From NCBI GenBank assembly GCA_031268995.1, contig JAIRWK010000049.1:1-37271 (forward strand): a DNA stretch of 37,271 bases, read 5' to 3'. The DNA is from Planctomycetaceae bacterium (GTDB lineage Bacteria > Planctomycetota > Planctomycetia > Pirellulales > Thermoguttaceae). The notes under the pieces were generated by a model. That model ran no database searches and was not told the DNA's origin. It saw only the letters and a list, made by a program, of their open reading frames with translations. Below are positions 1-37,271 of this stretch, one piece after another (position 1 is the first letter of the stretch; each line of letters opens with the position of its first letter). The position numbers were made by a program, and so were the translations under genes.

Positions 1-1401
1 CACATTACGGGCAATGCTTCAACAGGAACAATACCAGCCGGAACGCCGGATATATTCTTAAAAGTCAAAAAGAAAACAACCAACGCCTACGGTACAGAGA
101 AAACATCAAGCAAGATCACTGCTGGAACAACAATTGAGCTTGAGATGGACGATCTAGTTCAAAATAAAGTCGGCAACGAAACATTGGAATTCGAATACAG
201 CTGGTGTTACAAAGACGGTACAACCGAAATCCCCATCCCAGGTTCTTTCACCTCAACCCACAAATGCTACACAATAATCGATACTCCACACTCTCCGTGG
301 GGAATTGGCACTGGAACAGGTGCGGGCGAAACTCCTTGGCTGGCAGTTGTCGACGCATCATGCAAAATGGCAGAAGGCGTAACTTGCTCCGCTAGCGATC
401 CAAAACCTCTGTACGTGAAAATGGAAAAGGCTATAAATGAGTTAGAAGGGAGCATTGACAATGTGCCGTCAAAACTAAAATATGATGTGTCGGGTGGGAA
501 GCCGAATTATGTAATCGAAAATGGTGTTGTGGTTATGCCACCTTTGGTTACAGTTGGACATTTTAGACCATATCCTAGTGGTCAACTGAGGCTCTCCAAC
601 TTTTTGTTATTTATAAAAGAGGATCGTAGTACCAATGAAGGTCGTTTATCTGGTAGAACAGCCAATATGGTGAATTGCTCGGATTGTGCGTTCTTATTGA
701 CGACATTCGCCAATGCATTGGGTGGTGACTTACGTGTTGCCTGGATTACGAATTATGATTCCAACTATGGGCTACAGGGATTTACATTGAATCCTATTGT
801 TCCGGTTGGTTCTGATCATTTTGAAACAATCCAATTTACGCCTACAGGAAGATTTAGTTACCATGCGGTATCTGTTCCAGCGTCCACTACTGCTATTCCT
901 CTTGATGCCAGTACATCTGTTTACGATGCTTGCCTTAAATTAGGTATCCCAGATCCAACTAAGAAAGTAAACGGCGGAAAGGTAAAGGAAGGCGATTGTA
1001 AACTCTCTGCTGGTCTTCCATTTGATGTTCCCGATAATCTTCAAGTAGTCAATATTGATGGCAATTTATCCGGTGAAATCAACTGTAACCCAGTGCTAGG
1101 AACGGTTCCAGACATATTCGGTATCAATGCAAAATACGAAATTACTGTTAATAACCCAGCAACAACTTGTTCAATAAAGAGGGATGATAAGGTAGTTGAT
1201 CCGCATCATAATCTGTCTGCAACCCGAACTACTGATGGGGTAAATATTAATTTTACTGCTGGTACGGTGTCCGTCGGTAAGAAATTTTCGTTTGATACTC
1301 AATATAACTACAATGAGTACAGAGCTTTATTGAGTTCTCCTGGAAATAATGGAAGAGGAAGATGTGTTTGGTTACACCAAAAATCAATTACAATTGATTA
1401 G
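1..1401 (+). CDS. Transglutaminase-like domain protein, 5' truncated by window edge
   Basis: The reading frame is open from the first base, so the gene begins upstream; the ATG at 145 is probably internal. The C-terminal half carries what looks like a transglutaminase/cysteine-protease-like core. The stretch NCSDCAFLLTTFANALGG (bases 673-726) resembles the family's C-x-D-x-A-x-L helix, followed by LRVAWI. FSYHAVSV puts a His at 862-864 and PLDAS an Asp at 904-906, giving a Cys-His-Asp order with the first Cys at 676-678. The N-terminal part, rich in Thr, Gly and Pro, resembles Ig-like or secreted-protein sequence. A glycine/cysteine-containing beta-rich tail follows the core. The protein is probably exported, but the signal region is outside the window. 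Substrate and biological role are unknown. The transglutaminase fold call rests on motif order only. Confidence 0.6.
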   Translation, partial: HITGNASTGTIPAGTPDIFLKVKKKTTNAYGTEKTSSKITAGTTIELEMDDLVQNKVGNETLEFEYSWCYKDGTTEIPIPGSFTSTHKCYTIIDTPHSPWGIGTGTGAGETPWLAVVDASCKMAEGVTCSASDPKPLYVKMEKAINELEGSIDNVPSKLKYDVSGGKPNYVIENGVVVMPPLVTVGHFRPYPSGQLRLSNFLLFIKEDRSTNEGRLSGRTANMVNCSDCAFLLTTFANALGGDLRVAWITNYDSNYGLQGFTLNPIVPVGSDHFETIQFTPTGRFSYHAVSVPASTTAIPLDASTSVYDACLKLGIPDPTKKVNGGKVKEGDCKLSAGLPFDVPDNLQVVNIDGNLSGEINCNPVLGTVPDIFGINAKYEITVNNPATTCSIKRDDKVVDPHHNLSATRTTDGVNINFTAGTVSVGKKFSFDTQYNYNEYRALLSSPGNNGRGRCVWLHQKSITID

Positions 1402-1625
1402 CCGTATGAGTTATGTGTAAATAAATTTATCTCGATTGCTTCAGAACGTGCGCGAGTGAAATTATAACACCAGATAAATAGCGTAATGTTTTTAATTTTT
1501 TCAATGTCATAGGTAAATTTATTTATACCGATACATTGGTTGGTTATTTGTTGAGTGTATACGTGTTTAATGTGAATGTAATATGTAATATGTAATACGT
1601 AAAGATAATTTTGGAGACAATAAAA
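1402..1625. other. Intergenic gap with no recognised repeat
   Basis: This 224-bp AT-rich stretch separates the transglutaminase-like gene from the SHD1 gene. It contains a short run of TGTAATATG-type direct repeats near 1575-1597 and a GGAG at 1613-1616 that serves the next gene. No copy of the window's palindromic families is present, which is unusual here. Confidence 0.6.
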
Positions 1626-2996
1626 ATGAAAAAAAGTATTTTGATTTTTGTGTTGATCAGTTTTATATTCTTAATGCAGGTATCGCAATTTGTGTCTTTG
1701 AGCTATTGCGTTGAGGTTACAAAGCCAGTTCAAAGTAAAGAGGGGACAAATGATTCCGCAGTGCAAAGTAACGCTGTCCCTATTATCGTTAGAGAACAAC
1801 AATACGAACTTCACCCTTATTCTAGTCAATTTGCGCAAGATAAATTACGAGAATATTTTGATTGTGAGCATAATGCTCCATTTTATTTATACTTGTCTGG
1901 TGTGTTTAATACTCCGGGGCAGGGTATCATTAAAGGTTGGCTGGTCTATAGAAGTAAATCACAACAATTACGTGCTGATAAAATAAATAGGTGGGGCATA
2001 TTATTACAGGGCAAGAAGGAGATACATCCTTTATATAGTTATATGACTACAGATGTTGTAGTAGGCGATGATGAAGTAGAAATTGAAAGGATTGCTGTTG
2101 TTTTTGGACTGCTTCCATCTGTTCCACTAAAAAATGTAATGGCTATGGACCTAGGTGTACGTAACCGTATTTTACGTACGCAGTATGGAGAATACGGGAT
2201 TTACTCAGAGGGTTCGCATCTAGCTGTTCCCGTTGACATAACGGCTACTAAAAATCTGATTCCTTTTATATGTAAATTAGATCGCGAAATTGAATTTGTG
2301 ATACCCAATGTGTCAGTACTTCTTGAATCAAATTTTTCTGACTATGATCATCGAGATGAAAAAAATTCACTTGCCCGATCTACAAAGTTGTTAGAAGTAG
2401 CTGTAGCCGTTAGCGAGTATATTAGTAAACCTTTTCCTGCGAGAGAGCGTATAGAAAAAATTGTAAACAAGCATTATTTTGATCGTTTTGAACCATCAAA
2501 GAAAAATCTTATTGTTGAAGAAGAAATAAAATTAAATATTTCGTACACATTAGAAACAACGGCTAAACCACCCGAATGGATTAGATTACGTGCAACATCG
2601 GGCAAATTTCGCCGAGAAAAAAATGATGTCTATTACAAAGCAACTGAATCCGGCAAACAAACGATTTTTCTTGAAGCAATTGCAGGAACTGGTGCGAATG
2701 GTTCGCCGATATACGAAGTCTCTCTTGCCGAGCAATTGCAAATTGAAATTGATGTAACCGAATCAACAATCGTTTTTCCTCTGGTTCGCTCGCATCGTTC
2801 GTGGGAATCTCTTGATGGTCGTTATACTATAGAGGCTAAATTGGTTTCGGTTACAGTTGGCAAGGATGACAAGAGATACGTTACTCTTGAACGTCAAGAT
2901 AACGGCAAAAAAACAACAGCCCCCCTCGACCAATTGTCCAAACCTGATCAAGAATACATACAATTACAAATCGATAAACAAGAAAATAAAAAATAA
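1626..2996 (+). CDS. Secreted protein with C-terminal SHD1-like domain
   Basis: An exported protein of about 456 residues. I place the start at ATG 1626 because GGAG at 1613-1616 is correctly spaced; an in-frame TTG at 1611 overlaps that ribosome binding site. Residues 1-30 form a typical signal peptide (MKKS then a hydrophobic run, ending near LSYC). The C-terminal ~65 residues (RSWESLDGRYTIEAKLVSV, then KYVTLER-like strands and PLDQLSKPDQEYI) match the pattern of the SHD1 (SLA1 homology) domain common in planctomycete secreted proteins: R-x-W, a beta-strand pair, and a closing L-S-x-x-D-x-x-Y/I motif. The middle is unrecognised. SHD1 in bacteria is presumed to mediate binding, but the ligand is unknown. 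The gene appears to be monocistronic. Confidence 0.7.
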   Translation: MKKSILIFVLISFIFLMQVSQFVSLSYCVEVTKPVQSKEGTNDSAVQSNAVPIIVREQQYELHPYSSQFAQDKLREYFDCEHNAPFYLYLSGVFNTPGQGIIKGWLVYRSKSQQLRADKINRWGILLQGKKEIHPLYSYMTTDVVVGDDEVEIERIAVVFGLLPSVPLKNVMAMDLGVRNRILRTQYGEYGIYSEGSHLAVPVDITATKNLIPFICKLDREIEFVIPNVSVLLESNFSDYDHRDEKNSLARSTKLLEVAVAVSEYISKPFPARERIEKIVNKHYFDRFEPSKKNLIVEEEIKLNISYTLETTAKPPEWIRLRATSGKFRREKNDVYYKATESGKQTIFLEAIAGTGANGSPIYEVSLAEQLQIEIDVTESTIVFPLVRSHRSWESLDGRYTIEAKLVSVTVGKDDKRYVTLERQDNGKKTTAPLDQLSKPDQEYIQLQIDKQENKK

Positions 2997-3043
2997 ATAA
3001 CTATTTCGAATCCGGTGTTGTTTGTTTTGTTGTTTTATGCTGC

Positions 3044-3127
3044 TGTATTCAAGCTGTTTTTTAAAAATCCCCAAAACTGAACTTGGAATCGCAACGATGC
3101 GAAGCGATTGTTCAAGGCGTATTGGCA
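3044..3127 (+). repeat. Family A palindromic element, decayed copy
   Basis: Recognisable pieces of the A consensus are in order: TTCAAGCTGTTTTTTAAAAA, then CTGAACTTGGAATCGCAACG, then GCGAAGCGATTGTTCAAGGC. The right terminal hairpin is lost. Orientation + means the AGCT-TTAAAATTCC end comes first. Confidence 0.6.
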
Positions 3128-3279
3128 AAAATTTTTTTGGTGGTTTATTTTGTTGTTGACTGGTTTTTCTTTGGGGCTATAATGTTTGGCTTTGTGGGGG
3201 ATGTTTAGTCAGGGTATTGAGGGGACGTTTGTGTTTTTTTATTGTACAAAAAAACAATTGATTGCTATCGGGCGAATGT

Positions 3280-3405
3280 TATGCCCAAGCTGTTTTTAAA
3301 TTCCCGAAGCTACGGTGAACTTGCAACGCAGAGCGTTAAGCAAGCACTACAACGTTAAGCGATTGTTCAAGGGCGAAGCCTACCGCCCATGTTGGTTTCG
3401 GTGTA
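3280..3405 (+). repeat. Family A element, long subtype (A2)
   Basis: This copy runs from a decayed TATACTGAAGC-type end (TATGCCCAAGC) to GGTTTCGGTGTA. It carries the A2-specific block GCAACGCAGAGCGTT, which can fold as AACGC/GCGTT, then AAGCGATTGTTCAAGGGCG and AAGCCTACCGCCC. It ends about 16 bp before the rhaA ribosome binding site. Confidence 0.75.
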
Positions 3406-3420
3406 CCAAAATAATTTGTG

Positions 3421-3425
3421 GGAGG
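3421..3425 (+). promoter_or_regulatory. Ribosome binding site of rhaA
   Basis: GGAGG decides between the closely spaced GTG 3418, ATG 3430 and ATG 3433. It overlaps the GTG codon and gives 4 or 7 nt spacing to the two ATGs, favouring 3433. Confidence 0.7.
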
Positions 3426-3432
3426 ATTTATG

Positions 3433-4689
3433 ATGGATGCTGTGAAGCGTGTTTATGAAGTTGCGAGGCAGCGTTATATTGATCTTGGGGTTGATGTGGA
3501 TGCGGCGTTGGAGCGGTTATCGGGGGTTAGGGTTTCGTTGCAATGTTGGCAGGGAGATGATGTTGGCGGTTTTGAGAATTCGGCGGGGTTGACGGGCGGC
3601 GGGATTCTGGCGACTGGAAACTATCCGGGTAAAGCCCTAAACGCAGACCAACTTCGCGCTGATGCGGATGTTGCGTTTAGTTTGATTCCGGGCAAACATA
3701 AATTTAGTTTACATGCAATTTATTTGGAGAATGGCGGCAAGAAAATTGACCGTGATCAAATTAGTACGGAGCATTTTCAAGGTTGGATTGACTGGGCGAA
3801 GTTGCGTGGGATTGGTTTAGATTTTAATCCGACGTATTTTTCTCATTCGTTGTCGTCTGATGGTTTTACGCTTTCGTCTGCGGATTCGGGCAAGCGCGAG
3901 TTTTGGATTCGGCATGGTGTTGCGTGTCGGGAGATTGCGGAGGCAATGGGCAAGCAATTAGGTATGGTATCGGTTGTGAATTTTTGGATGCCGGACGGTT
4001 ACAAGGACATTCCGGTTGATCGTTTATCGCCGCGTAGTCGGATGGCGGATTCACTTGATCGGATTTTTTCTTGCGGAATTGACAACCGGTTTGAATTGGA
4101 TGCGTTGGAGAGCAAATTATTTGGGATTGGTTCTGAAACTTATGTTGTTGGTTCGCATGAGTTTTGTCTTGGGTATGCGTTGAGTCGCGGCAAGTTGGTT
4201 TGTTTTGATGCGGGTCATTTTCATCCGACGGAATCTATTGCGGACAAGTTATCTAGTGTTTCGTTATTTTGGAGTGAATTTTTATTGCATGTAAGTCGTC
4301 CTGTTCGTTGGGACAGTGATCATGTGGTGATTTGGAATGACGATTTACGGGCAATAGCGGAGGAGCTTGTGCGAAACGATTTACTTAATCGAGTTCATAT
4401 TGGTCTTGATTTTTTTGACGCGACGATCAATAGAATTGCGGCGTGGGTGATTGGGACGCGGTCAATGCTTAAAGCACTTCTTGCGGCGTTACTTGAACCG
4501 ATTGATGTGTTGCGGGATTGGGAGTTGTCGGGCGATTATACGCGGCGGCTTGCGATGCTGGAAGAATTGAAGTCGTTACCTTTCGGTGCAATTTGGGATT
4601 TTTATTGCGAAAAAAATAACGTACCCGTCGGAGCCGCATGGATCGAAGAAGTCAAAAAATATGAGAAAAAAGTATTGTCCGAAAGATAA
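3433..4689 (+). CDS. rhaA: L-rhamnose isomerase
   Basis: A cytoplasmic aldose-ketose isomerase converting L-rhamnose to L-rhamnulose, the first step of rhamnose catabolism. About 418 residues, the family's normal length, and collinear with E. coli RhaA as I remember it: SLQCWQGDDVGGFEN, ATGNYPGKA, LIPGKHKFSLHAIYLE, GLDFNPTYFSH, VESKLFGIG-like ALESKLFGIGSETY, DAGHFHPTE, HVSRPVRWDSDHVV and HIGLDFFDATINRIAAWVIG. The acidic and His residues in the DAGHFHPTE and RWDSDHV motifs correspond to the metal/substrate site. ATG 3433 is preferred over ATG 3430 and GTG 3418 because GGAGG at 3421-3425 is then 7 nt upstream. No rhaB or rhaD neighbour is present, so the rest of the pathway must lie elsewhere. 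Confidence 0.97.
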   Translation: MDAVKRVYEVARQRYIDLGVDVDAALERLSGVRVSLQCWQGDDVGGFENSAGLTGGGILATGNYPGKALNADQLRADADVAFSLIPGKHKFSLHAIYLENGGKKIDRDQISTEHFQGWIDWAKLRGIGLDFNPTYFSHSLSSDGFTLSSADSGKREFWIRHGVACREIAEAMGKQLGMVSVVNFWMPDGYKDIPVDRLSPRSRMADSLDRIFSCGIDNRFELDALESKLFGIGSETYVVGSHEFCLGYALSRGKLVCFDAGHFHPTESIADKLSSVSLFWSEFLLHVSRPVRWDSDHVVIWNDDLRAIAEELVRNDLLNRVHIGLDFFDATINRIAAWVIGTRSMLKALLAALLEPIDVLRDWELSGDYTRRLAMLEELKSLPFGAIWDFYCEKNNVPVGAAWIEEVKKYEKKVLSER

Positions 4690-4695
4690 AAAAAG

Positions 4696-4788
4696 CATAC
4701 TGAAGCTGCGGTAAACCTGCAACGCAAAGCGTTGGGCAAGCGCAACAACATGAAGCGGTTGTTCAATCGCCCTACCGGCTACGGTATA
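4696..4788 (+). repeat. Family A element, A2 subtype
   Basis: Begins ATACTGAAGCTGCGG and ends CCTACCGGCTACGGTATA. Contains the A2 hairpin AACGCAAAGCGTT and the AACAAC...GTTGTT stem. It lies just after the rhaA stop and may serve as a transcript end. Confidence 0.85.
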
Positions 4789-4801
4789 AACAGTAGACAA
4801 T

Positions 4802-4893
4802 TTGTGTGGAAGTTTTTTTACCGCAAAGACGAGAAAGTCGCGCGAAGGTTTTTCAATATATTCTTTTGCTTTATTTGTCTTTGCGGTGTTTAA
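4802..4893. repeat. Family C palindromic element
   Basis: Left arm ACCGCAAAGACGAGAAAGTCG and right arm TTGTCTTTGCGGTG are inverted repeats around an AT-rich centre, preceded by GGAAGTTTTTTT. It ends 35 bp before the galU-like start. An upstream in-frame ATG at 4806 lies inside this repeat and would add 41 residues of repeat-derived peptide. Confidence 0.85.
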
Positions 4894-4928
4894 ATTTTTA
4901 TTCTTTGCATCAAAAAACGAAACTATTT

Positions 4929-5819
4929 ATGATAAATATTGGTGTAATTCCGGTAGCTGGTCGTGGGTTGAGTTTATTGCCGATTACGAAAAGTCAACCG
5001 AAGGAGATGTTGCCGGTTGGTAATAAGCCGATTGTTCAACATGTGGTTGATGAGTTGATTGGTTGTGGGGTCAATCGTTTACTTTTTGTTACGGGACCGG
5101 ACAAATCGTCGATAGAGGATCATTTTGATATTAACAAGGAATTGATTCGTTTTTTGCGTTATCAAGGTCTTGAGGAAACGCTTTCGGAGCTTGCGTTTGA
5201 GCGGAAGAGTGCGGCGTATTTTTACACGCGGCAACGTCATCAAAATGGACTTGGTCAAGCTGTGATTTGTGCGGAACCTTATGTCAATGGTCATTGTTTT
5301 GTGGTTGCGTTGGGTGATACGATTTTGGGGCGGCATGTTTCGTCGAATATTGTCAAGCGGTTGGTGGAAGTGTTTGAGCGTGAAGGCGGCGAGGTCAGGG
5401 CAGTGATTGCGTTTGACGAGGTGAATAGGAGTGAGGTTTCGCGTTTTGGGATAGCGACGGCGGGCAATTCTTTTGGTGATTGTTTTGAGCTGGCGGATTT
5501 GGTGGAGAAACCGCGTGAGTCTGAAACGCCTAGTTGTCTTGCTGTCGCGGCGAGGTATGTTTTTTCGCCGGATATTTTTGAGTATTTGCACAAAACCAAA
5601 CCAGACGAAAACGGCGATATTCAGCTAACTGACGCGATTCATTTACTGCTTAAAGACGGCAAACGCGTTATTGGTGTACGGTTGCCGAAGAGCGAGCAAC
5701 GTTATGACATCGGCGATTTCGATTTATATTACAGGGCGTTTATAGATTTTGCGTTGCATGATCCGGTTCGAGGAAACGAGATTAGGGAATATTTGAAAAA
5801 TGTTCTTGCGGAGGATTAG
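4929..5819 (+). CDS. UTP-glucose-1-phosphate uridylyltransferase-like nucleotidyltransferase
   Basis: About 296 residues, the usual length of GalU. The family makes UDP-glucose from UTP and glucose-1-phosphate in the cytoplasm for glycan and envelope synthesis. Visible motifs are the N-terminal nucleotide-binding loop, with the match to P-x-TK-x-x-PKEMLPV being LPITKSQPKEMLPV, then LLFVTGPDKSSIEDHFD, RQRHQNGLGQAVICAEP and FVVALGDTILG, and later LVEKPRESE and YDIGD. The start is put at ATG 4929 (MINIGVIPVAG) because residues upstream of it are encoded by a family C repeat. In the glycine-rich loop the usual G-x-G-T-R reads AGRGLSLLP, with Thr to Leu and the normally conserved Arg to Ser. The fold is therefore secure, but activity or substrate may differ from classical GalU. 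Confidence 0.85.
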   Translation: MINIGVIPVAGRGLSLLPITKSQPKEMLPVGNKPIVQHVVDELIGCGVNRLLFVTGPDKSSIEDHFDINKELIRFLRYQGLEETLSELAFERKSAAYFYTRQRHQNGLGQAVICAEPYVNGHCFVVALGDTILGRHVSSNIVKRLVEVFEREGGEVRAVIAFDEVNRSEVSRFGIATAGNSFGDCFELADLVEKPRESETPSCLAVAARYVFSPDIFEYLHKTKPDENGDIQLTDAIHLLLKDGKRVIGVRLPKSEQRYDIGDFDLYYRAFIDFALHDPVRGNEIREYLKNVLAED

Positions 5820-5846
5820 GTTGTTTGCAAGGATATGTTTTCATGT

Positions 5847-6061
5847 TATACCGTAGTTGCTATGAAATTTATCTTTTTATACCGTAGCAATAGGCTTCGC
5901 CCTTGAACAACCGCTTCACGTTGTTGCGCTTGCGTGTTCAGATTCAGGAATTTTAAAGTAGCTTCAGTATAAAACAGGATAACATGATTACAGGATTGTC
6001 AGGATATAATGAAATCCTGTCAAAAAAAATAAAAACTGAATTTCATAGTGCGATGAGTATA
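5847..6061 (+). repeat. Family B palindromic element, interrupted by an A element
   Basis: Left part 5847-5879 starts TATACCGTAG and continues TATGAAATTTATCTTTTT. The right part resumes at 5970 with the CAGGAT/ATCCTG core and ends GAATTTCATAG then GATGAGTATA. Compared with the uninterrupted copy at 24407-24541, the break falls exactly at TTTTTA/A. Confidence 0.9.
5880..5969 (-). mobile_element. Family A element nested in family B with TA flanks
   Basis: A 90-bp A copy running TACCGTAGC to GCTTCAGTA, flanked on both sides by TA (5878-5879 and 5970-5971). Removing the element plus one TA rebuilds ATCTTTTTAAAACAGG, one base different from the intact B copy (ATCTTTTTAAGACAGG at about 24430). This is direct evidence of insertion and suggests a TA target duplication. 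Confidence 0.9.
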
Positions 6062-6076
6062 CGCATCCACAAAAAG

Positions 6077-6114
6077 TTTACCGTAGCCGGTAAGACGATA
6101 GGCTTCGGTATAAA
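6077..6114 (-). repeat. Miniature A-like element
   Basis: Only the end regions remain: TTTACCGTAGCCGGTAAG and ATAGGCTTCGGTATAAA, forming a 38-bp near-palindrome. It may be an internal deletion derivative of family A, and sits directly beside a family C copy. Confidence 0.7.
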
Positions 6115-6181
6115 CACCGCGAAGGCGAAAGAGGATATTTAAAACTTTGTGCGACTTTATTGCTTTTGCGGTAAAAAAACT
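6112..6181. repeat. Family C palindromic element
   Basis: Arms ACCGCGAAGGCGAAAGAGG and TTGCTTTTGCGGT surround GGATATTTAAAACTTTGTGC. It matches the orientation seen at 32984-33058. Confidence 0.8.
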
Positions 6182-6402
6182 TGGGGGTTACGGGATATTT
6201 TGCAAAAAAGTTTAAAATTAACTGGTAATTTTTCAATTATTGTGCGAAAATCCTTGTTTGTTCGTTTCGTGAACAAAACGGACTTATTGAGCTGGTCATG
6301 CTTGTAGTTTGGCTGGCGGCTGATTGGGATAATTGGGGCAGGCGGTGGTCGCCGAAATTTTAGGTACGATCAATTAAAAAAAATTACAAAGGAGTTTTTG
6401 AA

Positions 6403-7305
6403 ATGAAAACAATGTCGAAAAGTAAAGCGGCAAGTTTGCCGGAAAGAGTTGGATTTTGCCGTCGAGTGGCTTTTACGTTGATTGAGTTATTGGTTGTGAT
6501 GGTGATAATTGGGTTACTTGCGGCGTTATTATTTCCCGCAATAAATTCCGCAAGAGAAGGTTCTCGCCGAATAACTTGCACAAACAACCAACACCAAATC
6601 GGTATCGCCCTAACAAATAACGCCGCAAACGACAGAGGTTTACCCGGACACGTTGAAAATGTACGCGGAACAGCTCTAACTTGGTTTGCGGCGATACTAG
6701 CAGAATTGGGCGAACCTGCGGAATTTGAGAAAGCGTATAGAAGTGGTCAAACACCAGATTCGATGCCTGTTGCGGTTTGCCCGTCGTCGCTGTCAGAAAA
6801 ACGAAGAACGCCTCATGATCTTTCGTATGTCGCAAATTGTGGGCAGGCTTCCACGACGGGTAACGCAGATACATCAGATGATAACCTAGACTTGGTAATG
6901 TTTCCAGATAGAAGTAGTAGTGGTGCTGGTAAACCGAACCGACGAAAACTTGATGAAGCCGCACCAGGTGGCGCATCCACGACAATAGCAGTTTCTGAAA
7001 ATGTGTTAGCAGGGGGTTGGTATGGTGGTACGACACCGACTGCGATTGGAAATCACGGATTTCTTTGGTACACGATTACTCCTACACAGGAAGATACATT
7101 TCGTGATGGGTATTTTACCCCCGACTCAACTGTATCGCCTTCTTCGTATATTGCTCGGGCTAGAATTTCATCAATGCACCCGAATTTGGTAATAACGCTT
7201 TATCTTGATGGTTCGGCTAAAGAGTTGAGTACTGATATTGAGTGGGATGCGTTTCTGAAACTTGCCAATCCAAAAGAGAAAGGTGAACATGATCATACTC
7301 CTTAA
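6403..7305 (+). CDS. DUF1559 (SBP_bac_10) prepilin-like protein
   Basis: A 300-residue planctomycete-type pseudopilin-like protein. The N-terminus has a basic leader and the type II/IV methylation segment [20 protein letters not shown] (residues 25-44), with Ala at the -1 position where Gly is usual. [10 protein letters not shown] and [13 protein letters not shown] follow, the typical start of the DUF1559 domain. Near the C-terminus the diagnostic H-x9-DG motif is present ([12 protein letters not shown]). A glycine-rich [11 protein letters not shown] segment precedes it. ATG 6403 has GGAG at 6391-6394. Proteins of this family occur in many copies per planctomycete genome and are thought to be secreted or surface attached; their function is unknown. 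Confidence 0.92.
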
Positions 7306-7474
7306 TGCTTTCAAGATTATTGTACAATAAAGAATTTACCAAAACCTCATTTTCACCTAATTTTTTAAAAAACAACCTTATTATCCCATTGGAATATTTG
7401 TTGATTATTTCGTGTCAACACAAAAACTGTTTAATGAGGTTGGTATTTTTTAAAAAGTTATTTTGTTGTTTGCA

Positions 7475-7548
7475 GTAGTGGCGTGCCCTTGCGGTCGCCC
7501 CGTTGAGGTCAAAAACGTATCAGGGCGACCGCAAGGGTACGTCGCTAC
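7475..7548. repeat. Long GC-rich hairpin (family E)
   Basis: Arms of 26 bp at 7475-7500 and 7523-7548 are inverted repeats with three mismatches around a 22-nt loop; the core is TGCGGTCGCCC / GGGCGACCGCA. It is much more GC-rich than its surroundings. It lies just upstream of the receiver-like gene, so it could act as a terminator for the DUF1559 gene or be a mobile palindrome. The only copy seen in the window. Confidence 0.85.
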
Positions 7549-7602
7549 AACGTGGTTGGTCAATTTTTGAATTTGGTGAAGACGGGGGTTTTCAAAATTT
7601 CT

Positions 7603-8559
7603 ATGAATCAATTTACCGGATTTATTTTTGGCGACGTTGACAAACCTGAATTTCGATTTTTGCGTGGTTCGGTTTTTGATTTTATGCACAAAATTTTTGT
7701 TGGCAATGAGAATATTTTTTGTTGCGGCGAGCCGGATGTGGTCGTGATTGCCCAAAGTTATCCGAATCAATTTTCTCAGGATTTTTTGTACAATATTTTG
7801 AGCTATTGGTCAATTGTTCCGGTGATATTGTTGTCTGGTGTTGGTTGTGTTGGCGAGTTGCGGACGGGCAAGCCGTTGGCGGGTTGTTTTCGGCTTTACG
7901 TGCATGAATGGAACGAGTTTTGGTACGATCAACTAAAACGTTACGCCAAAAATAATAAATCTGTTTTTGATCTTCCTCGTACTTATTGCGACGATGAAAT
8001 TTTTCTTGACGCGGCAAAAAATTATTCGTCTTATATTTTGCCCAATCCAATAAATACCAAAGTTGCCCCAAAACATCAGAAACGAAACAACCAACCGCCA
8101 AACACAACACCGAAAAATATACCGACACCGGTATGGGCGGTAGGCTTCGCCCCTGAACAACCACTTCGCGATGCTACGCTTGCGTGTTCAGCTTCAGGAA
8201 TTTTAAAACAGCTTGAGTATAATAATGCCGCGAATAATATTTGTTTGATTGTTTCGGGCGAAGGTGTACTTGGCAATGATTACACGATGAATAAACTTCT
8301 CGCAGATTACGCAACTTCACGCGGTTATAGTTGTGTATTTAATTGTCAAAATCTACCTATTCAACCCAAACTTGTGTTAATTGACACGGATGATTCGGGA
8401 ATTGAGTATATTGTGGAAAGCGTTCAAAGATTGAGGCGTTTTTTTGCCGATTCTGAATTTAACGTTTATATCAATTCTCCCCGATTTAGCGAGGTTGAGG
8501 CTTTGTTTGGAGTTGGTGTTGACGATGTGATTTCCAAGCCTTTTTTTTGGATGCCGTAG
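7603..8559 (+). CDS. Receiver-like protein carrying an in-frame A element
   Basis: About 318 residues from ATG 7603 (MNQFTGFIFGDVD). An upstream in-frame ATG at 7552 abuts the family E hairpin and is less likely. The N-terminal half has PDVVVIAQSYP, VPVILLSG, GELRTGKPLAG and FRLYVHEW; the C-terminal part reads LVLIDTDDSGIEYI then DDVISKPFF, a pattern like a degenerate response-regulator receiver (acidic pocket, late Lys). No kinase or output domain is visible. Bases 8118-8221 are a complete family A element translated in frame (WAVGFAPEQPLRD, ATLACSASGILKQLEY), adding 34 codons between the two parts. The stop TAG at the end also comes from an A fragment. The function is unknown. It sits 284 bp before fliG, so a flagellar link is possible but unproven. 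Confidence 0.65.
   Translation: MNQFTGFIFGDVDKPEFRFLRGSVFDFMHKIFVGNENIFCCGEPDVVVIAQSYPNQFSQDFLYNILSYWSIVPVILLSGVGCVGELRTGKPLAGCFRLYVHEWNEFWYDQLKRYAKNNKSVFDLPRTYCDDEIFLDAAKNYSSYILPNPINTKVAPKHQKRNNQPPNTTPKNIPTPVWAVGFAPEQPLRDATLACSASGILKQLEYNNAANNICLIVSGEGVLGNDYTMNKLLADYATSRGYSCVFNCQNLPIQPKLVLIDTDDSGIEYIVESVQRLRRFFADSEFNVYINSPRFSEVEALFGVGVDDVISKPFFWMP
8120..8219 (-). mobile_element. Family A element inserted in frame within a CDS
   Basis: A 100-bp copy, TACCGACACCGGTA to GCTTGAGTA, with TA on both sides (8118-8119, 8220-8221). With one TA duplicated the net addition is 102 bp, exactly 34 codons. It has no stop in the used frame. Confidence 0.88.
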
Positions 8560-8581
8560 CCGGTTATGGACGGTAGGCTTC
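8550..8581 (-). repeat. A-element fragment forming the gene's 3' end
   Basis: ATGCCGTAGCCGGTTATGG then CGGTAGGCTTCG is the end region of family A. The TAG within GCCGTAGCC is the stop codon of the receiver-like gene. Confidence 0.75.
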
Positions 8582-8583
8582 GG

Positions 8584-8702
8584 GGAATTTCTAAAAATAC
8601 CATTTGTCAAAAAATGCCCAAAACAAATTATTTCAAATTCGGTCGATTTTCAGTCGATAGAAATCGACCGAATTCGAATAAAATCAATTTTTAGAAATTT
8701 CC
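8584..8702. repeat. Nested double hairpin between A fragments
   Basis: The outer arms GGAATTTCTAAAAAT (8584-8598) and ATTTTTAGAAATTTCC (8687-8702) pair with one bulge. Inside, ATTCGGTCGATTT (8637-8649) and AAATCGACCGAAT (8661-8673) form a perfect 13-bp stem with an 11-nt loop. The unit is bordered by A-like sequence on both sides, so it may be an insertion in an A element. It could also end transcription before fliG. Confidence 0.75.
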
Positions 8703-8707
8703 TTCGG

Positions 8708-8823
8708 CATACTCAAGCTACTTTAAAATTCATGGAGCTGCGGTAAACCTGTAACGCAGAGCGTTGGGCAAGCGTAAAAACGTGAATCGGTTGTTCAACT
8801 ACCGCCTTACCGGCTACGGCATA
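8708..8823 (+). repeat. Family A element, A2 subtype
   Basis: Begins CATACTCAAGCTACTTTAAA and ends TTACCGGCTACGGCATA, with the A2 hairpin AACGCAGAGCGTT inside. It ends 20 bp before the fliG start, so the fliG ribosome binding region directly follows it. Confidence 0.85.
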
Positions 8824-8843
8824 AAATTAAAATATTTTAGGTT

Positions 8844-9845
8844 ATGGCATCGAATAGTATTCGCAAAGCTGCAGTTTTCCTGATCAGTATTCCAAAAGAT
8901 CAGGCTAAAATTATTTTGTCGCGTCTTGATCCGAAGCAGATTGAGGTTGTGATGACTGAGATTGCGAAGATCGGCATTGTAACGCCTGAGGAACAAGAAA
9001 ATGTTATTCGGGAATTTTCTAAAGCCAATCCGGCGAAATTAGTTGGTTCTGTTGGCGGATTTAGTGTTGCGACGGAGTTGGCGGAGGCGGCGTTGGGTCA
9101 AGATGGTCTTGCGGTGATTGATGGTGTTCGCAGTTCGCTTGAAGCGATACCGTTTGGATTTTTGCAAAAAGTTGACAGTGAAAATTTATTGACATTTATA
9201 ATTGACGAGTATCCGCAAACGATTGCGCTTATTGTTGCGCATCTTCGTCCGTCGCAAGCAGCGGATATAATTAACGGTCTGCCGCCGGAAAGACAACTAA
9301 CTGTCATAAGACGAATCGCGGCTATGCAACAAACAAACCCCGAAATAATAAAAGATGTGGAAAAAGGCTTGGAAAACAGAATGTCAAGCGTGATGAGTCA
9401 AAAACTTGAGAGTGCCGGCGGAGTCGGAAGTGTTGCGGAAATTTTGAATGTTATTGACAGATCAACAGGACGGACAATCATGGAAAATCTTGCACAAGAT
9501 GATCCTGAATTGGTCGAAGAAATAAGACGCTTAATGTTCGTGTTCGAGGATATTCTCAAGTTGACGGACAAGGATATTCAAGAAATCCAAAAAAACGTCG
9601 AAAACAACCAATGGGCAATCGCACTCAAAGGCGCAAGCGAAGACCTCAAACAAAAAATATTCAAAAATATGTCAAAACGCGCCGGAAAAATGTTGCAAGA
9701 AGAAATGGATTTTTTGGGTCCTATGCGATCATCTGATGTCGAACGTGTTCAACAAGAAATCGTTGATGTCATAAGAAAACTAGAAGATTCAGGAGAAGTT
9801 ACAGTACATTCCGGCAAAGGCGGCGAAGAAAAATTCATACAGTAA
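8844..9845 (+). CDS. fliG: Flagellar motor switch protein FliG
   Basis: A 333-residue protein, normal for FliG, which forms the rotor ring with FliM and FliN beneath the basal body MS ring and couples stator force to rotation. Visible features are the N-terminal domain (IRKAAVFLISIPKDQAKIIL), the middle-domain motif DEYPQTIALIVAHL corresponding to the EHPQ motif (here EYPQ), LPPERQLTVIRRIA, and the C-terminal charged torque helix region (VFEDILKLTDKDIQEIQKNV followed by ALKGASEDLKQKIFKNMSKR). PMRSSDVERVQQEIVDVIRKL closes the protein. The start is ATG 8844, with only a weak AGG upstream. No other flagellar gene is next to it, so fliG is isolated from the usual fliF-fliG-fliH cluster. Confidence 0.97.
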   Translation: MASNSIRKAAVFLISIPKDQAKIILSRLDPKQIEVVMTEIAKIGIVTPEEQENVIREFSKANPAKLVGSVGGFSVATELAEAALGQDGLAVIDGVRSSLEAIPFGFLQKVDSENLLTFIIDEYPQTIALIVAHLRPSQAADIINGLPPERQLTVIRRIAAMQQTNPEIIKDVEKGLENRMSSVMSQKLESAGGVGSVAEILNVIDRSTGRTIMENLAQDDPELVEEIRRLMFVFEDILKLTDKDIQEIQKNVENNQWAIALKGASEDLKQKIFKNMSKRAGKMLQEEMDFLGPMRSSDVERVQQEIVDVIRKLEDSGEVTVHSGKGGEEKFIQ

Positions 9846-9930
9846 AATCGCTACACAAAATGATCCTTCAGAGTAAAGATCAGTTTTTTTTTCAAGGGAC
9901 AAAAGTGACCATTTCTCAACTCTGTCGTCT

Positions 9931-9977
9931 GTCCCTTTTGCCCCTAACACGAAAAGGTGATAGGGGTAAAAGGGAAC
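9931..9977. terminator. Hairpin between convergent genes
   Basis: GTCCCTTTTGCCCCTA (9931-9946) and TAGGGGTAAAAGGGAAC (9961-9977) are inverted repeats with one G/A difference and a 14-nt loop. The hairpin lies between fliG (+) and the convergent VIT-VWA gene (-), a fitting place for a bidirectional terminator, although no long T run follows. Confidence 0.55.
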
Positions 9978-9982
9978 TGCTT

Positions 9983-10086
9983 TATACCGAAGCCGGTATG
10001 GGCGGTAGGCTTCGCCCATGAACAACCGCTTCACGTTGTTGCGCTTGCGTGTTCAGCTCCATGAATTTTAAAATAGCTTGAGTATA
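9983..10086 (-). repeat. Family A element
   Basis: A full copy, TATACCGAAGCCGGTATGGG to AATAGCTTGAGTATA, with the AACAACCGC...GTTGTTG stem. It lies 24 bp from the stop codon of the VIT-VWA gene. Confidence 0.92.
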
Positions 10087-10110
10087 CACGATCTACCTAA
10101 AATATAATTT

Positions 10111-12528
10111 TCACGGTGTAAAATTATATGCTTGACCTTTTACGTTTATTATTTGGGGACCGTCTAATGTTAGGTAAGGAGTCAATGCTTCTTTGTGAGT
10201 TGCTATCAACTTGAAATAATCTTCGCTGAATTGTTTAACGGAGATCATGTTCTCTTTTTTCATTTGCGATTCTGAAAGAGTTGAATCAATCCAAACACCG
10301 TTCTTTTTGAAAAAAGCCCGATTGTTGACCGTTTGAACAGACAACTCCGGCACAACTCGTTCCACTACCTCATCCGTTCCTTGAGGTACGGCGGATGAAC
10401 CGGAATCCATTGCCCGTGCGTTGGGTAGTGTTTGACGACCTCTTGAGGAGGAGTATAAGCTTGCCGATGGACGCGAGCCTAAGCCTCTCCTCATGTCGCC
10501 TGACATTCCTCTCTCTCCAAGTTGTACTTCGTCTATATTTTGTTCATTAGCCGCATGGAATGAATCGAGATTATCAGCTTGTTGGAAGTTCAATTTGCCA
10601 ACACGTTGGTCGAGTCCGAATTTACCTTGTACGACATTTAGAGACCTTGTATTTGACATTGCGGTTGTTGTATTATTTTCGCGGTTTGTCAAAGATACGC
10701 TGTCATCGGCAAGGAACGAAGTATAAGGGGTTAAAATACCATAAGCCGTCGATAACGCAACAAGCTCATCAATCAACTCCTTGTTTTGCCCCTTCAAATC
10801 AACTTGATCCAAAATCTCACCAATACGCCTTATTGCCCAAAGCCGTGAAATAAACGACGACGTTTGATCTTTACTTTCATCAACAAGTTCGCCATCAAAA
10901 TTAAACGTCTTCACCGTCTCGCCAACCTTGCCCTCAACATTTATCGAAACTTTACCCGACTTGGAATAACGCCCAACAATCACCAATTGTTCACCCGAAA
11001 ACAGATCAAAATTATTGTTTGGGTAAACGCGGTTTGTCGTGTAATTTTGTTTCTCGTCGTCTTTGCGGACAAACTTAAAAGCAACATCCGTCAAAATCGG
11101 TGAGCTAATTCGGTTGTACATTCTTGAGACGCGTTCTTCGATATTTTCGTTTGGTTTAACGTATTCGGTTTGCCCGCGGTTCGACCGTACAATACGATCA
11201 AGCAACCTGCTGTTTACATCATATCCCACACCAAACGCAAATATTCTCGCATTATTTTTATTTGCGTTCACTGCCAATTCATTAAGTTTCATCTCGTTTG
11301 TTTCGCCGGCTGTCGGGCAGCCATCTGTTAAAAATAACACGTAATTTGGAATCTTGTTGTCCTGAATCATCGCAAGCGACGTATTCAACGCATCACCAAT
11401 ATTCGTACCGCCCGCAGCTCTGATTGAGTCGGCGTAACTGGTTGCTTCGCTTATGTATTCTTTGGTAGCCGGTTGAATTTCTTCTTTGAATTTAGCGGCG
11501 TTGCTGTTGTACTGGACAATGTTGAACGTGTCTTCTTCACGTAAATTGTTCAGGACAAATTTCAACGCATCACGTGCTTGAACAATTTTTGCCCCTGACA
11601 TACTGCCCGAATTGTCCAACACAAAAAGCACATTTTTCGCAACCGGTTTCTGATCGTCCGTCGCAAATTTCGGCGAAGCAAGCAACATGAAATAACCGTC
11701 TTCTTTTGGATTAGGTCTAAAACTCAAAAGCCTCGTACTCACTTCGTTTTTGCCTGAGTCAAAAAACAACCGAAAATCAGACGACGGCACAATATCTTTA
11801 CCTTCGTACAAAACAACAGCTTTAGTCGGTGTTGGTCGTTTAATTTTTATTTCGTGGGTGGGACTGTAGATATTTTTCATTTCGTCGGGCGTTTCGATGT
11901 TGAGGCTTATTTCAAGTTTTTCAATGGGCTTGGACGTATATTTTGCGGTACTCATTGTGAAAAGAAAATCCGTCAAACCGCCGTCAACTTTTAGTAGTTG
12001 CGTATATTTCAAATTCACGACCCGACTTTCGCCCGCCGGAATTGGAAAGACGCTGGTTTTAAACATGCCGTTACCAATCCATTCCAAAAGAGCTGGGTCT
12101 TGATTTCGACGGACAATATCTTCGTAGGTTTTGCGAGCGTCTGTGGCTTTGAGCAATTTCGCGTTATATTCTTTACCGTCGACGAGCAACGTCATTGAGT
12201 TGATTGCACCGTCGTATGGTAATGGGAAAACGAAAGAGACTTCCATTTGGTTTTTACCGGTGTTGACGAATGTCTGCGAGACGCTTACATCGGCGATTTG
12301 TCCGGTGATATTTGTACTAACTTCGAGTGATTTTATTGCGTAACTTGATTCAACCGGAACCGGAATCGGACGCGGCAAAGGCGGACGACGCGGCGGAAAA
12401 ATTATCACGCGCGGCAATTGTACCGCCACACCACCTTCGTTGACCAATACGCCTTGACCAAACGCGGATGAAAATGTAAACGGCAACAGAATCACAAACA
12501 ATAAACATGCTTTCAAATTGAACGACAT
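10111..12528 (-). CDS. VIT and VWA domain protein, secreted
   Basis: An 805-residue protein with a signal peptide (residues 1-25, ending SSAFGQ), a proline-rich segment (FPPRRPPLPRPIPVPVE), a VIT (vault/inter-alpha-trypsin) domain at about 62-190, and a VWA domain at about 297-470. The metal-dependent adhesion site is intact: DNSGSMSG (Asp305, Ser307, Ser309), TNIGDAL and FLTDG. A beta-rich region follows, then a Ser/Arg-rich low-complexity part (about 660-720) and a C-terminal domain. The domain order matches bacterial VIT-VWA proteins sometimes called inter-alpha-trypsin inhibitor heavy-chain-like. It is likely periplasmic or on the surface with a Mg2+-dependent binding role; the ligand is unknown. 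AGGGAG lies just upstream of ATG 12528. There is no sortase-type or membrane anchor at the C-terminus. Confidence 0.92.
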   Translation of the reverse strand: MSFNLKACLLFVILLPFTFSSAFGQGVLVNEGGVAVQLPRVIIFPPRRPPLPRPIPVPVESSYAIKSLEVSTNITGQIADVSVSQTFVNTGKNQMEVSFVFPLPYDGAINSMTLLVDGKEYNAKLLKATDARKTYEDIVRRNQDPALLEWIGNGMFKTSVFPIPAGESRVVNLKYTQLLKVDGGLTDFLFTMSTAKYTSKPIEKLEISLNIETPDEMKNIYSPTHEIKIKRPTPTKAVVLYEGKDIVPSSDFRLFFDSGKNEVSTRLLSFRPNPKEDGYFMLLASPKFATDDQKPVAKNVLFVLDNSGSMSGAKIVQARDALKFVLNNLREEDTFNIVQYNSNAAKFKEEIQPATKEYISEATSYADSIRAAGGTNIGDALNTSLAMIQDNKIPNYVLFLTDGCPTAGETNEMKLNELAVNANKNNARIFAFGVGYDVNSRLLDRIVRSNRGQTEYVKPNENIEERVSRMYNRISSPILTDVAFKFVRKDDEKQNYTTNRVYPNNNFDLFSGEQLVIVGRYSKSGKVSINVEGKVGETVKTFNFDGELVDESKDQTSSFISRLWAIRRIGEILDQVDLKGQNKELIDELVALSTAYGILTPYTSFLADDSVSLTNRENNTTTAMSNTRSLNVVQGKFGLDQRVGKLNFQQADNLDSFHAANEQNIDEVQLGERGMSGDMRRGLGSRPSASLYSSSRGRQTLPNARAMDSGSSAVPQGTDEVVERVVPELSVQTVNNRAFFKKNGVWIDSTLSESQMKKENMISVKQFSEDYFKLIATHKEALTPYLTLDGPQIINVKGQAYNFTP

Positions 12529-12553
12529 AATTTACTCCCTTCAAAAAAAATGG

Positions 12554-12570
12554 TTTTATACCGAAGCCGG
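12554..12570 (-). repeat. Family A terminal hairpin fragment
   Basis: TATACCGAAGCCGGTAT alone, the terminal hairpin with no body after it. It lies just upstream of the VIT-VWA ribosome binding site. Confidence 0.65.
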
Positions 12571-12796
12571 TATTTGGTTACCTGACTGCCCTTTGCAAAT
12601 CAGGCTTCAATACTTTCACACTGACAAAAATTCTAACGAATCTTCACCAAAATTCTACACACGAATTTTGGCGTTCATCAGTATCGTGTGGGAATTGACG
12701 AATGAGATTAATATTCGGTAGAAAAAAAGTAATTATTTCACTTTGGGGGAATTGGGAACAAAAACCTACTTGCCTCATTCCGATAGAGCAAGACGT

Positions 12797-12899
12797 TATA
12801 CCGTAGCCGGTAGGGCGATAGGCTTCGCCCCTGAACAACCGCTTCAAGTAATTGCGCTTGCGTGTTCAGCTTCAGGAATTTTGAAGTAGCTTCAGTATA
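12797..12899 (-). repeat. Family A element
   Basis: A full copy, TATACCGTAGCCGGTAGGGC to GAAGTAGCTTCAGTATA. Internal stem partly changed (CTTCAAGTAATTGCG). Confidence 0.92.
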
Positions 12900-13012
12900 T
12901 TAAACTCAAGAGAATTTTTTAAATTCCTTCCTTTTGAATTACAGAAGTTTCTAAAAAACATAAACTATTCTCTAACGTAGAATGCCAGCACCTGTGCCTT
13001 TAGGCATTACCT

Positions 13013-13070
13013 AAGATTTTATTTTCTGAATCTTGCGAATATCTTTCTCAAATCTGCGTCGTCTGCGTGC
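13013..13070 (-). repeat. Family D element, one arm only
   Basis: Read on the - strand it begins GCACGCAGACGACGCAGATT and continues to TATTCGCAAGATTC, matching the left arm of the copy at 20904-21000. The second arm is missing. Confidence 0.7.
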
Positions 13071-13082
13071 TGATTTTAAAAT

Positions 13083-13175
13083 GGTTTTTAGAAATTCCCG
13101 CAACTAAATGCGCTAATGCGGCATTGTGAAGTGGTTGTTGGAGGGCGAAGTTTGTCGTTTTTGTTGGTTATGGTG
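13083..13175 (+). repeat. Family A element, decayed
   Basis: TTTTTAGAAATTCCCGCAAC, then GTGAAGTGGTTGTTGGAGGG and GGTTATGGTGTA keep the order of the A consensus, with many changes. Confidence 0.55.
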
Positions 13176-13181
13176 TATTTG

Positions 13182-14657
13182 TTATTCTTTCTTTCTTTTT
13201 TTCTGATTGGCGGTTGTGATGGTTGGTGGTTTTGCTTGTTTGTATGCTTCGGCTAGGGAGGAGGAGATTTTGTCGAATTTAGATAACGCCATGCAACACC
13301 TTTGCACAATATTATTCAAACCGTCTCGGCTTTTTGATTCGAAACGGAAACCAAGCTGTTTATAACCTTCTATCGCTCTGATGTGAATTTTTGCAGCAGT
13401 GCCGGAAAATAAATAGCCGTCCATCGTCTCAAACGGTTTACTTGACCATTCTTTGGATAAATGGTTGACCAACGCCTCAACATGACTTCCCTCTACCCGC
13501 AACTCAGGCGTAACATTGAACGCCGGTAGCGTCTTGCGCCAATCTGATAACTTGAACGTTGCACAAAGCATATAGTCAACCAGCCAATTAATCGCAAACG
13601 TAACTATTCGATTGCCGCCCGTGCCGCGAAAAAATAATGAACCGTCCGACATGATCCCAAACATCGCGTTCTTTTGCCTCATGTCATCAATAAATTGATT
13701 TGCACACATTCCTGAAACTACCGGTATCGCGCCTAATTTAGCTACCTCGTTCAACAAAATTTCCGAACACGCACTATCATGAAGTAAACACTCGCCGTCA
13801 ATCGCATCACAAAGTAAATGACGAATAAAAAGCCATTGCATTTCCTCAACACTTAACGGACTGCCTTCGTTGTCAATAACTGTAAAAACTCCCGCGTCCG
13901 CATCCAACACTATTCCAAAATCGACCAATTTTTGCCGCACGGTTTGGCATGTTGTCGCAATAGATTCGGCAACACGTGAGTTTGGAATATGTCCGCCGAA
14001 TTTACTATCCGGCACATCGCGTATTGTTTCAACATGAACATGCGGAAAAACTGCTTGCAAAGCCCGACTGGTAATTTGCGACCACGAACCATGCATCGGA
14101 TCAATTAACACTCGCATTTGGCGTTGTGTTGCGTCGTGCCATATATCTTGCGACCAAGCGATCCAATGGAAAATAACATCACGTTTGCGAAAATGGTTTG
14201 GTATTGAACGTTGAACTGCTGCCATGTCGATCACCGGAGTTGCCAACGCAATTTCGCGCAAACGTTCAACTTGTTCCGACATCAATAACCCAACATCGTT
14301 TAAACGCCAACGCAAACCATTCCAACAAGAGGGATAACAATCACCGCTAACACAAACAAATCCCGTAGCATTAAGCACTTCTCTGGCATACGTTGTTAAA
14401 TCAGCGGGCAATATGCCAACATCAACCACACGAACACTTGTTGCCAACAAGCCTTCGACCAACGCCGATTTGAACGGTATTGATGATTCCCGAATATCCG
14501 CCGAAACCACTACCAACGATCCGGCTTCCAACATTTGACCAAGCGCATAGCCCCAACTACGGTAAAGCTCCGCACTCAACGTTCCATCAATAAGACCAAG
14601 TATATGATCACAACGGTAAACAGGCAACTCCGCCAATGACACATCAGAAGATATCAT
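13182..14657 (-). CDS. Phosphohexomutase-superfamily protein with degenerate active site
   Basis: A 491-residue protein with the overall plan of alpha-D-phosphohexomutases (phosphomannomutase/phosphoglucomutase). The signature motifs appear altered. The catalytic serine loop TASHNP...NG reads VSGDCYPSCWNG (residues 103-114). The metal loop DGDADR reads DADAGV (252-257), losing the third Asp and the Arg. The sugar-binding GEMSGH region reads SDGSLFF. The phosphate-binding loop keeps SGT in LFSGTAAKIHIRAIEG. Supporting the family: VVVSADIRESS near the N-terminus, VLIDPMHGSWSQI, and DNEGSPLS. A lysine-rich tail ends the protein. It may be a pseudoenzyme or have a new specificity. ATG 14657 opens after an A/T-rich gap without a strong ribosome binding site. 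Confidence 0.7.
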   Translation of the reverse strand: MISSDVSLAELPVYRCDHILGLIDGTLSAELYRSWGYALGQMLEAGSLVVVSADIRESSIPFKSALVEGLLATSVRVVDVGILPADLTTYAREVLNATGFVCVSGDCYPSCWNGLRWRLNDVGLLMSEQVERLREIALATPVIDMAAVQRSIPNHFRKRDVIFHWIAWSQDIWHDATQRQMRVLIDPMHGSWSQITSRALQAVFPHVHVETIRDVPDSKFGGHIPNSRVAESIATTCQTVRQKLVDFGIVLDADAGVFTVIDNEGSPLSVEEMQWLFIRHLLCDAIDGECLLHDSACSEILLNEVAKLGAIPVVSGMCANQFIDDMRQKNAMFGIMSDGSLFFRGTGGNRIVTFAINWLVDYMLCATFKLSDWRKTLPAFNVTPELRVEGSHVEALVNHLSKEWSSKPFETMDGYLFSGTAAKIHIRAIEGYKQLGFRFESKSRDGLNNIVQRCCMALSKFDKISSSLAEAYKQAKPPTITTANQKKRKKE

Positions 14658-14715
14658 TATTAGTTAATAGGTTGAATTTGTAAAATAGGAAAAATGAAAA
14701 AGGAAAAAATACTAT

Positions 14716-14854
14716 TATACTCATAGCACTATGAAATTCAGTTTTTATTTTTTCGACAGGATTTAACAGGATAGCAGGATATACAGGATTTTATTATATC
14801 CTGACAATCCTGTAATCCTGTCTCAAAAAGATGAATTTCATCGTAGCTACAATA
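14716..14854 (-). repeat. Family B element
   Basis: Begins TATACTCATAGCACTATGAA, has the CAGGAT arms (GACAGGATTTAACAGGATAG) and opposing arms (ATCCTGACAATCCTGTAATC), and ends ATGAATTTCATCGTAGCTAC. A short A copy follows without a gap. Confidence 0.9.
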
Positions 14855-14898
14855 TATACTCAAGCTGTTTTAAAATTCCTGCTACCGGCTACGGTATA
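14855..14898 (+). repeat. Family A element, internal deletion
   Basis: TATACTCAAGCTGTTTTAAA then CCTGCTACCGGCTACGGTAT: both ends without the central 60 bp. It abuts a B element. Confidence 0.85.
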
Positions 14899-14938
14899 TC
14901 TCATGTTGCGTATTCGAGAGCTTTCAAATTAAATTGGT

Positions 14939-15030
14939 TTTGTGCGGAAGTTTTTTTACCGCAAAGGCGATGAAGGCGACGAAGGTTTTTAAATATCTTT
15001 ATTCGCCTTTCTTGCCCTTGCAGTGTTTAC
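14939..15030. repeat. Family C element overlapping a gene's stop codon
   Basis: GGAAGTTTTTTTACCGCAAA, GGCGATGAAGGCGACGAAGG and the opposite arm TTCGCCTTTCTTGCCCTTGC. The TAA stop of the BRCT-MerR-TPR gene (15027-15029 on the - strand) lies in its GTGTTTAC end. Confidence 0.88.
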
Positions 15031-16340
15031 AATTCGTGAATTGTTTCATGTGCTTTGTCTGCCCAAGGTGAATCGGGCATTAAGTCTACGAAAAGTTGTA
15101 GATGTTCCACCGCGTCATTGATTGCCCCGACACGTTTCAACAACATTCCGAGATGGAAATGCACTTCTGCGTAATCGGGATGATATTTTAACGCTCCTTG
15201 AAATGCGGCGATTGCGAGTTGTTCTTCGCCGAGTTCGACTAAAACACATCCGAGATTTGCCCGCGCTTCTACGAATTCTTCGTCTTGCTCCAACGCTACA
15301 AAATAACGTTCACGTGCCGCCGCTAATTCACCGCGTCGATATAAAAGTTCCGCTATTTGGAAATTTAGTTGCGGAGTTGAGCCGTCGATTGCAATTATTG
15401 TACGATAAGTCTCCGTCGCCAATTCCAAATCACCCGACAACTCCGCACGCAAAGCCGCATCATAAAGCCGCTGAACTTGAAATCGCAACGTGCCGCCGTC
15501 AAAAATACCGTCCAATACAGATAACGACAACAATTCCGATTGGTCTGAATCCGGTTGCAACACCAATCGATCAAACTCGTTTTCGTTGTCTTTTGACTGT
15601 TGGTCGGTTGAGGTTGGAATTGTTGTTTGGCGGGGCAACAATTGATTTGGTGTAATTTGATTTTGCGAATCCGATTTTTTTTCGGTTTGCTTTGAATCTG
15701 TTACAAATTCAAACAAATGTTGTCCGTTAAGATCGACTGCGCCATTTTTTGTTACAACAAATAATTCCCGTCCGTTGAATCTGACATTTGCGGCGTTGAG
15801 CAGGTAGTTGTCAGTTGTGTTGTGTTTAATTTTTAGCAACATATTTGTTGCGTTTTGCGGTGAAATTCCGGTGTCGAGCATGTTGCGTATGATTCGCAGT
15901 ATCAAAACGCATTCGGTGTTGTAGTAGCAGAGTTTGTGTATTTGTTTGGTTGGGGTGATTAGTTGTCGGCGTTCGAGTTGTCGGACAATGGGCAAGGGCA
16001 ATTTCGTAATTTCGGACAACATTGACGTAGTGAAAAGCGATTTGGTCAAATCAGATGTTTCAACCATTTGCCCGCCGCCGTATTTGCACCAAAAAAACGC
16101 TTCTGAAATTATTTCAAGCCGTCCGGCTTCGAATGCTTCTTTGGTTGCCGCGTCGAGTTGGTCGTTCCACAAATTCCAGTTGCACGACAAAATATCGCCC
16201 TCGCCGACAACCACAATATTAACCGTCGGCAATAACTCACGCACAACTTCGCCGCCGCAAGCACGAACCGTTTTTGATGACTCTGTCCGACTCAAAGCCT
16301 TCAATTTACCAAGAAAATATATAGTTTTACCGTAAAGCAC
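15027..16340 (-). CDS. BRCT + MerR-like HTH + TPR protein
   Basis: A 437-residue multidomain protein. Residues 3-84 look like a BRCT domain (GKTIYFLGKLKALSRTESSK, then ACGGEVV and VNIVVVGEGD). Residues 103-172 resemble a MerR-type winged HTH (MLSEITKLPLPIVRQLERRQ, CYYNTECVLILRIIRNML, GISPQNATNMLL). After a polar Gln/Asn/Ser linker (about 215-265), residues 285-437 contain TPR repeats (LSGDLELATETYRTIIAIDG, RRGELAAARERYFVALEQD, ELGEEQLAIAAFQGALKYHP, RVGAINDAVEHLQLFVDL). This set suggests a DNA-associated regulatory or scaffold protein. Target genes are unknown, and the BRCT ligand cannot be predicted. Its last codon and stop lie in a family C repeat, so the C-terminus may have been reset by that element. 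Confidence 0.8.
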   Translation of the reverse strand: MLYGKTIYFLGKLKALSRTESSKTVRACGGEVVRELLPTVNIVVVGEGDILSCNWNLWNDQLDAATKEAFEAGRLEIISEAFFWCKYGGGQMVETSDLTKSLFTTSMLSEITKLPLPIVRQLERRQLITPTKQIHKLCYYNTECVLILRIIRNMLDTGISPQNATNMLLKIKHNTTDNYLLNAANVRFNGRELFVVTKNGAVDLNGQHLFEFVTDSKQTEKKSDSQNQITPNQLLPRQTTIPTSTDQQSKDNENEFDRLVLQPDSDQSELLSLSVLDGIFDGGTLRFQVQRLYDAALRAELSGDLELATETYRTIIAIDGSTPQLNFQIAELLYRRGELAAARERYFVALEQDEEFVEARANLGCVLVELGEEQLAIAAFQGALKYHPDYAEVHFHLGMLLKRVGAINDAVEHLQLFVDLMPDSPWADKAHETIHEL

Positions 16341-16346
16341 GTTTAA

Positions 16347-16429
16347 TATTCAAGCCGTTTTAAAAATTCCCGAAACCAACACACAACCGCAAAAAAATAA
16401 AAACTATTGCTCGTGTCAGGTTCGGTATA
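16347..16429 (+). repeat. Family A element, decayed
   Basis: ATATTCAAGCCGTTTTAAAA and CCCGAAACC at the left and GGTTCGGTATA at the right, with the middle replaced by A-rich sequence. Confidence 0.65.
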
Positions 16430-16483
16430 ATAATAAATTCCAATCTGATGTTACGAATTCGGAAACTTCCCCAATTAAACAGT

Positions 16484-16579
16484 TTTTGCGCTGAAGTTTT
16501 TTTCACCACGAAGGCGACAAAGTCGCACAAAGGTTTTTAAAATATCCTTTTTCGCCTTCCTCGCCTTCGTGGTGTTTAC
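16484..16579. repeat. Family C element, CACGAAG variant
   Basis: TTTTTTTCACCACGAAGGCG and TTCGCCTTCGTGGTGTTTAC form the arms. The GCAAAG of other copies is CACGAAG in both arms: a paired change that keeps the stem. Confidence 0.88.
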
Positions 16580-16622
16580 TATTCGATGTTACTTATTTTT
16601 CGCGGCGTAACTTTATCGCCGT

Positions 16623-16726
16623 TATACCGAAGCCGGTATGGGCGGTAGGCTTCGCCCTTGAACAACCGCTTCACGTTGTTGCGCTTGCGTGTTCAGCTTC
16701 GGGAATTTCAAAACAACTTGAGTATA
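16623..16726 (-). repeat. Family A element
   Basis: A full copy, TATACCGAAGCCGGTATGGG to ACAACTTGAGTATA, lying 29 bp past the UbiA-family stop codon. Confidence 0.92.
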
Positions 16727-16755
16727 TTTATAGTCGTGTGAATTATCGAAACCTT

Positions 16756-17472
16756 TTATGTCATTGAGACAAAGCGACGTAGCAAAACCGCAACTGGATA
16801 CAACACAACCACGAGAGCCGCACTTATTATACCAACAAAAATTAAACACGCTACCGAATCTATCAAAATCAAGCATGATAAGGCGATTCCTACGTATTTT
16901 TGTATTTTTTGCGAACCGGCTTCAAAACGCGAAACCATTGTGATGCACATCACATACGCGCCGACAAAAATTGACAAAACAACATGCGAAACCAACACCG
17001 CACGCTCCGCCGTAAAAAATACAAAAAGGTAACACAACATCCGACACGCTCCCATTGTGAAAGGTCCGATAATTGACATTCGTTTTAGAAATGCGTCATA
17101 CGAAATCACAAATAAAAATAACAAAGTAACAACCCCAACCGCGATACGTTTCTCATAATCACTGCAATTGCCTATAAACGGACAAACGAAACCAATAAAT
17201 ACGCCAAAAGTTACCAAACACATTCCCAATATAAACACTGTTGTGATGGAAATTCTACCCGAAGGAATAGGTCGTTCAGGACGTTCAACTGCATCCGTGT
17301 CCGCGTCAAAATAGTCATTCAAAACCATACCGCCAAGATAAATTGACGATGTCGAAATCAAAAGGAAAAGCAACAAAATAAGATTGTTGCCGCCGCCGAT
17401 AAAATACGCCGCCAAAACGTTAGACCAAAGCGTCGGCAATGCCGAAACGCGTAATAATTGAAGTATTGCCAT
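16756..17472 (-). CDS. UbiA-family prenyltransferase
   Basis: A 238-residue integral membrane protein with about seven hydrophobic helices. The first Asp-rich motif is intact, NDYFDADTDAVERPERPIPS (residues 52-71), as in UbiA enzymes that transfer an isoprenyl chain to an acceptor using Mg2+. The second motif is weaker (SYDAFLKRMSIIGP). LRVSALPTLWSNVLAAYFIG at the N-terminus is like the helix 1 of EboC-type or homogentisate-type relatives. At 238 residues it is shorter than UbiA itself (about 290). The acceptor cannot be told: quinone, lipid or sugar-phosphate are all possible. It opens after a decayed A fragment and is not in an operon with a quinone gene in this window. Confidence 0.85.
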   Translation of the reverse strand: MAILQLLRVSALPTLWSNVLAAYFIGGGNNLILLLFLLISTSSIYLGGMVLNDYFDADTDAVERPERPIPSGRISITTVFILGMCLVTFGVFIGFVCPFIGNCSDYEKRIAVGVVTLLFLFVISYDAFLKRMSIIGPFTMGACRMLCYLFVFFTAERAVLVSHVVLSIFVGAYVMCITMVSRFEAGSQKIQKYVGIALSCLILIDSVACLIFVGIISAALVVVLYPVAVLLRRFVSMT

Positions 17473-17486
17473 GATTTATTTGTGTA

Positions 17487-17516
17487 GGTATGCCGAGCCG
17501 GCATGGGCTGTAGATT
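17487..17516 (-). repeat. Family A terminal fragment, decayed
   Basis: GGTATGCCGAGCCGGCATGG then GCTGTAGATTTT resembles the terminal hairpin and first bases of A. The stem is preserved as TGCCG/CGGCA, i.e. with a paired change. Confidence 0.6.
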
Positions 17517-17524
17517 TTAGTAAA

Positions 17525-18454
17525 TTATTTGGGGTTGGCGTGTACTTTGCAAGCTGGTTTTGCACTCTTAAATTCAGCAACTCCTGCCGCCGTAACGTTT
17601 GTGTCTCGTAAAGCAAGCATCGTCAATAAAGTCATTTGCTCAAAGTATTGGAAAGATTCATCGGACAAATCAGGACAACTAAAGACAATGAAAATTTTAA
17701 TTGAATTATTCTTGCTCATTATCTCGATATGTTTGTCCGTCAATGCAACATTAGAAAAGTAAACTGATTCTAATTGAAGTTCTGAAATAGCCGATGCAAT
17801 TTGATCTGTCATTAGTGGAGTGTCCGCAATCCCAATGTTTCTCAATTGCGGATTGGCTTCAAGAAATTCAATAAATGCTTGCTCTGAAATTTTTGTGGAA
17901 ATTTTCAAGTTAATAGAGATTAAAGATTTATCTCCTGTGATCTGTAATAATTGATGATCTGTAACGGCAACATCGTGAAGCCCAAGGTGCTCTAGCCCTT
18001 TACAGTTCAATAACACATCTGCCAATAAATCCGTCATTGTCATGTTATGTATGGTAATATGATTTAAAAACGGTAATTTCGATATTTGGGATATTTTGTC
18101 TATATCTTGCGGAGTTACAGTTACTCCCTTAGCATCAATGTCAATCGTAATTACCTGTTCACGCAGAAGAAAATATAGCGTGGATTGATCCATGTATTGT
18201 TCGGTCGGAATTTTTGTTACGAATATTCCTTTAGTCATATCCAGAGCCAGAGGGCTGTGAAAATATTGGAGAACAGTGCCATTAATTGTGAAACTTGACG
18301 TTTTTAGATTCGCCACAATATACGACTGACGAATATACGGTTCAAAAAAGAAAAAACAGAACGTAAGCACATTCAACACAATCAAAATAAACAAAATCAA
18401 AATGAAATGACTTTTACGAGGTTTGTTGTTATCTTCGGGGACTATTGGGGACAT
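17525..18454 (-). CDS. Leucine-rich-repeat-like membrane protein, paralogue 1
   Basis: About 309 residues. I use ATG 18454 (MSPIVPEDNNKPRKS) because AGGA lies about 10 nt upstream and the same start is conserved in paralogue 2; an upstream GTG at 18508 overlaps that gene's stop. Residues 15-38 form one hydrophobic anchor (FILILFILIVLNVLTFCFFFF) and the rest is probably extracytoplasmic. From residue about 95 there are LRR-like units of the type MTMTDLLADVL, AVTDHQLLQI, LTDKHIEIMS and NVTAAGVAEFKSA, spaced about 24-26 residues, as in cysteine-containing or bacterial LRR ladders. The end is FKSAKPACKVH. The gene lies 50 bp downstream of its paralogue, in tandem. Function is unknown; protein binding is likely from the fold. 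Confidence 0.75.
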   Translation of the reverse strand: MSPIVPEDNNKPRKSHFILILFILIVLNVLTFCFFFFEPYIRQSYIVANLKTSSFTINGTVLQYFHSPLALDMTKGIFVTKIPTEQYMDQSTLYFLLREQVITIDIDAKGVTVTPQDIDKISQISKLPFLNHITIHNMTMTDLLADVLLNCKGLEHLGLHDVAVTDHQLLQITGDKSLISINLKISTKISEQAFIEFLEANPQLRNIGIADTPLMTDQIASAISELQLESVYFSNVALTDKHIEIMSKNNSIKIFIVFSCPDLSDESFQYFEQMTLLTMLALRDTNVTAAGVAEFKSAKPACKVHANPK

Positions 18455-18504
18455 GTTAAAAATTCCTGTTAAATTTTTTATCACGAAAAACACGAAAGGC
18501 TCTA

Positions 18505-19398
18505 TCACTTCACATCACCATCTACTGCACAAGCTGGTTTTGCACTTTTAAATCCGGCAACTCCAGAAGACGTAACACTTGTACCGTACAAATTGAGCCA
18601 ACTCAATGACGGCATTCTCTTAAAATATTGTAAGGAGTCATCTGATATGTGAGAGCAATCAGAGAGTAAAATAATCTTGACAAACCTGCTATTACTCATT
18701 ATCTCAATATGTCTATCTGTTAATGATCTTTCGCCTAATGAGATGATTTCTAATTTTGGGAGTCTTGAAATTGTCAATGCAATTTGATCGGTCATTGGTA
18801 TAGCATTCTTACTGTCAATTCCAATCAATTGCGGATTGGCTTCAAGAAATTCAATAAATGCTTGCTCTGAAATGTTTGTAGAATTTTCTAGGCGGAAATT
18901 TATTAGAGAGCTGATTTTTCCAAGCTGGCGAAGTTGGTGATCTGTGATTACTACATTATCTAGGGCAAGGGAATTTAATTTTTTATAATTCCGCAATGCC
19001 TCTATAAGTGAATCCGTCATAGTCATGTTGCTCATGTGAACATTACATAAAAAAGGCAATTCCGATATTTTGGATATTCTGTTTATATCTTGCGGAGTTA
19101 CAATTATTCCTTTGCCGTTAATAACAATCGCACTCACTCTTTCACACTGAAAAAAATATGGTACGGCTGGATTGCGCGTTCCGTACCCTATAAACCTATT
19201 CCCCAACAATCCATAAGTCTCGTACTCAACTTTTAAATTTGAGGAATTAATTTCCCTCATAATATTCGCCTGACGGACATACGGTTCAAAAAAGAAAAAA
19301 CAGAACGTAAGCACATTCAACACAATCAAAATAAACAAAATCAAAATGAAATAACTTTTACGAGGTTTGTTGTTATCTTCGGGGACTATTGGGGACAT
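18505..19398 (-). CDS. Leucine-rich-repeat-like membrane protein, paralogue 2
   Basis: A 297-residue tandem paralogue of the preceding gene. The leader (MSPIVPEDNNKPRKSYFILI, then one transmembrane segment) and the DNA around its start are almost identical to paralogue 1 over about 130 bp, while most of the ectodomain is much more diverged. LRR-like units again carry the T-D/T-S signature (MTMTDSLIEALR, VITDHQLRQLG, LTDRHIEIMS, SVTSSGVAGFKSA). The block around ISEQAFIEFLEANPQL is also near identical in DNA. The mosaic of near-identical and diverged blocks suggests gene conversion. It probably shares a transcript with paralogue 1. Confidence 0.75.
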   Translation of the reverse strand: MSPIVPEDNNKPRKSYFILILFILIVLNVLTFCFFFFEPYVRQANIMREINSSNLKVEYETYGLLGNRFIGYGTRNPAVPYFFQCERVSAIVINGKGIIVTPQDINRISKISELPFLCNVHMSNMTMTDSLIEALRNYKKLNSLALDNVVITDHQLRQLGKISSLINFRLENSTNISEQAFIEFLEANPQLIGIDSKNAIPMTDQIALTISRLPKLEIISLGERSLTDRHIEIMSNSRFVKIILLSDCSHISDDSLQYFKRMPSLSWLNLYGTSVTSSGVAGFKSAKPACAVDGDVK

Positions 19399-19419
19399 GT
19401 TAAAAATTCCTGTTAAATT

Positions 19420-19499
19420 CTTTTACCGCAAATGGCAACAAAGCCGCACGAAGTTTTAAAAATATCCTTCTTCGCCTTCCTCGCCTTTGCGGTGATTTT
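19420..19499. repeat. Family C element
   Basis: ACCGCAAATGGCAACAAAGC and TTCCTCGCCTTTGCGGTG form arms around GTTTTAAAAATATCC. It lies between paralogue 2 and the zinc-ribbon gene, 22 bp upstream of the paralogue 2 start. Confidence 0.85.
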
Positions 19500-19525
19500 C
19501 TTGATGGCAAAACCGTAAACTTCCG

Positions 19526-20530
19526 TTATTCGAAAGTTTGGTTTATGAATTGCGTTCCGTTGGTGATATTATATTCTTCTTTTTCGATGCGGTAATCCTT
19601 GATCAGCTCGATAGGATCGCGGAAAAATTTTCTCAAGTAATTGACAATTTCCGGCGGCAATTGTGTAGCGTTTGTGCGTTTAAGATGCGATGAGATTAAA
19701 ATTGCGTTGTAATTTCCGCTATTTTTAAGCGTGAACGCAAACCCGCCATTTGCGCCGGCACGTTGCACAATACCGCCAAGTTCGATTATTCGTTGTACGT
19801 TGTCGTTATTTGGATCGAATGTTCCGTTGTCTGCTCTGAATCCTATCGGCGAGATTGGAACCGGCGTTTGCGCTTCTACCGGCAAAAATAAAATCGTCGC
19901 ATCCACATCCGGTAACTTGACACCAAACTCATTTTTGTACGATAATTTGCCCTCAACCCTAATCTCCAACTCACCCGAATTGTCACCAACCGTATTCGAC
20001 AATATTCCCCTCCCCGATTTGCCAATAACCCCAATTTCATTAAACACAAAACCAGATACAAAACCAATAATAAATACCAACAATATCAATAACACCGCCA
20101 ATTTTCGATTTTTAATACTGCGCAAAATGGTTTGTTTTTCTTTGTTCGGCGTTATTTTTTGTGAGGAGTTATTGTTTTCGGTGTCGGTGGTTTGTTTTTT
20201 TGTGTGCGGCAATACCAAAGGTTTATCATGCGAATCCGCGTCGGGCAAAGATGTCCAAAAATCCTCTATCCATTTGTCAACCTCATCCGCCTCAAGTGTA
20301 CCAAAACCAGTTGGCAATTGTGTTTTTGGGGACTGTTGAGAGTTTGTTATTTTATTGAGTCCGTTACGTTTGATGTGCAGATAAAGTTGTTCGGCTTTCG
20401 GGTCAGACACATCCGGCACAACAATTTTTTTCAAACATTGCGGACAAATTATCGTCTTCCCCGACGTAAACGAACTAGCCTTCATCATCAATTGACAATG
20501 ACTACAAAAAAAACGAATTGGTGTTGACAT
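19526..20530 (-). CDS. Zinc-ribbon membrane protein
   Basis: A 334-residue protein with an N-terminal C4 zinc ribbon (FFCSHCQ, Cys9 and Cys12; ICPQC, Cys29 and Cys32), of the kind that opens many planctomycete membrane proteins (I/V-x-F-x-C-x-x-C...CPxC). A polar Asn/Gln/Thr-rich linker follows, then one transmembrane helix at about 147-168 (LAVLLILLVFIIGFVSGFVF), then an outside domain of about 165 residues (KLPDVDATILFLPVE, GNYNAILISSHLKR). The outside domain resembles small beta-sandwich or carboxypeptidase-regulatory-like sequence, but I cannot name it. Topology suggests zinc ribbon inside, beta domain outside. Function unknown. Confidence 0.8.
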   Translation of the reverse strand: MSTPIRFFCSHCQLMMKASSFTSGKTIICPQCLKKIVVPDVSDPKAEQLYLHIKRNGLNKITNSQQSPKTQLPTGFGTLEADEVDKWIEDFWTSLPDADSHDKPLVLPHTKKQTTDTENNNSSQKITPNKEKQTILRSIKNRKLAVLLILLVFIIGFVSGFVFNEIGVIGKSGRGILSNTVGDNSGELEIRVEGKLSYKNEFGVKLPDVDATILFLPVEAQTPVPISPIGFRADNGTFDPNNDNVQRIIELGGIVQRAGANGGFAFTLKNSGNYNAILISSHLKRTNATQLPPEIVNYLRKFFRDPIELIKDYRIEKEEYNITNGTQFINQTFE

Positions 20531-20541
20531 TTCTATTGTGA

Positions 20542-20559
20542 TATACCGAAATCGGTATA
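20542..20559. repeat. Perfect 18-bp palindrome like the A terminal hairpin
   Basis: TATACCGAAATCGGTATA is the A-type end joined to its own reverse complement, the shortest form seen. It lies 12 bp upstream of the zinc-ribbon gene start codon (- strand), so it could also affect translation or serve as an operator. Confidence 0.75.
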
Positions 20560-20618
20560 ATTTTGAATAAACGGTTGTTTTGTCCCTTGTGCACTTATTG
20601 TCCCTAAAACATAACGCA

Positions 20619-20721
20619 TATACCGTAGCCGGTAAGGCGATGGGTTTCGCCCCTGAACAACCGCTTCACGTTGTTGCGCTTGCGTGTTCAGCTTCAGAAA
20701 TTTTAAAGTAGCTTCAGTATA
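20619..20721 (-). repeat. Family A element
   Basis: A full copy, TATACCGTAGCCGGTAAGGC to AAAGTAGCTTCAGTATA. Confidence 0.92.
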
Positions 20722-20799
20722 ATAACTTCAAAAAAAGCCCGTGCTATCCTAACAACCATAAAAACTCTGTCAAGCAACACCACAAATGATCAAATATAT

Positions 20800-20903
20800 T
20801 ATACTCAAGCTGTTTTAAAATTCCCGAAGCTGAACACGCAAGCGCAACAACGAGAAGCGGTTGTTCAAGGGCGAAGCCTACCGCCCATACCGGCTACGGT
20901 ATA
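20800..20903 (+). repeat. Family A element joined to a D element
   Basis: A full copy, TATACTCAAGCTGTTTTAAA to ACCGGCTACGGTATA, immediately followed by GCACGCAGAT of family D, as at 27664. Confidence 0.93.
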
Positions 20904-21000
20904 GCACGCAGATGACGCAGATTTTGGAAGGATATTCGCAAGATCAAAAAAATAATATCTTTGATCCGCGACCATCTTTTGGAATCTGTGTTATGTGCGT
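20904..21000 (+). repeat. Family D palindromic element
   Basis: Left arm GCACGCAGATGACGCAGATT, centre around ATCAAAAAAATAATATC, right arm GGAATCTGTGTTATGTGCGT. The arms are imperfect inverted repeats. Confidence 0.85.
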
Positions 21001-21179
21001 GTTGTATTTTTTTATTGTATTTTGTATGGAAGGGGGGGTTTTGTTTTATTATTTTTTGATTATATTTTCCCGACACTTGTCTTTTAGTTTAGCCTTCTTT
21101 TTTATGATTCCGTAACTGGTATGAGGGATGGGGGGCATCCGTACTGGTTTTCGGTATATTACTGTATAGAAAATATAAC

Positions 21180-24100
21180 ATGACACACGAATTGATTTTG
21201 ACATCTGTTGCAAATGGTTTGGAATCGGAGGGTGGCGGTTTTTGTGTAGTTGCCGCTGACAGTTGTTTTCCGGAATCATTGATCGAGAATCTATTTCAAT
21301 TAAGCGATTACAGATATCACACTCGCCCTGACGCGGACGACGTACATCTTAACCCCGTCATCTACTCCCACACAATAATCAGCCCCCAAAACGCCTCGCC
21401 CCAATCCTCCATAACATATCCTTCAGCCTCGCTGCAAAACAACAAAAAAGAAAATATCACAACACAAAATAATTGGCACGTACTCTCTCGTATTGCGCCG
21501 GCAGGTCAAGATTATCAAGGAAAACAAAATCAATTGGCGCATCATATTGTTTTGAGTGAGGATGAGCTTGTTGTTGAGGGACCGGCGTGGTTGTTGGCGT
21601 TGGCGGGATTTCATTTGACGCAATGGTACACGCCACCGATAAATTTTCCAATTGGTCGCCCTGTGCCGACAATTTCGCTATTTGGAATTCCGCCTCAAAC
21701 TTGTCGTCAGAAGATTGCGCGTGAGCGTTTGCGGCTTGATTTGCGCAAGATGTCGGTCAAAACGGATGATCAATTGACTCCCGAAATGTTACGGCAACTG
21801 ATCCAAGCCGAAGAAAACCAAATCACAACAACAGACATGCCCACTTCGCCTTGTCCTGCTTGGAAGGAGTTGACGGGCGATGCGGGTTGGGGCGGAGTTT
21901 TGGCGGAAGCTGTGCGCAACAAAAAAAATACCGCAGTAATTTATCCGCAAGGAACAAATATACTACCTCTGTTTGTTGAATCTCTTGCAATTGTTCCTGC
22001 TCAATTTATTTGGGATACGACTTTTACCACTTGCTATTTTGACCCGAATAATAATGTTGATGCGGACAAGCCGAATGTGAATAAAAGTTTTCGCAAATCG
22101 CCGACCCAAAAAACAAATCCGCCAATGCTCAATTCACCTTACCAATTGACGGGAGTTATTGCGGGGTCGCGTGAAGCTGAGGAATTATTGAGCCAAAACG
22201 ATATTTTGATAATTGATCTAACACGCCGCGCGGTTGAGCCGCCGGAAGGAATTTTTGTCAAGTTTGCTATTACCGGTGAAGAAAATCATTTGCCCGTCGA
22301 AACCCATTACCCAACCGAATCCGCTATGAACGAATCCAAAAATAAAACAGAACAAAATAATCTCAACCAATCCCAAAATGACACAAACCCGACAAACGAA
22401 TCCGCCGCCGAAACCGAAAATAATAAAATTTCAGACTCGCCGGATAACGGTAATTTGAAATTCGAACCAAACACAAATCCGGCGAATTTGTCAATCACCC
22501 CGCAACCGCCAAACATGCCCGTACCACAACTCGATACGAAACAATCATACGCCGCACAAAATAAAAATAAATTATTGAACAATTTGACGTTTTCACTTTC
22601 AAGAAATCAATTTTATCTTTCTTATCTTATTGCGTTGATAATTATTGTTGGTTTATTGTTGTTGGTGGTTGATCAGATTTCCGGTCTTGGGACGTTGCGA
22701 TTTCTTTTTGGGCAAAAAAACACTCCGCAAGTGATTGTTGATCCTGAACAGGCGATTGTTGTCCAAAATCCAGAGTCGCCCGCGAAAAACGCCGACACGG
22801 AACAAAAAACCGCCGAACAAATCAAAGCCGAACAACAAACAAAACTCAAACAAGCAATCGCCGAATTTGATAAAAAACGCAAGAAATCCGCCGACGAATT
22901 GGAAAAATTTATCAACACATTCCGCTGTCCAAAATATCTGCAACTCATTCCGCCTTCAATAAAAGGAAATGTAATTATCGTACCAAAAAATTCGCATTTC
23001 GATCAACTTGCGGATTTGCATCAATTTGGCGCGGGGTTGAGGTTGGAGTGGATTTCGTTGTGGGATTTTGAGGGCAAAAGGATTGAAACGAGGCGGTTGC
23101 AATTTAACATCGGCGACCCAAAAGACCAAGATAACAATCCCGATCAAAAAACCGAACAAAATAACGCCCCCGAAAATACACAAACCAAAAATTTGCGATA
23201 CAGAGCCGTGAATTTGAACGGGGCGGAAGTCAAGATTGAAGCGGACAACGTGATCGCGTTACCAGACCCGAACAGGTTCGAATGGGAAGTCGTTGCGATA
23301 ATTCAAAACAAAACACAAAAAAATAAACAAGACGATAAACAAGAAAATAAAACAGAAAATAACGACAAAAAAGATAACGACAATAATTCCGTAATTGATG
23401 ACAATAAGACGACGGAAGTTAAATTATTTCATGTTAGGTTGGAGGCGGACGGGTTATATATTCGTTGGGAGCGGAGCGGTCTTTTGCCTGAAAATTTTTA
23501 TGATACGCTTAGGGTATCGCTTGGTTTTCTGCGGTTTTCGGTTGAACAATTTGCAGGCGACGGCAACGAAATTCTTTTAGACGACAACTCTCCTATTGTC
23601 GACGCGAACGCGAAAGAAAATCAAAATACACACACCACGCAACTGTTCAAACCAACTCTTGTTTCGCCGGTTTCACCTGCGATTGGTTTTGGCGAAGGCG
23701 GACAATTGACGGTTGCGATGCCGTTTGCGGAATCGCCTTGGAGTCTTTTATTTAACAACGCCGATCAATTTGATTACAAATTAGAATTAGATGCCAAAAG
23801 CCAACCTGAATTGATTGCCGATGTTGAAACCCGAATTAAAAAAGCTGAACAATCAAATATTGTCGAGTTGGAATTTACAACTCAAAAGGTTGAGGCGTTG
23901 CGGGTAAACCGCGACGAGGCGGCAGTTTCCACAGACACGTACTTTCCGCTACAAACAAAATTCACCGCAGAAACAAATACAAACGCCGTTTTGTGGAACG
24001 ACACGTATCAAAACGAAGTGAAAGAGTTGCGCGGAAGGTTGGCGGCGATTGATGGTGAGGTCAAGGCAGCGGAGAACGAGGTTGACCAAATTAAGCAAAA

Positions 24101-24371
24101 AATGATGCGTATAGGAAACGATCCAAAGAGAATCGAAGAAAGAAAAGAGTTGGAAGAAAAACAAAGCAAGTTGAGCCAAAAGAAACATGAGTTGGCAGAT
24201 GAAAAATTAGAGATCAACAGCAAAATAAACAAGTTGCCCGAATCGCACGACGTTATTGTAAAAAACAATGAAATCAATTTCGAATACTCCGTTCATTTAA
24301 CCTCCGGCAAAAACGAACGCAAACTATTGATAATGACAACTTCAAAAAATTTGATCGAAGGAAATAAATAA
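21180..24371 (+). CDS. GAP1-N2-like large membrane protein
   Basis: A 1063-residue protein. The first ~160 residues (HELILTSVANGLESEGGGFC, then LSDYRYHTR, NPVIYSH, WHVLSRIAPAGQDYQGKQNQ, LAHHIVLSEDEL, GPAWLLA) match the pattern I know as GAP1-N2, the N-terminal domain of GTPase-associated protein 1, found with GTPases in predicted bacterial conflict systems. Residues ~165-370 likely form the companion middle domain (CPAWKELTGDAGWGGVLAEA, AVIYPQGTN, FIWDTTFTTCYF, GVIAGSREAEELL). Then come an Asn/Pro-rich linker, one transmembrane helix near 478-500 (FYLSYLIALIIIVGLLLLVV), charged Lys/Gln/Asn segments with beta-rich parts, a coiled coil at about 940-1020 (AAENEVDQIKQKM, KELEEKQSKLSQKKHELADE) and a tail. 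No GTPase is next to it. Function is unknown. Confidence 0.7.
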   Translation: MTHELILTSVANGLESEGGGFCVVAADSCFPESLIENLFQLSDYRYHTRPDADDVHLNPVIYSHTIISPQNASPQSSITYPSASLQNNKKENITTQNNWHVLSRIAPAGQDYQGKQNQLAHHIVLSEDELVVEGPAWLLALAGFHLTQWYTPPINFPIGRPVPTISLFGIPPQTCRQKIARERLRLDLRKMSVKTDDQLTPEMLRQLIQAEENQITTTDMPTSPCPAWKELTGDAGWGGVLAEAVRNKKNTAVIYPQGTNILPLFVESLAIVPAQFIWDTTFTTCYFDPNNNVDADKPNVNKSFRKSPTQKTNPPMLNSPYQLTGVIAGSREAEELLSQNDILIIDLTRRAVEPPEGIFVKFAITGEENHLPVETHYPTESAMNESKNKTEQNNLNQSQNDTNPTNESAAETENNKISDSPDNGNLKFEPNTNPANLSITPQPPNMPVPQLDTKQSYAAQNKNKLLNNLTFSLSRNQFYLSYLIALIIIVGLLLLVVDQISGLGTLRFLFGQKNTPQVIVDPEQAIVVQNPESPAKNADTEQKTAEQIKAEQQTKLKQAIAEFDKKRKKSADELEKFINTFRCPKYLQLIPPSIKGNVIIVPKNSHFDQLADLHQFGAGLRLEWISLWDFEGKRIETRRLQFNIGDPKDQDNNPDQKTEQNNAPENTQTKNLRYRAVNLNGAEVKIEADNVIALPDPNRFEWEVVAIIQNKTQKNKQDDKQENKTENNDKKDNDNNSVIDDNKTTEVKLFHVRLEADGLYIRWERSGLLPENFYDTLRVSLGFLRFSVEQFAGDGNEILLDDNSPIVDANAKENQNTHTTQLFKPTLVSPVSPAIGFGEGGQLTVAMPFAESPWSLLFNNADQFDYKLELDAKSQPELIADVETRIKKAEQSNIVELEFTTQKVEALRVNRDEAAVSTDTYFPLQTKFTAETNTNAVLWNDTYQNEVKELRGRLAAIDGEVKAAENEVDQIKQKMMRIGNDPKRIEERKELEEKQSKLSQKKHELADEKLEINSKINKLPESHDVIVKNNEINFEYSVHLTSGKNERKLLIMTTSKNLIEGNK

Positions 24372-24372
24372 A

Positions 24373-24406
24373 TTCACTGCAAAAACGAGGAAGGCGAATA
24401 AGGATA
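24373..24406. repeat. Family C element, left arm only
   Basis: TTCACTGCAAAAACGAGGAA then GGCGAATAAGGATA matches the left half of the copy at 32984-33058. It stops where a B element begins, and the right arm is absent. Confidence 0.75.
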
Positions 24407-24541
24407 TATACCGTAGCCACTATGAAATTTATCTTTTTAAGACAGGATAACATGATTACAGGATTGTCGGGATATAAAAAAATCCTGTCTATACTGTTAT
24501 CCTGTAAATCCTGCCAAAAAAATAAAACCAGCTACGGTATA
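24407..24541 (+). repeat. Family B element
   Basis: Begins TATACCGTAGCCACTATGAA, has GACAGGATAACATGATTACA and ATCCTGTAAATCCTGCC, and ends AAACCAGCTACGGTATA. The right end lacks the usual GAATTTCATAG and looks A-like. It is the uninterrupted reference for the nested copy at 5847-6061. Confidence 0.9.
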
Positions 24542-24590
24542 GAATCATAATCTAATTAATTGTTACGAAAATTTTAAGAGGGGAAAAAAA

Positions 24591-26078
24591 ATGAGAGATC
24601 AAATTAAAGATTTATATGTTGGAGTGGATGTTGGCGGAACGAAGATTCAGGCTTCGTTGATAACGGGTACGGGTTCGGTTTTGGCGAGCAACCGCCGCAG
24701 TACGCCGCGTGATTGTCCGTCTGAAGTTACGATTGATGTGATAGAGGAATCAATTCATGAGCTTTTGATGTTGCAGAATTATTCTGCGGATCAATTGGAA
24801 GGGATTGGAATTGCTGTACCCGGAGTAGTGCGGGCGGACAACGGGTATGTTGTGGTTACGCCTAACATGAATCTTTCTGAAGTTGATCTTGGTCGAATTA
24901 TGGGCGAGCGATTGGGCGGTGTTCGTGTTGCGGTGGGCAATGATTGCAATCTTGGGACGTTGGGCGAGTGTTGGCTTGGCAGTGGTCGATTTGCGAATAC
25001 GGCGGTGGGGATATTTGTTGGGACGGGGATTGGTGCGGGTATTGTCAATGAGCGTCGGTTATTTTTGGGCGCGGGGCAAGTTGCGGGCGAGATTGGGCAT
25101 ATTGTTTTGCAAATTCCTTGCGAAAGTTGGCAAGAACAATTGCGAATCAAAAAATCTAACCGCAAACAAATTAGCCAAACAATCCACGCCAAAAAAAGCG
25201 TGAAAACAAAAAAAACCAAACCGATTACAAATCGGCTTGGTTTAGTTCAATGTGGTTGCGGTAATTATGGATGTTTTGAATCTATTGCAAGTCGTTCGGC
25301 GATTGAGCGGTATATTCGCGAGGCGGTAGCTTGTGGTGCAAAGTCATCGATTACGGCGTTGAACGGCGGCAAACTTGATGTGATCAAAAGCGGTGCGATT
25401 GCGAAGGCGTTGAAGGGCGGGGACGAGGTCGTAAATGTGATTGTGCGTTATGCGGCGGAGGTTATTGGTTATGCGTGTTTAACGGTGCAACATTTAATTG
25501 ATCCTGATGTAATTTTGCTTGGCGGCGGTGTTATTGAGGCTTGTCAAAAACACATGATGCCGGTGATTGAGGCGGTTTTGAAATCGGATAATTTGAAATC
25601 GGCAACGGATTCAAGACGTGTTTTAGTATCTTCGCTTGGGGACAGTGCGGTTGTGTTGGGAGCGGTTGCTCTTGTGAAGGGCGGCGGGACGAGTGATGTT
25701 GATCGGGTTGGCGAATCAATGCCGAAGTATTCGCATCTTTTGATGTTGGCGGATGATGTTATTCATATTGACGATATTGCGTACATGTCGGATTTTTTGT
25801 TGTTGCCCGACGGCGAAATAAAGGCAAGAACAAAAATACCAAAAAAGAACCCAAACGGATTTCGACTAAAAGATATTGAAAACGCAGTGCAAGGCGGTAC
25901 TGACCTGCTCGTCCTCGCAACACCGGAAGCCGACAAAATAGTATTGTCAGAAAAATGTAACGCCTACTTACACAGACGAGGAATTGATTATAGAATAACA
26001 AAATTAAAAGACGCTGTACAATTGTATAACAACTGCAACGGAAGACGCGCAGCGGTATTTCATTTTGGAGAAAAGTAA
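24591..26078 (+). CDS. ROK-family sugar kinase fused to an Mth938-like domain
   Basis: A 495-residue protein. Residues 8-375 form a ROK kinase, probably glucokinase (glucose to glucose-6-phosphate with ATP). The phosphate loop is GVDVGGTKIQ, GNDCN carries the catalytic Asp118, GTGIGAGIV and GEIGHIV include His170, CGCGNYGCFE (221-230) is the ROK zinc motif, and LGGGV is present. A Lys/Asn-rich insertion of about 37 residues (180-216) separates EIGH from the zinc motif. The last ~110 residues (LLLPDGEIKAR, DLLVLATPE, LHRRGIDYRITKLKDAVQLY, NGRRAAVFHF) resemble the Mth938/DUF498 fold, usually a stand-alone protein. GAGGGG precedes ATG 24591. The kinase call is strong; the substrate and the C-terminal domain call are inference. 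Confidence 0.87.
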   Translation: MRDQIKDLYVGVDVGGTKIQASLITGTGSVLASNRRSTPRDCPSEVTIDVIEESIHELLMLQNYSADQLEGIGIAVPGVVRADNGYVVVTPNMNLSEVDLGRIMGERLGGVRVAVGNDCNLGTLGECWLGSGRFANTAVGIFVGTGIGAGIVNERRLFLGAGQVAGEIGHIVLQIPCESWQEQLRIKKSNRKQISQTIHAKKSVKTKKTKPITNRLGLVQCGCGNYGCFESIASRSAIERYIREAVACGAKSSITALNGGKLDVIKSGAIAKALKGGDEVVNVIVRYAAEVIGYACLTVQHLIDPDVILLGGGVIEACQKHMMPVIEAVLKSDNLKSATDSRRVLVSSLGDSAVVLGAVALVKGGGTSDVDRVGESMPKYSHLLMLADDVIHIDDIAYMSDFLLLPDGEIKARTKIPKKNPNGFRLKDIENAVQGGTDLLVLATPEADKIVLSEKCNAYLHRRGIDYRITKLKDAVQLYNNCNGRRAAVFHFGEK

Positions 26079-26094
26079 AATTAAAAATTTTTCA

Positions 26095-26240
26095 GCACGC
26101 AGATGACTATGAAATCCAATTTTTTGGTGCAGGATTACAGGATTGTCAGGATATAATAAAATCCTGTCTATCCTGTTATCCTATCAAAAAAAGATGAATT
26201 TCATAGTAGCTTCGGTATAAAATCCGTGTTGTTTATCTGC
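26095..26240. repeat. Family D element interrupted by a B element
   Basis: The left arm TCAGCACGCAGATGAC (26095-26106) and right arm AAATCCGTGTTGTTTATCTG (about 26219-26240) are those of family D. A B element sits between them. Confidence 0.7.
26107..26219 (+). mobile_element. Family B element nested in D
   Basis: Starts CTATGAAATCCAATTTTTTG (terminal TATACCG missing), has CAGGATTACAGGATTGTCAG and ATCCTGTCTATCCTG, and ends TTCATAGTAGCTTCGGTATA. Confidence 0.8.
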
Positions 26241-26273
26241 CATACTGAATAGAAAATAATTAGTGTAACAAAA

Positions 26274-27554
26274 ATGAAGATTATATATTTTGATTGTCAA
26301 TCCGGTATTAGCGGGGATATGGTTTTAGGTGCGTTGATTGATTTGGGCGTACCGGTCAAGTTTTTGAATGATGTGTTGCGGAGTTTTTTGCAGGAGGTTT
26401 TTATTGATGTTGAGCAAGTGAACCGTTGTGGTTTTAGTGCGATGTTGGCAAAAGTTCATGCGCCGCATGAGCATGTTCATCGGCATCTTTCGGACATTCT
26501 GGAGTTGGTGAACAACTCTTCCATCAGTGAACAAAGCAAGGAAAACGTTACGGGAGTATTTCGTTTGATTGCTGAGGCGGAATCTTTTGTTCATGGTGTT
26601 GATTTGGAGGAGGTTCATTTTCATGAGGTTGGGGCGGCTGATTCGATTGCGGATATTGTTGGCGGTGTAGTTGGAATTGAGTATCTTGGAGTGGGCAAAA
26701 TTTATGCTTCGGAGATTCCAACGGGGTGCGGGACGATCAAAATTGCGCACGGACAATGCAATGTCCCAGCACCGGCAACGGCTGAATTATTGCGTGGAAT
26801 TCCAATTGCGGCATCGAATGTTCCGTTTGAACTTACTACGCCAACCGGAGCTGCGCTCATGAAATATTTCGTAAACCAATTCGGAACTGTTCCGGCTATG
26901 ATTGTCGATTCAATAGGCACGGGAGCCGGAAGCAGGGATTTAAAAGAGCAAGCGAATATATTGCGGATATTTTCGGGTCGGTTATTGGAGGGCAAACCTG
27001 ATTTATTATCGGCGGCGGAGCAATTGCCGAACCATGTTTGCGAAAAACAAGGCGCAATCCATAACCACAAAAGCCAACGCCGAGACGCACAAGCCGACAT
27101 TTTCGCCGCTCCAAAAACCGCTTCAACAGAAACCGTTTGGGTTCTCGAAACCAATATCGATGATTCCACCGGTGAAGTTATTGGTCATTGTATTGATTGT
27201 CTTTGGAATGCGTCGCCGCTTGATGTTTGGACAACGGGAATACAGATGAAAAAACAACGTCCGGGTATTATGCTTTCTGTTCTTTGCCGTACCGATCAAG
27301 TACATGAATTTGAAAATATACTTTTCAAAGAAACAACAACGATTGGGGTACGTCGAAGAGCTGTTGAGCGGACGGTGTTGCGGCGTGAGGTTTGCAAAAT
27401 GAAAACAATTTACGGAAACATTGATGCGAAACGTTTATTTTTGCCCGACGGGACAGAAAAAGTTTCGCCCGAATTCGAATCCGCAAAAAAATTGGCGAAA
27501 GAAAAAAACGTACCAGTACAAGAAATACTAAAAAATATAGTCAAACTGTTTTGA
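26274..27554 (+). CDS. larC: Nickel-pincer cofactor biosynthesis protein LarC
   Basis: A 426-residue, single-frame LarC. The family inserts nickel into the pincer nucleotide cofactor of lactate racemase and related enzymes, in a CTP-dependent reaction. Visible marks are IYFDCQSGISGDMVLGALID at the N-terminus, the His-rich HAPHEHVHRHLSDI, VHFHEVGAADSIADIVG, NVPAPATAELLRG, ELTTPTGAALMKYF and SIGTGAG, and after a variable linker WVLETNIDDSTGEVIG and TTTIGVRRRAVERTVLRREV. In Lactobacillus larC is split by a programmed frameshift; here it is continuous. No larA, larB or larE is next to it. There is no clear ribosome binding site before ATG 26274. An A element starts 8 bp after the stop. Confidence 0.95.
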   Translation: MKIIYFDCQSGISGDMVLGALIDLGVPVKFLNDVLRSFLQEVFIDVEQVNRCGFSAMLAKVHAPHEHVHRHLSDILELVNNSSISEQSKENVTGVFRLIAEAESFVHGVDLEEVHFHEVGAADSIADIVGGVVGIEYLGVGKIYASEIPTGCGTIKIAHGQCNVPAPATAELLRGIPIAASNVPFELTTPTGAALMKYFVNQFGTVPAMIVDSIGTGAGSRDLKEQANILRIFSGRLLEGKPDLLSAAEQLPNHVCEKQGAIHNHKSQRRDAQADIFAAPKTASTETVWVLETNIDDSTGEVIGHCIDCLWNASPLDVWTTGIQMKKQRPGIMLSVLCRTDQVHEFENILFKETTTIGVRRRAVERTVLRREVCKMKTIYGNIDAKRLFLPDGTEKVSPEFESAKKLAKEKNVPVQEILKNIVKLF

Positions 27555-27561
27555 AGTGCAG

Positions 27562-27664
27562 TATAATGAAGCTACTTTAAAATTCCTGAAGCTGAACACG
27601 CAAGCGCAACAGCGTGCAGCGGTTGTTCAAGGGCGAAGCCTACGCCAATACCGGCGTCGGTATA
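27562..27664 (+). repeat. Family A element joined to a D element
   Basis: TATAATGAAGCTACTTTAAA to CCGGCGTCGGTATA, then directly GCACGCAGAT. Same A-D junction as at 20903. Confidence 0.92.
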
Positions 27665-27770
27665 GCACGCAGATAGCACGGATTTATTGAGAGATTCGCA
27701 AATAGTATTATTTTCTGATCTGATCTGCGAATTTCCTTTTCTAATCTGTGTTATCTGCGTACCGCAACCA
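27665..27770 (+). repeat. Family D palindromic element
   Basis: Left arm GCACGCAGATAGCACGGATT, right arm CTAATCTGTGTTATCTGCGT, with an inner inverted repeat GATTCGCAAA / ATCTGCGAAT. It lies 28 bp upstream of recR. Confidence 0.85.
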
Positions 27771-27798
27771 AGAAAAATATCTAACAGAATAAAATTTT

Positions 27799-28401
27799 AT
27801 GTCAGAACTCACAGAATCTGTCCAACAAATGATCTCGGAATTCGCTAAACTTCCGGGTATTGGACGTAAATCGGCGGAACGGATTGCGTATTATTTGCTG
27901 AGGGCAAACAAAGGCGAGGCGATGCTGCTGGCGAATGCAATTCGAGTTGTCAAGGACAAAGTCCGGTATTGTGCGAATTGTTTCAATCTTGCCGAAACGG
28001 ATATTTGCGAAGTTTGCCGCGACACTTCAAGAGATCAATCTGTGATCTGTGTTGTCGAGCAACCGCGTGATCTTAACGTAATTGAGCAAACAGGTAAATA
28101 CAATGGTTTATATCATGTTTTGCTTGGAAGAATTGCGCCTTTGGATCATGTGGAGGCGGATCAATTGAGTATTGATGCGTTGGTTCGCCGTGTGAAGAAG
28201 GGCAATTTTGCGGAAATTATTCTCGGAACAAATCCAACTGTAGAAGGTGACGGGACGGCGTTGTATATTATGAACCGGTTGAATGATGTCAAGATAAAAA
28301 TTACAAGACTTGCTCGCGGAATTACCACCGGAAACGAACTACAATTCGCAAACAAAGAAATGCTAGCCGACGCAATCACAGAAAGACAAACCGTAAAATA
28401 A
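27799..28401 (+). CDS. recR: Recombination mediator RecR
   Basis: A 200-residue protein, normal for RecR, which with RecF/RecO loads RecA on gapped DNA. The helix-hairpin-helix is LPGIGRKSAERIAYYLL (residues 18-34). The C4 zinc finger is CANCFNLAETDICEVC, followed by a Toprim domain starting ICVVEQPRDLNVIEQTGKYN, with GLYHVLLGRIAPLD, EIILGTNPTVEGDGTALYI and ITRLARGITTGNELQFANKE. All expected motifs are intact. The usual dnaX/ybaB neighbours are absent. ATG 27799 has no strong ribosome binding site and lies just after a D element. Confidence 0.97.
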   Translation: MSELTESVQQMISEFAKLPGIGRKSAERIAYYLLRANKGEAMLLANAIRVVKDKVRYCANCFNLAETDICEVCRDTSRDQSVICVVEQPRDLNVIEQTGKYNGLYHVLLGRIAPLDHVEADQLSIDALVRRVKKGNFAEIILGTNPTVEGDGTALYIMNRLNDVKIKITRLARGITTGNELQFANKEMLADAITERQTVK

Positions 28402-28423
28402 AAAATATTTTAAAATGTCCTAG

Positions 28424-29048
28424 TGCCTTTTCGTGATAAAAAATTTAACAGAAGTTTTTAACATCTCCCAAATAGTCCCCGAAGATAACAACAAACCTCG
28501 TCGAAGTCATTTCATTTTGATTTTGTTGAATGTGTTTGCTTTCTGTCTTTTCTTTTTTCATCCGTATATTCGTCAGTCGAATACTATGAGGGAATTGAAT
28601 TCATCAAATTTAAAAATTGCGTACGTCACTTATGGATTGTTTGAGTCATGGTTTAGGGATTCCATAATACACGCTCCAACCGTACCATATTTTTTTTCAG
28701 TGTGCAAAAGTAATTCTGATTTCGATTAACGGCTATGATGTAATTGTAACTCCGCAAGATATAAACATAATATCCAAAATATCGGAATTGCCTTTTTTGA
28801 GTAGTGTTCGCATAAGCAACATGACTATGACGGATTCACTTGATATTGAGATAATAAGTAGTAGCGGGTCTATCGAGACTATTTTTATCAATAATTGCCC
28901 GTATATATCAGATGGCTCATTTCAATATTTTAAACGAATACCATTATTAGGGGGGCTTTCTTTGCTCGACACAAGCGTTACACATTCTGGACTTACTGGA
29001 TTTAAGAGTGCAAGACCAGATTGTTTTGTATCAAGTGATGTGAGGTGA
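28424..29048 (+). pseudogene. Decayed third copy of the leucine-rich membrane protein
   Basis: A decayed copy of the tandem pair at 17525-19398, in the opposite orientation. Similarity starts in the 5' flank (TTTTCGTGATAAAAAATTTA). The start codon has become ATC (AACATCTCCC against AACATGTCCC). A run of seven T in paralogue 2 is eight T here (28690-28697), which shifts the frame after VPYFF; removing one T restores FFQCAKVILISINGYDVIV. A deletion of most middle repeats joins MTDSL to DIEIIS. The ends FKSARPDC and the 3' flank are kept. It is probably not functional. Confidence 0.85.
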
Positions 29049-29102
29049 TAGAGTCTTTTTGTGCTTTTTGCGTTAAAAATTATTCATCGACTGGCATATT
29101 TT

Positions 29103-30929
29103 TTATTCTTCGCTTCCGTATTTAATGGTTTCTTGATTTATTTTTTTTACGTCGTCTATTGGTATTTTTAGTATTGCGCGATCATACGTCATGATGCCGT
29201 TGATTTCGGATTCGACATCCGTGAATTGATGAAAAACCGCACCGGAAAGCCCCTTCTCTATCATTGCCCTCAATTCAACATTCATCTTTTTATATTTAGA
29301 CAACAACGCCTCCGAATCTTTGACATGACTGTAGCCCCACGTTTTTGTTGTCCAAAGATGCTCCGGCGAAGTAACTAACGTAATACCGCCAAAAGAACCA
29401 ATCACACCACAACGAAAATTGTCCATTATCGGCGGCTCCGGTCCCGGAAATTCATGATTGTCCTTCAAATCACCAATGTCAAAATCACGCCAACCACTCG
29501 CGGCATTAACTAAACGAGTTCGATCAAGTTGCCTTACCAATTTTACGTATTCCGCTGTTTTGTGTTGTCCTAAACCTTCGTTGAACAGAGACCAAATAAT
29601 AATAGACGGATGACGCGCTCTTGAATTTATCATGCGTTGTAATTCATGGCGAAATATTTTTTGCGATTCGTTAGTACGGTTTTCTCCACACGGCATATCT
29701 TGCCAAACCAATATCCCAACACGATCACACCAATAATACCAACGCTCCGACTCAACCTTCAAATGCTTACGAATCAAATTAAAACCCATAGATTTCGCCG
29801 TCATTATATCCGATTTCATCGCCTCATCACAAGGCGGCGCATAAAGCCCATCACACCAATAACCTTGATCAATAATCCCCATTAAAAAAACAAATTTATC
29901 ATTCAACCTAATACGCATCCTGCCTTGAGAATTTTTTGCCAAATCAATTTTTCTGAACGCCGTATAACTACTAACTTGATCAATCGGCACACCACGCTCC
30001 AACAATTGCACGCGAATTTGATACAGAAACGGCGAATCCGGACTCCACAACTTCAACTTGCCCCGCGGAACCTTCAACATCGTCCGACCATCAACTCCGC
30101 CAAACGCCTCAACCAATAACTCATCACCGCCAAACACCTCAAAACGTAACGATAACTCCGGCTTCGGATTTTCAATCAACGGATGAATCGCCAGAATACT
30201 TCGATCAATATCTGTTGTGATGTCAAGAGATTGAATGTAATTTTTTGTAACTGGCTCAATCCAAACTGTTTGCCAAATTCCGGTTACAGATTGGTATTGT
30301 GTACCGGACGGGAGAGTTGATTGTTTACCTCGCGGCTGTTCGCCGTTATTGGTTGGGTCAAAAACACAGACCACGAGTTCGTTTGCTTCTTCACGCGATG
30401 TTTTGACGTAATTTGTTATGTCAAAATAAAACGGATCATAAGCTCCTTGATGTTTACCCACAAATTGCCCGTTCACATACACCGCCGCCTCCCAATCAAC
30501 CGCACCAAAATGTAACAAAATACGTTGATCATTTTGCCATGCCGGAGGAATTTTGAACAAACGTCGATAAGCAATCCGATCAAAAGATTTGCCCACACCT
30601 GAAAGCGAAGACTCTATCGGAAACGGCACAAGTATATTGCCGCCAAATTGCCCATCTTTTGCAAAAGAAAAAGGAGATTCTTTGTTGTCCGCCAATGTTG
30701 CCGAAGCATTGATCTGTTTCCATTCCCATGTACCATTCAAGTTCAACCAATCCCGACGCACCAATGTTGGACGCGGATAATCAGAATGAACACGGTCGGG
30801 CAATACACCTTTGCTCCAAGCCGTCATCAATTTCGGAACTAACGTTTTATCATCCGGCAAAGAATCCGCACTTTGTACAATTCCCACCGTAATAAACGTT
30901 ACAAAAATTACAGCAAAAAATAAATGCAC
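29103..30929 (-). CDS. Glycoside hydrolase family 2 protein with altered nucleophile motif
   Basis: About 608 residues from GTG 30929 (read MHLFFAVIFVTFITVGIVQS), which gives a signal peptide. The longer reading to ATG 31094 adds 55 residues from a family A repeat and is unlikely. GH2 layout: sugar-binding domain (NLNGTWEWK, DRIAYRRLFKIP, LLHFGAVDWEAAVYVNGQFV, GIWQTVWIEPV), Ig-like domain, and a catalytic barrel (GFNLIRKHLKVESERWYYWC, WQDMPCGE, IIIWSLFNEGLGQ with acid/base Glu451, GAVFHQFTDVESEINGIMTY). The nucleophile motif, G-E-F-G-G in the relatives I know, reads GSFGG (Ser512), so ordinary retaining catalysis is doubtful. It is probably a periplasmic protein for plant or host glycans, active or as a binding protein. 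Confidence 0.85.
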   Translation of the reverse strand: MHLFFAVIFVTFITVGIVQSADSLPDDKTLVPKLMTAWSKGVLPDRVHSDYPRPTLVRRDWLNLNGTWEWKQINASATLADNKESPFSFAKDGQFGGNILVPFPIESSLSGVGKSFDRIAYRRLFKIPPAWQNDQRILLHFGAVDWEAAVYVNGQFVGKHQGAYDPFYFDITNYVKTSREEANELVVCVFDPTNNGEQPRGKQSTLPSGTQYQSVTGIWQTVWIEPVTKNYIQSLDITTDIDRSILAIHPLIENPKPELSLRFEVFGGDELLVEAFGGVDGRTMLKVPRGKLKLWSPDSPFLYQIRVQLLERGVPIDQVSSYTAFRKIDLAKNSQGRMRIRLNDKFVFLMGIIDQGYWCDGLYAPPCDEAMKSDIMTAKSMGFNLIRKHLKVESERWYYWCDRVGILVWQDMPCGENRTNESQKIFRHELQRMINSRARHPSIIIWSLFNEGLGQHKTAEYVKLVRQLDRTRLVNAASGWRDFDIGDLKDNHEFPGPEPPIMDNFRCGVIGSFGGITLVTSPEHLWTTKTWGYSHVKDSEALLSKYKKMNVELRAMIEKGLSGAVFHQFTDVESEINGIMTYDRAILKIPIDDVKKINQETIKYGSEE

Positions 30930-30944
30930 AAACCTGATTTCAAT

Positions 30945-31048
30945 TATACCGCAACCGGTACGGGCGGCAGGCTTCGCCCTTGAACAACCGCTTCGCGGTG
31001 CGATACTTGCGTGTCCGACTCCGTGAACTTTAAAGTAGCTTGAGTATA
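30945..31048 (-). repeat. Family A element
   Basis: TATACCGCAACCGGTACGGG to AAGTAGCTTGAGTATA. The loop of the terminal hairpin is CAAC, while the TACCG/CGGTA stem is kept. Confidence 0.92.
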
Positions 31049-31239
31049 ACATATACTGTACTGCTAAAACCATATCAAAACCGACATTGGGCAAAATCTA
31101 CCATTTGTATTGGCGTTGGCATAAATCATTTCTTGTCCTAGATTCTCCAACAACTCTTGACTTAATTCAATCGGTCTGATATGGTATCCGAAACAAATAT
31201 CATTGTCAATAGCAGTAGTTTTTTGTTGATAAGTTTTGT

Positions 31240-31342
31240 TATACCGAAGCCGGTATGGGCAGTAGGCTTCGTCCATGAACAACCGCTTCACGTTGTTGCG
31301 TTTGCGTGTCCAGTTCGGGAATTTTAAAACAGCTTGAGTATA
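31240..31342 (-). repeat. Family A element
   Basis: TATACCGAAGCCGGTATGGG to AACAGCTTGAGTATA, full length. Confidence 0.92.
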
Positions 31343-31408
31343 GGAATGGAATGTTGGTAGAAAATAATGTCAAAAATATTCCGCGTCCCGTTAGAGATGC
31401 AATGTGAT

Positions 31409-31542
31409 TATACCGTAGCTACGATGAAATTCATCTTTTTGAGACAGGATTACAGGATATAATAAAATCCTGTGTATATCCTGCTATCCTGTTAAATCCT
31501 GTCAAAAAAATAAAAACTGAATTTCATAGTGATATGAGTATA
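31409..31542 (+). repeat. Family B element
   Basis: Begins TATACCGTAGCTACGATGAA and ends GAATTTCATAG, GATATGAGTATA, with GACAGGATTACAGGATATAA and ATCCTGTTAAATCCTGTC between. This is the cleanest example of the long inverted ends of family B. Confidence 0.92.
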
Positions 31543-31608
31543 CAATAATACCGTTTGAAAAGTTATCAAATTCCGTCCCTAACAGGATGCAACAATAATA
31601 GAAATTTT

Positions 31609-33018
31609 ATGAAGGTATTACATTTGACGGCATCGCCTTTTTTGGGCGGACCTGAGCGGGTGATTTTGGATATTGTCCGTTCTCAGATTGAATATGGTTT
31701 TGATGTCAGCAGTGTGATTGCGACATTCAAGGAAAATGGGAATTGCGAGCAATTTTTATCAGAGATTCACAACGCCGGATTAGTTGGTTACGTTCTTGAT
31801 CGTGATGTGCCTAATTTTTTTGGCGCGTTGCGCGATGTGATTAATCTTTTGCGTCGTGAGAAGATTGATTTGGTTTGTGCGCACGGTCACAAATCGCGTT
31901 TTTTGGGTTGGATTGCGGCTAGGTATGTTGGGATTCCGATTGTTGGGATTTCGCATGGTTGGACGTGGCAAGATTGGAAAACGTCGGTGTATGAACGTAT
32001 TGACCAATGGATTCATCATCGCATGGACAAAGTAGTTTGCGTATCACAAGGACAAGCGGATAAAGTTATAAAAACAGGAACAAATCCAAACCGCGTTGTC
32101 GTGATTTACAATGCGGTTGATGTTGAACGGTTTAGCGAGATGAGTAATTGGGCGAATGACACAAAAAGTTTTCCCGACAAGTTGACCAATGAATATAATC
32201 AAACTAACACTCAGGCTATTTTAAAATCTACAAAACCAGACACGGAATCACAACAAACGGAATCGCAGCAACACGAAGCATTTGTTCAAGAACAAAACTT
32301 GTCGCCGACATCGGCGGCGGCGTATTTTGCGCGTTTGGTTGGATATTTTGACGCGGTGCCTGAATTGTTAATTGGGGCGGCGGGCAGGTTGAGTCCTGAG
32401 AAAGGATATGATGTTTTGATAGAGGCGGTTAAGATTTTAGTTGACGAAGAGAAAGCGGACAATGTTGAAAAGAATTATTGTAACGATAAATACGATGACA
32501 AAAATCACGAATGTACTAAATCAAAATTAACGTTTGGTTTAGTGCTTTTTGGTGAAGGTTTTACCAGGGCAAAACTACAAAAACAAATAGACGAAGCGGG
32601 AATTTCGGACAGATTTAAGATGGTTGGTTTTACTTCGGAGCTTGATTATTTTTTGCCGTGTTTTGATGTGTTTGTTCAATCATCGCGGACAGAAGGTTTT
32701 CCTTGTGTCAATCTTGAGGCGATGGCATCGGGACTATCGGTTATTGCAACACAAGTTGGCGGCGTGCCGGAACAAATTGAATCGGGTTACGACGGAATAC
32801 TTGTTCCGCCAAACGATCCAAACGCAATCGCGACAGCAATAAAAAGTTTAATAGTTGACCCGACCCAAAGAAAAAAACTAGGAGAAAACGCCCGCCAATC
32901 CGTAAAAACAAAATTCACCAAAAACAAACTAGCAAAAGAATACTTTAACCTATTCGATCAATTACACTGTAGAATAACAAAAATCGCAAAGGCGAGGAAG
33001 GCGAAAAAGGATATTTAA
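31609..33018 (+). CDS. GT4-type glycosyltransferase
   Basis: About 469 residues from ATG 31609 (MKVLHLTASPFLGGPERVIL), better than the TTG 18 codons upstream. The GT-B fold pattern of family 4 is seen: N-terminal glycine-rich loop FLGGPERV, HGHKSRFLGWIAARY, GISHGWTWQDW, VVCVSQGQADKV, VIYNAVDVERF, then a ~75-residue Gln/Thr/Asn-rich insertion (about 200-260), then LIGAAGRLSPEKGYDVLIEA, LVLFGEG, VGFTSELDYFLPCFDVFVQS, the E-x7-E-like motif SSRTEGFPCVNLEAMASG and VIATQVGGVPEQIESGYDG. It probably transfers a sugar from a nucleotide sugar in surface glycan synthesis. The acceptor is unknown. The last 12 residues (IAKARKAKKDI) and the stop come from a family C repeat, giving a basic tail. Confidence 0.9.
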   Translation: MKVLHLTASPFLGGPERVILDIVRSQIEYGFDVSSVIATFKENGNCEQFLSEIHNAGLVGYVLDRDVPNFFGALRDVINLLRREKIDLVCAHGHKSRFLGWIAARYVGIPIVGISHGWTWQDWKTSVYERIDQWIHHRMDKVVCVSQGQADKVIKTGTNPNRVVVIYNAVDVERFSEMSNWANDTKSFPDKLTNEYNQTNTQAILKSTKPDTESQQTESQQHEAFVQEQNLSPTSAAAYFARLVGYFDAVPELLIGAAGRLSPEKGYDVLIEAVKILVDEEKADNVEKNYCNDKYDDKNHECTKSKLTFGLVLFGEGFTRAKLQKQIDEAGISDRFKMVGFTSELDYFLPCFDVFVQSSRTEGFPCVNLEAMASGLSVIATQVGGVPEQIESGYDGILVPPNDPNAIATAIKSLIVDPTQRKKLGENARQSVKTKFTKNKLAKEYFNLFDQLHCRITKIAKARKAKKDI

Positions 33019-33058
33019 AAACCTTCGTGCGACTTCTTTGCCTTTGCGGTGAAAAAAA
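32984..33058. repeat. Family C element overlapping the GT4 3' end
   Basis: TCGCAAAGGCGAGGAAGGCG and TTCTTTGCCTTTGCGGTGAA are the arms. The left arm is coding for the GT4 C-terminus; the stop TAA is at 33016-33018. It fills the gap between the convergent GT4 and rpoB genes and may act as a two-way terminator. Confidence 0.88.
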
Positions 33059-33069
33059 TTTTTTTTCCG

Positions 33070-36000
33070 TTAGAAACCGATTTTCTTTTTCTCTAATTGC
33101 ATGTTCAACGCTAGTCCTCTTATTTCGTTGGTCAACACGTCGAAACTTGCCGGAGTACCCGCCTCCAACGTGTTCTCGCCCTTGACCATCGATTCGTAAA
33201 TTTTTGTCCGACCCTCAACATCATCACTCTTGACCGTCAACAATTCCTGTAACGTATAAGCCGCACCATACGCCTCTAAAGCCCATACTTCCATTTCGCC
33301 AAAACGTTGACCGCCAAACCTCGCCTTGCCGCCAAGAGGTTGCTGCGTGATCAATGAATAAGGACCCGTACTACGCGCATGAACCTTGTCATCAACCAAA
33401 TGATGCAACTTCAACATGTAAATAAATCCGACCGTCGTTTCCTGATCAAAAGGTTCGCCCGTCCGACCATCATACAACTTTACCTTGCCATGTCTCGGCA
33501 AACCCGCTTCGTCCAAACAATCATTTATCGTCGTCTCCGACGCGCCGTCAAACACCGGCGTAACTGCTTGATAACCCAACTTCGCCGCCGCCCAACCCAA
33601 ATGCGTTTCCAAAATTTGCCCAACATTCATACGCGACGGAACACCCAACGGGTTAAGCATAATTTCAATCGGCGTACCATCCGCCAAATACGGCATGTCC
33701 TCACGCGGTAAAATTTTCGCAATCACGCCCTTGTTACCATGCCGCCCCGCCATCTTGTCACCAACAGAAATCACTCGCTTTGCCGCAATGTAAACCTTGA
33801 CCATCTGAAGCACACCGCGTCGTAATTCGTCGCCGCGTTTTCTCGAGTTCAACTTCCTGTCCCGAACATCTATCGCCACCTCAATCGCCGTCCAGTGCTT
33901 CCTAAATACCGCCTCAAGTTTCGGACGACGCGGATCGTCCTCCTCAATATTAAGATGCTCAATCCGGAATAACTTCGGTTGCGATGTCTCCACATCGTCA
34001 ATCTTGCCTCCAAGTATTTTTTCCAACTCTTCAATCATTGGGTTGAAAAGCGCAAGAATTTTCACATCTTCCGTTTTCTCAATCTGCTTAATTTCCTTGT
34101 CAAATTCCTCACGCTCGCGATCCGTCAAACTCATCCTGCAAGAAAATTTCTGCGTGCCAATCACAATCCCCTCAACACCCGACGGAACTTCCAACGATTC
34201 ATTTTTGACATCTTCGCCCGCACGCCCGAAAATTGCGTGCAACAATTTTTCCTCCGGCGTCAACTCCGTCTTATTCTTCGGCGTTACCTTGCCCACAAGA
34301 ATATCACCTGGTTTGACATACGTGCCAACCCGAACAATTCCTGTCTCATCAAGATTCCTTAACGCACGATCCCCAATGTTCGGAATATCATTCGTAAACT
34401 CCTCACGCCCCAGCTTCGTGTCTCGAATCTCAACATCAAACTCCTCAATATGAATTGACGTGTACGTGTCCTTCTTCATCAAATCTTCGCTGATTATAAT
34501 CGCGTCCTCGAAGTTGTAACCGTCCCAAGCCATAAACGCCACTAGTACATTGCGCCCCAAACATAACTCGCCTCTGTGCATACTCGCACCATCGGCTATT
34601 ATTTGACCGGCTTCAATTTTTTCATTCGGTTTGACAATCGGCACCTGATTTTGACACGTCCGCTCGTTCATGCCGACAAATTTACGCAACACATATTCGT
34701 CCGAATATTCACCTTCTTCGTTATTCTCTCCCCCGACAATAATTCTCTGCGAATCAACATAACCAATAACTCCGCCCCGCTTCGCATGAATCAATAAACT
34801 AGAATTAAACGCCGCACGCCCCTCAAGCCCCGTTGCGACGAGCGGCGGCTCTGAAATCAAAAGAGGCACTGCTTGGCGTTGCATGTTTGATCCCATTAGC
34901 GCGCGGTTCGCGTCATCGTGTTCAAGGAACGGAATTAAGCCTGCCGAAACACCAATCATCTGACTCGGCGCAACATCCAAATACTCCACATCATCAACCG
35001 GAACCGGATCATAATCGCCATGATAACGCACAATTACCGTACCGGAAATCGGATCAGATTTGATTTTCTTTTTATCAATTGAAACATCCGCCGGAGCAAC
35101 CTTGACCTCGTGTTCCTCGTCCGCCCGCAACCAATCAATCTTGTCCGTCAATTTACCATTGTCAATCTGACGATACGGCGATACAAGAAAACCAAACTCG
35201 TCAACCGCCGCATAAATACTCAAACTTGAAATCAAACCAATGTTCGTACCTTCCGGCGTTTCAATTGGGCAAATTCGACCATAATGCGAAGAGTGAACAT
35301 CCCGAACATCAAAACCCGCACGCTTACGATTCAAACCGCCGGGACCTAACGCCGAAAGCCGCCGCTCATGCGTCAACATTGAAAGCGGATTCGTTTGATC
35401 CACAACTTGCGACAACTCGCCGCGCCCGAAAAAGAAATCGATTGCGGCTGAAACACTTTTTTGATTTATCGCTTGACGCGGCGAAATATCTTCGTTGCCA
35501 CGCGCATTCAAACGCTCTTGAACTGTTCGCCGTAACTTGAGAAATCCTTTACGCAACTCCTCACTCGCTAACTCGTCAACCGTCCGCAAACGCCTGTTGC
35601 CCAAATGATCAATATCATCAACCTCCGCTGTCCGATCACTGCCCCAAAGCCGATTCAAATACGCAACTGCTTGAACGACATCACTCGCAACAAGCAACAT
35701 CTCATCAATCGGCGTAGGAAGCCCAAGTTTCCGATTGATACGAAAACGACCAACACGACCAAGCCGATACCGACTCGTGTCATAAAATTTATCATGGAAC
35801 AACTCTCTAGCTTTTTCGAGTTGGGTTGGATTACCGGGGCGAAGACGTTGGTATATACGGATTAGAGCTTCTTCGTGTGATTTGGTTTTGTCTTCGGCAA
35901 GCGAGTTAATGAGCAACTTATTACGTTGCGACTCCATCACTTCAACCTTCTTAATACCAGCAGAACAAATTATCTCCGCAATCCCGCGTGTAATTTCATC

Positions 36001-36792
36001 GCCCATCTCAACAATCACTTCACCGGCTTTCTCTGAACCTTGCGGGTAAACAATATCGGTTACGGCAATTCTATTCTCAATTTTTGACGCGCTGTCTCTG
36101 GTATCCAGTTTGATAATTTGCGTTGGATAAAAAGCCCGCATCAATTGAGCATTCGTGCTGTAATCGGGAGACATTGCCCGCAAAAACATCATTACCGGCA
36201 ACTTGCTGCTCTGGTCAATTTTCGCCGTAATTGTTTCCTTGCGAGTAATATTCAACTCGATCCAACTTCCGCGTTCAGGAATAATTCTACAACTAAACGT
36301 CTTCCGCTCAGCGTCCATCATTGTAACAAAATCAATTCCGGGACTGCGATGCAATTGACTCACGACAACACGCTCGGCACCGTTTATAATAAATTCGCCG
36401 CCGCCAAGCATAACAGGAATGTCGCCAAGATATACATCTTCTTCACGAGGATCGGTTCCGGCTTTCGTCAATCTTAAACGAACTTTGAAGGGTCTGCCGT
36501 AAGTCAATCGCAGTTGTCTGCATTCGTCCGGTTCGTATCGCGGTTTTTCAAGCTCATAGTAAAGATATTCCAATTTGATTGTTCCGTCGTAATTCGTAAT
36601 CGGAAAACTTTCACGCAAAACCGCTTCCAGTCCGGTGTCCAACCGTTTTTTGGGCGAAACACTGTCCTGCAAGAATCTGCCGTAACTTTGTGTTTGTAGA
36701 ACTGTTAGATCGGGAATTTGGTAAGTTGAGCTTTGTGTGCCGAATACTCGTTTCTGTTGGAAATTTATTATCCGCTGTGATGGAGTTGCCAT
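33070..36792 (-). CDS. rpoB: DNA-directed RNA polymerase subunit beta
   Basis: A full-length beta subunit of 1240 residues, catalytic core of RNA polymerase. Family marks: [15 protein letters not shown] near the start, [20 protein letters not shown] and RSPGIDF, the rifampicin region [20 protein letters not shown] followed by [16 protein letters not shown], then [20 protein letters not shown], the [12 protein letters not shown] end, [53 protein letters not shown], and the C-terminal [20 protein letters not shown] with [19 protein letters not shown]. Positions equal to E. coli Gln513, Asp516, His526, Arg529 and Ser531 are unchanged, so a rifampicin-sensitive type is expected. Neither rpoC nor rplL is beside it: a convergent GT4 gene follows and a transposase end precedes. 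No strong ribosome binding site precedes ATG 36792. Confidence 0.99.
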
Positions 36793-37045
36793 AATTTAAG
36801 AGTTTGAGGTTAAACTTTTGAGTTATATACTGAAGCTGTTCAGTTTCGGGGATTCTAAACAGCCTCAGTGTACTCATTTTCTAAACGAGACGATAACGCG
36901 ATAGTTGCAAAAATCGATCCGAAGATTTTAACACACCTCAAATTTCAAACAAGGGGGGCAGGATAAACCTTGCGATTAACGACCACAAATGAAAACGATA
37001 CCGCAGTCATTAGACACCGCCCAAAAATAATTTTACCAACTCATG
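36793..37045. other. rpoB upstream region and probable IS end
   Basis: This 253-bp region holds a decayed A palindrome and then about 170 bp without a gene up to the transposase stop. It should hold the rpoB promoter, or promoter activity from the insertion sequence. A poly-G stretch (GGGGGGCAGG) sits near 36953-36962. The exact insertion sequence end cannot be set from one side. Confidence 0.5.
36824..36872. repeat. Family A-like short palindrome
   Basis: TATACTGAAGCTGTTCAG and AACAGCCTCAGTGTA are inverted copies of the A left end with little between them. It lies 32 bp upstream of the rpoB start codon (- strand). Confidence 0.65.
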
Positions 37046-37271
37046 TTACGCATCAATCGCGCATTTGATTTTCTCTATTTCGTTCCAAGCGGCTTTTATA
37101 GCGGCTAGGTAGATTTTTGCTTTTAGGGCAAAATGATTGAGTTTGTGGGCGAACTTTAGCTTCTCCAATTTAACATACACCACCAGCGACGCAAATAAAT
37201 GGTTGCTTTGCGTAGTCACCGTTCTTGCCGGCGATTTCGCCAAAGAAGCATTTTGTTTCAGTGATTTATAC
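37046..37271 (-). CDS. C-terminal end of a transposase (DDE type), cut by the window edge
   Basis: The frame is open to the window end on the - strand; read from the edge it gives YKSLKQNASLAKSPARTVTT, then QSNHLFASLVVYVKLEKLKF and AHKLNHFALKAKIYLAAIKA. I recognise this as the C-terminal end shared by a group of IS4/IS701-like transposases (the EYHKSLK-Q-N ... SP-x-RT-x-x-x-Q-x-NH pattern, followed by FA-x-x-x-AYVKLE). The catalytic residues lie mostly outside the window; the Glu of the YREK-like region would be just upstream. Only the last ~75 residues are seen, so the copy may be intact or broken. It is the only transposase evidence in the window and lies upstream of rpoB in the same direction. 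Confidence 0.75.
   Translation of the reverse strand, partial: YKSLKQNASLAKSPARTVTTQSNHLFASLVVYVKLEKLKFAHKLNHFALKAKIYLAAIKAAWNEIEKIKCAIDA

Follow-up and report, generated by a model that had tools for sequence, protein, structure and literature searches.

In a Planctomycetaceae genome, a short and very abundant repeat (herein the A element) lies in frame within a gene upstream of fliG and would add 34 residues to that gene’s product; copies that leave the reading frame open recur in conserved genes elsewhere in the same genome. We strongly favor the explanation that a selfish MITE inserted across the genome and that frame-breaking insertions were subsequently lost, so that loops and linkers would now contain translated peptides that the proteins tolerate. 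The window, i.e., the whole stretch of DNA that was analyzed, comprises 37,271 nucleotides (contig JAIRWK010000049.1), and its main features are collected in Table 1.

Table 1 Coordinates of the host gene, the A element copy that it carries and further A elements in the window
Feature	Position	Strand	Basis
Host gene: two predicted receiver-like alpha/beta domains and a disordered linker holding the insert	7603..8559	+	translation, orthologues, structure model, Foldseek
A element (IS630-type MITE), full-length 104-bp copy, in frame	8118..8221	+	nhmmer model 1-104, 108.5 bits; consensus
Left TA, copy of the target-site duplication	8118..8119	.	TA at both ends in 132/167 full-length copies; single TA in empty IS630 paralogues
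Left terminal inverted repeat TATACCGACAC (family consensus TATACCGAAGC)	8118..8128	+	consensus; IS630 left end TATACCGTAGC
Right end AAAACAGCTTGAGTATA; the genome's IS630-family remnants have an identical right end	8205..8221	+	end comparison
Right TA, copy of the target-site duplication	8220..8221	.	as for the left TA
fliG, conserved neighbor used for orthology	8844..9845	+	Pfam FliG_N/M/C; 21 related loci
Full-length A element, intergenic	9983..10086	+	nhmmer model
Full-length A element	16623..16726	+	nhmmer model
Full-length A element, intergenic	20800..20903	-	nhmmer model
Full-length A element, 103-bp form	31240..31342	+	nhmmer model

An earlier note on this DNA had described a complete A element with TA on each side inside the host gene, adding 34 codons with the frame kept and no stop, and both parts of that description were borne out. 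The segment at 8118-8221 matched the family profile over its full length (108.5 bits, E 7e-32 using nhmmer) and its exact sequence is a 104-bp family member, TATACCGACACCGG...CAGCTTGAGTATA, with TATA at each end. The T of the first TA occupies codon position 3 and, with one TA counted as target duplication, the net gain is 102 bp; the 34 inserted codons (8119-8220) correspond to residues 173-206 and translate to IPTPVWAVGFAPEQPLRDATLACSASGILKQLEY. The ORF at 7603-8559 (318 residues, 284 bp upstream of fliG) is open throughout. The observation as a whole was thus confirmed, and it represents one case of a genome-wide pattern.

Residues 173-206 are absent from the orthologues in nine related genomes, all of which lie at the same place next to fliG, and DNA similarity to two of these orthologues restarts at 8219 or 8221, which is the right edge of the A element. 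A base-by-base empty site could not be aligned between the host gene and its relatives because the linker is too diverged. Apart from the insert, the linker of the window protein is also ~11-20 residues longer than those of its relatives, so the A element accounts for 34 of the extra residues and not for all of them. Comparison of the host gene with its nearest orthologue gave 65, 48 and 94 differences at codon positions 1, 2 and 3, respectively, which points to coding constraint. An AlphaFold model based on ten aligned proteins (mean pLDDT 67, i.e., modest overall confidence) predicted two alpha/beta domains at about residues 1-143 and 209-315, and pLDDT fell below 50 at residues 144-208, the stretch containing the insert. 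Foldseek matched the model to response-regulator receiver domains (e.g., PhoB and CpxR) and to the two-receiver protein PleD; a Pfam search of the host protein returned no match, so the receiver-like fold is read from the structure model alone. At this modest confidence, both the “receiver-like” label given previously and the placement of the peptide between the two parts of the protein hold, in that the model puts the insert in a disordered linker between two receiver-like domains. The extra peptide probably lengthens this linker with little effect. One orthologue has a 47-codon extra segment of its own (L047:5182-5330), which was tried as a second element and rejected, being single copy in that genome; it lies at a different place from the A insert.

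The source genome is a metagenome assembly (MAG) of 4.19 Mb in 438 contigs, 86% complete and related to Planctomycetaceae metagenome bins, which, to judge by their names, may originate from termite guts. Our main sample consisted of 99 contigs (803 kb) picked by number and not by content, and it contained 518 copies of the A element, equivalent to 645 per Mb and 6.0% of bases, from which a total of about 2,700 copies per genome was extrapolated. Full-length copies numbered 326, the commonest lengths being 103 bp (122 copies) and 104 bp (96 copies), and most copies of the element are intergenic. The window itself holds 18 matches and a first sample of 376 kb held 237, while a shuffled control sample gave none. 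At a first look, about 2,003 candidates were found in the source genome versus at most 118 in 20 others of the genus, and a search of 19 genomes outside the genus gave no match; the burst of the A element is, on these counts, lineage-specific. One further copy in the window (30945-31048) overlaps the start of a 663-aa minus-strand ORF (29103-31094), whose start codon is probably misassigned. Elsewhere in the window, two adjacent paralogous genes (17525-19398) have a third copy at a distance of about 10 kb (28424-29058) that is inverted and broken; the copies are 75-91% alike.

The ends of the A element link it to the IS630 family. TA was found at both termini in 132 of 167 full-length copies, and the terminal inverted repeats of the consensus (TATACCGAAGCCG and TATACTCAAGCTG) are short and imperfect, with 10 of 13 positions alike. 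Remnants of IS630-family (DDE_3) transposases are present in the same genome, and those with a readable 3’ end terminate in TCTAAAACAGCTTGAGTATA, about 110 bp past the DDE_3 match; the right terminus of the A element, TTTTAAAACAGCTTGAGTATA, is identical to this end over 17-18 bp. At the left, the IS630 end TATACCGTAGC and the A element end TATACCGAAGC have TATACCG(A/T)AGC in common. One IS630 copy (L087) holds an A element that its sister copies lack, and comparison of the empty paralogues (GTACTC-TA-CTAAC) with the filled copy (GTACTT-TA...TA-CTAAC) showed, at this one paralogous site, a single TA converted to a TA on both sides. In addition, a composite of 343-345 bp, in which the left part of an A element is joined to the 3’ end and right end of the IS630 transposon, occurs with different flanks at three loci (L089:1402-1744, L088:1398-1740, and L090:570-914), and it seems from this that an A-element left end and an IS630 right end are able to move together. 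Judged by its TA ends, the shared terminal sequences, the L087 site and the composite, the A element is an IS630-type MITE: short and non-autonomous, with many dispersed copies of fixed ends, inverted repeats, TA duplication and IS630-shared ends. An intact matching transposase was not found in the MAG (86% complete), the copies seen being truncated, carrying stops or running off contig ends; since several do the last, an intact gene may simply be missing from the assembly. In L087, the IS630 transposase gene has an internal deletion, and close to the end of this gene the A element (1780-1882) is inserted in frame. The window also contains a second, B-like repeat family (14716-14861, 24407-24510, 26106-26224, and 31409-31543), with ends TATACCGTAGC...ATGAAATTCATC close to the IS630-remnant left end TATACCGTAGCTACTATGAAATTCCTC and often with CAGGATTACAGGAT repeats inside, which is probably another MITE of the same IS630 transposase.

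In order to quantify the frame bias, the flanks of each full-length copy in the 803 kb sample were joined by script with one TA kept, and a site was considered genic when it fell within an ORF 200 codons or longer and had at least 40 codons on each side. This gave 20 genic sites, 16 of them with a coding-like codon score. Among these 16, the net gain was divisible by three in 14 and the frame was kept open in 12, against an expectation of 7.6% for a random copy in a random phase (binomial p about 5e-11); all nine copies flanked on both sides by 80 codons or more were open. Of the four copies that are not open, two to three are no further than about 72 codons from the assigned start and may in fact precede the gene. 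Three of the six phases of the consensus are stop-free, one forward (IPKPVWAVGF...) and two reverse (YTQAVLKF... and YSSCFKIP...). Only about 5% of full-length copies are inside such ORFs, which implies that most genic insertions must have been lost or avoided. The 103-bp form, which shifts the frame, is about as common as the 104-bp form, and this speaks against the element itself having been selected for compatibility with genes. A first sample, chosen in part for long open frames, had given net multiples of three in 21 of 21 cases; being biased, it was replaced by the contigs picked by number.

Named examples, which come partly from contigs selected for long frames and therefore illustrate the pattern but do not count it, include MiaB, MqnE, HrpA, SbcC (two copies), and a SpoU methylase, each with ~34 residues added, and further predicted fusions in translated ORFs for a metallophosphatase, a polyketide synthase, and an alpha-2-macroglobulin. 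The insert lies in the radical SAM region of MiaB, within the OB-fold match of HrpA and, in one case, within the metallophosphatase match. The check proposed earlier, i.e., whether orthologues lack the 34 residues, came out positive for three genes: the host gene, MiaB and MqnE. In the latter two, the segment is absent in genus relatives and its site is a loop that varies in length among them.

The sequence of events that would account for these data is as follows. A TA-targeting transposase, presumably of the IS630 family, would spread the MITE and duplicate TA at each insertion, so that a 104-bp copy would add 102 bp, a multiple of three, and an insertion in one of the three stop-free phases would allow the consensus to be read through. 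Selection would then purge gene-breaking insertions while in-frame ones persist in loops and linkers, where the ribosome would translate the element as an extra peptide of ~34 residues with a nearly neutral effect. In a more far-reaching version, the net 102 bp and open frames would make the element compatible with genes, and the burst would thereby have supplied insertions to proteins throughout the genome of this lineage, on the order of 60 genes (an extrapolation from 12 in 803 kb), with some peptides now functional parts; this version we regard as unlikely.

Less probable again is that the peptide has been co-opted as a flexible linker, interaction motif or regulatory segment, its sequence being maintained by selection. 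The same peptide does recur in conserved enzymes and sits between two signaling domains in the host gene; against this, the insertion sites are loops of varying length among relatives, and no excess of synonymous change was found in genic copies. Synonymous to non-synonymous changes were 17:100 in 15 genic forward-frame copies versus 272:979 in all other copies (p 0.075, with the difference pointing the other way), a test that is limited by subfamily structure and that, within this limit, did not reveal selection on the peptide sequence. We consider it very improbable that intron-like splicing or ribosome bypass eliminates the element, before translation or in the course of it, to yield a protein without the peptide. 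The A element folds into stable hairpins, and a MITE within a group I intron has been reported in Thiomargarita (PMC4853749); however, an Rfam search of the window gave no family match, and among genic copies a net gain divisible by three and a lack of stops are strongly over-represented, which argues for translation, given that frame would be irrelevant if the RNA were spliced or bypassed. Least credible of all, even with a metagenome assembly fragmented into 438 contigs, is a host pseudogene or an assembly artefact, as the gene has kept its frame, length, neighbor and codon-position bias, the 8118-8221 copy differs from the family consensus at eight positions, and many unrelated contigs carry in-frame copies. 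Selfish insertion followed by loss of frame-breaking copies hence remains the reading that we prefer.

The textbook example of peptides added to working proteins by mobile DNA is that of the Rickettsia palindromic elements (RPEs), whose mode of movement is unclear. The likeness to RPEs drawn in the earlier note holds as an analogy: RPEs are repeats of about 105-146 bp fused in frame in conserved genes (Ogata 2000, as reviewed in PMC2229807 and PMC10969869), one of which is carried by a Rickettsia guanylate kinase that is translated and active (PMC2229807), and the A element is likewise repeated, in frame in conserved protein genes and absent from orthologues, with a peptide that is apparently tolerated. 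In contrast to RPEs, for which target duplication is listed as unknown (PMC2229807), the A element shows TA duplication and an IS630 partner. No relationship to RPE1 was found, the best genome-wide match to its protein model (NCBIfam TIGR01045) scoring 11.7 bits against a cut-off of 30, and an NCBIfam scan of seven insert-bearing proteins found no RPE family. The 107-bp form of the Correia/NEMIS element of Neisseria, which contains open frames and forms in-frame fusions with other ORFs (PMC2229807), resembles the A element as a ~100-bp MITE with TA ends, terminal inverted repeats and target duplication, whereas the ends (TATACCGAAGC) and internal sequence of the A element look different and its estimated copy number is about 2,700 versus >120 for Correia in N. 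gonorrhoeae (PMC10969869). The enterobacterial RU-1 (ERIC), RU-2, and RU-3 repeats are also small, MITE-like and provide open frames fused to annotated genes (Delihas 2007, PMC2759123); none was located within conserved domains of superfamily proteins (PMC2759123), whereas A element copies were seen inside an HrpA OB-fold match and a metallophosphatase match. IS630-family insertion sequences share the TA target and terminal sequence with the A element and have left DDE_3 remnants in the same genome, but the A element has no transposase gene and only the ends are common to both. The kind of element is therefore already known, and the A element is a new, very abundant case in a planctomycete.

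For annotation, a note of caution follows, as gene callers and protein searches will meet the A-element peptide in unrelated proteins. More broadly, an RPE-like outcome is found here in an unrelated phylum, together with a link to IS630, TA duplication, thousands of copies and empty orthologues for comparison. With the set of A elements, the filtering of genic insertions by selection could be tested quantitatively, and MiaB, MqnE, HrpA and the other carriers may serve as natural insertion mutants of these enzymes.
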